Of a DNA stretch of 39,609 nt, positions 1 to 39,609 are shown in pieces. The notes under the pieces were generated by a model that searched no databases, had not been told where the DNA came from, and saw only the letters and a list, made by a program, of their open reading frames with translations. Each line of letters starts with the position of its first letter. Within the stretch, counting starts at the first letter, position 1. The position numbers and the translations under genes are program-made. The DNA is from a virus: IMG/VR virus record IMGVR_UViG_3300025286_000042, positions 1 to 39,609 of that record. The stretch is one strand, 5' to 3'.

Positions 1-198
1 GTTTAGGGTGTAGCCATATTCGCCCGCTACGTAGTTTATATGCTTAGATGTTGTGACACTCCACCAACCCAGGGGCGTAATTGTTCTTACCAGGTGATTG
101 ATACGAGCAACCCGGGTGCCGTACGAATAGACGTTTTCATTGTCTACACGTAGATTCTGTTTGTACTTGTCTAGATTCCATTTGTTAGGTTGTTTCAT
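1..198 (-). CDS. Small phage protein, left copy, 3' end cut by window edge
   Basis: The frame starts at ATG 198 and is open to the window edge, giving about 66 residues without a stop in view. The ribosome binding site AAAGGGAGAACG lies just upstream. The protein is a diverged copy of the complete one at 39254-39460, differing at about 7 residues, mostly conservative. Both share the C-terminal part containing ITPLGWWSVTTSKH. I do not recognise the family. It is the first gene of a leftward cluster of very small genes, transcribed from the promoter at 266-294. If the window closes directly onto position 39609, the frame would stop after one more codon. Confidence 0.6.
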   Translation of the reverse strand, partial: MKQPNKWNLDKYKQNLRVDNENVYSYGTRVARINHLVRTITPLGWWSVTTSKHINYVAGEYGYTLN

Positions 199-265
199 TT
201 TCGTTCTCCCTTTATCTGTTTTCACTATCGAATAGACACGCATCTTGTGTTCCTTATCTCTCCCG

Positions 266-294
266 ATATTACACTTATATGAAGTATTATGCAA
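266..294 (-). promoter_or_regulatory. Leftward sigma70-type promoter (left copy)
   Basis: Read leftward, TTGCAT (289-294) and TAATAT (266-271) are separated by exactly 17 bases, close to the sigma70 consensus. The site is about 70 bases upstream of the ATG at 198. The element is unchanged in the right-hand copy (39528-39556) although single-base changes lie between and around the boxes. It would drive the leftward run of small genes. Confidence 0.6.
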
Positions 295-300
295 GCTTTT

Positions 301-330
301 TCTTATATTATCTTATATTATCTTATATTA
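301..330. repeat. Three tandem 10-bp AT repeats
   Basis: TCTTATATTA occurs three times in a row, directly upstream of the leftward promoter's -35 box. Period 10 is close to one helical turn, so the tract should be bent, and it could act as an UP element or a protein-binding site. The right-hand copy at 39563-39592 keeps the array with one base changed. Confidence 0.7.
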
Positions 331-411
331 CCGACAATCTATTATATACAATAAGACACTTCCGGCGGAGCTTGGCCAATGCCGCCAATGATCCGCGGCG
401 GCGGACCGGTG

Positions 412-510
412 GCGGTGTCGCAGGTGTCGCAGGTGTCGCAGGTGTTCCAGGTGTCGCAGGTGTCGCAGGTGTTCCAGGTGTCGCCGGTGTCGCCGGTGTC
501 GCAGGTGTCG
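412..510. repeat. Eleven tandem 9-bp repeats, GC-rich
   Basis: The unit is CAGGTGTCG, repeated 11 times without gaps over 99 bases. Variants are CAGGTGTTC in units 4 and 7, CCGGTGTCG in units 9 and 10, and a first unit GCGGTGTCG. Translated rightward in one frame it gives a Gly-Val-Ala / Gly-Val-Pro collagen-like string, but I see no start signal for such a protein. The location directly upstream of the small terminase gene makes a TerS-binding (pac or cos-like) site a reasonable inference; an origin or a variable-length tract are alternatives. Confidence 0.85.
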
Positions 511-711
511 CCGGCCGTATTGCCAGGGATCCGGAGCGGGATCAATGGCAATGACGCGAGACAGCGAAACTCAAATGGAGACGCGCCAGGGGGGGGGTAT
601 GGGGACCGCACCCACCGCCGCCGTGAGGTAATGATGTATCCCACATACTTTTTGGGCGTTTTTTGCGTTTTTGGGAACTACGTCTTTATTTTATCGTAAA
701 TGTTGCGTAAC

Positions 712-727
712 TTTCACAAAAGTGAAA
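712..727. promoter_or_regulatory. Small inverted repeat before the terS start
   Basis: TTTCAC and GTGAAA form a perfect 6-bp inverted repeat around AAAA, ending 6 bases before the ATG at 734. It could be an operator or an mRNA hairpin limiting small-terminase translation. A TATAAT at 730-735 overlaps the start codon, and I do not treat it as a promoter for this gene. Confidence 0.3.
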
Positions 728-733
728 CATATA

Positions 734-1255
734 ATGGACAGCACAACCTCACCCGGAAAAGTCTCTGTCAGCCAGTTGGCTGATGATCCGTTAAGCAATC
801 CCATCCTGTCAAAGTTTTACAAGTCTGAGGCGAAGAAGAGCAACAGCAAATTAAAGTTACCGCCTGAGAAGTACGACGAGTTCTTATCGTCTTTGCAGGA
901 GTCTGGCGGATACATTACGAGGGCGGCCGCCAGGTATGGTGTACACAAGCGTACTGTTTATACTCAGATGAAGCGTGACAATACTTTTGCTCTTGCTGTC
1001 CGCGATGTACAGGATATGTTCAAGAAGAAGCAGATGGACGACCTTGAGGACTTATCTCTTAAAAACGCAATGAATCCGAAGAACGTATCTGAGCGTTTGT
1101 TTCACTTGAAGGCGATGGATCCGGCAAGGTATCGTGATCGCGGCATTAGAACGGCGACACAGGTTAATGTAACGGTAGCTGGGTTAGCGATTAAGGACAG
1201 AGCCAAAGAGATTGAGCGTCGGGAGAAGCTGAAGAATGTCAATGACTCAGGATAG
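734..1255 (+). CDS. terS: Terminase small subunit (DNA-recognition)
   Basis: This 173-residue protein directly precedes the large terminase, the usual place for the small subunit that recognises phage DNA and loads it on the motor. A helix-turn-helix is visible around residues 58-80 (GYITRAAARYGVHKRTVYTQ), followed by a charged helical region suited to oligomerisation and a C-terminal tail rich in Lys and Glu. An upstream TTG at 671 is in frame but would add an unlikely Cys-rich leader, so ATG 734 is preferred. The ribosome binding site is weak. The gene overlaps the next by 20 bases. Family assignment rests on the HTH and context. Confidence 0.75.
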   Translation: MDSTTSPGKVSVSQLADDPLSNPILSKFYKSEAKKSNSKLKLPPEKYDEFLSSLQESGGYITRAAARYGVHKRTVYTQMKRDNTFALAVRDVQDMFKKKQMDDLEDLSLKNAMNPKNVSERLFHLKAMDPARYRDRGIRTATQVNVTVAGLAIKDRAKEIERREKLKNVNDSG

Positions 1256-1433
1256 TGTTGTATTGGAGCTTGTTTCGGCTTTAATGGAGTCGTTAGAGGT
1301 GTTGTACGTTGTTTTGCACCGTGATGAGACGCTGCAAAGGTTATCTCCTGATGTAGTTGAGAATGCAGTTGCGGCTATGGCAGCCGGCTGTGAATGTGTT
1401 GACGAGTTATTTGATCGGTGGGCGGAAGCGTAG
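1236..1433 (+). CDS. Small helical protein between the terminase genes
   Basis: This is a 65-residue acidic protein, predicted almost entirely helical, with a Leu/Val-rich N-terminal half and a Cys-Glu-Cys near residue 52. It overlaps the 3' end of the small terminase by 20 bases and the start of the large terminase by 16, so translation is probably coupled. An ATG two codons downstream (1242) is an alternative start. I do not recognise a family. The tight packing argues that it is real and linked to packaging. Confidence 0.6.
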   Translation: MSMTQDSVVLELVSALMESLEVLYVVLHRDETLQRLSPDVVENAVAAMAAGCECVDELFDRWAEA

Positions 1434-2848
1434 AGGTATATTGCGGTTATCGTGATGAGTCCGGCACTCCTACGGAGGCGTTGGATCATCAGGAGGAGTA
1501 TCATTTGTACACTGGTTGGGCGAAGCATCATTTGATGGCGGGTTCGCTGGGTACAGGCAAGACGGAGGCGATGTGTGTTGAGGCGGTTAAGCAGTGTGCT
1601 GAGATACCGAAGAATTTTGGTTTAATGGGGAGAAAGGTGTTGGATGCGTTTAAGAAGTCAACTTTATTGCAATTATTGGATGTGGGGAGTGATTTCATTG
1701 AGCGTCACCGTCCTGTTGATCATTTGATTGAGTTCAAGAACGGGTCCAAGATTATTTATATGGCTTTAGATGATTCCAGGGACGCCATTCAGCGTATTAA
1801 GTCGTTGAATCTGGGTTGGTTTGCGTTTGATCAGCTTGAGGAGGTACCCGAGGATACGTTTATATCGGCGGCAGGTCAGTTAAGGCGCAAGGGTACACAG
1901 CGTTGTTCGTTTCACACTTGCAATCCGGCGGGGCACAATTGGGTTTGGAAGCGTTGGAAGAAGGGCAAGGATGCTCAGAACTCGGTACAGGGCGGTTATC
2001 GTCTTATTGAGACGAAGACGTGGACTGAGGGTGCATTACCTCCGACTACGGAGCGTGAGGTTCGTCTTTATTCTGACAATCCTCATTTGCCTCCTGACTA
2101 TATTTCTTGGCTTTTGGAGATGCCTGAGCGGTGGGTTAAGCGGTATGTTTATTGCAGTTGGGATGATTTTGTCGGGTTAGTATATCCGATGTTTGATGAG
2201 AAGATACATTTTATTAAGCAGTTTGAAGTTCCGGATTGGTGGAATCATTATGTAGTATATGATTATGGGTATAAGAATCCTTCTTGTGTATTATTTGCTG
2301 CTGTTGATGGTGACGGAAAAATTTGGGTTTACGATTTGATTTACGAGTCGGAGTTATTGATTGATGATTTAGGTGAGATGGTATGTGACCGTTTGAATCC
2401 GGATATTGATTATATATTTTTAGCTGATCCGTCCATTAACCGTACTGAGCGGGACGGTCGCACAATTGCTGAGGAGTGGGACAAGTTTGATATTTTCTGG
2501 CAGAACGCCAAGAACGATAAGCGGGTTGGATATGATAAGGTTGGCAGATGTTTACAGCCGGATGAGAAGGGGTTTGTGGGAATGTCATTTTTCGATGTTC
2601 CGCAGATGTCGTCGCTACGTGATGAGATTGTGGAGTACAAGTGGAAGGAATTGCGATACGGACGGGAAGACCGTCCTCAGCCGGAGGAGGCAGTGAAGGT
2701 GAATGATCACTCGATGGATTGCTTGCGTTATCTCGTTAATTACGTTGATTCCGCGTCGAAGCCGATGATGCTTAAGAGCGATCCTTACGGTGATTGGTCG
2801 GGTTTAATGAATAGTGTTGGCAGTAAACTTGGGTGGATGTCTGAATGA
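1418..2848 (+). CDS. terL: Terminase large subunit (packaging ATPase and nuclease)
   Basis: This is the motor that pumps and cuts phage DNA. The ATPase part shows Walker A AGSLGTGKT at residues 41-49 and a Walker-B-like acidic stretch around FDQLEEVPED. The C-terminal RNase H-fold nuclease shows its acidic positions at VVYDYGYKNP, at ADPSINRTERD, and in the terminal DHSMDCLRYL. The 476-residue length is normal. It starts with GTG at 1418 inside the previous gene, and its stop overlaps the portal start (ATGA). No intein or frame break is visible. Confidence 0.93.
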   Translation: MGGSVEVYCGYRDESGTPTEALDHQEEYHLYTGWAKHHLMAGSLGTGKTEAMCVEAVKQCAEIPKNFGLMGRKVLDAFKKSTLLQLLDVGSDFIERHRPVDHLIEFKNGSKIIYMALDDSRDAIQRIKSLNLGWFAFDQLEEVPEDTFISAAGQLRRKGTQRCSFHTCNPAGHNWVWKRWKKGKDAQNSVQGGYRLIETKTWTEGALPPTTEREVRLYSDNPHLPPDYISWLLEMPERWVKRYVYCSWDDFVGLVYPMFDEKIHFIKQFEVPDWWNHYVVYDYGYKNPSCVLFAAVDGDGKIWVYDLIYESELLIDDLGEMVCDRLNPDIDYIFLADPSINRTERDGRTIAEEWDKFDIFWQNAKNDKRVGYDKVGRCLQPDEKGFVGMSFFDVPQMSSLRDEIVEYKWKELRYGREDRPQPEEAVKVNDHSMDCLRYLVNYVDSASKPMMLKSDPYGDWSGLMNSVGSKLGWMSE

Positions 2849-4719
2849 AAGATTTACAGCGTCTTAAAGAGTTATATGATATGTTTGATGCTATGCAGGC
2901 GTCGAATAAGGGTTTTATGGATTCCGCTAAAGAGGCGGCGTCATTTTATACTGGTGGATTTGGTGAAGGTCAATGGGCGCAGGAAGATTTACAGAAGCTT
3001 CGCAGGGAGAACCGTCCGCCTTTGCAGTTAAATATAATACTGCCGAAGGTGAATCTGGTAACAGGCATCGAGCGACAGAACCGTTCTTCGTGGAAAGCTT
3101 TGCCCGTTGAGCCGTCGGATGAGGATGAAGCGCAGTTGATTACCGCTTTACTGTTCCATCTTGATATGAACAGGAAGCTCCAGAATTTATTTTCAAGGGT
3201 GCATAAGGACGGCACCATCACCGGCAGGGGATGGGTAGATGTATTTGTAGAGCCGGGTAAGGATTTCCTGGGAGAGATTAAGCTTCGCCGTGAGAGCTGG
3301 CAGAATGTACTGGCTGATCCTGAAGCGGATACGCCGGATACAGGAGAGTGGATGCGTCTTGGACGTACCAAGTGGCTTTCTCTCAGTCGCTTGAAGTCAT
3401 TGTATCCTGAGCAATTGTCTGATTTGAAGAAAATTGAAGATGTGGCGATGACGGATTTGGATTTATCCACTCCGTCTGACATAGATCCTCGTCAGGAGAT
3501 GGGGAATTTTTACCGTAACGGCGAAATTATAGGTGCTTCACGGTTTGTTGATCCGGCGGCTCGTAAGGCGAGGGTTGTAGAATTATGGGAGCGGGATTGG
3601 CAGAGAGAGTATTTTGTAGTAAATGTCCGCACCGGCAAGCTGACACCGCAGGGATTTGAGAAGAAGGGTGACGCGGTGGAGTTGATGAAGGTCTTGTCTC
3701 AGGCACAGGATAGAATGAGAGCGGAGAATCCCATTAATCAGATACCAGATGAGGATGTATTTGATGTAATCGTTCGTTCTGTACCAAAAACATCTCTTTC
3801 AGTATTTTCCGGAGCGAGGATGATACTGGATAAAGTGCCTAATCCGTACAACCATAACGAATTTCCGCTGGTGCCTTATTTTTATTACTTTGAGGATGTA
3901 GGCGGAGAAGTGGAAACTTTCGGGCTGGTGGAAAATATGAAGGACCCACAGCGGGAGAAGGACAAGCGGCGTTCACAGGCGCTTGATATTATGAATCGCA
4001 CTCCCAAGGGTGGCGGAGTATTCGCCGGTGGTAAGGTGACATCTGATCAGATGAACGACGCCTCATCTTCAGGTAAGTGGGTGTCGGTACCGGGATTCAG
4101 AGGTAACGTCAGGGAATTTATGCAGCAGTGGTCAACCAGTCACTTGGCTTTGATTAATACGGTTGTGGGATTGGAGAACGCAGCCGCCGTGGATGCCAAG
4201 GAGATTTCTGGTGCTACTGATCCGCTGATGGGTATAGCAGCCGGTTCCAAGGAATCAGGGTTTGCGGCGCAAACAAGGATTCGCCAGGGTATGCTGACAT
4301 TGGAAGAACAGATGGAAAATTTAGATAGGACGAAGAACAAGGTTTTGAGTCTCTGTATATCAAATATGCAGCAATTCTACACCAGACCGCAGATAATGAG
4401 AATTGTAGGCAATCAGATGGGCGGCGAACTTCCGTCTGATGAAGTGATACAGGGATTCCTGAATAATTTTGAGAATATGCGGTTTGATATTGTGCTGGAC
4501 GGAGGTAAGAACTCGCCTACGATGAAGGCGATGAAGGCCGATCAGGTGGGTGAGCTTATCAAGATGGGATTCCAGAGTTTGTTCCCATTGTGGCTTGACT
4601 TATCTGATCTGGAGGCGAAGGATGAAATCATCGCCAAGATGGAAGAAGAGAAGGCAGCACAAATGATAATGCAGCAGGTTCAGCAAGGAATTAAGCAGGG
4701 TAATGGTGCCCCGCAATAA
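2845..4719 (+). CDS. Portal protein, P22-like
   Basis: This 624-residue protein would form the dodecameric ring at the capsid vertex through which DNA enters and leaves. Features of the P22-type portal family are an early FYTGG plus a Trp-containing segment, RPPLQLNIILPKV followed by VTGIERQNR near residues 58-82, and an Asp/Glu-rich middle. Its order after TerL and before the scaffold is also typical. The C-terminus is helical and Gln-rich (AAQMIMQQVQQGIKQ), suggesting a barrel. It overlaps terL by four bases. The P22 resemblance points to a short-tailed virion. Confidence 0.88.
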   Translation: MKDLQRLKELYDMFDAMQASNKGFMDSAKEAASFYTGGFGEGQWAQEDLQKLRRENRPPLQLNIILPKVNLVTGIERQNRSSWKALPVEPSDEDEAQLITALLFHLDMNRKLQNLFSRVHKDGTITGRGWVDVFVEPGKDFLGEIKLRRESWQNVLADPEADTPDTGEWMRLGRTKWLSLSRLKSLYPEQLSDLKKIEDVAMTDLDLSTPSDIDPRQEMGNFYRNGEIIGASRFVDPAARKARVVELWERDWQREYFVVNVRTGKLTPQGFEKKGDAVELMKVLSQAQDRMRAENPINQIPDEDVFDVIVRSVPKTSLSVFSGARMILDKVPNPYNHNEFPLVPYFYYFEDVGGEVETFGLVENMKDPQREKDKRRSQALDIMNRTPKGGGVFAGGKVTSDQMNDASSSGKWVSVPGFRGNVREFMQQWSTSHLALINTVVGLENAAAVDAKEISGATDPLMGIAAGSKESGFAAQTRIRQGMLTLEEQMENLDRTKNKVLSLCISNMQQFYTRPQIMRIVGNQMGGELPSDEVIQGFLNNFENMRFDIVLDGGKNSPTMKAMKADQVGELIKMGFQSLFPLWLDLSDLEAKDEIIAKMEEEKAAQMIMQQVQQGIKQGNGAPQ

Positions 4720-4733
4720 TAAAGGAGAATGAT

Positions 4734-4907
4734 ATGCCCGTAACATACGGATCCAATAAAAAAGACAAAAGGCATCTCGGTTATCCGCCGCCCAGCAGCA
4801 CAGGCAGTTCCAATCCATCACCGAAGAAAGATTCTAAGGGTGACGTGACAAAAAAAGTTGGCAACAGTTCCAGTGAAAAAGGTCGGATGGACTATTCCGG
4901 TTCATAG
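4734..4907 (+). CDS. Small basic Ser/Pro/Lys-rich protein
   Basis: This is a 57-residue protein with a strong ribosome binding site (AAAGGAG, 7 bases before ATG). It is low-complexity, with the string YPPPSSTGSSNPSPKKDS and many lysines, and is probably disordered. Similar small basic proteins are often encoded between portal and scaffold in podoviruses, but I know no function for them. It could be a minor head component or an RNA-binding peptide. Confidence 0.65.
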   Translation: MPVTYGSNKKDKRHLGYPPPSSTGSSNPSPKKDSKGDVTKKVGNSSSEKGRMDYSGS

Positions 4908-5172
4908 TGATTGAAGCATTTTGATTGGCTGATTTCATTAGTACGGAAACTTATTGAAGCTAAGTTTTCCGGTTCTTTGACAATAAATTTCAATCAAGGT
5001 GGGATAACTAGTCTTGAGAAATACGAGAGAGTAGTCCCGCAATAACAATAACAGTCAGGCAACTCTGACTTAACCCCCGTTAGGGAACTAAGCAGAAGCC
5101 GTGTTATCACAATTTTGTGATGATGCGGCTTTTTTATTAGTGCCAGCCTTGGCGGATAAGGAGGACATAAAG
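4908..5172 (+). promoter_or_regulatory. Structured leader before the scaffold and capsid genes
   Basis: These 265 bases hold no convincing gene. They contain several possible hairpins: GGGA (5001-5004) with TCCC (5035-5038), AGTCAG (5053-5058) with CTGACT (5065-5070), and then a full terminator at 5096-5136. A hairpin series ending in a terminator directly upstream of the highly expressed capsid genes looks like an attenuator, or a stop for upstream transcripts with a new promoter nearby. I cannot match it to a known riboswitch. Confidence 0.45.
5096..5136 (+). terminator. Rho-independent terminator between portal and capsid operons
   Basis: AAGCCG (5096-5101) pairs with CGGCTT (5126-5131). 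An inner stem pairs ATCACAA (5106-5112) with TTGTGAT (5115-5121), and a T run extends to 5136. It lies 37 bases before the scaffold start, so it either separates two transcripts or acts as a regulated attenuator. Confidence 0.8.
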
Positions 5173-5991
5173 ATGGCGAAAAAAGAAAGTCGCTTTGAGT
5201 TCATAGATACGGACAAGGAACTGTCCGGCGAAGCAGACACTCCCTCAGAGGCCGAAGAAGAGAGTGTTGAGGCGTCGGCAGAATCCCCCGATGATGCAAC
5301 GGAGCAGGCTGAGGAGCAAGAGAGCGAGAACCAGGAAGTTGATGAAGTATCTGAGGTTAAAGCTGGAGGGAAGCAATTCTCGACGGTCGAAGCTTTGGCC
5401 GATGCTTACACCAACTTGCAGACGCTACACGGAAAGCAGACAAATGAGATTGGAGAATTGCGGCAAGCCATTGAAGGTTTGAAGGTAAGTGATCAGAACG
5501 CAGAAAAGGAAGAATCCCCTGTGCCTGAGTACGATCCTTACAATGCCGATTCAATCGCTGAATACGTCCAGCACGTTGCGAAGCAGACTTATCAGGCTGA
5601 AGCGAAAACGCAGAAGCGGAAGGCTGCCGAGCAGAAGATGGACGAAGCGTATGAATCAATGGTCCGGCAATTTACTAAAGATCATCCTGATCTTTCCAAA
5701 GATGAGCTTATGGCGGTCGCTCAATTTGCCGACAGTAGAGGCATCACCTTTATGGACGATGCCTACACTATCAAAATGGCTGAAACAACTGCAAGGAAGG
5801 CCAAGGAGGAAGGTCAGGCTGAAGTGACTAAAAAACTTCAGGCGACCGCATCCGTTCCCCCGTCGTTATCTACGGCAGGTTCTGGGAAAAGCACTACCGA
5901 AGAGGACATAGACAACATACCCGCTTCTGAGTGGGGTGATATTCCTAGTAAGGAACGGTGGGAGTATCTCCGAAACGTTCCCGGCAGTTAA
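5173..5991 (+). CDS. Capsid scaffolding protein
   Basis: This 272-residue, strongly acidic, Glu/Ala-rich protein lies directly before the capsid gene. That composition and place are typical of scaffolds that guide procapsid assembly and then leave. A long coiled coil is likely around residues 75-200, with the C-terminal 40 residues ending in SEWGDIPSKERWEYLRN, which could be the capsid-binding end. The start at 5173 is set by a strong GGAGG ten bases upstream. An upstream in-frame start would lie inside the terminator hairpin. Assignment is by context and composition. Confidence 0.75.
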   Translation: MAKKESRFEFIDTDKELSGEADTPSEAEEESVEASAESPDDATEQAEEQESENQEVDEVSEVKAGGKQFSTVEALADAYTNLQTLHGKQTNEIGELRQAIEGLKVSDQNAEKEESPVPEYDPYNADSIAEYVQHVAKQTYQAEAKTQKRKAAEQKMDEAYESMVRQFTKDHPDLSKDELMAVAQFADSRGITFMDDAYTIKMAETTARKAKEEGQAEVTKKLQATASVPPSLSTAGSGKSTTEEDIDNIPASEWGDIPSKERWEYLRNVPGS

Positions 5992-6009
5992 TCTTAAAGG
6001 AGCTATTTA

Positions 6010-7029
6010 ATGGCACAATCATCTTGGGCGTCTGGTTTACAGGTATCCAGATGGGCTAAAGAGCTTTTCAATGAAGTAGGTAAGGAAATCTACTTTGAAA
6101 AGTTTATGGGCGATGGTGCGGATTCGATGATTCAGGTTAAACACGAACTGGACGGTTCACAGGGTAAAGACGTAACCTTTGGTCTTATCACGAACCTGTC
6201 CGGCTCTGGTATTTCCGGCGACAGCACACTGGAAGGGAACGAAGAGGCTATGAGTTCTTATTCTCAGACTGTTACCACTGCAATGGAGCGTAACGCAGTA
6301 CGGGATACTGGTAACTTTGAAAACAGCAAGGTTCTCTTTGATTTTCGTAAAGAGTCTCTGTCTGTTCTCAAGACCTGGCTATCTGAGAAGGTTGATTCTG
6401 ACCTTTTCACGTCTCTATCCGCTTCACCCACCCGAACCTTCAGGGCTGATGATGGATCAACCTCAGTTGGCAGCAGAGCGAATGAATCAAGTACAGCCGC
6501 TGCGCTGACCGCTAGCGATACCATCTCGTTGTCTGACATTTCTGCATTGAAACGTCTGGCACAAATCCCTAAAGGTTCAAGCGAACTTCGTATGAGACCT
6601 ATCCGCGTTGGCGGTAAAGAATACTACATCCTTCTGGTTCATCCGGAAGTGGCGTACGATCTTACCACCTTGTCTGCTTGGCAGCAGGCACAGCGCGACG
6701 GCAACATTCGAGGAGAGAGCAATCCTATTTTCAGCGGTGCGTTAGGTGTTTTTGACGGTGTGGTAATTCACGCCCACGAAAATATCTCACAGGCTGATAC
6801 GGGAGGTTCTGGTGGTAATCTTCATTATTCTACCAATCTCTTCCTCGGTTCACAAGCCGGAGTCTTTGCGAGAGTTGGCGAGCCTCTCTGGGTTGAAAAG
6901 ACCTTTGATTATAGCAATTCTCTCGGTGTAGCCGGTGGGCTTATTTATGGACAGGGTAAATCTAAGTTTAATTCCGAAGATTATTCCTGCATTGCCTACT
7001 ATACGCAGAATACCGATTTTACTGCATAG
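6010..7029 (+). CDS. Major capsid protein, N4-gp56-like family
   Basis: This 339-residue protein has the pattern of the N4 gp56 / DUF4043 HK97-fold capsid group. It has an N-terminal SSWASGLQVSRWAKEL, FEKFMGDGADSMIQVK, a segment with the LTNLSG-like turn GLITNLSGSG, an MERNAVRDTGN region, and later YYILLVHPEVAYDL. The ribosome binding site is AAAGGAG, 7 bases before ATG. It follows the scaffold by 18 bases. This capsid type with a P22-type portal fits a podovirus. The family call is from remembered patterns, not a search. Confidence 0.85.
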   Translation: MAQSSWASGLQVSRWAKELFNEVGKEIYFEKFMGDGADSMIQVKHELDGSQGKDVTFGLITNLSGSGISGDSTLEGNEEAMSSYSQTVTTAMERNAVRDTGNFENSKVLFDFRKESLSVLKTWLSEKVDSDLFTSLSASPTRTFRADDGSTSVGSRANESSTAAALTASDTISLSDISALKRLAQIPKGSSELRMRPIRVGGKEYYILLVHPEVAYDLTTLSAWQQAQRDGNIRGESNPIFSGALGVFDGVVIHAHENISQADTGGSGGNLHYSTNLFLGSQAGVFARVGEPLWVEKTFDYSNSLGVAGGLIYGQGKSKFNSEDYSCIAYYTQNTDFTA

Positions 7030-7140
7030 TCTAAAGTAACCGGATAAAATGAACGCTTTGACTTTAATGGGGCGGCGGAAATGACGGGGTTAATAGCCTG
7101 CTATAAAGCCGCTCCGGTTAAAGCGCAATAAGGAGTAACA
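7030..7140 (+). other. Capsid 3' untranslated region with crossing stems
   Basis: AACCGG (7038-7043) pairs with CCGGTT (7114-7119), and CGCTTT (7054-7059) pairs with AAAGCG (7120-7125). The two pairings cross rather than nest, so an RNA pseudoknot of about 90 bases is possible. The two downstream halves are adjacent and lie just before the ribosome binding site of the next gene. I see no T run. The role is unknown; mRNA stabilisation of the capsid transcript or translation control are inferences. Confidence 0.3.
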
Positions 7141-7785
7141 ATGGCAACACTGGCAGCATTAGAAGATCAGGTACGGGATAAGCTCGGTTTAGCGGCAACG
7201 GATACACCGCCTACGGACAGCGAGATTGACCAGTGGATTGTTGACGGTCAGAACGAAATAGTTAATATGGTGGTAGATGATGCGCTTACAACAATGATTG
7301 TAGAAGATTCTCTGGACGGGAACCTCAATAGAGATGTAGGCTTCACCAGCGGATCACCGTCACTGACATCAGAACCGTACAGAATCTTAGCGGTAAAAAT
7401 TAAAGAATTAGGAGGGTCTCTCGAGTCTGCGATTCTGGTATCGTCTGAGATAATGGATATTATTGACGACGGTTCTGACAGTATTTACAGTACATCGGGA
7501 AAATTTTATGCGATTTACGAGAGTAAAATACGGCTTTCACAGGCAGGGAAAAGTGAAGCGGGAAGTGTAGTGGTGAGATATATAAAAATTCCGCAGAAAA
7601 CGAGGACGACTGAATGCGACTTGCCCACATCTTTAGAGCCCCTGGTGGTTGATTACGCAGTGGCGGAAGCGAAGAAACAGATAGAGGAGTATAATGATGC
7701 ACAGGCGATTATGCAGGGATTTTATCAGAAGATTGGAGTAATAAATAAGCGTTACGGTGGTATTCACGAGGTTGAAGAAGAATGA
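7141..7785 (+). CDS. Head-tail connector or adaptor protein
   Basis: This 214-residue acidic protein comes immediately after the capsid. The N-terminal helical pattern (LEDQVRDKLGL, DSEIDQWIVDGQNEIV) resembles phage adaptor proteins that bind under the portal, in which a helical bundle is interrupted by a beta domain. The next gene starts with a very similar layout, so the two may be paralogous connector rings. The ribosome binding site is AAGGAG, and the stop overlaps the next start (ATGA). The exact ring position cannot be told from sequence. Confidence 0.6.
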   Translation: MATLAALEDQVRDKLGLAATDTPPTDSEIDQWIVDGQNEIVNMVVDDALTTMIVEDSLDGNLNRDVGFTSGSPSLTSEPYRILAVKIKELGGSLESAILVSSEIMDIIDDGSDSIYSTSGKFYAIYESKIRLSQAGKSEAGSVVVRYIKIPQKTRTTECDLPTSLEPLVVDYAVAEAKKQIEEYNDAQAIMQGFYQKIGVINKRYGGIHEVEEE

Positions 7786-8435
7786 ACTTACGAGACATTA
7801 GATCAGAGATAAGACTTTTAACCGATACAACGGAAGACAAAAAATATCCCGACTCTCATATTAATGATTTTATCAATCGAGGGCAGATGATACTTGTGGA
7901 TGAAGCGGAACTGCTGGAAACCACTGCTACGGCAACAGCAGCGTCCGGTACAAAAGAATACGATTTAGACAGTTCTTCCATTTGGACGCCGGAAGGCGGC
8001 GGAGGCGCTGCTGCCATTAGCATCTTACGGATGCGGAGAGTGGACTACGATGGTTACAAGATTCACCGTATCGGTTATCATCAGATAGTGAATCCGTCAA
8101 ACTCCAGCGGAACGGCTACTATCCCCGGCGGATACGGATATTACATCAGGGACAACAAAGTGGGGATATTCCCCGACCCATCAGCAGTAACGATAAAGAT
8201 TTATTACATTCCGAAGCCGACGACATTATCGAGCAATACGTCAACACCTGACATTGATTCGGCTTATCACGAGGCGTTGGTTTATTACGGTGCCTGGAAG
8301 GTGGCGGAGAGGTTTCAGCGGGATATGATCTCCTACTATAAGAATGAGTGGAGTGAGTGGAAACGGAAAGCGATACAGTACGGTAATTACAAATTTGCTG
8401 AACCGTCATTTACAATTGACTACAACGATTTTTAA
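7782..8435 (+). CDS. Second head-tail connector or adaptor protein
   Basis: This 217-residue protein has the start MNLRDIRSEIRLLTDTTEDK and an INDFINRGQMILVDEAELLE helix. That is the same arrangement seen in the preceding gene and in adaptor proteins of several podoviruses and siphoviruses. The middle is beta-rich with Gly clusters (EGGGGAAA, GGYGYYIRDN), and the C-terminal third returns to helices with aromatic residues. It overlaps the previous gene by four bases. It probably links portal to tail. Confidence 0.6.
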   Translation: MNLRDIRSEIRLLTDTTEDKKYPDSHINDFINRGQMILVDEAELLETTATATAASGTKEYDLDSSSIWTPEGGGGAAAISILRMRRVDYDGYKIHRIGYHQIVNPSNSSGTATIPGGYGYYIRDNKVGIFPDPSAVTIKIYYIPKPTTLSSNTSTPDIDSAYHEALVYYGAWKVAERFQRDMISYYKNEWSEWKRKAIQYGNYKFAEPSFTIDYNDF

Positions 8436-8437
8436 TT

Positions 8438-11353
8438 ATGCCTAATCCTAAACAGAGATTTAAGATTGGCGATTTCAGCGGCGGACTGGTGACGTATCCG
8501 TCTCCGCTGGATATTAAGGACAATCAGTTCCAGTCGTTTGAAGAAGTTGAGAATCGCAAAATCGGGAGAGTGGAGAAGGTGAAAGGAGCGGCGGATATTA
8601 CAGCAGCTCGTTCCACCAGCGATATTCTTAAAGGACAGGGGTACTATATCTATCGTACCGGCTGGGATGCCAGTAATAATCAGAACAGTACGATGTGGCA
8701 CATATTGTATCGCAAGAACGGATCCAGCGATAGAACAGTGGAGCGATATGACAACGCTGACGGAGGAGGTGGAAGCTGGTTGGAGATATTTGATGAGACA
8801 ACCTGGACTGACACTTCCAGTGATCCGGAAGTGGATATGTTTGCGCATAATGAAGTGCTTCGTATTTCTGACGGAAACCTGGGAAACAGTAATAATGCCT
8901 CACAGTGGTACGGACATATCAAGCGGGAGTTTTGGGGTAACGGCACAGCGTCAGGAATAACATACGGAACGAATAAGTCTCCCGATTATTACCAGCCGGC
9001 ACAGAACGAAAATATCAGCAATTGGAAAATTTATGAGACAGAGTTGAAGCCGCCTATTGTGGTAAAGATGAAAGGTGCTTACGATACAGCGGGACTGAAC
9101 ACATCTGTTACAATTAATAATAACGATTTTGAGAGTGGTTTTACAGATGGATTAGCAACCAATTGGAGCAATCAACAAACGGTTACAGTAGCCGAATATA
9201 CTGCTGATCCTTATGCTGGAAACAGCGCACAGCAGATTAAATATACAAACGGAACTGGTCAGAATGTTTATCAAGCCGTTTCTGTTACCGTTGGACAACA
9301 ATATCGTCTTGCCTGTTATATAAAAACACTTTCTGGCACATTAAATTCAAAAATTGGTATATCTGGAACACAAACAGGTTCTCTTGATGCCGCAACGACT
9401 TCAATAACAACCGTAGAGGATTGGCAGTATGTATCTGTTGATTTTATTGCACCAGCTTCTACGATATATATAAAGTTATTAGCAAGTATATCTTCCGCAG
9501 ATACAGGCGTCGCAGTTTTTGACAATATAACCTTGGAATCTCTTGGAGGGGGGATAAGCGCAGAAAGGAATGTGGGAATCTTTTCTTACGAGCCGAGGCA
9601 TCCGTACGCTTCCGGTACAATACTGGAAAATGACGATCACTATTTGTGGCCCGATGCAATCAGGTCTGAAACATTCAGTGAAGATGATAAATATACAGTA
9701 ACGTATGTTTATGATCATATTCAGGAGACGGAGTTGGGTAAGACTGATGATGGTGAGATTGGTGTGTCAGGGTTTGAAGTTAAGGAGCAGGGTCCCGATG
9801 AATTTAAGGCAAAACTGGTCGTCGATGGAACAACAGACAACCTTGTAAATGATGCTTCGTTTGATATGGGGGACCCGACAGTAACAGTAGATTCTGGCGG
9901 AGCGTTTAATATCTATACTTATATTCGCATCGGTCAGGAAATAATGCTTATCACCGCAATCGATAGCGATGTTTTAACGGTTGTAAGGGGACAGCAGGGC
10001 ACTTCTGACGCTGATCACAGCGATAATAGCGAAATTTATATCTATCCGTCTCCGCACAAGGCGAGAGCGATCAATCTTGTTATTTACACCGGTGCTTCCA
10101 ATGCCAATTGGAATCGTCGTATAACAGCCATAAATCTGTACTGGAAGCCGAAAGACGAGGTAGATTGGTATTTAGCAGGCACGTTTGATGTGGAAACAGG
10201 ATTCGCTGATAGTGATTTGGCTATACTTGAGCCAACCGCTACAAACGTTGAAAGTAATTGGGGGCATTGGACAAGATGTCCTGATGCTGCTGGTTCAGAG
10301 GTAACTGTTGGCGCCATTGAGGCTGGTAGCACTGATAGAAAATGGCTTGACACTGATTATTTTGTTAATACGGCTGTTAACGATATCGCTGTGGCGGTCA
10401 GCATTGCGAAAAGTCCAAACGACTATTCTACAATGCTCAATTCACTTAGTTCTATGTGGGGGAAGGTGTCGGCAAAAGTGACGACAGATGATGGTGTAGA
10501 GTTTGATGCCAATATGCTTCCCGTTTCCAGAAGTGGAACGAGAGCGTCTGACCCTGAGACATATTATGTGGTTACATCCACACCGAGAACTGATGTGGTG
10601 ACGAATTGGTACTTCCCGTTTGACGGTATCAAGGCGATGACGTATCAGTCGTTCACCGGACGCATTGCCAATCAGACGGTACCGGCCATACGATGGAAGA
10701 CATCGGTGGTGGCAGGAGACAGAGCATTTTACGGCAATATAGACACTAAGGACGAAAACGAGCAGACAGTGAGGGAAAGAAGCAGGGTATATTGGTCGCC
10801 TGTATTTAAGCCTGATGAAATTACAATGACCGGATTTAAGGACTTCGGTAAGAATGACGGTGACGAAATTGTGTCTCTGGAGGAACTGGACGGCAGGTTA
10901 TATGTTCTTAAAGACAGGAATGTGTATATTATGAATGTATCTGCCGGTTCTGAGTTGAATTGGCACATAGAGCGTCATTACAGGGGATTTGGATGTTCTT
11001 ATCGCTCTGCAAGTATTAAGACACCGTATGGTGTTGTATGCTGCGATTCCAAGCAGATTACACTCATAACACCACAACAAATTGTAGAACTGTCGCTTCC
11101 TATTCGCTCTGAATGGCAAGCGCTTACGTTCGATAACCCGGCTATCGGTTATTCCGGTGTTCAGAAGGAGCTGGTGATAATTCCCGATACTTCACCAGGT
11201 AATGCGGTGGTGAACGGGTACAGATATAATTTCGATAACAGGAGTATATCAAAAGCAACACTTGATTCTATTACAGCGGATGATGTCAGTAATTTTCAAA
11301 TTGGAGACAACCTTGAACCTGTTTACGTCAGATCACATACGGTGGCTTCCTGA
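8438..11353 (+). CDS. Tail nozzle / stabilisation-type protein with inserted CBM-like domain
   Basis: This 971-residue protein starts with KIGDFSGGLVTYPSPLDIKD, a pattern typical of podoviral tail nozzle and stabilisation proteins. The C-terminal third has beta-propeller-like repeats (VYWSPVFKPDEITMTGFKDF, LDGRLYVLKDRNVYIMN). Residues about 226-369 differ: they read as a carbohydrate-binding module of the CBM4/9 jelly-roll kind (NNDFESGF, Thr/Ser-rich strands, VFDNITLESLGGG). Their codons are more AT-rich than the flanks, suggesting a later insertion. The gene starts 2 bases after the previous stop. It probably forms the lower tail tube and may touch surface sugars. Confidence 0.65.
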   Translation: MPNPKQRFKIGDFSGGLVTYPSPLDIKDNQFQSFEEVENRKIGRVEKVKGAADITAARSTSDILKGQGYYIYRTGWDASNNQNSTMWHILYRKNGSSDRTVERYDNADGGGGSWLEIFDETTWTDTSSDPEVDMFAHNEVLRISDGNLGNSNNASQWYGHIKREFWGNGTASGITYGTNKSPDYYQPAQNENISNWKIYETELKPPIVVKMKGAYDTAGLNTSVTINNNDFESGFTDGLATNWSNQQTVTVAEYTADPYAGNSAQQIKYTNGTGQNVYQAVSVTVGQQYRLACYIKTLSGTLNSKIGISGTQTGSLDAATTSITTVEDWQYVSVDFIAPASTIYIKLLASISSADTGVAVFDNITLESLGGGISAERNVGIFSYEPRHPYASGTILENDDHYLWPDAIRSETFSEDDKYTVTYVYDHIQETELGKTDDGEIGVSGFEVKEQGPDEFKAKLVVDGTTDNLVNDASFDMGDPTVTVDSGGAFNIYTYIRIGQEIMLITAIDSDVLTVVRGQQGTSDADHSDNSEIYIYPSPHKARAINLVIYTGASNANWNRRITAINLYWKPKDEVDWYLAGTFDVETGFADSDLAILEPTATNVESNWGHWTRCPDAAGSEVTVGAIEAGSTDRKWLDTDYFVNTAVNDIAVAVSIAKSPNDYSTMLNSLSSMWGKVSAKVTTDDGVEFDANMLPVSRSGTRASDPETYYVVTSTPRTDVVTNWYFPFDGIKAMTYQSFTGRIANQTVPAIRWKTSVVAGDRAFYGNIDTKDENEQTVRERSRVYWSPVFKPDEITMTGFKDFGKNDGDEIVSLEELDGRLYVLKDRNVYIMNVSAGSELNWHIERHYRGFGCSYRSASIKTPYGVVCCDSKQITLITPQQIVELSLPIRSEWQALTFDNPAIGYSGVQKELVIIPDTSPGNAVVNGYRYNFDNRSISKATLDSITADDVSNFQIGDNLEPVYVRSHTVAS

Positions 11354-11718
11354 TGCCTACCAGCGCTATCATAAAGGAGATGAACAGTTCCTCTACGGAC
11401 AACATTCAGACAGCAACTGTAAAGACAAAGCAGTACGATTTCGGCTATCCCGGAATGAAGAAGCGATTCACAAGAATTTATGTTACATACAAGACAGATG
11501 ATGAAGCCAGTGACGCTCTTACAGTGAAAGCATATCTGGATGGAAATACGTCAGCAGATAAGACACTTACATTCGGTGCGTCAGCATCACTTACCAATAC
11601 GGGAGATTTTTTGAATCTTGTTGGTAAAACTTTGGAATTGGAGTTCTCCAGTGCCGGACAGGATTTGATACTGGACGATACTATTGTTGAGTACGCAGTA
11701 GTAGGGCATCAGCCGTAA
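11353..11718 (+). CDS. Small beta-rich virion-type protein
   Basis: This is a 121-residue protein. The first ATG overlaps the previous stop (TGATG). Alternating polar and hydrophobic residues (KRFTRIYVTYKTDD, LTVKAYLDGNTSADKTLTFG) suggest a compact beta sandwich. Its position between the nozzle-like protein and the Hint-bearing virion protein makes a minor tail component likely. I do not recognise the family. Confidence 0.6.
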   Translation: MPTSAIIKEMNSSSTDNIQTATVKTKQYDFGYPGMKKRFTRIYVTYKTDDEASDALTVKAYLDGNTSADKTLTFGASASLTNTGDFLNLVGKTLELEFSSAGQDLILDDTIVEYAVVGHQP

Positions 11719-11921
11719 TGGAAGTGACACAGGAGGAGCTGAACTTGCTGAGGCAGCAGAAACAGGACAGGATACTGGGTGTTAAAGGAACGCTGTTGTC
11801 TCCGGGTGACGGTCAGGACGGTGATTTCGGGGTATGTAAACATAAGGGGAAGGTTTTGTTCGCTACGAAGGTTTCGGGCGAATGGCAATACAGTGAAATG
11901 AAACGAGCAAAGGACTTGTAG
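11718..11921 (+). CDS. Small conserved-looking phage protein
   Basis: This 67-residue protein starts with TAATG overlapping the previous stop. It has a helical N-terminus (TQEELNLLRQQKQDRI), then a short beta region (GDGQDGDFGVCKHKGKVLFATKVSGEWQYSEMKR). The layout recalls small tail-fibre attachment or collar proteins, but I cannot assign it. Coupling to its neighbours supports expression with the tail genes. Confidence 0.55.
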   Translation: MEVTQEELNLLRQQKQDRILGVKGTLLSPGDGQDGDFGVCKHKGKVLFATKVSGEWQYSEMKRAKDL

Positions 11922-11930
11922 GAGCTAATT

Positions 11931-13121
11931 ATGGCAAATAAAACTGAGTATTGGAAGACTATGTACGATGAACAAGGTAATTTGTATAAAGCGTATAAGA
12001 TAAGAGATTGGCGTGGAACCACAATTAATGCGTTCTTAAAAGACTCGTCAGGAAACATCGTTCTGCAAACTGATGATTGGGCATTTCAAGGATTTGATTG
12101 GGCGGATGTAAGGAGAATGTGGCGAGAAAAAATGGCAGATTTTGAGTCAGAACGCGGTAATCTGATGAATCAGGATGAATGGGAATCTTTTGAAAGTGAA
12201 CAGGAAGAGAAAGATGATCTTGACGCTGATAAAGAGGAACTTCGTGCTGAGATTGAGGAACAGACGGGTGAGTATAAGACCGCTGTTGAGAGAGCTGGAG
12301 AAGAACAGGAAGAATATGCTGAACGACTTTCAGCCCGTAAGGGTGGTCAAATGGCACGAAAGGTTTCTGAGGCAATCTTGGGAACTGGCGGGGAGGCACC
12401 AGCGGCAGAGTTTGCGACCGAAAGGTTGAGCGAAGCGTCAGGCCGACAGCTTTCCGATATTGTGCAGGGTATTGGAGCTGGAACAAAATCGAAGTTGGCT
12501 GAGATTGAAGGGATGGATGTTGGAAATGTTTTTACTATGGAACAATTGGGGCAAAGGCAAGAAGAGATCACCAATGCGATGACGCGGTTTTTCCAACAGC
12601 AGGAAACAGAACGTGCTGGAATCCAGGCACAGCTTGATGTTCAGCCCGAATGGTGGGAAGGGATTATTGGTGATACTATCGGAGCGGCTGGGACATTTTA
12701 TGGTGCGAAAGCCGGTGCCACCATAGCAAGTGGTGGAACGATGGCTTGGACTTGTTTTGACGGTAGTGTTGGTGTTGTTGGTATTGATAGTATAATACCC
12801 TTTGAACTGCTAAAAGAAGGTGATGTTATTAGCACTACAAGCGGATTTAAGCCTGTAAGTAAAGTTCATAAATATAATGCGTCAAGCACGATCAATGTGG
12901 ATGGAATAAAAGTCACTGGATACCATCCCTATATTATGGAAGACGGCAGCTTGGAACTATCCGGAAAGTTAAAAGAAGGTGATGTTCTTTGGGGTGGCGA
13001 AGAGGTCAAGTCTATTGTGAGTGAGGAAGGTTCTGATTATGTCTATAACATTGATATTGACGGACATAATTACCATATAGAAAATGGTGCGTTGGTCCAT
13101 ACGGGGCGCAGGAGAGAATAA
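11931..13121 (+). CDS. Virion protein with C-terminal Hint (intein-like) domain
   Basis: This 396-residue protein has residues about 60-230 that are Glu-rich and helical or coiled-coil. Residues about 243-270 form a Gly/Ala-rich hydrophobic segment (GAAGTFYGAKAGATIASGG). From Cys275 (codon at 12753) to the end it is a Hint fold, with CFDGS at the start, IPFELLKEGDVIST, the B-block-like VTGYHP, a second KLKEGDVLWG, VYNIDIDGHNYHIENG, and a terminal VHTG. The usual final His-Asn and C-extein are absent, so splicing cannot occur; cleavage before Cys275 is the likely activity. The amphipathic front resembles phage ejection proteins. Confidence 0.7.
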   Translation: MANKTEYWKTMYDEQGNLYKAYKIRDWRGTTINAFLKDSSGNIVLQTDDWAFQGFDWADVRRMWREKMADFESERGNLMNQDEWESFESEQEEKDDLDADKEELRAEIEEQTGEYKTAVERAGEEQEEYAERLSARKGGQMARKVSEAILGTGGEAPAAEFATERLSEASGRQLSDIVQGIGAGTKSKLAEIEGMDVGNVFTMEQLGQRQEEITNAMTRFFQQQETERAGIQAQLDVQPEWWEGIIGDTIGAAGTFYGAKAGATIASGGTMAWTCFDGSVGVVGIDSIIPFELLKEGDVISTTSGFKPVSKVHKYNASSTINVDGIKVTGYHPYIMEDGSLELSGKLKEGDVLWGGEEVKSIVSEEGSDYVYNIDIDGHNYHIENGALVHTGRRRE

Positions 13122-14038
13122 TGGCATTCAAATTCAAGACTAAAAAGCGTCCATCCGCACTTCAGTTGGCAGTGACTTCATTTGCTGCTGGAGCGGCACA
13201 AGGTATTGCCGGCGCATCTGAGCAGGCATTAAAGCGGGAAGCGGCGAACAAGACATCGCGGGAGAAAGCGTCGCAGAAGTGGCTGTCAATGGCAAAAAGT
13301 TTTGGTGACCCCAAAGCGAAGAGTGAAGCGTATCGTGTGGGGATGGCACTTATTTACGGCAAGATGACAGAAGATGAGGCATTTGAGATAATGTCGTCGT
13401 ATATGAATGATGAGTCGTCGTTTGTGAAGCCGGAGGAGCCAAAGTTATTAAGTGATGAAAAGAAGCTTATGATAAATCAGATTAAGTTTTATTCCAAGGA
13501 GACCACAGATCTGAACCGCAAGGCAGACTTAATTGATTTACACGGCAAGGTATTGGGTGACGAAGTTACGCCTTCAGAAGCAAAAGAGATATTGACTACC
13601 AGCGGTTTAATCGCAGGTGAAGTTACGACACCGGCAGGTGTGGTGACCGAAAGAGAGGGAGTCGAAGAAATTGCTGTACCTGCTACGACAGTCCCAGGCG
13701 CGTTTGAGCCAGAGGCGGAAGAACCAGTTGGACAATTAAGTAAACCACAGAGGTATGTTGATGCTTCCAACAACCCTGTATGGATACAATTTCGGGGTGG
13801 CGATCCGTATGATTTTAGCACTAAAGCGAAGATTGCTCCGGAACGGTTTACACAGCTTGCACCGCTTAAAGTCGGTGATATTCCTGAAAATGTAAAATAT
13901 CAACTTGATGAGTTACTGGCAATAATTGACGATCCGTTCGCTGGCGAAGAGAAAAGAAAGGGTGCGATGGGCCAGTTCGATCAACTGATGTCTCCGTATG
14001 TGTCTGGAGGAAAGATTGTCATTCAAGATTTATTTTAA
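13121..14038 (+). CDS. Ejection-type or internal virion protein
   Basis: This 305-residue protein overlaps the previous stop by one base (TAATG). The N-terminus is basic and Ala-rich (FKFKTKKRPSALQLAVTSFA, AAGAAQGIAGASEQALKR), like proteins that insert into the host envelope on DNA ejection. The middle is helical; residues about 180-215 are Pro/Glu/Thr-rich and likely disordered; and the C-terminus is mixed. Its place between the Hint-bearing protein and the 1263-residue protein fits a three-gene ejection set as in P22 (gp7/gp20/gp16), but I see no direct sequence likeness to those. Confidence 0.5.
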   Translation: MAFKFKTKKRPSALQLAVTSFAAGAAQGIAGASEQALKREAANKTSREKASQKWLSMAKSFGDPKAKSEAYRVGMALIYGKMTEDEAFEIMSSYMNDESSFVKPEEPKLLSDEKKLMINQIKFYSKETTDLNRKADLIDLHGKVLGDEVTPSEAKEILTTSGLIAGEVTTPAGVVTEREGVEEIAVPATTVPGAFEPEAEEPVGQLSKPQRYVDASNNPVWIQFRGGDPYDFSTKAKIAPERFTQLAPLKVGDIPENVKYQLDELLAIIDDPFAGEEKRKGAMGQFDQLMSPYVSGGKIVIQDLF

Positions 14039-14040
14039 TA

Positions 14041-17000
14041 ATGTCCAACAAATTAAAACTTATTTATGACGCTCTTACAGAAAATGCTGACGAGGACAAT
14101 GTAATTTCTTTGGGCGGCGATCCCTTTCGCCTTCCTTCTTACGGTGAATTTAAGGGTTTTATGAAGGACCCAAGTCGTCAGGAAAAATTTTTTGACAAAG
14201 TTTCTCCATATTATAGAATAGGTGAATCATTTGAAGAATTTTCCAAATTGATCGCACCAGATAACATTTCTATTCCATCAGGTGGCTCGTTAAGCACACA
14301 AGAACAAGATGTAAAGCCTTGGTTAAGAAAATACACTAATTTTGAACTTGAAAGAAAACAAGAACTCGCAAAAGAGGTGCAGGAAGATGGTGTTTTTTGG
14401 AGTGCTGTAAAAAATACACTTTATCGCGGGGCAGATACCTTTACATACGGCTTGGCTAAAAGAGTTTTTGATAAGCCAGCATTAACAGAGTTATTTGAAA
14501 CACATTTTGCCGAAACACCTTATTTTAAGGATAACACCAAAATGCAGGTAGCCAGAACACTAATGGGAATGGGGGAAGCATCTAGTCACGCTCTTGCGTT
14601 TTTGGCTCCCACCAAGGTAATGCAACTGACAAAGTTGCCAGCAGCGGCAAAATCGGCAACAGTATTTGCCTCGGTAGGTGGCGCACGTCGAGTGCTGGAC
14701 CCAGAAGTGGCAGAAGGTATGACATTTGACAGATGGATGGTTGGAACGGCACTAGATGGAATGCTGGGTGCGGCTTTCCCGTTTCTTGGGAGATTAGGTG
14801 GAGAAGTCGTTATAGTAAAGGAGACAGCTAGGGCGCTTGGGAATTTTTTTCTGCAAGCAGGTGCTATTACAACGGCGGCTGAAGCGAATAGATTTGCAGA
14901 CACTTATTACAACGCAATGAAGGACAATCCAAATAAAAGAGCAATGGATGTCTTACAAACGGTTGGTTCAGATTATATAAAACATCCAGAGCAAATCATA
15001 AAAAATCTGGCCACAATGACTTTTTTGCACGGCACAAGCACTGGTACCAGGTTTATGAAGGGTGGCAAGCTTACGGCCGAAGAATATCATAAAACGACTG
15101 ACAATCTAAACAATGCTTTCGGTCAACTGGAAAAGATTGGATTCAAAATCCCTCGTAATGAGGCCGAAGCACAAGAATTTATCAAAACTTGGAATAAGAT
15201 TGCCATAACCAAGGAAGGTGAGCAGATAGAGATTTTTCCGTATGACGCTAAGAAGGCAGGGAGTGTAGATGCGGTGATGGAAAAACAAAGGCTTGATATT
15301 GCCGAATCAAATAAAACCACACCACAAAAAATTAAAGGCACCCTCCGAAAGAAAATTTGGGATATTTCTGGTGAAGCCAAAGAGATATTAATGAAAGATG
15401 GCGGCATCGCTGGCAAGGAAGCGGTGATGAACCTTGAACTGTCGGCAGGTGCTTCAGCAAAAGCAGAACGAATGTATTCAAAAGCTGAAAAGGAGATTTT
15501 TGGAGAATTATCGCACAAAGAAATTGATGTTCTTTCTGATTTTATACAAGGCAAGCGTACTGTTGAAATTGATGAAATTTATGACATTCGTGGTGAAAAG
15601 CGTCCTAAGCACCCGGGAGATAAAGGAAAAGAACACTGGGCAGAATGGTTTAAGAAGTTTGACGAGGAAGTACCGCTGGAGACGAGGACTCGTATTGAAG
15701 CAGCCTCAGAAAGATATTTTGGTGAAATGCGTAAGCAGCTTGATATGCTTAAAGAGAATGGATTGCTTACAGATGAAGCTTATGCAGAATTGGTAGAACA
15801 ACAGCATTATTCACCTCGTCGTTTTATACAGCATTTAGATCCGCTGATTGTTATGCCGTCTGGCGGTAAGATTATTTCTGTACCTGATTCTGGTATCAGA
15901 GCATTACAAGAAGGCAGTACACAAAGTTTGATGAACAATCCCAAGCTGTTAATATCACAGACAATTCTTCGCACTCAAGGGCGTATAATGAGGAATGAGG
16001 CGAATAAGTCTTTGTATCGTACAGTGCAGGAGAATCCTGAGATTGGAGCTATTGAAATGTGGGATGGCAAGGGGAAGGTACCTGCGGGAAAGACATCTGT
16101 AAGTGTAATGCTTGACGGCAAGCGTCACTTTATGTTGCTTGAAAACAACTTTGCAAGAAGCTGGCTTATTCGTGATCCTGAAATATCAATGAGCAGTGCG
16201 AAAATTTTGAGGTGGATTACAGGAAGTGCAATCTTACGGCCATTCGCAACAGGGGGATTAAACCCCGAATTTGCTATTGCAAACATCCCCAGGGACTTAG
16301 GTCTTATATGGATGTCAACAGCACGAAGTAAAGGCGGATACAGTACATTTGGACCCAAAGCTGCGGTTCAAATGGGTGTTGATATGGCAGCCGTTGCAAG
16401 GGATGTTGTAACACGAACCGGACGGTATGAAGACTATATTAATGAAGGCGGAGGACTGGAGTTTCTTACTCACCAAGGCCGTGTTACGGCACAACAGGGT
16501 GAATTTCTCACTATAAAACCATTAAGAGATGTCAGGGATTATTTTGAGTATAGCGGAACCACATCTGAATTGCTTACAAGGTTAATGTTGAGAGAAAGAG
16601 CGATTAAAAGCGGTAAGTCTCAACGTGAAGCCACTTGGATTGCGAGAAGGTATCTTGATTTCTCACAAGGCGGATCTGCCATTAAAGTGGCGGACAATGC
16701 CATACCTTACTTAAACGCAAGTATCCAGGCAACAAGGTCAATTCTAAGGTCAGCCAAAGAAGATCCAGGAACATTTTCTGCAAAGGTGGCACAGATTGGG
16801 GCGTTGTCAACAGGAATGTACCTTGCTAATAGGTCGGTAAATCCAGAAGCGTACGATCAAATAAGCGAAGAACAGAAAAACGCCAACTGGATTATTACCA
16901 CTCCATATTCCTATAACGATAAAAGCGGAAGAAAGAGATATATTTACATTTCTATTCCGAAAGATCAGGGGCAGAGAGTATTTGCAAGCGGGTTTGAAGC

Positions 17001-17832
17001 ATTGTCAGCGCGTTTGTTTTATGGTGAAATGCCAAGCAAGCAAGTGTTAAAAAGTATTGAGGATTTTGTTCCGTTGATTCCAGGCAACATATCCATTCCG
17101 ACTCTTGACGCTTATCACGGTTATGTGTTAAACAAGGATTTCTGGACGAAGGAAGATATTTGGCGTGGTCCAGAAGTAATCCCAGAAGAAGAATACACCA
17201 CTCGTACACATCCAGCGTTTGTTTCTATTGGTGACGCACTTGGTATCTCACCCGAAAGAATGAAGTATGCACTTGGAGAGATATTTACAAGACGAAATAT
17301 ATTTACAGGTTTAGTAGGATCAGGACTGAAAGAGCTATTAGATACAATTCCGGAAGAAGAAACCGGTCAAATGTGGGAAGAGATTTCAAAACTTCCTTTT
17401 GCAAGGCGGATACTCAGGTCAACATCACCATTTGTAGGCGGAGACAGAGAAAAGATACAGAGAATATCCATTGAGGAAAACAGTCGTCGCAACGCACAAA
17501 ACAGAGAATTGTATCAATTGGTTGACACTAAAGCTCCGCTTGAGAATGTAAGAACTTTTATCGCATCTCAACCAACAGAAGATAGAGAGCGGTTGAAAAA
17601 CAGATATTTTAACAGCAGAAATGTTCGGGGACTTCAAGGGTGGTGGTATGATATGATGGACATTTCTTCTCCAGAAGCAAGGGCTTACGCTTTTTATGAA
17701 AAGTGGTCAGATGCTGAAGGAGAGGAACGAAAACAGATAGAAAAAACGTCAAAGGAAATAAAAGGGTTTTTGTCCGATAGATTTAAGAAGAAATTTAGGG
17801 AGTTAAGAAAAATGGGGGAAAAGTCTCAGTAA
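14041..17832 (+). CDS. Very large internal virion / polyvalent-type protein
   Basis: This 1263-residue protein is the largest in the window. Around residues 735-930 it shows a pattern I recognise from large polyvalent protein-associated domain 38 (LPD38). It reads FAIANIPRDLGLIWMSTARS, then YFEYSGTTSELLTRLMLRER, ARRYLDFSQGGSAIKVADNA and PYLNASIQATRSI. The rest is helical and charged, with no catalytic motif I can name; residues about 200-300 are Ala/Gly-rich with hydrophobic stretches. Such proteins are usually packaged and injected with the DNA. It starts 2 bases after the previous stop and ends the ejection set. Confidence 0.6.
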   Translation: MSNKLKLIYDALTENADEDNVISLGGDPFRLPSYGEFKGFMKDPSRQEKFFDKVSPYYRIGESFEEFSKLIAPDNISIPSGGSLSTQEQDVKPWLRKYTNFELERKQELAKEVQEDGVFWSAVKNTLYRGADTFTYGLAKRVFDKPALTELFETHFAETPYFKDNTKMQVARTLMGMGEASSHALAFLAPTKVMQLTKLPAAAKSATVFASVGGARRVLDPEVAEGMTFDRWMVGTALDGMLGAAFPFLGRLGGEVVIVKETARALGNFFLQAGAITTAAEANRFADTYYNAMKDNPNKRAMDVLQTVGSDYIKHPEQIIKNLATMTFLHGTSTGTRFMKGGKLTAEEYHKTTDNLNNAFGQLEKIGFKIPRNEAEAQEFIKTWNKIAITKEGEQIEIFPYDAKKAGSVDAVMEKQRLDIAESNKTTPQKIKGTLRKKIWDISGEAKEILMKDGGIAGKEAVMNLELSAGASAKAERMYSKAEKEIFGELSHKEIDVLSDFIQGKRTVEIDEIYDIRGEKRPKHPGDKGKEHWAEWFKKFDEEVPLETRTRIEAASERYFGEMRKQLDMLKENGLLTDEAYAELVEQQHYSPRRFIQHLDPLIVMPSGGKIISVPDSGIRALQEGSTQSLMNNPKLLISQTILRTQGRIMRNEANKSLYRTVQENPEIGAIEMWDGKGKVPAGKTSVSVMLDGKRHFMLLENNFARSWLIRDPEISMSSAKILRWITGSAILRPFATGGLNPEFAIANIPRDLGLIWMSTARSKGGYSTFGPKAAVQMGVDMAAVARDVVTRTGRYEDYINEGGGLEFLTHQGRVTAQQGEFLTIKPLRDVRDYFEYSGTTSELLTRLMLRERAIKSGKSQREATWIARRYLDFSQGGSAIKVADNAIPYLNASIQATRSILRSAKEDPGTFSAKVAQIGALSTGMYLANRSVNPEAYDQISEEQKNANWIITTPYSYNDKSGRKRYIYISIPKDQGQRVFASGFEALSARLFYGEMPSKQVLKSIEDFVPLIPGNISIPTLDAYHGYVLNKDFWTKEDIWRGPEVIPEEEYTTRTHPAFVSIGDALGISPERMKYALGEIFTRRNIFTGLVGSGLKELLDTIPEEETGQMWEEISKLPFARRILRSTSPFVGGDREKIQRISIEENSRRNAQNRELYQLVDTKAPLENVRTFIASQPTEDRERLKNRYFNSRNVRGLQGWWYDMMDISSPEARAYAFYEKWSDAEGEERKQIEKTSKEIKGFLSDRFKKKFRELRKMGEKSQ

Positions 17833-17879
17833 CTGTTGAACTTTTCACCAATTCAGGCGTAAGTTCATATAAGTGAATA

Positions 17880-17909
17880 GTGTCGAGAATGTTTTTTTTG
17901 TCTCAACAC
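17880..17909. promoter_or_regulatory. Inverted repeat with T8 loop before the fibre block
   Basis: GTGTCGAGA (17880-17888) pairs with TCTCAACAC (17901-17909) with one mismatch. Eight T residues sit in the loop rather than after the stem, so it is not a standard terminator. It lies in the 153-base gap between the large virion protein and the next gene, and could be an operator or a processing site. Confidence 0.3.
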
Positions 17910-17985
17910 TTCAGATTTGTGAAGTAAATAGTGCGTTCACGGTGAGTCACACCTTAGCACGTCCTAACCAACAAAGGAGGAAATT

Positions 17986-18285
17986 ATGACAAATTGGAGA
18001 GATTTAACTGTACAGCAGGCCGTATCCCTTGGAATGGGACGAGGCGGGTGCTTGTTTGAAGACGGCACAAGTGCGCTTACCGGCAAGAACATCGTTGCCA
18101 TCCAATTCCTAACTGATTCCACGTTTACCACACTCACTCCCGTAAACAGTAATTATATCGGTACGTCCGGCGGGAATGGTGATGCGATTGACAGTTCTAA
18201 TACATTCCCAACAGGTATGGTGATATTCGGGCACTGGTCCGCTTTTACGTTGGCAACCGGTTCGGTTGTCGCATACCTGGGTTAG
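17986..18285 (+). CDS. Small beta-rich surface or fibre-associated protein
   Basis: This 99-residue protein has a strong ribosome binding site (AAAGGAGG, 7 bases before ATG). It is rich in Thr, Ser and Gly, with short beta strands (NIVAIQFLTDSTFTTLTPVN, MVIFGHWSAFTLATGSVVAY). The layout resembles small capsid decoration or fibre-tip proteins found beside phage fibres. No signal peptide is visible. Its strong initiation suggests many copies. I do not recognise the family. Confidence 0.6.
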   Translation: MTNWRDLTVQQAVSLGMGRGGCLFEDGTSALTGKNIVAIQFLTDSTFTTLTPVNSNYIGTSGGNGDAIDSSNTFPTGMVIFGHWSAFTLATGSVVAYLG

Positions 18286-18288
18286 GCT

Positions 18289-18417
18289 ATGTTAAGAATT
18301 GCATTAAGTCTGTTGGCACAGCAGGCCAGCAGAGTAAAGGACATAATTTTCGGCAACATACACACAGAAGATAGCCGCAACCTCGTTCAAGAGGATGGCG
18401 GATACCTTTTACTTTAG
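18289..18417 (+). CDS. Very small protein before the tail fibre
   Basis: This is a 42-residue protein starting 3 bases after the previous stop and ending 12 bases before the fibre start. It has a hydrophobic N-terminus (MLRIALSLLAQQASRV) and ends in DGGYLLL. The C-terminal pattern of hydrophilic turn plus GGYLLL is common at the ends of small phage structural proteins. Function unknown. Compact spacing supports it, but there is no strong ribosome binding site. Confidence 0.45.
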   Translation: MLRIALSLLAQQASRVKDIIFGNIHTEDSRNLVQEDGGYLLL

Positions 18418-18429
18418 GAGTTTAGAAAA

Positions 18430-21051
18430 ATGGCAGATGTAAAGATTAGTAATTTAACAGCTTTAACAGCGGTAGCTGATGCTGATGAATTTGTTATAGT
18501 TGACAGCGGTACTACCAAGAAAATAACAAGGAAAAATCTGTTAGGCACGGCAGATGTCACACTGGACAACAATATAGTGCTCACAGGCGGTGGGACTATC
18601 TCTACCACGTCTAACGGCGACATCGCACTTATGCCGAATGGGACAGGGAAAATAGGTATTGGAATTGCTGCTCCAGTATGTCCGTTGGACATCCGACACG
18701 CAGGAACAGGAGAGGGTGAGAGTATAGTCGTTGGCAATGCTGGAGAGGGTACGTATGGTGGTTTCGGTTATGACAATGATTCTCCGTATCCAGCAATCAT
18801 CTGGGGTGCTGAAGTCAACATAAGGACAGGCAGTTCTCGATTGTCGGGTGCTACAACAAGAATGGTTGTTGATGCCAACTCCCGCATCAGCCTCTCGAAT
18901 AATGATAGTGGTGGAACTGGTGGAACTGATAGTACATCTGGTAATACATTACTTGGTTATTTGGCTGGTGAGGATATTGCATCTGGTGGTTATGAAAATA
19001 CTCTTATCGGTCACGGTGCTGGTAAAAACATAGATACAGGCGATAAGAATGTAATGATAGGTTCTACTGCTGGAGACGCTATAGACGGTGAAACAAATAA
19101 TGTAGGTATCGGATATGGAGCGATGGGTGGAGCCGTCAATGGAGCTGATAAATGTATTGCTATTGGGTCTGACTCATTGTCTGGGGCTATAACACAGGAT
19201 GGTACGATTGCTATTGGTCATGATACACTGGCCGCATTGACATCTGGTGCTGGGAATGTTGCTGTTGGGTATCAAGCAGGATTAGCACAAACAGATTCTT
19301 ATTATAACACCTCAATAGGTCATCAAGCAAATAAAGTAACAGATGCTAATAGCAATACAGCAGTAGGTTACTTGGCTCACCAAGGAGATGGTAGTGATAA
19401 TACTGCTATAGGTGTTCTTGCTATGGACAATGCAAGCGGACAAGCTGATGGGTGTGTTGCGATTGGTAAAGATGCTTTAAGGGGCGATTTAACTTCTGCT
19501 GCTGATGGCACAGTTGCTATAGGAATGGATGCACTCACAGCACTCACAACTGGTGCTAAGAATATGGGAATAGGATATCTCGCTGGTGCAGTAGTTGCGG
19601 ATGGTACAGATAATACACTAATTGGCTATCAATCTGGATATCAGACTACTTATGGTATAACAAGTGGTGACCATAATACAGCATTAGGTTCAAGCACTTT
19701 AGGTGCTTCAGCGGCAGCACATATTACAGGAAGTGGAAATACAGCAATTGGTAGTAGTTCGATGTTAGAAGCACAAGGAGCAGTCGGTAACAACACAGCA
19801 GTGGGTAAGCTTTCTTTGGGCAACCTTACGTTAGGGACAGAAAATACAGCTTTAGGGTTTCAAGCGGCAAGACAACTTGGGGTAAGTGAAGTTGGGAATG
19901 TTGCGGTTGGTGCTAATGCTTTGAACACCTTTGATGAAGGCACTAATGGAAACATTAACTACAACATTGCGATTGGAGTAGAGGCGTTTATTGGTGGAAA
20001 TCTTGATACAGCATCAACTAATGTAATAGGAAATATTGCTATAGGAGCCTATGCTCTTGATGCTACTTCTACTAATGCTCAAACAGGCACAATCGCAATC
20101 GGACACCAAGCCCTCACCGCCCTCACATCTGGTGCAAGGAATTTGGCTATCGGCTATCAAGCGGCAGAAGATTTGACCGTGGGCGATGACAATATTGCGA
20201 TAGGTTATCTGGCTCTAAATGGAATGTCTACAGATGGAAATGCAGACCAAAACATTGCCATTGGTAATTATGTTATGGATGTTGCCAGTAATACTGCCTC
20301 TACTCGCCAAAATGTATGTATTGGACATAATTCTGGCACACTACTTACAGGTGATGATAACACGTGTATTGGAAATGCAAGTGGTGACACAATGGCGGCG
20401 GCTGAACAGAATACAATTATTGGTTCAGGGGCAGATACTTCAGCAAGTACTACGAGTAATGCAACAGCAATAGGATATGGTGCAGTTACTCAGGGAAACA
20501 ACTCAGTAACACTTGGTAATGCTTCTGTAACTGCTGTGTATATGGCATCGGATAAAGGTGCTAAAGTTTATTGCGGACAATTAGAAATGGGGACTACTGG
20601 CACAGGAAACGTTGGTATTGGCGTTGGTTCTGATATGGTATATTATAGTTATCTTGCTGGAACAAGTGCTCAGCAGCATATGATTTTTAACAATGATAAT
20701 GGAGATGTTGGCTCTATTGATTCAAGCGGTTCTAATACTTCTTACGGCACTACGTCTGATTATAGGCTTAAAGAGAATCAGGTTACTTTATCCGACGGAA
20801 TTAATCGACTAAACAAATTAAAGCCATATAGATTTAATTTTAAAGCAGACAAAGATACAACTCAAGATGGATTTTTTGCTCACGAAGTTGCAGAAGTTGT
20901 ACCAGAGGCAATAACTGGGGAAAAAGATGCGGTTGATGGTGATGGCAATATGATTACGCAACATATCGACCATTCAAAATTAGTTCCACTGCTTGTCAAA
21001 GCAGTACAAGAACTTTCCGCAAAAGTGGAAGCATTAGAAAACGCAGAATAA
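18430..21051 (+). CDS. Trimeric tail fibre with YadA-like repeats and S74 chaperone
   Basis: This 873-residue protein starts with a phage-fibre N-terminal domain (VKISNLTALTAVADADEFVI) that attaches to the tail. Residues about 165-700 are a long series of degenerate 14-16-residue repeats of the type NTAIGYxA and GNVAVGxxA, typical of left-handed YadA/Hia head beta-rolls. From about residue 770 the intramolecular chaperone (Peptidase S74) follows. It has SDYRLKEN with the likely catalytic Ser776, then LKPYRFNFK, GFFAHEVAEVVPEAI and a final coiled coil. S74 domains trimerise the fibre and then cut themselves off. It is the probable receptor-binding protein. Confidence 0.88.
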   Translation: MADVKISNLTALTAVADADEFVIVDSGTTKKITRKNLLGTADVTLDNNIVLTGGGTISTTSNGDIALMPNGTGKIGIGIAAPVCPLDIRHAGTGEGESIVVGNAGEGTYGGFGYDNDSPYPAIIWGAEVNIRTGSSRLSGATTRMVVDANSRISLSNNDSGGTGGTDSTSGNTLLGYLAGEDIASGGYENTLIGHGAGKNIDTGDKNVMIGSTAGDAIDGETNNVGIGYGAMGGAVNGADKCIAIGSDSLSGAITQDGTIAIGHDTLAALTSGAGNVAVGYQAGLAQTDSYYNTSIGHQANKVTDANSNTAVGYLAHQGDGSDNTAIGVLAMDNASGQADGCVAIGKDALRGDLTSAADGTVAIGMDALTALTTGAKNMGIGYLAGAVVADGTDNTLIGYQSGYQTTYGITSGDHNTALGSSTLGASAAAHITGSGNTAIGSSSMLEAQGAVGNNTAVGKLSLGNLTLGTENTALGFQAARQLGVSEVGNVAVGANALNTFDEGTNGNINYNIAIGVEAFIGGNLDTASTNVIGNIAIGAYALDATSTNAQTGTIAIGHQALTALTSGARNLAIGYQAAEDLTVGDDNIAIGYLALNGMSTDGNADQNIAIGNYVMDVASNTASTRQNVCIGHNSGTLLTGDDNTCIGNASGDTMAAAEQNTIIGSGADTSASTTSNATAIGYGAVTQGNNSVTLGNASVTAVYMASDKGAKVYCGQLEMGTTGTGNVGIGVGSDMVYYSYLAGTSAQQHMIFNNDNGDVGSIDSSGSNTSYGTTSDYRLKENQVTLSDGINRLNKLKPYRFNFKADKDTTQDGFFAHEVAEVVPEAITGEKDAVDGDGNMITQHIDHSKLVPLLVKAVQELSAKVEALENAE

Positions 21052-21105
21052 AATGATTATTAGAAGGTGCAGTCAGGGACATAGAGTAAACAATAGGAGA
21101 ATAAA

Positions 21106-21429
21106 ATGCGAAGATACAAAGCCTTAAAGGCGGCTGAGAAAGTATCTGTCAGGAATCAGAAAGTAGTTGATAGAGCTGCTGTCGATGAAGTATTGGACGA
21201 CGATGGAGGTGTCTCCGTACACGCTCAAGCAGAAGAATCACACTTTGAACTTCAGGTAGTCAAGAAATGTTTTGACGCTGACACTGGCGAAGCTCAAGCT
21301 GATTCAGTCAGGTCTTACTCACTCGCAGAAGTGAAGCGTGAAGTAGATCGTTGCAAGTCAGAGATTGCGAGATGCGAAGATCAACAGGGTGAATGGGAAG
21401 AGCTTGAAAAAGATTTGAAAGCACTCTAA
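21106..21429 (+). CDS. Small charged coiled-coil protein after the fibre
   Basis: This 107-residue protein is preceded by a good ribosome binding site (AGGAG, 7 bases before ATG). It is acidic, with a short beta segment (SHFELQVVKKCFDADTGEAQ) and a C-terminal helix likely to form a coiled coil (LAEVKREVDRCKSEIARCED). It sits between the fibre and membrane genes. It may be a fibre-related or lysis-time protein; no family recognised. Confidence 0.55.
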   Translation: MRRYKALKAAEKVSVRNQKVVDRAAVDEVLDDDGGVSVHAQAEESHFELQVVKKCFDADTGEAQADSVRSYSLAEVKREVDRCKSEIARCEDQQGEWEELEKDLKAL

Positions 21430-21445
21430 CAAAAAGGAGACTAAA

Positions 21446-21655
21446 ATGGCTAAAAAGAAAAAGGAAGAGCCGACAGTTAACATAGATGGACAGGAATACA
21501 AAGTGGCTGATCTAAACCAGAATCAAATAATGCTGGTGAATCACACCGCAGACCTCGATAGAAAACTGAGTCAGGCCGAGTTCAACGTGGCACAGTTAAG
21601 AGGAGGCAGAACTTACTTTATGGGATTATTAACGGAGAGCTTAAATGCTGAATAA
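21446..21655 (+). CDS. Small lysine-rich helical protein
   Basis: This 69-residue protein starts after AAAAAGGAG. The front is basic (MAKKKKEEPTVNIDGQEYKV), followed by a helix (LNQNQIMLVNHTADLDRKLS) and the segment FNVAQLRGGRTYFMGLLTES. This matches a small family of phage proteins often found near lysis genes, with an unknown role. It overlaps the next gene by 11 bases, so the two are probably translated together. Confidence 0.6.
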   Translation: MAKKKKEEPTVNIDGQEYKVADLNQNQIMLVNHTADLDRKLSQAEFNVAQLRGGRTYFMGLLTESLNAE

Positions 21656-21932
21656 ACTACTTAATTGGGGATTCAACGGCAACACTTGGGGCTGGTTTCA
21701 CTGTCTCGCTGGCGGTGCATTAGCCAAGATATTTGTGTGTCGTGGCGAAACACCATATAAGGCTGTTATCGCCGTCGCACTTATCGCTGTCTTGTGGGAA
21801 GTGATTGAGTATTTTGCAGAAACAGGAGCTAAGCCAGCAGATGTGTACGGCTCAGCAGAACGGTTCTACTACGATGCGGCGGGTGATATAATTTTAGCAG
21901 TCGCCTGTGCAATGCTTGTGGTCGGATGTTAG
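21645..21932 (+). CDS. Small integral membrane protein
   Basis: This 95-residue protein has two or three hydrophobic segments: WFHCLAGGALAKIFV, AVIAVALIAVLWEVIEYFAE, and a final IILAVACAMLVVGC. WEVIEYFAE followed by YYDAAGDI gives acidic residues in or near the membrane, a pattern found in small VanZ- or DUF-type membrane proteins. A holin-related role is possible because the lysis genes follow. The ribosome binding site GGAGAG precedes the ATG. Confidence 0.55.
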   Translation: MLNKLLNWGFNGNTWGWFHCLAGGALAKIFVCRGETPYKAVIAVALIAVLWEVIEYFAETGAKPADVYGSAERFYYDAAGDIILAVACAMLVVGC

Positions 21933-22192
21933 ATGACAAGATAATCCTCGCCATTATCGGCGTAATCGGCGGGTTGATTACCTTTCTTCAGAAGGTTCTG
22001 TACGGACAAGGACAAAGGCTGGAAACCATTATAGTTAAGCTCATTGACCGTTTCAATAAATCCGACTCTCGATTGGAGGCAATGGCAGACCAACTGACAG
22101 AAGCGGCAGATCGCCGGCACGAAAAAATTGTTGATGAGCTAAACGATATGACTGATGACATTAACTATGTCAAGGGTAAGCTCAACAGCTGA
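21926..22192 (+). CDS. Membrane-anchored coiled-coil protein
   Basis: This 88-residue protein has an N-terminal membrane segment (IILAIIGVIGGLITFLQKVL) and a long charged coiled coil to the end. The layout resembles inner-membrane spanin or antiholin-type proteins beside phage lysis genes. Its start overlaps the previous gene by 7 bases. No catalytic motif is seen. I cannot tell a spanin from a hemolysin-XhlA-like helper by eye. Confidence 0.5.
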   Translation: MLDDKIILAIIGVIGGLITFLQKVLYGQGQRLETIIVKLIDRFNKSDSRLEAMADQLTEAADRRHEKIVDELNDMTDDINYVKGKLNS

Positions 22193-22503
22193 TATGCCAG
22201 ACTGGGCGATTGGACAGATTACTCGTAATGAGTACCTCATAGGATTGTTGTGAGTATTCGTAACTGTTTTTCACGCATAGTAACTGTTTTTCGGCAATAT
22301 CCACTAATAATTGCCAATAAATTGGTAAATATTAGCAAGTTAAAATACGTGTTATTTCTGACAAGTCAAGAATTGCGGGAAAGGGAAGACCCAATCAGCC
22401 CTCATAAGGCTTGGTTTCGGCAGGGCGGTACTGCCTCCCGCTACTACGGCAGGAGTGGAGTGGGGTGTCCCCGCTCGCCTGCCTGTAATTAGTCAGATGA
22501 GCG
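22193..22503. other. 311-bp gap with direct repeats and a strong hairpin
   Basis: No convincing gene is present; a 19-residue frame at 22194-22253 lacks support. The sequence holds two direct copies of GTAACTGTTTTTC (22260-22272 and 22280-22292). It also has a hairpin GGCAG/CTGCC (22419-22435) and a long GC-rich hairpin at 22448-22483. In the latter, GGCAGG pairs with CCTGCC and the inner GAGTGGGG pairs with CCCCGCTC around TGT. The composition of 22390-22490 is much richer in G and C than its surroundings. A regulatory RNA or a transcription stop without a T tract is possible. Confidence 0.5.
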
Positions 22504-22686
22504 ATGACATACACATCCAAGCTGAACTCGATTACTGCCAACCTTGGCTTGTCGGCGGCTGGTACAGCGATTATACTGTATCTGCTGTATTACATAGATA
22601 TAATAGTCGGCATTATAGTCTTGATAGTGGTAAGAGAGGCAAAAAAGAGACTACTGCCGATGCTGGAGCGGTGGCTAAATGAATAA
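22504..22686 (+). CDS. Small single-pass membrane protein
   Basis: This 60-residue protein has a long hydrophobic segment from about residue 15 to 45 (GLSAAGTAIILYLLYYIDII, then VGIIVLIVV) and a basic C-terminus (REAKKRLLPMLERWLNE). It overlaps the next gene by 8 bases. A different frame (22498-22682) also covers this DNA but is hydrophilic and less protein-like. A holin-like or lysis accessory role is an inference from place and topology. Confidence 0.5.
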   Translation: MTYTSKLNSITANLGLSAAGTAIILYLLYYIDIIVGIIVLIVVREAKKRLLPMLERWLNE

Positions 22687-23119
22687 GATACTACTCATTT
22701 GCTTACTATTGTTCGGTTGCGGTGTCAACATTAATCCGCTTGACGTAATCTATCCTAATGTGGCGATTATAGATGTTACTGGGCTTCCGCCAACGATGAC
22801 GGTCGGCAAGGCATATCCATACGAAATCTGGTTCACACGCACCGCTGATTCAATCAGCATTACTTGGTTATGGCGACCTCGTAACTCAGTTATGACGAAT
22901 TGGGAGTATGACGGTGAGCCGATAGTTGGCAAGATAGTTTATGAGGTCAATTCACGTACTCCCGTGCCAGCAATCGAGATGGTAGCAATGCCGATATTTG
23001 TGGCGGATTATCGGCTGGATATTGAAGTCTGGAATAGGTGGAACAAGGACAAAAGATTACTGTGGTATGAGGGTAGATTTGCGAATGAAATATCACGACC
23101 ATATTGGGAGCGAAATTGA
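22679..23119 (+). CDS. Putative lipoprotein
   Basis: This is a 146-residue protein with a clear signal peptide and lipobox: MNKILLICLLLFGCG, with Cys14 as the lipid-carrying residue. The mature part is beta-rich, with a Pro/Thr segment (VTGLPPTMTVGKAYPYEIWF) and many Trp residues, suggesting an immunoglobulin-like fold. In a lysis cassette this could be an outer-membrane spanin-like subunit. As a lysogeny gene it could be a superinfection-exclusion lipoprotein. It lacks the Pro-rich linker usual in outer spanins. Confidence 0.6.
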   Translation: MNKILLICLLLFGCGVNINPLDVIYPNVAIIDVTGLPPTMTVGKAYPYEIWFTRTADSISITWLWRPRNSVMTNWEYDGEPIVGKIVYEVNSRTPVPAIEMVAMPIFVADYRLDIEVWNRWNKDKRLLWYEGRFANEISRPYWERN

Positions 23120-23379
23120 ACGGTTCAGAGCGAAAAGATTTGCATACGGTTCTGGATGTTTTGAAGGAACACAAGAAAGAGCGTGAAGAATTAGCAACAG
23201 ACGTGAGAGATATTAAGGTTTGCCTTATGGGAGACACTAAGAAACACGATGATTTAGGATTACAAGGTGCGGTTGAGTGTAACACTCATTTCCGCAAATC
23301 AACACTTAAAGTAATGTGGCTGATGGTGGCTGGGATAGTTTCAACGGCATTCATTGCCATAAAAAGCAACTTCAGATAG
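23116..23379 (+). CDS. Coiled-coil protein with C-terminal membrane segment
   Basis: About 87 residues. The likely start is TTG 23116, which overlaps the previous stop (TTGA); a TTG at 23104 is an alternative. The first half is a charged coiled coil (LKEHKKEREELATDVRDIKV) and the end is a membrane helix (VMWLMVAGIVSTAFIAIKS). This topology is common in phage lysis helpers and Mor/XhlA-type membrane proteins. It directly precedes the holin candidate. Confidence 0.5.
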   Translation: MNGSERKDLHTVLDVLKEHKKEREELATDVRDIKVCLMGDTKKHDDLGLQGAVECNTHFRKSTLKVMWLMVAGIVSTAFIAIKSNFR

Positions 23380-23387
23380 GAGGTATT

Positions 23388-23609
23388 ATGAAGTTCTTAA
23401 ATAGTATAGTGGGATATTTTGTGGGCGAGGACTCCAAAAAGAGACAGATGGGTTTGGGGGCTGGGCTGGTATGTTCAATGGCGTATATGATGGATTATAT
23501 TAGCTTGGATATGTATGAGGCCTTAATGCCGTTCGTTATTATTTGGACGGGTGCTGCATTCTCAAGTCGTTTATCCAAGCTGCAAAACGCTGTAAAGGCG
23601 AGTAAGTGA
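23388..23609 (+). CDS. Holin-like small membrane protein
   Basis: This 73-residue protein is preceded by AGGAGG five bases before ATG 23388, which fixes the start. Two hydrophobic segments (LGAGLVCSMAYMMDYI and MPFVIIWTGAAFSS) are joined by a short loop, and the tail is charged. Its stop overlaps the endolysin start. Size, topology and neighbour match class II holins that open the inner membrane for the endolysin. Holins share little sequence, so this rests on layout. Confidence 0.6.
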   Translation: MKFLNSIVGYFVGEDSKKRQMGLGAGLVCSMAYMMDYISLDMYEALMPFVIIWTGAAFSSRLSKLQNAVKASK

Positions 23610-24007
23610 AAGACACCAGGCACTTCAAGTCTGCCGAGTTTATCTGTCCTGACTGCAAAAGCGAATCAATGTCTCAGGACTTCATTGCCGATCTGGAGCA
23701 GGCCAGACGTATTGCCAATGTACCGTTCAAGATCACGTCCGGTTATCGCTGTCAAGCGTACCAGGACGACTTAAAGCGACGCGGATACCAGACTGCTAAG
23801 TCCGGCACCAGCCCACACTTGCTCGGTGTGGCTGCCGATATAAGCACTATCGGCGACGATAAGCGACACAGCATAATAAAATCATTGCTGACAATATTCA
23901 ATCGTATTGGCATAGGATCTAACTTCGTTCACGTTGACGCTGCGGATCGTTATGTGGCTGCGGAGTTTATGCGAAACTCCAACCGGATTTGGCATTATAG
24001 ACGATAA
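23606..24007 (+). CDS. Endolysin, peptidase M15 family
   Basis: This 133-residue protein carries the zinc-peptidase pattern of M15 D-Ala-D-Ala carboxypeptidases and phage L-alanyl-D-glutamate endopeptidases. ITSGYRC comes first, then SPHLLGVAADI supplies the zinc His and Asp, and FVHVDAADR supplies the last His region. An early CPDCKSE could bind metal. It cuts peptidoglycan cross-bridges at the end of infection. No signal peptide is seen, so it needs the holin. It overlaps the previous gene by 4 bases. Confidence 0.85.
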   Translation: MKDTRHFKSAEFICPDCKSESMSQDFIADLEQARRIANVPFKITSGYRCQAYQDDLKRRGYQTAKSGTSPHLLGVAADISTIGDDKRHSIIKSLLTIFNRIGIGSNFVHVDAADRYVAAEFMRNSNRIWHYRR

Positions 24008-24437
24008 TATCACAATTGTTGATATTAAGAAATCTGTAAAGGTTGGTGAAGCCAACCAGGCAGAATTGATCAAGCGTCTAATAAATCATCTTAACAAATA
24101 TAACGGAAATAAACATCAGGCATTCAAGCTCCCCAAAACGGCAGCGTTTGATTATATAATGTGTGGTGATAAAGATGTTAAATGTCAGGTAGAGGTTAAA
24201 GTGAGGTCCAAGTATTACAAAGAGACGATCATCCCTGTCTATAAGGAGATGGTTGCACTAATTGATTGGCGTCACCATCATATAAAGTCTTACTGCTTGA
24301 TATATTTTCAGGACAGGGATAAATTATATTTGTACGATATGATGAGTCCGCCGGTAAAGCGTGATTACATTACTAGAAAAGATCGAAACCAAACAGCAGA
24401 ACACTCCTTTTACGCTGAGAAAGTATTGATTGCGTGA
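23952..24437 (+). CDS. PD-(D/E)XK-nuclease-like protein beside attP
   Basis: About 161 residues; the start is uncertain (ATG 23952, TTG 23934 or a later non-ATG start). The core has AFDYIMCGDKDVKCQVEVKV, where Asp followed after a short strand by Glu-Val-Lys fits the D-x(n)-ExK signature of PD-(D/E)XK nucleases. VGEANQAELIKRLINHLNKY precedes it, and a Trp/His/Tyr-rich strand region follows. It overlaps the endolysin by 56 bases and ends just before the attachment site. It may be a Holliday-junction or homing-type endonuclease or a lysogenic-conversion (defence) gene. Confidence 0.5.
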   Translation: MWLRSLCETPTGFGIIDDNITIVDIKKSVKVGEANQAELIKRLINHLNKYNGNKHQAFKLPKTAAFDYIMCGDKDVKCQVEVKVRSKYYKETIIPVYKEMVALIDWRHHHIKSYCLIYFQDRDKLYLYDMMSPPVKRDYITRKDRNQTAEHSFYAEKVLIA

Positions 24438-24443
24438 CACAAA

Positions 24444-24612
24444 AATGTCACAATAGGTAGTTTTCTGGACGATGTGATAAGGGTTCGATTCCCGTACGCG
24501 CTACTAAGCTTTTTCCCGACGAGAAACACCACTTTTCAGTCTATAAATTAGCACCCTTATTGTTAAACATTCCCCCTCGAAGCTTGTCATTGAATGTCTC
24601 AGAAATGTCACA
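24444..24612. other. attP: attP: tRNA/tmRNA 3'-end core with integrase arm sites
   Basis: 24480-24507 reads as the 3' end of a tRNA-like gene: GGGTTCGATTCCC (T arm) followed by an acceptor strand ACGCGCT and a terminal ACTA. No 5' half is present, so it is not a full gene. The upstream TTTTCTGGACG also resembles a tmRNA 3' end. Two direct copies of AAATGTCACA flank it (24444-24453 and 24603-24612), with an inverted GTGACA beside the first. These look like integrase arm-type sites. The integrase gene ends at the right site. Confidence 0.7.
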
Positions 24613-25555
24613 GTAGATTGATAATTTTTTTAAGCCTTGCAAAGTTCTGATGTATATACTCTGAAGTGACATCGGCTGACTTGTGTCCCAAGAGCGCTTT
24701 TACGTCAAACGTAGTAGCGCCTTTTTCTATCAAGTGAGTTCCGAATGAGTGACGGATGGAATGTAAATCGCCGTAACCGAGTATTTTCTGGAAGCGGTGC
24801 CTGGACCATCTCCGCTTTCCTCTTGTAGGCATAAGACTGACAAGGTTAAACTTTTTAAGTTTCCTGTGAAGCGGTATAATCACACGGCGGCTGGTTTTCT
24901 GTTGTACAATGTCTATTCTGTCGTTTTGTATATCCTTATTAGTAAGCGATCCGGCGTCACCGGTACGAAGTCCGCTATAATACAGCAGCGACCAATAGAT
25001 TCTGTCGTCTTCTCTTTCAGCTTCACGGACAGTGCGGCTTAATTCTTCAGAGGAAATAGCCGTTCTCGGCTTTATTTTCCTCTTGGCGGGGAGATCAGCC
25101 CCTTCCGCAGGGTTAGATAAGGCGTAAGAGTCTTTTATGGCGTACAGGAAGAATCTGGAAATCATACTCACTTCTTCCCGTATGGTTTTTGGCGAAACAC
25201 CCTCTTCTTTCCTTATCCTTATATAGTGACGTATCTCAGTGTAAGATATTTCTCTCACCTGATAATTTGGAAACAGTCTTGACAGATGCTTGAGTCCGCC
25301 TTTCTGCCTTAGATACCAGGATTCGTTTTTAAGCCTGCGGAGATGTTCGATATATCTGTCTATCAGATTGGGTACAAGGATTCTCTTGGCAGCAATTCCT
25401 CGATTAGCGAGGATAAGTTCCTCATCCCATTTCTGCTGAATCAGTCTTGCCAGTCGGAGTGAATCTGTTTTGGTGGATTGCCGCTTACGAAACGGCGGTG
25501 TGCCGAAAGAATAGTACCAGTGAGGAGAGTCAGATCGTTTGTAAAGACGGGACAC
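24608..25555 (-). CDS. int: Tyrosine integrase
   Basis: This 315-residue phage integrase would catalyse recombination of attP with a host tRNA or tmRNA gene. The N-terminus (YKRSDSPHWYYSFGTPPFRK) is an arm-binding-like domain, and a SAM-like core-binding domain lies around residues 65-150. The catalytic part shows SGLRTGD (first Arg), a Lys in the QQKTSRR strand region, HSIRHSFGTHL (His-x-x-Arg), LLGHKS, and SEYIH with the Tyr nucleophile. The stop lies at the right arm site of attP. The start overlaps the end of the upstream HTH gene. Confidence 0.93.
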   Translation of the reverse strand: MSRLYKRSDSPHWYYSFGTPPFRKRQSTKTDSLRLARLIQQKWDEELILANRGIAAKRILVPNLIDRYIEHLRRLKNESWYLRQKGGLKHLSRLFPNYQVREISYTEIRHYIRIRKEEGVSPKTIREEVSMISRFFLYAIKDSYALSNPAEGADLPAKRKIKPRTAISSEELSRTVREAEREDDRIYWSLLYYSGLRTGDAGSLTNKDIQNDRIDIVQQKTSRRVIIPLHRKLKKFNLVSLMPTRGKRRWSRHRFQKILGYGDLHSIRHSFGTHLIEKGATTFDVKALLGHKSADVTSEYIHQNFARLKKIINLL

Positions 25556-25860
25556 TAATCAATTGTTTTCCAGATGTGCTTACGTTCGTCGTACTGCTGC
25601 AAATGTCCTGTATGTTTATCAAACCGTCGTGCTTTTTGATTGGCCGACAGATAAAATTCGTACCGTCCCGAAGGATCGTCGGTCTTATTTCGTACAAGCT
25701 CATTGTGTAGCAGGTAAAGGTATCTAGGTGCCACGTTTCTTGCTCTCCAGTTGGTTATGGCTGACTGATGCACTTCCAGATATTCGGCCAGTTCTTTATC
25801 GAAGCGAAACCGTTTAATCTTTTTAATTGAGCCAATAATCGCTGTTACACTGTTTTTCAT
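25555..25860 (-). CDS. Small HTH regulator between repressor and integrase
   Basis: This 101-residue protein has a CI-repressor-like helix-turn-helix at residues about 20-50 (FDKELAEYLEVHQSAITNWR), without a peptidase or oligomerisation domain I can recognise. A basic, aromatic C-terminus follows. It lies in the leftward operon repressor - HTH - integrase, and overlaps both neighbours by one base. It could be a second regulator or an excision/integration control protein. Confidence 0.65.
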   Translation of the reverse strand: MKNSVTAIIGSIKKIKRFRFDKELAEYLEVHQSAITNWRARNVAPRYLYLLHNELVRNKTDDPSGRYEFYLSANQKARRFDKHTGHLQQYDERKHIWKTID

Positions 25861-26519
25861 TATAGTCCTCGCGGGTTTATCTGTACTACCGGATAGCAGA
25901 ACAGAATGTCTCTCTTGCTTACTGTTATATCTTCGTAATCATCGTTATAGGGGTGGAGTATAAAATTATCACCTTTAATATATATCTCCTTAAATACGCT
26001 CCTTCCATCTTTCAGTTTAATTAGTGCCATATCGCCGGAACGGCATTCACTACTTGGTGAGATGGTCAGAACTGCCCCCGGTTTGATCAGCGGCGTCATA
26101 GAATCGCCGTCGCTTGTCACCTGTACACAGAAAGCGTTCGGGTCCTTGGACGCCCAGCTGCTTGAAATCCATACGTCTGAAGATCCCGCTGGCCAACCTT
26201 GGTCTGTAAACTCCGAAAGTTCTCCAGCAGTAGTCCAGGCAATCAACGGAATGAGTCCTGTATCCTGAACGCTGGATTGAATAATACGGGTTTCAGGGGT
26301 TTCAAATTCACTTCCTAAAAAGTAATTGATATTAACATCCGGGAACAGTTCTGTAAGTCTCTCAAAGAACTCACCTTTTGGTACAACAATATCCTTCTCA
26401 TATCTTAATAGAGTTTGATAATGTACGCCTAAAAGCTTCGCAAAAGACCTTTGCGTAAAATCTTTTTCTCGACGGAAAAGACGAATTTTATTACCTAATG
26501 TAAACTTTTTTGTTTGCAT
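25860..26519 (-). CDS. cI: LexA/CI-type phage repressor (HTH + S24 peptidase)
   Basis: This is a 219-residue protein. The N-terminal HTH is FAKLLGVHYQTLLRYEKD. The C-terminal S24 domain has SDGDSMTPLIKPG with the Ser nucleophile, GDMALIKLKDG, and SVFKEIYIKGD with the probable Lys. An Ala-Gly in the hinge (TTAGEL) is a candidate self-cleavage site, so SOS induction is expected. ATG 26519 is chosen over an upstream TTG at 26552, because TTG overlaps the -35 box of the likely promoter. With that promoter the message would be leaderless or nearly so, as for lambda cI from PRM. Confidence 0.87.
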   Translation of the reverse strand: MQTKKFTLGNKIRLFRREKDFTQRSFAKLLGVHYQTLLRYEKDIVVPKGEFFERLTELFPDVNINYFLGSEFETPETRIIQSSVQDTGLIPLIAWTTAGELSEFTDQGWPAGSSDVWISSSWASKDPNAFCVQVTSDGDSMTPLIKPGAVLTISPSSECRSGDMALIKLKDGRSVFKEIYIKGDNFILHPYNDDYEDITVSKRDILFCYPVVQINPRGL

Positions 26520-26628
26520 TTTGTTATTAGAATCACTAACTTTGTTATGCAATGAAGGACATTATGATTACCACTTATGATAACAGAATTTATACCAAAC
26601 CACAAACAATCACAAGGAATTAATAACA
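26520..26628. promoter_or_regulatory. Divergent operator and promoter region (lysogeny switch)
   Basis: This 109-base gap separates the leftward repressor from the rightward early genes. Leftward: TTGCAT (26547-26552, read on the minus strand), 17 bases, TAATAA (26524-26529), with the start codon 4 bases further. Rightward: TTACCA (26568-26573), 17 bases, TATACC (26591-26596). Repeated TTGTTAT at 26521-26527 and 26542-26548, with inverted ATAACA copies near 26580 and 26623, are operator half-site candidates overlapping both promoters. This is the layout expected of an immunity region. Confidence 0.6.
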
Positions 26629-26820
26629 ATGGATAACAACTACTACACGCCAAAGGAAGTTGCTGAGATGCTCACTATAAGTAAGATAAGGGTTTTGCAG
26701 CTCATTAAGACGGGGGACTTACAGGCATCCAAGCTTGGGTACCGGACGTATCGTATCTCGGCCAACGCGGTAGAAAATTATTTACAGAGCAATAAAGTAC
26801 AGACACCTTCTTTGAAGTAG
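26629..26820 (+). CDS. Excisionase-type small HTH protein
   Basis: This 63-residue protein has YYTPKEVAEMLTISKIRVLQ, then GDLQASKLGYRTYRISANAV, the winged-helix (HTH_17/Xis, MerR-like) pattern of small DNA-binding proteins. It is the first gene rightward of the switch, with AAGGA at a good distance. It may be an excisionase, which bends attP for excision, or a Cro-like early regulator. The small size fits either. Confidence 0.75.
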   Translation: MDNNYYTPKEVAEMLTISKIRVLQLIKTGDLQASKLGYRTYRISANAVENYLQSNKVQTPSLK

Positions 26821-26843
26821 CACGCCTAGAAAGGAGACCGGCA

Positions 26844-27005
26844 ATGCCAGAACTTGGCACGAGATACTTAGTACAGATAAACAGCAAATGGTATGAATGT
26901 GGGGAGATGATAGATTATTCCACCATCCTGGTAATTGATTCCGAAGGAGAGGAATACATCTTCGACATCAATGAGATAGAGGCCGAGCGTGAAGATATTG
27001 GATAG
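26844..27005 (+). CDS. Small acidic early protein
   Basis: This 53-residue protein has AAAGGAG 9 bases before ATG. The sequence is beta-rich and acidic (YLVQINSKWYECGEMIDYST, ILVIDSEGEEYIFDINEIEA). The stop is followed by overlap with the next tiny gene. No known function; small acidic early proteins are often host or restriction inhibitors, which is only inference here. Confidence 0.55.
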   Translation: MPELGTRYLVQINSKWYECGEMIDYSTILVIDSEGEEYIFDINEIEAEREDIG

Positions 27006-27138
27006 GAGAGAGCTTATCCACACAGGCATAGCACTTATTGGTGTCCTGTTAAAAATGTCGCTCATAGGCGGAATCCTAATACTCGTCATCACATTCATAC
27101 TGCGATCAATCAATACAATACTGGAGAACATACTATGA
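26998..27138 (+). CDS. Very small membrane protein
   Basis: This 46-residue frame has start TTG 26998 overlapping the previous stop, and stop TGA overlapping the next start (ATGATGA). A continuous hydrophobic stretch (IGVLLKMSLIGGILILVITF) predicts one membrane helix. The overlaps at both ends argue for a real gene; the TTG start and tiny size argue for caution. Function unknown. Confidence 0.4.
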   Translation: MDRRELIHTGIALIGVLLKMSLIGGILILVITFILRSINTILENIL

Positions 27139-28169
27139 TGCGATTTGAGGGTGCGTTTCATCAGTCTGATTTTGAAAAGTATAAAAGATGCCCCAGATCC
27201 TTTTGGTATTCAAGGGTACTGGAGAAGGAACCGTCACTAAGAAAGATTCCGATGGTGAACGGGACAGCACTGCACAAGTGCCTGGAACTTATTCATAAGG
27301 ACAATCTATTTGACGCTGAAGAGAGAAAGCTTGAATACCTGTTCCGTGACTGCTGGGATGAAGCAGAGTTTGATCTTGAGCGAGACACTGCTTTTATTAA
27401 ATGGAAAGACAGGGAAAAACAGTTAGAAAAACTGGTGGCAAAAGCCGTCGTAATGCTCACCAACTATTGCTCAAAGGATATTAACCGTAACTGCAAGGTA
27501 CTGGAAGCTGAAGCCGATTTTAAGGGTAAGGTGGGCAGATACGATATTGAGGGACGCATAGATCAGATAAGGGAATATGAGGGAAAAATTATTCTCGTTG
27601 ACTTCAAAACCGGCATAACAAAAGCACCTCAGCCGAGACAGATGAGACTGAATTACCAATTTGGTATGTACGCTATTGGTATGGAACAGACATTCGGTTA
27701 CTATCCCGACCAAACAGGCTATTACAGACTGATGGACCACTTCCCGTACGAAAAGGTTACTTGGCTGGGTAAGCTGTCTTATGATCAGCACCCTGCCTGG
27801 CAGAAATGGCTCGGGACCCAAGAGATGATGACAGTGGAAGGTTACGAAGGAATGAAGACGGCTGCCAAAATAGCGGCATCCAAAAATCCTGATAAAATAA
27901 AGCCGTTTGTCAGTAAAAAAGCAGACAGGAGCGACATCGCTTTCACACAGGGACAGGAAAGAGGTCCCGGAATGTACACGGTTAATTTTAATCCCAATAG
28001 AGCTAAGAATATGGAAAAAGATGTGATACGGATGGCGGCGGCAATCAGGCGGAACGAGTTTTATCGGAACGACCTGAGCTGCCAAAGCTGCCTGTATGTG
28101 GATGATTGTGATGAAGACCTTGATGAAGAGATCGCTGCCGATAAACTGGAAGCGGTGACAGGGTTTTAA
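27135..28169 (+). CDS. RecB/Cas4-like exonuclease with Fe-S cysteines
   Basis: This 344-residue protein of the PD-(D/E)XK superfamily has FHQSDFEKYKRCPRSFWYSR near the N-terminus, ALHKCLE, then the catalytic region EGRIDQI and ILVDFKTG. QFGMYAIGMEQ is the QxxxY motif, and the terminal cysteines are CQSCLYVDDC. The early Cys plus three late Cys is the arrangement that holds a 4Fe-4S cluster in AddB/Cas4 nucleases. It probably resects double-strand ends for recombination with the SSB-like protein encoded next. Confidence 0.88.
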   Translation: MMRFEGAFHQSDFEKYKRCPRSFWYSRVLEKEPSLRKIPMVNGTALHKCLELIHKDNLFDAEERKLEYLFRDCWDEAEFDLERDTAFIKWKDREKQLEKLVAKAVVMLTNYCSKDINRNCKVLEAEADFKGKVGRYDIEGRIDQIREYEGKIILVDFKTGITKAPQPRQMRLNYQFGMYAIGMEQTFGYYPDQTGYYRLMDHFPYEKVTWLGKLSYDQHPAWQKWLGTQEMMTVEGYEGMKTAAKIAASKNPDKIKPFVSKKADRSDIAFTQGQERGPGMYTVNFNPNRAKNMEKDVIRMAAAIRRNEFYRNDLSCQSCLYVDDCDEDLDEEIAADKLEAVTGF

Positions 28170-28189
28170 CTAAAAGAAGGAGATGAGAG

Positions 28190-28762
28190 ATGACAACGAA
28201 AACAAAGGAGACTGACGTGGATACATTCCTTCCTGACGACTACGATCTTCCTTCCTCCGGCGGTAACTATATGAAACTCGCTGACGGCGACAATGTATTT
28301 CGCATAATGTCGAGAGCCATTTACGGCTGGGAATACTGGACGGAAGATGAGGATGGTAAGCACCCTAATCGGGTTCACGAAAAAGCCGAAGTGCCTAAAG
28401 AGATGTGGCACAACGGCAATCACAAGCCGAAGCACTTCTGGGCGTTTGTGGTGTGGAACTGGGCAGAAGAAAGGTTCCAGATACTCCAACTCACACAGAA
28501 GACCATACAGAAGGAGCTGAAGTCCATAGCACAGGACAACGACTGGGGCAACCCTGTCGGAGCCGACGCTTACGACATTGTTGTGAGCCGTTCGGGTGAA
28601 GCGCTTAATACCGAATACTCGGTCCGAGCCAAACCGAAGAAGAAGCTTAACTCCGGTATTGCGGAAGAGTACGAAGAGTTCTATTGCAACCTGGACGCTC
28701 TGTACGCCTCCGCCGATCCATTTTCACCACCAGAAGAAGACGGCGAAGAAACGCCGTTTTAA
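28190..28762 (+). CDS. Single-stranded DNA-binding-like protein
   Basis: This 190-residue protein has a beta-rich middle with many aromatic residues (IYGWEYWTEDEDG, KHFWAFVVWNWAEERFQILQ). It ends in a very acidic tail finishing with Pro-Phe (EEDGEETPF), the hallmark tip by which SSB proteins recruit partners. It lies between the exonuclease and RusA. The ribosome binding site is AAGGAG. The fold family is not certain; a gp2.5- or gp32-like protein is also possible. Confidence 0.7.
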   Translation: MTTKTKETDVDTFLPDDYDLPSSGGNYMKLADGDNVFRIMSRAIYGWEYWTEDEDGKHPNRVHEKAEVPKEMWHNGNHKPKHFWAFVVWNWAEERFQILQLTQKTIQKELKSIAQDNDWGNPVGADAYDIVVSRSGEALNTEYSVRAKPKKKLNSGIAEEYEEFYCNLDALYASADPFSPPEEDGEETPF

Positions 28763-28777
28763 TGGAGTAGGTAATAA

Positions 28778-29031
28778 GTGATGATGGCAAACGTAATGGG
28801 GGCGGTGAGCAAGCCCGTCCCTATACGTTCAGTCAGGAGTGGATCTACGACTTCTATTACTATTTTGAGCGAGGATTTACTTCCACAGAGAAATCTATTA
28901 TTGATGCTGTACTCAGAGGGCTTGGTACAAAAGAGCAGACGCTGGAAGAATCCGACGCCACAGAAAGACAGAAAGAACACACTGTCAGGATTATCAGCAA
29001 GACGCTGAAAAAATATGCACGAAAACCTTAA
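28778..29031 (+). pseudogene. Small early gene with apparent frameshift in a G run
   Basis: The start ATGATGGCAAACG at 28778 has no good continuation in its own frame. The frame that looks like protein (RPYTFSQEWIYDFYYYFERG, STEKSIIDAVLRGLGTKEQT) has no usable start. Adding one G to the run of five at 28793-28797 joins the two into one 84-residue protein ending in KKYARKP at 29031. Either the sequence lost a G, or the gene is broken, or ribosomes shift there. It overlaps the next gene by 17 bases. Function unknown. Confidence 0.55.
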
Positions 29032-29290
29032 AAAATTATTTAGCAAATATCCGAATGACTTTGAGATTGTTAAATCAAGACATCTCAGAAAGCCAAGGAT
29101 ACGGCGATTGAAACAGTTTGCACTATTACAAGATAAGGTAGGAATTGAAACATCGCTGAAAGCAGTAAGAAAGTATTGCGATTACAAGAAACTAGCCGAC
29201 ACACGGCTATACAACGTGGTTAAGGTGATAGAAGAACTTGAAAATATCGTTCACGGTACGGGGAAACCCGAAAGCACAGAAGCGACATAG
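29015..29290 (+). CDS. Small basic helical early protein
   Basis: This 91-residue protein is Lys/Arg-rich and helical (NLKKLFSKYPNDFEIVKSRH, RIRRLKQFALLQDKVGIETS). It may bind nucleic acid. It overlaps the preceding frame-broken gene and the RusA gene by 53 bases in another frame. I do not recognise a family. The stacked overlaps indicate a tightly coupled early operon. Confidence 0.6.
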   Translation: MHENLKKLFSKYPNDFEIVKSRHLRKPRIRRLKQFALLQDKVGIETSLKAVRKYCDYKKLADTRLYNVVKVIEELENIVHGTGKPESTEAT

Positions 29291-29642
29291 GCACACCCGA
29301 ACGGGTGTTACCTACGACCCCTCCTCGCGGGAGAAGCAGGACTTTCTCCTCACTGTACAGAACTCGGCACCGGCGATCCCGCTTAACGATCCCCTGAAAG
29401 TAAAAGCAGCGTTTTACTTTCCTATTCCTAAGTCGGTGCCGAAATACCTGCGGAAACAGATGATAGAAGACACCTATCCGCATACCAAGACTCCCGACGC
29501 TGATAATTGCTTGAAGTTTATACTAGATTCGCTCAACAAGATTTTCTATACCGACGACAAACTTATATACTCAATAGTGATAGAGAAGTTTTACTCAGAA
29601 ACACCTAGAACAGAGGTGACAATTGAAGACGATAAAAGTTAA
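29238..29642 (+). CDS. rusA: RusA-like Holliday junction resolvase
   Basis: This 134-residue protein starts with TTG at 29238. The start ISFTVRGNPKAQKRHRHTRT and the core HTKTPDADNCLKFILDSLNK with TDDKLIYSIVIEKFY match the RusA family. Three acidic residues (two Asp in PDADN, one in LDSLN) and the later Asp pair bind metal. It would cut four-way junctions formed in phage recombination. Length is normal. It overlaps both neighbours (53 and 20 bases). Confidence 0.9.
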   Translation: MKISFTVRGNPKAQKRHRHTRTGVTYDPSSREKQDFLLTVQNSAPAIPLNDPLKVKAAFYFPIPKSVPKYLRKQMIEDTYPHTKTPDADNCLKFILDSLNKIFYTDDKLIYSIVIEKFYSETPRTEVTIEDDKS

Positions 29643-29820
29643 GGCCATCATACTGAACAGCACCGAAGAGTGCGATATACTGACTAACGACTTGGAGTGC
29701 GGATGTATGGCAGCAAAGGAAACCCAAGACAAGCACGGCGGACAGATCCGGCAGCAGCTTATAGATATAGTGAGAGAAGTGAAGGCGGAACTGGAAGGGA
29801 ACAGTTGTGAAGGTAATTAG
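29623..29820 (+). CDS. Small early protein
   Basis: This 65-residue protein starts with TTG at 29623 inside the end of rusA and ends 14 bases into the next gene. A short beta start (TIKVKAIILNSTEECDIL) is followed by a Cys-Gly-Cys and a helix (IRQQLIDIVREVKAELEG). Two of its four cysteines are close together, but no zinc site is complete. Unknown function. Confidence 0.5.
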   Translation: MKTIKVKAIILNSTEECDILTNDLECGCMAAKETQDKHGGQIRQQLIDIVREVKAELEGNSCEGN

Positions 29821-30583
29821 CCTCGGACTTGGTGTGCAATCAACAGCGATGTATTTAATGTCATCATTGGGACATATAGAACGTGCTGATTATGCGATAT
29901 TCGCCGATCCGGGAGCAGAACATCCCAAAACTTATGAGATGCTTGAATGGCTTGTGGCGTGGAGATTTTTCAATAAAGGTATTCCTATTTATGTAGAAAA
30001 AAAGAATCTATTAAGAGATACAATGCGTGGAACTAATTCATTGGGGAAAAAATTTGTTACTATCCCAGCATTCTCTGAAAGCGGTGGGATGGTACAAAGA
30101 CAATGCACAGGAGAATATAAGATATGGACGGTTAAAGATAAGGTAAGAGAATTGCAGGGATTAAAACCAAGACAAAGAATGAAGCCTTGTGAAATGTGGC
30201 TTGGAATTACGATGGATGAAGCCTCAAGAATGAAAGAATCTCGGATGTATAATATAGAATATAAATACCCCTTGATTGAATTGAGATTAAGACGTTCTGA
30301 TTGTATTAACTTTTTTAAAAAGAATGATTTTCCAATACCAATAAAATCTTCGTGTGTTTTCTGTCCATATCATTCGGATTCATTTTGGAAAGAAATCAAA
30401 AAAGAAAACGGGACAGCGTGGAAAATAGCAGTGAATGTAGATAGAAAAATCAGGGATGCAAGTAAACGTGGTTCAGCAGACAAACTGTTTTTGCATCGCA
30501 CCCATTTGCCTTTGGAAGATGTGCAATTCGCAGACCAGATAGATTTATTTGAAGAAGAATGTGAAGGATATTGTGGACTATGA
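29807..30583 (+). CDS. PP-loop (PAPS reductase / alpha hydrolase-like) protein
   Basis: This 258-residue protein starts with GTG 29807. SLGLGVQSTAM at the N-terminus is the PP-loop variant typical of phage PAPS-reductase-like proteins. FADPGAEHPKTYEMLEWL and CPYHSDSFWKEIKKENGTAW are also family features, with a Cys-x-x-Cys (CVFCPYH) and a further late Cys-x-x-Tyr-Cys end. The family activates substrates with ATP; in phages the target is often unknown, possibly DNA or tRNA thiolation. It sits next to two DNA methyltransferases, hinting at DNA modification. The stop overlaps the next start. Confidence 0.8.
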   Translation: MKVISLGLGVQSTAMYLMSSLGHIERADYAIFADPGAEHPKTYEMLEWLVAWRFFNKGIPIYVEKKNLLRDTMRGTNSLGKKFVTIPAFSESGGMVQRQCTGEYKIWTVKDKVRELQGLKPRQRMKPCEMWLGITMDEASRMKESRMYNIEYKYPLIELRLRRSDCINFFKKNDFPIPIKSSCVFCPYHSDSFWKEIKKENGTAWKIAVNVDRKIRDASKRGSADKLFLHRTHLPLEDVQFADQIDLFEEECEGYCGL

Positions 30584-30906
30584 ATAATTGTGCCGGATGC
30601 GGTCAAGTCGCCAGTTACCGGTTCACCGGTCCAGGCGATGTGACGCTGGCGGAAAGCTGTGAAGAGTGTTATGATAGTGTGGAAGAGAGCGTAAGAAGTA
30701 TACAGGTGGAGCAGATAGACGATAACAACAGAGCAGTAATGATACAGATGGAGACGCGGATCTCAGAATTAGAAGGGACACTGTTTAGATTGTCGAAAGC
30801 TCTTGAGTTTTATGCTAACAGAGATAATCACGAATGTATGGTAAGCGAAGACGACTCACCAATGGGATATGACAAGGGAACTATAGCGAGAGAGGTATTG
30901 AAGTGA
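30580..30906 (+). CDS. Small zinc-finger-like protein
   Basis: This 108-residue protein starts at ATG 30580, overlapping the previous stop (ATGA). The front has NCAGCG and, after a strand, ESCEECYDS, so two CxxC pairs could hold one zinc. A coiled coil follows (VMIQMETRISELEGTLFRLS), then an acidic tail. Many phage early genes encode such finger proteins of unknown target. It lies between the PP-loop protein and the cytosine methyltransferase. Confidence 0.6.
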   Translation: MNNCAGCGQVASYRFTGPGDVTLAESCEECYDSVEESVRSIQVEQIDDNNRAVMIQMETRISELEGTLFRLSKALEFYANRDNHECMVSEDDSPMGYDKGTIAREVLK

Positions 30907-30907
30907 T

Positions 30908-31750
30908 ATGCGGATGCTCGACTTATTCTCAGGCATCGGTGGGTTTTCACTTGCAGCAGAATGGGTGTGGGGAGATGAGCTTGAGATTGTTGGATTCTGT
31001 GAGATTGAGAAATACTGTCAGAAAGTATTACAAAAGAACTTTACCGGCGTACCGATTCACGAGGACATTACAGAATTAGATGGAAACGACTTCAAAGACA
31101 TCGACCTCATCACAGGCGGTTTCCCGTGCCAAGACATCTCCATCGCAGGAAAAGGAGAAGGCATCACCGGAAAGAGGTCTGGTCTTTGGTTTGAAATGCA
31201 CAGGATCATTAGGGAAGTACGACCCAGATACGCACTCATTGAAAATGTCCCAATGCTCACTATTCGGGGAGGAACAAGAGTCATTGCAGACCTTGCCAAA
31301 ATCGGGTATGATGCAGAATGGACAATTATCGGGGCTGACGATGTTGGAGCTTGGCACAGAAGAAAAAGAATCTGGATTGTGGCATACCCCGAATGCCTGG
31401 GACAGTCAGAGAGGTCCGACATCAAGAGAATTGACATTGAGCGGAAAACATCAAATAAATCTATTAAGTGCTATAAAACACAACCTATTGCCAAAAATGT
31501 TCCCGACACCGACAGCAAGCGATCCCAAGGGTTGGTCAAAAGGTCACAAGAGAGCAGAGGATACGAGCAACCGATTAGATTTCGCAGTAGAGCCAGACAA
31601 AGGAGTTGGTGGAACGCTGAACCCGATGTGGGTCGAGTGGCTAATGGGATTTCCAATCGGGTGGACCGACTTAAAGGACTCGGAAACGCAATAGTACCAC
31701 AAGTGGCTTATGAAATAATGAAAAGGATAAAGAATGATACAAATAGCTAA
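30908..31750 (+). CDS. DNA cytosine-5 methyltransferase
   Basis: This 280-residue protein has motif I DLFSGIGGFSLA, the catalytic motif IV GGFPCQDIS with the Cys nucleophile, motif VI ENVP, and motif VIII RRKRIWIVA. After a short target-recognition part comes motif IX/X RVDRLKGLGNAIVPQVA. It methylates C5 of cytosine in a specific site, probably to protect phage DNA or mimic host marking. The recognition region is short for the family. A second, long, protein-like frame overlaps most of the gene (31080-31694), which is unusual. Confidence 0.92.
   Translation: MRMLDLFSGIGGFSLAAEWVWGDELEIVGFCEIEKYCQKVLQKNFTGVPIHEDITELDGNDFKDIDLITGGFPCQDISIAGKGEGITGKRSGLWFEMHRIIREVRPRYALIENVPMLTIRGGTRVIADLAKIGYDAEWTIIGADDVGAWHRRKRIWIVAYPECLGQSERSDIKRIDIERKTSNKSIKCYKTQPIAKNVPDTDSKRSQGLVKRSQESRGYEQPIRFRSRARQRSWWNAEPDVGRVANGISNRVDRLKGLGNAIVPQVAYEIMKRIKNDTNS
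31080..31694 (+). CDS. Overlapping second-frame protein inside the methyltransferase gene
   Basis: This is a 204-codon open frame (internal ATG 31245 is an alternative start), read +1 relative to the methyltransferase. From about residue 56 it reads as a protein I recognise from phages beside or fused to Dcm enzymes: SLKMSQCSLFGEEQ, LPKSGMMQNGQL, MFPTPTASDPKGW, GGTLNPMWVEWLMGFPIGWT. Its first part (residues 1-55) is low-quality and may be untranslated. The methyltransferase frame keeps motifs VIII and X through the same DNA. Two real proteins, or one frame being a relic, are the options. Confidence 0.5.
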   Translation: METTSKTSTSSQAVSRAKTSPSQEKEKASPERGLVFGLKCTGSLGKYDPDTHSLKMSQCSLFGEEQESLQTLPKSGMMQNGQLSGLTMLELGTEEKESGLWHTPNAWDSQRGPTSRELTLSGKHQINLLSAIKHNLLPKMFPTPTASDPKGWSKGHKRAEDTSNRLDFAVEPDKGVGGTLNPMWVEWLMGFPIGWTDLKDSETQ

Positions 31751-31865
31751 TTGGATTGCGAACCTGTTTATTCTGGGAGTGGCATTGGTATTTATTGCCG
31801 GTGGGACGATTGTATTGACCGGTATTATCGGCGGTATTATAGACCACCTGAGAGGCGATGACTGA
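31734..31865 (+). CDS. Very small membrane protein
   Basis: This 43-residue protein starts inside the end of the methyltransferase, with AAGGA eight bases before ATG. It has one membrane helix (LFILGVALVFIAGGTIVLTG) and a short polar tail (DHLRGDD). Its end overlaps the next start by 8 bases. Unknown function. Confidence 0.5.
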   Translation: MIQIANWIANLFILGVALVFIAGGTIVLTGIIGGIIDHLRGDD

Positions 31866-32046
31866 TCACCGTCAGGAGATAGTATCACTCATTAAGGATC
31901 GGCTGTATAAGGCTGGAGCTGATAAATATAAACCTGAGATGGATGTACACGACGGAAGAAACTGGATGCAGGAATCACTGGAAGAGGCGCTGGACCTGGC
32001 GGTATATCTGGCAGCGAAACTGATAGAGATAAAAGGAGATGAATAA
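31858..32046 (+). CDS. Small MazG-like helical protein
   Basis: This is a 62-residue protein. The end DGRNWMQESLEEALDLAVYL shows the spaced Glu/Asp pattern of MazG-type nucleotide pyrophosphohydrolases and a short phage family related to them. One half of a four-helix bundle is present, so it would act as a multimer if active. It could clean the nucleotide pool or ppGpp during infection. The family call is tentative. Confidence 0.5.
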   Translation: MTDHRQEIVSLIKDRLYKAGADKYKPEMDVHDGRNWMQESLEEALDLAVYLAAKLIEIKGDE

Positions 32047-32231
32047 TGGACACATCCAAAGTAACAGACACCGAGATAGAGGGCGTAGTGTTATCTGATT
32101 ATCCAGATTTCTGTGACGCCTACATATCAAGCGCTACTTACGACGGCAGAGAGGTTACCGAGGCCGAGTTGGAAGAGTTGAACGAAGACAGAAGCTTCGT
32201 GTGCGAAGCAGCGGTGGCATCGCTCTTTTAA
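32046..32231 (+). CDS. Small acidic protein
   Basis: This 61-residue, strongly acidic protein (TDTEIEGVVLSDYPDFCDAY, VTEAELEELNEDRS) starts one base before the previous stop ends, and its own stop overlaps the next start (TAATG). A ribosome binding site AAAGGAG lies inside the previous gene. DNA-mimic inhibitors are one possible role for such composition; nothing in the sequence proves it. Confidence 0.5.
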   Translation: MDTSKVTDTEIEGVVLSDYPDFCDAYISSATYDGREVTEAELEELNEDRSFVCEAAVASLF

Positions 32232-32452
32232 TGCTTACCACTAAGACACATAACGCCAAGATAAAGAAGCTGAAAGACGAGTACGAGGATCAGCTTCAGG
32301 AACAGAAGCGAATCCTCAATCAGATGATTCAGGCAATGGATGTGGCGCTGACGAAGTATGAGAAGCGTGAATGGGGAACACACAAGACCATCTCATATCT
32401 GGCCACAGCAGCAGAGATAGCGAAGAGAGTGCTGGAAGCGAAACAGAAGTGA
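32231..32452 (+). CDS. Small coiled-coil protein
   Basis: This 73-residue protein starts at ATG 32231, overlapping the previous stop; an in-frame GTG ten codons upstream is less likely. It is almost entirely helical (KIKKLKDEYEDQLQEQKRIL), with a heptad pattern, then a basic end. It overlaps the GTG start of the following methyltransferase by 4 bases. Unknown function. Confidence 0.5.
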   Translation: MLTTKTHNAKIKKLKDEYEDQLQEQKRILNQMIQAMDVALTKYEKREWGTHKTISYLATAAEIAKRVLEAKQK

Positions 32453-33376
32453 TACTTCACGGCGACGTATTAGACAAGCTACGGGAGATTGAATCAGGTA
32501 CGGTGCAGACAGTAGTAACGTCTCCGCCGTACTGGTGAATGGGGATTAAGAGACTATGGAATTGACTCTCAACTCGGACTTGAAAAAACACCCGAAGAAT
32601 ATGTGGAAAATATGGTAAAGGTATTCAGAGAAGTGAAACGAGTATTGAAAGATGATGGAACTTGCTGGCTGAATTTGGGGGATAGTTACAATGGAAGCGG
32701 GAAGGCTGGTAATAAAAACAATGAGTATTTTAATAAGCACACAGAATTTGGCAAACCAGCAAAAAACAAAGACAAAATTGGCGTGCCTACAAATATAAAA
32801 AATCTCAAACCTAAAAACCTCGTAGGAATCCCTTGGCGTGTAGCATTTGCATTACAGGCTGACGGATGGTATTTACGCCAAGATATTATTTGGCACAAAC
32901 CCAATCCAATGCCTGAATCTGCACAGGATAGGTGTACAAAATCCCACGAAATCATATTTTTATTGACGAAGTCAGCAAAGTATTATTTTGATAATGATGC
33001 GATAAAAGAAGATAGCGTGTATCCTGACGACGATAGAAAATCAAGAACTAAAGATTATCAAAAATATGCTGGAAATGGACATAATACAGTAGCATTTGGT
33101 TCTGCAACTTATCCCAAACGCAACAAACGCTCCGTATGGACAATAAACACACAACCCTACAAGGAAGCACATTTCGCAGTTTTTCCTGAGAAACTGCCAG
33201 AACTGTGTATTAAGGCGGGGACGAAAAAAGGTGATACTGTTTTAGATCCGTTTTTCGGTAGTGGCACAACCGGGTATGTAGCACAGAGACTTGGACGTAA
33301 ATGGATAGGAATAGAGTTAAATGAAGAATACATCAAGATCGCAGAAAAGCGGTTTGCACAACGGGAGATGTTCTAA
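32449..33376 (+). pseudogene. N4/N6 DNA methyltransferase, frame broken after SPPYW
   Basis: The gene starts with GTG 32449: VILHGDVLDKLREIE and VVTSPPYW (motif IV), then TGA at 32536. The remainder (GLRDYGIDSQLGLEKTPEEY, WLNLGDSY, FALQADGWYLRQDIIWHKPN, VLDPFFGSGTTGYVA motif I, KWIGIELNEEYI) follows in the next frame. One G added to the GG at 32534-32535 would restore SPPYWGEWGLRDYG. All family motifs are otherwise present, so this is either a sequence error, a recent mutation or a programmed shift. The enzyme would methylate adenine N6 or cytosine N4. Confidence 0.8.
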
Positions 33377-33628
33377 ATGTCAATGGACCACTTCATTAAG
33401 ACGTATAATAATGATATGCAGCAGCACTTCTCATCCAGCAGAATGGCGGAGCGTCCCCGGTATTGCGAGGGCTGCAAGAAACCCTGGGACTGGATAACGT
33501 CAGATCACGCACAAAGAATACGGCCGTGGAAGCTGTTGGAAGAGTTTCCGACAATTGGCTGCAAACGTGAAATATGTCCAAAATGCCGAAAATCGGCAAA
33601 AAGGACGAAAACCGAGGCTCTAATTTGA
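33377..33628 (+). CDS. Small zinc-ribbon protein
   Basis: This 83-residue protein starts directly after the methyltransferase stop. CEGC and, 28 residues later, a Cys followed by CPKC can hold one zinc ion; WDWITSDHAQRIRPWKLLEE lies between. The tail is basic (RKSAKRTKTE). Such a ribbon could bind DNA or RNA. There is no HNH pair, so I do not call it a nuclease. It is the last gene before the Tas-like locus, and a shared transcript is possible. Confidence 0.6.
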   Translation: MSMDHFIKTYNNDMQQHFSSSRMAERPRYCEGCKKPWDWITSDHAQRIRPWKLLEEFPTIGCKREICPKCRKSAKRTKTEALI

Positions 33629-33755
33629 CGCATACGAGCAAAACTCAACCCGACACGATACTAGTCCGGCGTTCTGATACGCACCGATCCGGTCTCTCAT
33701 CTCACCCTCACACGGTGCCAGGGCGTCGGACATAACTTAGATAAGGATAAACAGA
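33629..33755 (+). promoter_or_regulatory. Structured leader before the Tas-like gene
   Basis: These 127 non-coding bases stand out in a region where genes overlap. GTCCGGCG (33664-33671) pairs with CGTCGGAC (33724-33731) with one G-T pair, enclosing about 52 bases. Inside, GCACCG (33681-33686) pairs with CGGTGC (33713-33718). The nested two-stem RNA of about 68 bases ends 24 bases before the Tas-like gene start, which has AAGGA nine bases before ATG. It may be a regulatory leader or a small RNA of the system. Confidence 0.45.
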
Positions 33756-34694
33756 ATGAATAAATCAAACCTAAAACCAATAGTAAGAGGAGCATACGAC
33801 TTGCAGACATTACGAATCCAAATGGGTGGTAGGATAGTTGCAAATTTCAGGGCGAAGTTAGGGATTTTACCATCAACAAAGACCGATGAAGCGGAAGTTG
33901 ATGCCAAGAAAATCCTTAAATGGCTGAAAGAGGAGTATAAACTCGTAACAGATGGAATGGCGACATTCCCACGAACCTTCAAGAAAAACGGGGAAAGTCT
34001 TATCTCAAATATGGCTGAATTGGTGCTTGTAGATCAATACTTCCGATTTGAGAGAGAGGAAACAAAATCGTTCAATCAGCTAAAGAAGGTGCTGAAAGAA
34101 TATCCCATTTACACTCAATTCTTGGAGGGGGTTTATGGCATAGGGCATACGATGGCGGGTGTGATAATCAGCGAAATTGACATCCACAAAGCTAAGTATG
34201 CCTCCTCAATCTGGGCGTATGCAGGACTGGACGTAGTGAACGGCAAAGGGAGGAGTCGAAAAAAAGAGCATCTTGTAGAAGTTGAGTACACAGACAGAGA
34301 CGGAAACAAACAAATGAAAAAGGGAATAACATTCAATCCGTTCCTGAAAACAAAATTAATCGGTGTGCTGGGTAGCTCATTCGTCAAACAGTCAGCAGAG
34401 AAATGTCCATATAGGTTGATTTACGATAACTACAAAAACCGACTTCGCAATAACCCGGATCATAAAGACAAATCAAAGGGACATACTCATAATATGGCGG
34501 TCAGGTATATGGTTAAGATGTTCCTTATTGATCTGTATAAAGTATGGCGGGAAATAGAAGGGTTGGAAGTTTATCCGCCTTACAGCGAAGCAAAACTTGG
34601 AATGAAGCATCAATACCGTGAAGCCATAGTGCCAAAGACAACCAAATACACAAAACGAATCAGTAAAAAAGAGACAACCATCTTGCGTAAGTGA
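33756..34694 (+). CDS. Tas-like protein (IS110 C-terminal / Nop-related), nuclease-less
   Basis: This 312-residue protein has VYGIGHTMAGVIISEID at residues 126-142, then YASSIWAYAGLDVVNGKG. That is the helix-hairpin pattern of the IS110-type transposase C-terminal domain, related to the Nop domain of box C/D RNPs. A basic loop, THNMAVRYMVKMFLIDLYKV and a terminal VYPPYSEAKLGMKH follow. The first 110 residues are helical. I see no DEDD/RuvC acidic set and no HNH, so it should bind RNA and DNA without cutting (TasA-like). Residues 294-312 are encoded by the tandem array. A 36-nt dual-spacer array directly downstream supports TIGR-Tas over a transposon. Confidence 0.8.
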   Translation: MNKSNLKPIVRGAYDLQTLRIQMGGRIVANFRAKLGILPSTKTDEAEVDAKKILKWLKEEYKLVTDGMATFPRTFKKNGESLISNMAELVLVDQYFRFEREETKSFNQLKKVLKEYPIYTQFLEGVYGIGHTMAGVIISEIDIHKAKYASSIWAYAGLDVVNGKGRSRKKEHLVEVEYTDRDGNKQMKKGITFNPFLKTKLIGVLGSSFVKQSAEKCPYRLIYDNYKNRLRNNPDHKDKSKGHTHNMAVRYMVKMFLIDLYKVWREIEGLEVYPPYSEAKLGMKHQYREAIVPKTTKYTKRISKKETTILRK

Positions 34695-34851
34695 GTCAAA
34701 ATACCTAAGACAACCAAGATGAACGAACGAATCAGTAAAAAAGAGACAACCACTCTCTCGAAGTGAGTCATTCTTGACTAGACAACCAGACACTGTAAAC
34801 GAGTCAAATTATACTAGCCAACCATAGATGAGAAACGAGCCAAACAATAAA
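34636..34851 (+). repeat. TIGR-like dual-spacer array, six 36-nt units
   Basis: Units start at 34636, 34672, 34708, 34744, 34780 and 34816, exactly 36 bases apart. Each has an edge repeat AGACAACCA (AGCCAACCA in unit 6), a 9-nt variable segment, a loop repeat (AACGAATCA, AGTGAGTCA, AACGAGTCA or AACGAGCCA) and a second 9-nt segment. First segments: AATACACAA, TCTTGCGTA, AGATGAACG, CTCTCTCGA, GACACTGTA, TAGATGAGA. Second segments: GTAAAAAAG, AAATACCTA, GTAAAAAAG, TTCTTGACT, AATTATACT, AACAATAAA. Repeat plus spacer twice in 36 nt is the architecture described for tigRNAs. Unit 1 and most of unit 2 lie inside the Tas-like gene. Confidence 0.88.
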
Positions 34852-34856
34852 AGAAG

Positions 34857-36308
34857 ATGACTGAAGAACCGTTACAACCGCTGTACTCAATAGAAGCTGA
34901 AGAAGCGCTGATTGCTGCTGTCTTAACAGACGCAGAGATACTGGACCATACCAGCTACCTGAATAAAGACGACTTCTACGACACCAAAACGCAATACATC
35001 TGGCGGAGTATAAAGTATCTCTTTAACAACCGTAAAAATATAGATCCTGTCAGTATTATAGAAGCGCTCAAGAAGAATAAGTCGCTTGAGAAGTCTGGCG
35101 GAAGTTACTATATAACAGGGCTTTTTGGCACCATTCCCACTGCGGCAAACGCTGGTGAACACGCCAAGATAATCCGAGAGTACGCGATAAAAAGACGACT
35201 CCAGGAAGTGACCTGCAAATTCTATCAGTCCGGAATACCGGACCTGAACGGCGACCTGACCAAATTCCAGCAGGAGATAGACGAAATCACTTCGTCCATT
35301 CCGCAAACGACTACTATTCCAGGTCTCACATTGCACAAATACAGCGACTATATCGACGACGCTACACCGGAACCGGACTTTATCGTCACCTGCGGCATAC
35401 TCCCGGAAAGAGGCGTACTCATTATCGGCGGACAACCTAAGTCCGGCAAGTCAATACTGTCAATCAATCTGGGGTACTGCCTGGCAACAGCATCCAACTG
35501 GCTTGGATTTACCATCCCGCAAAAGAGACGAACGCTTATACTCCAAGCGGAAAACTCGTACTATAACGTAAGACGGCGGATAAAAACGCTGCACAACGCC
35601 TCAGAACCGCCGTATAATCTCCAAATCCCGAAAGATGACAACCTGATAATGTCGGACCCTGTTTCGATTAAAATAAACGAATTTAACGGCTATACAGCAG
35701 TAAGACAGCTGATCAAACAGTACAAACCGGAAGTATTGATACTGGACCCGCTGATTCACTTCCACTCAGCAAACGAGAATGACAACGCCGAAATGGGAAT
35801 GGTTATGGAGCAGATCCGCTCACTGGCCAACAATCACAATCTGGCGATTGTATTGGTACACCACACCAAGAAACCGGGAATGGACTCATCACCAGGCGGA
35901 ATGGCACTGAGAGGAGCTTCCGCCGTCTTCGGCGCCGTGGACAGCTCACTTGTGTTGTCCAGAAATTCCGATACAGATACTGGCGATACAGACTACACCC
36001 TCAATTTCGACATCCGCAACGGCGAAAACCCGGAGCAGTACAACCTCGATTTTGACGATTCAATACTGTTCTTTATGAAAAAAGAAAACGATTCAGTCAA
36101 TATCGGACAGTTTATCCAGGATACAACAATTAAATGCGGAGAAGACGGCATCAGCCGTAAACTGCTGATCGAATTAGCGGAAGATGAGGGATTCGCAAGC
36201 AACACAACACGCAGAAAACTGACAGCACTGATCAATAAAAATACGGTTAAAACGGATGGAAAAAAACGGGATCCAACAATATATTATCATACCTTTGCAA
36301 GTGACTGA
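34857..36308 (+). CDS. Replicative helicase (DnaB N-domain + RepA-like ATPase)
   Basis: This 483-residue protein starts with a DnaB N-terminal domain at residues about 8-120 (LYSIEAEEALIAAVLTDAEI, GSYYITGLF, IIREYAIKRRL). The RecA-fold ATPase resembles plasmid RepA helicases: Walker A GQPKSGKS near residue 194, Walker B EVLILDPLIHFHS, LVHHTKKPG, and MALRGASAVFGAVD. The last 70 residues look like a winged helix (SRKLLIELAEDEGFASNTTR). It would unwind DNA at the phage origin, possibly the repeats just downstream. It starts 5 bases after the tandem array, with AAAGAAG as the ribosome binding site. Confidence 0.85.
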   Translation: MTEEPLQPLYSIEAEEALIAAVLTDAEILDHTSYLNKDDFYDTKTQYIWRSIKYLFNNRKNIDPVSIIEALKKNKSLEKSGGSYYITGLFGTIPTAANAGEHAKIIREYAIKRRLQEVTCKFYQSGIPDLNGDLTKFQQEIDEITSSIPQTTTIPGLTLHKYSDYIDDATPEPDFIVTCGILPERGVLIIGGQPKSGKSILSINLGYCLATASNWLGFTIPQKRRTLILQAENSYYNVRRRIKTLHNASEPPYNLQIPKDDNLIMSDPVSIKINEFNGYTAVRQLIKQYKPEVLILDPLIHFHSANENDNAEMGMVMEQIRSLANNHNLAIVLVHHTKKPGMDSSPGGMALRGASAVFGAVDSSLVLSRNSDTDTGDTDYTLNFDIRNGENPEQYNLDFDDSILFFMKKENDSVNIGQFIQDTTIKCGEDGISRKLLIELAEDEGFASNTTRRKLTALINKNTVKTDGKKRDPTIYYHTFASD

Positions 36309-36314
36309 AATCCC

Positions 36315-36482
36315 TTGTTTCCATTCTTATTTCCACGGAAACAAGGTTGGAAATAAGGAATTAAAAACCGTTGTTTCCACGCTTGTTTCCAAGGAAACAG
36401 TGATGGAAATAAGGAATTGAAAACCGTTGTTTCCACTTTCTATCCCCTAAAGGGATAGGGGGAACGTTGGAAATAAGGAATT
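36315..36482. repeat. Three ~56-bp repeats, probable replication origin
   Basis: TTGTTTCCA starts at 36315, 36371 and 36427, exactly 56 bases apart. Each copy ends with TGGAAATAAGGAATT and, in the first two, AAAACCG. The middles differ: copy 1 holds CTTATTTCCACGGAAACAAG, copy 2 TTGTTTCCAAGGAAACAG, and copy 3 the hairpin CTATCCC-CTAAA-GGGATAG (36440-36458). TTTCC and GGAAA boxes recur in both orientations. Placement just after the helicase gene and before convergent genes fits an iteron-type origin. Alternatives are a replication-terminator set or an RNA-coding array. Confidence 0.7.
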
Positions 36483-36579
36483 TGGCGAGTAAAGAAAAAG
36501 AAGCAAAAAGAAATCTTTGGAATAATTTTAGTTATATGTTTTTGGTGCTGCGGTGTAATTCCGCAAAGTATCAAAAAGA

Positions 36580-36622
36580 CATAAAAAGCACATCCGCTTA
36601 CGCTTCGTGTTTTTATGCTTTT
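36580..36622. terminator. Bidirectional terminator between convergent operons
   Basis: CATAAAAAGCAC (36580-36591) pairs with GTGTTTTTATG (36607-36617) with one bulged base, and is followed by CTTTTT. A-rich and T-rich sides on opposite strands let it stop transcripts from both directions. It lies between the rightward helicase operon and the leftward small-gene cluster. Confidence 0.65.
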
Positions 36623-36741
36623 TAATGGCTTTGCTGTTTTGAGGTGGTGAAAGAAAAAAAAGATGAAAAGAAAAGAAAAGAAAACCGGTTTTGTGCTGCC
36701 GGCTAATTTTTTGTGTTGAAAAACCCTGTACCTGCAACAGA

Positions 36742-36756
36742 GTTCCGGGGCGGAAC
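36742..36756. terminator. Compact hairpin at the end of the leftward cluster
   Basis: GTTCCG (36742-36747), loop GGG, CGGAAC (36751-36756) form a perfect 6-bp stem, 32 bases beyond the stop of the last leftward gene. There is no clean T run for the leftward transcript, so a terminator is possible but a protein-binding palindrome is equally so. Confidence 0.35.
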
Positions 36757-36787
36757 AGAATTGCCTTAAATGGCGATTGGTTGTGGT

Positions 36788-36883
36788 TTAACGGCGTTTT
36801 TTCGGTTCACTTGAGTGTAGGTGCGGATTTGAGGGTAAACGACGTTCATCGGCGAATTTGGATGGGTTGTGTAGTGTTTTCAT
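36788..36883 (-). CDS. Very small basic protein
   Basis: This is a 31-residue protein whose ATG overlaps the stop of the upstream gene (ATGA) and has AAAGGAG eight bases before it. It is rich in Pro, His, Arg and Lys (FADERRLPSNPHLHSSEPKK). It is the last gene of the leftward cluster. Its tiny size leaves doubt, but the strong initiation signal matches its neighbours. Confidence 0.45.
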   Translation of the reverse strand: MKTLHNPSKFADERRLPSNPHLHSSEPKKRR

Positions 36884-37098
36884 CGTGTTTTCTCCTTTAT
36901 TTCAAAGTCTTTTTTTCGGAATCCTTCCCTGCCGTATGCTTGGTAGCCCCAATCTTCAAATGAGCCATCTTCCCAAATTATCCCCCAAGTCTTACCTTTT
37001 CTAAATCCATAGTTTTTTGCTACAAATTTCCAAGTTAGCCATCCAAAATTACCATTTTGTTTTTTCCCATATTTCGATTCTATCTTAGATATTATCAT
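36880..37098 (-). CDS. Small Trp/Gly-rich protein
   Basis: This 72-residue protein has GAGGAG upstream of ATG 37098. It is rich in aromatic residues and glycine (NGNFGWLTWKFVAKNYGFRK, TWGIIWEDGSFEDWGYQAYG), probably a small beta barrel, with a charged C-terminal helix. It is part of the leftward small-gene cluster. No family recognised; a host-takeover role is an inference from the cluster type. Confidence 0.6.
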   Translation of the reverse strand: MIISKIESKYGKKQNGNFGWLTWKFVAKNYGFRKGKTWGIIWEDGSFEDWGYQAYGREGFRKKDFEIKEKTR

Positions 37099-37119
37099 TT
37101 TATTTCTCCTCTCTTTTTG

Positions 37120-37587
37120 TTATTGGATGGTGAAAGTGTATAGTTTTCTTCCTCTTATTTTCGGATCCCGGACGTATAGCTTACCGTCTTTCCGGCCGTT
37201 AATTAGTCGTTTGTGATACCAGGTGGATCCGTTCATTCCGGAAACTTTGTGGGTTTTCCTGTACGCTTCTTCACCGTAATAACAAACAGAAGTGTAAAAA
37301 TACGTTTCCCGTTCTTCTTCGGTGTAAAGTGATTGCATATTTTTAAGGAAACTTTTCTCTTCGGCCGTTAGTTCTCTTTCTCCCTGTTCAAAAACAGTAA
37401 ATTGCTTCCCATCATAATCCAATAGTGAAGCAGCGGGAAAATCAAGCCAGCCGGCCGTTGTTTTGACGGAATTGGATTGTACTTTCAGTATTTTTCGCTC
37501 TTTCTCTTTCCGGTTTTCGATGAAGTGAAAATTGCAAATTAGTGCGGTGGCGCTGTTAAGGTCCCGTTTCAGTTGTGATAGTGTCAT
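37120..37587 (-). CDS. Cluster protein with C-terminal basic beta region
   Basis: This 155-residue protein has a good ribosome binding site (AGGAGAG, 7 bases before ATG 37587). The N-terminal half is helical and charged. The C-terminal half (SGMNGSTWYHKRLINGRKDG, KLYVRDPKIRGRKLYTFTIQ) is beta-rich and basic. A similar KLYV/KLYL with Arg and Lys spacing occurs in the product of 38083-38400, so the cluster may hold distantly related members. Function unknown. Confidence 0.6.
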   Translation of the reverse strand: MTLSQLKRDLNSATALICNFHFIENRKEKERKILKVQSNSVKTTAGWLDFPAASLLDYDGKQFTVFEQGERELTAEEKSFLKNMQSLYTEEERETYFYTSVCYYGEEAYRKTHKVSGMNGSTWYHKRLINGRKDGKLYVRDPKIRGRKLYTFTIQ

Positions 37588-37620
37588 TTTTGTTCTCTCC
37601 TGTGTTGTGTTATCCTTTAT

Positions 37621-37956
37621 TTAATTAATTCTAAACATAACTAAGTCACCGATACTCATTTCGCAGCCGTCGTAACCTGACAAAGAATGTCCTCTCCCGT
37701 CTATTCTTGCATCGTGTTTCCATTTTTCTTCGTCAAAATAGCTCATAAAATGATCGGGAAGCTCCGGAGCTATGCATTCGTCTATATAGCTGTCAAGAGA
37801 TTCTTCCCAGGCATATTCTGCTTCATCATCAGTTCCGATTGCATAGTCACCTTTCTCCGCTTCCAACACGGTCAGCCCGTAGTGGTTGTAATCCGTTATT
37901 GTGAACCGGCCGATTTCATTAATTAACTCTTTTGTTTCTGTGTATGTAAATTCCAT
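37621..37956 (-). CDS. Acidic small protein, conserved phage type
   Basis: This 111-residue protein starts at ATG 37956, set by AAAGGGAGAGAG just upstream rather than at an earlier in-frame codon. It is strongly acidic, with DEAEYAWEESLDSYIDECIA and a C-terminal DARIDGRGHSLSGYDGCEMS. The DGRGHxLSxYDG segment is shared by many small phage proteins of unknown role. Negative charge over its length would suit a DNA mimic, but this is untested inference. Confidence 0.65.
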   Translation of the reverse strand: MEFTYTETKELINEIGRFTITDYNHYGLTVLEAEKGDYAIGTDDEAEYAWEESLDSYIDECIAPELPDHFMSYFDEEKWKHDARIDGRGHSLSGYDGCEMSIGDLVMFRIN

Positions 37957-37973
37957 TTTACTCTCTCCCTTTG

Positions 37974-38072
37974 TTACCTTCTCCGCCACCATCGGAGCAG
38001 GTATCGGAAACTCCGATCCAAGCTCCAGCCGGCGATAAGTAGTGATCCGGTGATGAATATAACGTCTGACAT
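37974..38072 (-). CDS. Very small membrane protein
   Basis: This 32-residue frame has one hydrophobic segment (VIFITGSLLIAGWSL) and a very basic end (RYLLRWWRRR), following the positive-inside rule. No Shine-Dalgarno is visible. It lies 10 bases after the stop of the upstream gene and ends 17 bases before the next start, so spacing is plausible. Low certainty. Confidence 0.35.
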   Translation of the reverse strand: MSDVIFITGSLLIAGWSLDRSFRYLLRWWRRR

Positions 38073-38082
38073 TTGCTGTTAT

Positions 38083-38400
38083 TTACGGTTGTCTCATTAT
38101 TTGAGACACTTCGCTGTCGAGGAAATCGGTGTTTTCCCTGTACCAGCGGCTCATAATATCATTGTACCAGACAACCCAAGTGGACCCTTCGGTGTAAAAT
38201 ACCTTACCTTCGTCCGGTTCTATCCGGAACGTGGCGATAACTTTCGGATCCTTCCCTTCGGTATGCAAGTATAGCTTACCGTTGTATCGGCCGCTTTTTA
38301 CTGCCGTGTTTAATTGTCCGGCGGAACTGTAAGGTTCCAAGAGATATTGTGCTATTAAATTCAGCACGTCGGATAGTGCCTGCTGTTTGTATGTATTCAT
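38083..38400 (-). CDS. Small cluster protein
   Basis: This 105-residue protein starts at ATG 38400, preceded by AAAGGAG; an earlier in-frame start would place the ribosome binding site inside the gene. The front is helical (ALSDVLNLIAQYLLEPYSSA), and the middle is beta-rich and basic (SGRYNGKLYLHTEGKDPKVI). The end carries STWVVWYNDIMSRWYRENTD. GSTWVVWYND recalls GSTWYHKRL in 37120-37587. Function unknown. Confidence 0.6.
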   Translation of the reverse strand: MNTYKQQALSDVLNLIAQYLLEPYSSAGQLNTAVKSGRYNGKLYLHTEGKDPKVIATFRIEPDEGKVFYTEGSTWVVWYNDIMSRWYRENTDFLDSEVSQIMRQP

Positions 38401-38460
38401 TTCTGTTTTTCTCCTTTGTTGTTGTTTATGTGGCTTCAATTCACCCTGAAGTAGTCGTTG

Positions 38461-38688
38461 TCATTGTTTTATCTCCTCTAATTCGTTTGTATTTGGATTA
38501 AACAGTCTTTGAGTATATCCCATTAATTTCCCGTCCCAGTAACTTGGTGCGGATATAAGATATTTTCCGGCGTCGTGTTTTGTTACTCGAAAATCTTTCA
38601 TACGCTGACCGAAAAATTTCAGCGTATCACGACTGAAAAAATGCGGCGACGATTTCGCGGTCCGTTGTTTGATTTCGTAGATCGTCAT
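38461..38688 (-). CDS. Small basic protein
   Basis: This 75-residue protein has AGGAG upstream of ATG 38688. Lys/Arg- and aromatic-rich segments (TAKSSPHFFSRDTLKFFGQR, GKYLISAPSYWDGKLMGYTQ) are followed by a short acidic end. The SPHFFSRDTLKFFGQRMKDF part is shared by small phage and plasmid proteins of unknown role. The leftward cluster context and strong initiation support it. Confidence 0.6.
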   Translation of the reverse strand: MTIYEIKQRTAKSSPHFFSRDTLKFFGQRMKDFRVTKHDAGKYLISAPSYWDGKLMGYTQRLFNPNTNELEEIKQ

Positions 38689-38712
38689 TGTCTTATCTCC
38701 TCTTATCTGTTT

Positions 38713-39018
38713 TTACTGCAGGAATGCTTCCATATCGTCATTGATTGCGAATGCTTCCCTTGTTGTTTCCTCTTGGTAACATTGTTCTAGTATCTCTTCC
38801 CGAAGTTCTCCACGTGTGCCGTACCAGGGAAGAGGGATCGCAGCATAGGGTTGGCCAGATCCTTGGAAGTAGTCAGATATGCAAATATCTATCAAGCTTC
38901 CGGTGTAGGATATGTATGCATAGGATTCACAATTGTGATTGTTTTCCTTACATTCACACAGATGACAGATTTCTTCCGATCGCTGCTGAAGGTGTAGGTT
39001 TAGTTCGTAGAGTTCCAT
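38713..39018 (-). CDS. Small acidic cluster protein
   Basis: This is a 101-residue protein. ATG 39018 is preferred over ATG 39024 because the GGAAGG ribosome binding site is at the right distance from it. The front is helical with Cys and His (LHLQQRSEEICHLCECKENN), possibly a metal site CHLCEC. A short beta part and an acidic tail (FAINDDMEAFLQ) follow. Function unknown. Confidence 0.6.
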   Translation of the reverse strand: MELYELNLHLQQRSEEICHLCECKENNHNCESYAYISYTGSLIDICISDYFQGSGQPYAAIPLPWYGTRGELREEILEQCYQEETTREAFAINDDMEAFLQ

Positions 39019-39048
39019 TGTCATTCCTTCCTTTCGTTTAGGTTTTGT

Positions 39049-39234
39049 TTACTGTCTTGAGAACACTGTTAATTCCAGGTCATACACGTTTTCTTCAATA
39101 TATCTGTTTATGATTTTATTTATCATACAATCTGACAAGTTTTTTGCATACTGTCCATAATACCAGCATATTTCGTGTATATCCGGCAAATTATTCTCTT
39201 TTATTAGTTCATTATTTAGCTTGCCAATATCCAT
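39049..39234 (-). CDS. Small acidic protein
   Basis: This 61-residue protein has AAAGGGAG ten bases before ATG 39234. It is helical and acidic (DIGKLNNELIKENNLPDIHE, CMINKIINRYIEENVYDLEL). It is the second gene of the leftward cluster from the promoter side. No family recognised. Confidence 0.6.
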   Translation of the reverse strand: MDIGKLNNELIKENNLPDIHEICWYYGQYAKNLSDCMINKIINRYIEENVYDLELTVFSRQ

Positions 39235-39253
39235 TGTCTTTTCTCCCTTTCGT

Positions 39254-39460
39254 TTAGGTTTTGTTTAGGGTGTAGCCATATTCGCCCGCCACATAGTTTA
39301 TATGTTTGGATGTCGTGACACTCCACCACCCTAGGGGCGTAATTGTTTTGTCCAGGTGGTTTATATGCGCAACCCGGGTGTCGTATGAATAGACGCTTTC
39401 GTTGTCTACACGTAGATTCTGTTTGTACTTGTCTAGATTCCATTTGCTATGTTGTTTCAT
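39254..39460 (-). CDS. Small phage protein, right copy (complete)
   Basis: This 68-residue protein starts at ATG 39460, with AAAGGGAGAACG directly upstream. It contains VYSYDTRVAHINHLDKTITP, then LGWWSVTTSKHINYVAGEYG. It is a diverged copy of the truncated protein at 1-198. The pairs differ mostly by transitions and conservative residues, so both copies appear to be under selection for protein sequence. It is the first gene of the leftward cluster. Function unknown. Confidence 0.65.
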   Translation of the reverse strand: MKQHSKWNLDKYKQNLRVDNESVYSYDTRVAHINHLDKTITPLGWWSVTTSKHINYVAGEYGYTLNKT

Positions 39461-39609
39461 TTTCGTTCTCCCTTTATCTGTTTTCACTATCGAATAGACA
39501 CGCATCTTGTGTTCCTTATCTCTCCCGATATTACACTTATGTTAAGTATTATGCAAGCTTTTTATTATATTATCTTATATTATCTTATATTACCGACAAT
39601 CTATTATAT
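39263..39609. repeat. 347-bp end repeat, right copy
   Basis: This is the partner of 1-347, aligned without gaps at about 93% identity. It holds the 5' 66 codons and upstream region of the 68-residue protein, its promoter, and the phased AT repeats. The true sequence beyond 39609 is not visible; by analogy with 348 onward the packaging region would follow. Confidence 0.9.
39528..39556 (-). promoter_or_regulatory. Leftward sigma70-type promoter (right copy)
   Basis: Read leftward: TTGCAT (39551-39556), 17 bases, TAATAT (39528-39533), about 67 bases upstream of the ATG at 39460. It is identical in its boxes to the left copy at 266-294. AT-rich phased repeats lie directly upstream. It would transcribe the whole leftward cluster down to the terminator near 36600. 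Confidence 0.65.

Follow-up and report, generated by a model that had tools for sequence, protein, structure and literature searches.

Among the described Hint systems, Hedgehog proteins use the first acyl-shift step only and bacterial intein-like (BIL) domains give mostly cleaved products, the His residues of blocks B and G being highly conserved (PMC7664689, in the part of the text available). The self-cleaving Ser/Lys dyad of endosialidases and MYRF, belonging to the Peptidase_S74 type, has the spacing S-D-x-x-x-K, with the Ser standing first in the released part (PMC3742443, available part). On the phage side, the cultured Sulfitobacter phage phiGT1 encodes a gp17 that adjoins two putative injection protein genes and has the same layout as the protein described here, and an S74 domain in this position in podoviruses is already mentioned in the phiGT1 record. 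Ejection proteins, the occurrence of S74 on them and cleavage by Hint domains were each already known. To our knowledge, how ejection proteins with membrane-prone ends stay soluble, are packed and are then activated is poorly understood.

The window, that is the whole stretch of 39,609 nucleotides of viral DNA that was analyzed, encodes a protein that had been predicted from the letters alone to be an ejection-type virion protein with a C-terminal Hint domain. The features of the gene and of its surroundings are collected in Table 1. The window protein alone gave no match reaching the phrog_4287 model; its front part retrieved the relative L078 at 1.4e-28, and L078 matched phrog_4287, annotated as DNA ejection protein, at 4.8e-16 over most of its length. 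This homology and the gene order agree with the predicted role and support the assignment of the window protein as a putative podovirus-type DNA-ejection protein. The gene is preceded by frames of 971, 121 and 67 aa and followed by the 305-aa gene and the LPD38 gene; in L176 and L177, too, the Hint gene is followed by a counterpart of the 305-aa gene, with K-K-R-P..Q near its start. The AlphaFold model of the full-length protein was weak (pLDDT 51), and RNA folding around the gene end revealed nothing notable.

Table 1. Features of the ejection gene and of its downstream neighbors, in window coordinates.
Feature	Position	Strand	Basis or remark
Whole ORF, 396 aa	11931..13121	+	Core homologous to relatives, including L078, which matches phrog_4287
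N-terminal head, residues 1-82	11931..12176	+	Predicted beta strands, then helix (low-confidence model); exchangeable among relatives
Conserved helical core, residues 83-243, ending PEWWE	12177..12659	+	Homology and model
Gly/Ala-rich, nearly uncharged segment, residues 244-274	12660..12752	+	Tailless relatives stop inside or shortly past it
Hint domain, residues 275-391	12753..13103	+	Profile, Pfam and fold searches
Cys275, Hint position 1, sole Cys of the protein	12753..12755	+	Predicted cut before Cys275
Block B, T329-x-x-H332	12915..12926	+	Present in 5/5 Hint copies
Residues 365-374	13023..13052	+	Missing from relative L003 (30-nt in-frame deletion)
His390-Thr391	13098..13103	+	Penultimate His kept, Thr for terminal Asn, both 5/5
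GRRRE and stop	13104..13121	+	Everything after Hint; no C-extein
Downstream gene, 305 aa	13121..14038	+	ATG overlaps ejection-gene stop (TAATG)
LPD38 protein, 1263 aa	14041..17832	+	Probably another injected protein

The motifs on which the original prediction had relied were all verified, namely CFDGS starting at Cys275 (12753), VTGYHP containing T329 and H332, and NIDIDGHNYHIENG, and the protein closes with ALVHTGRRRE. A phmmer search with the window sequence alone returned the BIL domain PDB 2lwy at E=0.0024, and a four-row profile of the relatives matched the same solved structure over almost its full length at E=1.8e-7. Pfam searches with the Hint domain alone returned Vint (8.5e-4) and Intein_splicing (1.3e-3), each below its curated cut-off. 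The AlphaFold model of the domain was of moderate quality (pLDDT 63, pTM 0.47); when this moderate model was compared with the PDB by Foldseek, the best 31 rows were all Hint-fold proteins (inteins, BIL, Hedgehog and Vint), with a top E of 4.8e-5, and VIA-align gave middling Z values of 5.8-7.9 over 49-112 residues among the 50 matches listed for it. The profile match to 2lwy and the fold search confirmed that residues 275-391 belong to the Hint (Hedgehog/intein) superfamily. The predicted start of the domain stood, while its end had been placed at 13121, which includes the stop codon; the Hint domain proper ends at Thr391 (13103).

As the domain ends in VHT and is directly followed by GRRRE, it lacks both a terminal Asn and a C-extein, and the claim that it is unable to splice was upheld. 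A true intein, which would end in Asn and be followed by a C-extein carrying a +1 nucleophile, was accordingly ruled out, as was a chance open reading frame, by the 2lwy match and the pattern of substitutions separating L003 from the window. PT-HINT, the Hint of polymorphic toxins, was ruled out because the protein ends 5 residues past the Hint domain and therefore carries no toxin domain; the Hint of the relative L098 scored 26.1 bits against the PT-HINT model, whose cut-off is 27.7. For a possible placement as a BIL domain of class A or B, the comparison covered the match to 2lwy, the best one obtained, and the terminal Asn, which is missing. The sterol acceptor recognition region of the Hog type is absent, just 5 residues following Thr391.

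The first relatives retrieved comprised close copies on four contigs only, three with identical protein over the part covered and one at 89-91%. The wider family was reached through the major capsid protein: a search with it led to related phages, in many of which homologues of the window protein's front part were then found. Two further scans with core alignments, each taking the best 80 loci and seeking the EWW region, brought the collection to 198 ORF hits, 86 of them distinct and 85 after collapse of fragments; seven open-ended fragments were left out, leaving 78 complete members, so that all tallies refer to members found and are to be read as at least. When part of the LPD38 protein was used as query, 3 loci were obtained. 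No relative of the Hint domain (by pattern scan) or of the core was found in a collection of 84,980 species genomes. In the phage collection, tblastn returned no convincing relative, whether the query was the whole window protein, the Hint alone, the core of L078 or the L176 protein; plasmids searched with the window Hint likewise gave none, and the last Hint scan added no contig. Hint copies are rare, amounting to 5 distinct sequences on 6 contigs besides the window. Hint domains were also seen in other phage proteins. Ruminococcus phage NatCom_3870 carries three neighboring Hint-bearing proteins (L008:3338-5056, 5534-6421 and 7230-8837) kilobases from an FtsK/SpoIIIE-like gene, and Vibrio phage 1.266.O carries, just upstream of its capsid genes, a protein (L010:3167-5290) whose Hint, with a terminal Asn and a following Cys, resembles a true intein.

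In all members but L019 the shared helical core closes with PEWWE; it is followed by the Gly/Ala-rich, nearly uncharged segment, and the members differ in what comes next. Among the 78 distinct complete members found, 45 are tailless, 28 carry a Peptidase_S74 domain and 5 a Hint domain. The S74 assignment was above the Pfam cut-off in all five tails tested, and the S-D-x-x-x-K motif with its Ser/Lys pair was kept in 28/28 tails, as scored by a profile that was built from such tails and is thus biased towards them; no tail lacking the motif reached E<1e-5. A search of the three forward frames immediately downstream of the 45 tailless members (135 frames, with less than 500 nt in 3 members) revealed no hidden Hint or S74 tail. 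The predicted cut falls 22-31 residues after EWWE in Hint members and 17-55 in S74 members, and the tailless proteins end at 20-61; since these distances overlap, self-removal of the tail would give what the tailless relatives encode directly. Cys1 of the Hint occupies the same position relative to the predicted cut as the Ser of S74. As the slot holds another self-cutting domain or nothing in the relatives, the Hint tail looks like a disposable plug-in, and the sharing of the slot by two unrelated self-cutting domains provides natural replacement evidence that the job of the slot is self-removal, pointing to one bond. In the window itself, the tail-fibre protein (18430-21051) carries a Peptidase_S74 domain at residues 776-828 (20755-20913), and the phage therefore has both self-cleaving folds, on separate proteins.

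The front parts of 77 members were placed on a tree, the S74-bearing L019 being excluded because it lacks the EWWE motif; on this tree the three tail states required at least 12 changes. A single clade of Hint-bearers was rejected (AU p=0.0004), in a tree and test that include long branches, and the Hint member L144 paired with the S74 member L036 with support of 100/96. Block exchange was observed between close genomes: the Hint-bearing L178 and the tailless L179 share five DNA blocks around and within the gene at 83-90% identity, and the Hint block of about 414 nt is unmatched in L179, where about 149 unrelated nt occupy its place. Across lineages, Hint domains are 52-69% identical on cores at 28-35% identity. 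Taken together, the tree, the L178/L179 pair and these identity contrasts indicate that the Hint is transferred, or maintained, independently of the protein that carries it. Exchange also concerns the heads, the first 75-105 residues or so (L178:3258-3570 and L179:3300-3522, and likewise in L175 and L176): L176 and L175 have heads 66% identical on cores at 31%, and L176 and L179 have cores 87% identical with heads just 30% alike.

The residues of the putative active site were then compared among the five distinct Hint copies. Cys1, which we take to be the nucleophile, is present in four of the five; the Thr and His of block B and the penultimate His, presumably the other key residues of the fold, occur in all five, as do a Thr immediately before Hint position 1 and a Thr at the position of the intein terminal Asn. 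The family is nearly devoid of Cys: a single Cys, located at Hint position 1, is present in four of the five Hint members, none was counted in 27 S74 members and 2 of the 45 tailless members have one. In the exception, L098, a Tyr replaces Cys1 and the protein has no Cys at all, so that this copy is unable to form the thioester; the remaining Hint is preserved and 57% identical to that of the window. When the window is compared with L003, 13 synonymous and 4 nonsynonymous substitutions fall in the Hint domain (dN/dS 0.075) and 18 and 37 in the front 274 residues (dN/dS 0.53), a contrast (Fisher p=0.002) that argues for strong purifying selection acting on the Hint. The residues missing from L003 make up most of one strand predicted in the AlphaFold model. 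The deletion is bordered by a 3-nt TGA repeat, as in slippage deletions. L098 and L003 are each represented by one metagenome contig, and assembly error is therefore possible in both.

On these grounds we consider it rather probable, judging from sequence, that the Hint is a removable self-cleaving tail whose departure would leave a 274-residue mature protein. An N-to-S acyl shift would activate the Thr274-Cys275 bond, hydrolysis or thiolysis of the thioester would then free the Hint, and the product would be a protein with a bare Gly/Ala-rich hydrophobic C-terminus. By analogy with the chaperone role of S74, the tail may cap, solubilise or help to fold this membrane-prone end until assembly, and then leave. 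Cleavage at Thr274-Cys275 is what we infer from the slot shared with S74, the single Cys and the purifying selection, and to this extent the self-cleavage at Cys275 put forward in the original prediction gained support; the Cys-free L098 speaks against it. What was observed is the fold, the conserved residues, the selection, the slot sharing and the block exchange. The points counting against a removable tail are this loss of Cys1, the L003 deletion, the tailless majority and the Pfam Hint scores below cut-off.

The same L098 copy, with its Hint preserved around a lost Cys1, would fit a domain that stays attached, either capping the Gly/Ala-rich end as a folded unit or serving it as a handle for oligomerisation or packaging, with catalysis dispensable. 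The S74 domain offers a parallel, being also a trimerisation chaperone in endosialidases and MYRF (PMC3742443, available part). A permanent cap would hardly explain why a nearly Cys-free family places its sole Cys at Hint position 1 in four of five copies, nor why every copy preserves the penultimate His along with the Thr and His of block B, and we regard it as unlikely. Decay could instead be read from the fact that L098 has lost Cys1 and L003 10 residues, from the absent C-extein and from the patchy presence of the domain, all of which would suit the decaying remnant of a mobile intein or Hint that has no function in the phage. The low dN/dS of the Hint compared with the rest of the protein, its higher identity than that of the cores and the occupation of the same slot by S74 weigh against such a remnant, which appears improbable.

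The alternative outcome raised by the original prediction is attachment of the front part to a nucleophile. In such a transfer, comparable to that onto cholesterol by the Hedgehog Hog domain, the acceptor could be a lipid, a sugar or a different protein of the virion, and the ejection protein would become anchored. This reading draws on the reliance of Hedgehog on the first acyl-shift step alone (PMC7664689, available part) and on the fact that the window Hint retains just the parts needed by that step. The protein has no acceptor-recognition region, its C-terminus lying 5 residues past Thr391, and the literature on the S74 domain, which shares the slot, describes it simply as a peptidase that cleaves itself (PMC3742443, available part); transfer therefore seems very improbable.

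With the removable tail as the preferred reading, the finding is larger than first noted: phage ejection proteins appear, from sequence comparison, to possess a real variable socket for self-cleaving tails. We give about even chances to the broader proposal that ejection proteins have a socket for disposable self-cleaving domains, filled by Hint or S74 or left empty, whose tails would cap and then uncover a membrane-active end, allowing maturation without a separate protease. If true, this would be a cleaving-only use of Hint in a phage delivery protein. The role of Hint in an ejection protein and its exchange with S74 appear to be new, neither having been found in the literature searched: among the papers listed, none describing a phage ejection protein with a Hint domain was encountered, the available parts of PMC10386132 and PMC2362128 included, the available text of PMC5512222 has no "intein" and has "hint" solely inside "hints", and that of PMC8954989 contains neither "S74" nor "intein".

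Compared with known systems, the window Hint is closest to the BIL domains, which provide its best sequence match (PDB 2lwy), share its fold and give mainly cleaved products (PMC7664689, available part), and it differs from them in having Thr for the terminal Asn, no C-flank and a phage ejection protein as carrier. Like Hedgehog Hog, which was found in the fold search, it is a C-terminal Hint of the kind that uses the N-terminal acyl shift alone (PMC7664689, available part), but it lacks an acceptor-binding extension past the Hint. Peptidase_S74, the intramolecular chaperone auto-processing domain, occupies the same slot (28/78) and likewise has its nucleophile first in the C-terminal piece (PMC3742443, available part), although its fold is unrelated, its catalysis uses a Ser/Lys dyad rather than Cys and it depends on trimerisation. 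Finally, gp17 of phiGT1, of the phrog_4287/phrog_6121 type, resembles the window protein in being an ejection-type protein with a Gly/Ala-rich segment, a C-terminal domain and injection-protein neighbors, and carries S74 where the window protein carries Hint.

What the first reader, a model, noticed from the sequence alone, without database searches (positions are those of the whole stretch)
33756..34851. TIGR-Tas-like locus: Nop/IS110-like protein plus exact 36-nt dual-spacer array
Seen: six units of exactly 36 nt directly after a protein with the IS110 C-terminal/Nop-like pattern. Each unit is four 9-nt parts: repeat AGACAACCA, variable, a second repeat ending in a TCA or CCA, variable. Known: TIGR arrays encode about 36-nt guide RNAs with two short spacers, bound by Tas proteins that carry a Nop-like domain and are relatives of IS110 proteins. 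Inferred: this phage carries a compact nuclease-less (TasA-like) member inside its early operon. It may silence or mark rival DNA, or regulate genes. The array is too short and too regular to be CRISPR.
Basis: partly seen in the sequence, partly recalled or inferred. Interest (0 to 1): 0.97.

Follow-up and report, generated by a model that had tools for sequence, protein, structure and literature searches.

The report
Phage-borne TIGR-TasA RNA-guided system
This temperate phage carries a small nuclease-free member of the recently described TIGR-Tas RNA-guided DNA-binding systems, and close relatives of such phages swap out most of their guide arrays while the surrounding DNA stays about 95% the same, which gives a natural series for asking where such guides come from and what they hit.

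Summary
ORF 33756-34694 belongs to the TIGR-Tas family: NCBIfam NF052498 scores 126.5 bits against a cut-off of 100, and the nearest solved structures by sequence and fold are TasR and TasH, with IS110 recombinases behind. No nuclease domain was found, so it is TasA-type. A dual-repeat array with an exact 36-nt period follows it. About 50 IMG/VR loci encode relatives, and nearly all carry a 36-nt array beside the gene.

AACGARTCA is the edge repeat and AGACAACCA the A-rich loop repeat, so the array is 34618-34842 and the spacer pairs differ from those implied. Truncated edges at array ends and spacer linkage across relatives support this.

In relatives with about 95% identical flanks, interior units are largely replaced and reordered. 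No target was found: own genome, about 2.3 Mb of mostly TasA-phage DNA, and IMG/VR scans of all six guides gave chance-level matches only.

Most likely mechanism (inferred from TasR/TasH): a TasA dimer loaded with 36-nt tigRNAs binds and bends 18-bp DNA sites without cutting. Biological purpose unproven. New member of a known kind.

The parts
33756..34694 (+). tasA-type gene: Nop-domain protein without nuclease domain, 312 aa; conserved part about residues 1-285
   Evidence: NF052498 126.5 bits, cut-off 100; 9mty TasR E 8.8e-19 and TasH E 9.7e-13 by sequence; fold matches; no RuvC, DEDD or HNH hit in Pfam
34599..34694 (+). end of tasA coding residues 282-312, mostly overlapping the array: disordered, lysine-rich tail not present in most relatives
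   Evidence: pLDDT below 50 for residues 282-312; relatives L003-L011 stop at about residue 287
34618..34842 (+). TIGR array: 7 edge repeats, 6 loop repeats, 12 spacers of 9 nt, period exactly 36 nt
34618..34626 (+). first edge repeat, 5'-truncated (GTGAAGCCA)
   Evidence: same position as the degenerate first edge in other arrays
34834..34842 (+). closing edge repeat (AACGAGCCA)
34622..34657 (+). predicted tigRNA 1: spacer A TAGTGCCAA, loop AGACAACCA, spacer B AATACACAA
   Evidence: register; cut inside the edge repeat by analogy with PMC12045711; exact cut position inferred
34658..34693 (+). predicted tigRNA 2: spacer A GTAAAAAAG, spacer B TCTTGCGTA
   Evidence: as above
34694..34729 (+). 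predicted tigRNA 3: spacer A AAATACCTA, spacer B AGATGAACG (AGATTATCG in sister contig L013)
   Evidence: as above; for the difference
34730..34765 (+). predicted tigRNA 4: spacer A GTAAAAAAG (same as unit 2), spacer B CTCTCTCGA
   Evidence: as above
34766..34801 (+). predicted tigRNA 5: spacer A TTCTTGACT, spacer B GACACTGTA
   Evidence: as above
34802..34837 (+). predicted tigRNA 6: spacer A AATTATACT, loop AGCCAACCA, spacer B TAGATGAGA
   Evidence: as above
34857..36308 (+). neighbouring gene, DnaB-like replicative helicase; starts 14 nt after the array with no terminator-like site between, so the array probably lies inside a polycistronic message
   Evidence: DnaB and AAA_25; terminator scan

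Best explanation
This is a TIGR-TasA locus in the early region of a temperate phage. tasA and its array are probably transcribed together with the downstream helicase gene (inferred). A host nuclease and TasA cut the precursor inside each edge repeat, releasing six 36-nt tigRNAs of the form edge half, spacer A, A-rich loop, spacer B, edge half (inferred from the experiments in PMC12045711). A TasA dimer binds the boxes of the edge and loop repeats and presents the two 9-nt spacers, which pair with opposite strands of one 18-bp site (spacer A followed by the reverse complement of spacer B, gap 0-2). Having no nuclease, it opens and bends the site without cutting. The most likely purpose is to block transcription or replication at chosen sites of competing mobile elements, or less likely of the host or the phage itself. 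Membership and anatomy are shown here; processing, DNA binding and purpose are inferred.
For: Curated TIGR-Tas model above cut-off for the window protein and matched by all 31 aligned relatives. Sequence matches to TasR 9mty and TasH. Confident fold, pLDDT 82.7, with TasH and TasR as the 11 best PDB matches, then IS621 and ISCro4. No nuclease domain in Pfam. Dual-repeat array with 9-nt spacers and exact 36-nt period. Nearly every relative has a 36-nt array next to the gene. Arrays start with 5'-degenerate and often end with 3'-degenerate edge repeats, and the loop repeat is A-rich, both as described in PMC12045711. The last bases of edge and loop repeats change together in L049 (both CT) and L046 (both TA), as expected if both bind one symmetric dimer. 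Array content changes much faster than the flanks, which fits selection on varying targets.
Against: No target was found in the own genome, in about 2.3 Mb of mostly TasA-phage DNA, or in IMG/VR beyond chance, so guide function is unproven for this locus. No RNA data exist here. The target geometry was derived from the reported 8-nt 3' overhang of TasR and may differ for TasA.
Confidence: 0.85

Rival explanations
1. The array is a TIGR array but serves the phage itself: TasA is an RNA-guided regulator or DNA-bending aid acting on the phage genome or on its integration and replication.
For: The phage is temperate (integrase 24608-25555, S24-type repressor 25860-26552) and the array sits against the replicative helicase gene. 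PMC12045711 proposes integrase aid as one role for TasA.
Against: No guide matches the phage genome better than 15 of 18 positions. The guide content turns over quickly between near-identical phages, which does not fit fixed self sites. Genes next to tasA are not conserved.
Confidence: 0.1
2. The guides act on host genes, altering host defence or metabolism during infection.
For: Host genomes were not searched in an informative way because the host is unknown, so host targets are not excluded. Early-region location suits host takeover.
Against: Rapid unit replacement between phages with about 95% identical flanks is more expected for fast-changing rivals than for conserved host genes.
Confidence: 0.2
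3. A degenerate IS110-family element: transposase remnant plus a repeated bridge-RNA-like region.
For: Weak PF02371 hit, weak transpos_IS110 hit, PHROG 4285 labelled transposase, and distant fold match to IS621.
Against: No DEDD domain. Scores for TIGR-Tas far exceed those for IS110 (126.5 against 15.6 bits). IS110 elements do not carry 36-nt dual-repeat arrays, and about 50 viral loci keep gene and array together.
Confidence: 0.02
4. A neutral minisatellite or a short CRISPR-like array.
For: It is a short tandem repeat with variable parts.
Against: Two alternating repeats with nine-base variable parts, and the layout is conserved across divergent phages while spacer sequence is not. There is no cas gene among the annotated window genes, and repeats of 9 nt are too short for CRISPR.
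Confidence: 0.01

Closest known systems
TIGR-TasA (solo Nop-domain TIGR-Tas, e.g. Flavonifractor plautii FpTIGR; PMC12045711)
   Same: Solo Nop-domain protein of about 290-310 aa, adjacent dual-repeat array, 9-nt spacers, 36-nt unit, location in phages.
   Different: Here the tasA reading frame continues through two array units; the array appears to sit inside an operon directly before a helicase gene, without the rho-independent terminator described as typical; the edge repeat is AACGARTCA or AGTGAGTCA and the loop AGACAACCA rather than the UG...CCA boxes described for TasR.
TIGR-TasR (PDB 9mty) and TasH of Salicola phage CGphi29 (PDB 21kl, 9w03 and others)
   Same: Homologous Nop and C-terminal region, 36-nt tandem-spacer logic.
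   Different: They carry a RuvC or HNH nuclease at the N-terminus; the window protein has only helices there and no nuclease hit.
IS110 family recombinases (IS621, ISCro4) with bridge RNA
   Same: Distant fold and sequence similarity of the C-terminal region.
   Different: No DEDD catalytic domain, no bridge RNA, an array instead.
Nop5/Prp31 and box C/D snoRNP
   Same: Nop-type fold; Prp31 appears only as a weak fold match.
   Different: The match is far above any significance limit (E 3.1); no fibrillarin partner or K-turn; likeness to Nop5 rests mainly on the published TasR comparison.

Membership tests
TIGR-Tas | Tas protein of the TIGR Nop-domain family | tested here: met
   NF052498 E 1.3e-36, 126.5 bits against cut-off 100; TasR and TasH best matches by sequence and fold
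TIGR-Tas | Adjacent array of two alternating 8-12-nt repeats interspaced by 9-nt spacers | tested here: met
   9-nt edge and loop repeats, 9-nt spacers, array 34618-34842
[quoted passage not shown]
   First edge of the window is degenerate at its 5' side; its closing edge is nearly full (AACGAGCCA). Most relatives show a degenerate first edge and many a degenerate closing edge
TIGR-Tas | Predicted rho-independent terminator after the array (typical, not strict) | tested here: not met
   No terminator-like site between the array and the helicase gene; the array appears to be inside an operon. Described as typical only, so not treated as decisive
TIGR-Tas | Box motifs agree between edge and loop repeats; loop A-rich | tested here: met
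   Loop positions 3-6 are 69% A against 25% in edges; box C ends change together in L049 and L046
TIGR-Tas | 36-nt tigRNAs bound by Tas | not testable with these tools
   Needs small-RNA sequencing after pull-down
TIGR-Tas | Tandem-spacer recognition of opposite DNA strands | tested here: inconclusive
   No target above chance found in silico
TasA subtype | No RuvC or HNH nuclease domain | tested here: met
   No such domain in Pfam; N-terminal region is helices only in the model
IS110 transposase | DEDD catalytic domain and IS110 model score above cut-off | tested here: not met
   transpos_IS110 15.6 bits against cut-off 140; no DEDD domain hit
CRISPR-Cas | Repeats of about 25-36 nt, long spacers, cas genes | tested here: not met
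   9-nt repeats and spacers; no Cas domain among the window genes scanned; one weak PHROG label 'CRISPR/Cas system associated' falls on an exonuclease

The most novel reading that the evidence does not exclude
TIGR arrays in these phages evolve by exchange of whole loop-centred units, with the array ends kept and the interior replaced and reordered while flanking DNA stays about 95% identical, so TIGR-TasA would be a fast-adapting guide store exchanged between co-circulating phages without any acquisition machinery.
Probability: 0.4. Interest if true: 0.7.

Novelty: new member of a known kind. Interest (0 to 1): 0.5.

Why it matters
What nuclease-less TasA does, what TIGR guides hit, and how the arrays gain and lose units are stated as open questions in the founding paper (PMC12045711). 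This near-complete temperate phage, its sister contigs, and the families L003-L011 and L019-L022 give closely related phages with different arrays, which is the material needed to study array turnover. The corrected register also gives the right spacer pairs for anyone who wants to test targets.

Tried and rejected
Target search with the corrected pairs in TasA-phage flanks and whole contigs: as many near-exact hits with swapped pairs as with true pairs, apart from hits fetched by the pattern scans themselves. Six IMG/VR pattern scans, one per window guide, gap 0-2: 22 stretches, about 13 independent, spread 6, 4 and 3 over gaps 0, 1 and 2, and no contig group hit exactly by two guides. One hit (unit 3) spans a possible start codon of a gene in L063/L064, but a single hit of this kind is expected by chance. 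Opposite spacer order gave no excess either. Search of genome contigs for relatives found none. Tally of genes next to tasA found no conserved partner and no ParB domain among the families shown. First and last repeat type as called by the array-finding script was uninformative because degenerate end repeats score low; reading the ends directly settled it. The two changed bases in spacer B of unit 3 between the window and L013 were considered as evidence of fast spacer evolution, but other differences between the two contigs are also clustered, so no weight is put on them.

Full report
Observation. Six AGACAACCA-type repeats stand exactly 36 nt apart and alternate with a second 9-nt repeat. 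Identity at lag 36 is 0.545, against a maximum of 0.44 in 5000 Markov simulations of the same stretch.

The protein. Pfam gives only a sub-threshold IS110 C-terminal hit. NCBIfam's TIGR-Tas model scores 126.5 bits against a cut-off of 100, and all 31 aligned relatives match it. In the PDB by sequence the only credible matches are 9mty (named TasR), E 8.8e-19, and TasH, E 9.7e-13 (profile search). An AlphaFold2 model from a 31-sequence alignment has mean pLDDT 82.7. Foldseek returns TasH and TasR chains as the top 11 matches, then IS621 and ISCro4 recombinases, with Prp31 only as an insignificant hit. TM-scores of 0.45-0.57 show a shared fold with different domain placement. The N-terminal part is helical with no nuclease hit, so this is the TasA type. 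PHROGs label the family transposase, which is misleading.

The array and its register. Three lines of evidence put the boundary in the other repeat. First, 18 nt before the first AGACAACCA-type repeat of most arrays there is a copy of the other repeat that often keeps only its 3' half (GTGAAGCCA in the window, CATAAGCCA, GGCTTATCA and so on elsewhere), and many arrays end with a copy that keeps only its 5' half. Second, AGAAAACCA/AGACAACCA is the A-rich repeat (69% A at positions 3-6, against 25%). Third, when two units across all arrays have a similar first spacer, the partner across the A-rich repeat is also similar in 66 of 446 cases, against 28 of 592 across the other repeat (Fisher p 2.6e-8, but units are not independent). 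So AACGARTCA/AGTGAGTCA is the edge, AGACAACCA is the loop, the array is 34618-34842, and six tigRNAs are predicted at 34622-34837. The exact cut site within the edge is inferred from the truncation point.

Overlap with the gene. In most relatives tasA stops at or just before the first edge repeat; in L003 the stop codon TAA overlaps the AACGAGTCA repeat. In the window the frame stays open through two units and stops in the third edge repeat. The extra residues, 282-312, are disordered in the model. L018 and L025 also have frames that run into the array. I read this as tolerated run-on rather than a functional domain (inference).

Relatives. Viral-contig searches gave 52 loci, and nearly all have a 36-nt-period array beside the gene, upstream, downstream or both. 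No relative was found in GTDB species genomes at this sensitivity. Among isolate phages, Salicola CGphi29 (TasH) and Microcystis phage Mvi-JY20 encode distant relatives. Box C endings change together in edge and loop repeats in two divergent groups (L049, L046).

Array turnover. In L003, L004 and L008 flanks are 94-96% identical, and in L020 and L021 95%, yet interior units are mostly different, with a few units kept at the ends and some reordered. This is the most informative part of the data for the open question of how TIGR arrays change. It does not by itself show the mechanism, and these contigs are metagenome assemblies, in which repeat arrays can be misassembled.

Targets. With the geometry that gives the reported 8-nt 3' overhangs (spacer A, gap 0-2, reverse complement of spacer B; my derivation), none of the six guides matches the window genome better than 15 of 18. 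The 573 pairs against 0.76 Mb of flanks and 1.58 Mb of further DNA, mostly whole TasA-phage contigs, give no excess over swapped pairs. Six IMG/VR-wide scans give about 13 independent exact hits, spread over all gaps and over unrelated contigs. I take this as chance. The target class is therefore unknown; the host is unknown too.

Context. The phage has a P22-like portal, terminase, integrase and S24-type repressor, two DNA methyltransferases and a DnaB-like helicase. Its ends overlap imperfectly by about 347 bp, so it is probably near complete. The array ends 14 nt before the helicase start with no terminator-like site between, so processing of the array would cut a shared message (inference). 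Genes beside tasA are not conserved in relatives.

Verdict. A TIGR-TasA locus, correctly spotted from raw sequence, with the register corrected. New member of a known kind. Function by RNA-guided binding without cutting is the best explanation by homology; blocking rival elements is the most likely purpose, at roughly even odds.

Noticed in passing
window 32371-33376: An N4/N6-type DNA methyltransferase gene is split between two frames right at its catalytic motif (TSPPYW in one frame, WGLRDYG in the next); frameshift, decay or assembly error.
   Followed up: partly
window 1-347 and 39263-39609: The two ends of the contig repeat each other imperfectly over about 347 bp, suggesting a near-complete genome with terminal repeats assembled from a mixed population.
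   Followed up: partly
window 414-511: About 11 copies of a 9-nt unit (GGTGTCGCA) near the left end.
   Followed up: no
window 36308-36436: A 56-nt direct repeat, 2.3 copies, just after the helicase gene with many TTTCC/GGAAA words; possible replication origin iterons.
   Followed up: no
window 29807-30580: Protein with a weak match to SspD of the phosphorothioation-linked Ssp defence system (PADLOC E 1.9e-9), next to a C5 methyltransferase.
   Followed up: no
L032 (9013-9483, 12276-12820) and L046 (3508-4053): Additional 36-nt-period segments away from tasA in larger phage contigs; they may be further TIGR arrays.
   Followed up: no
L054, L055, L056, L059: TasA relatives of about 400 aa, some 110 aa longer than the window protein, with no extra Pfam domain recognised.
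   Followed up: partly
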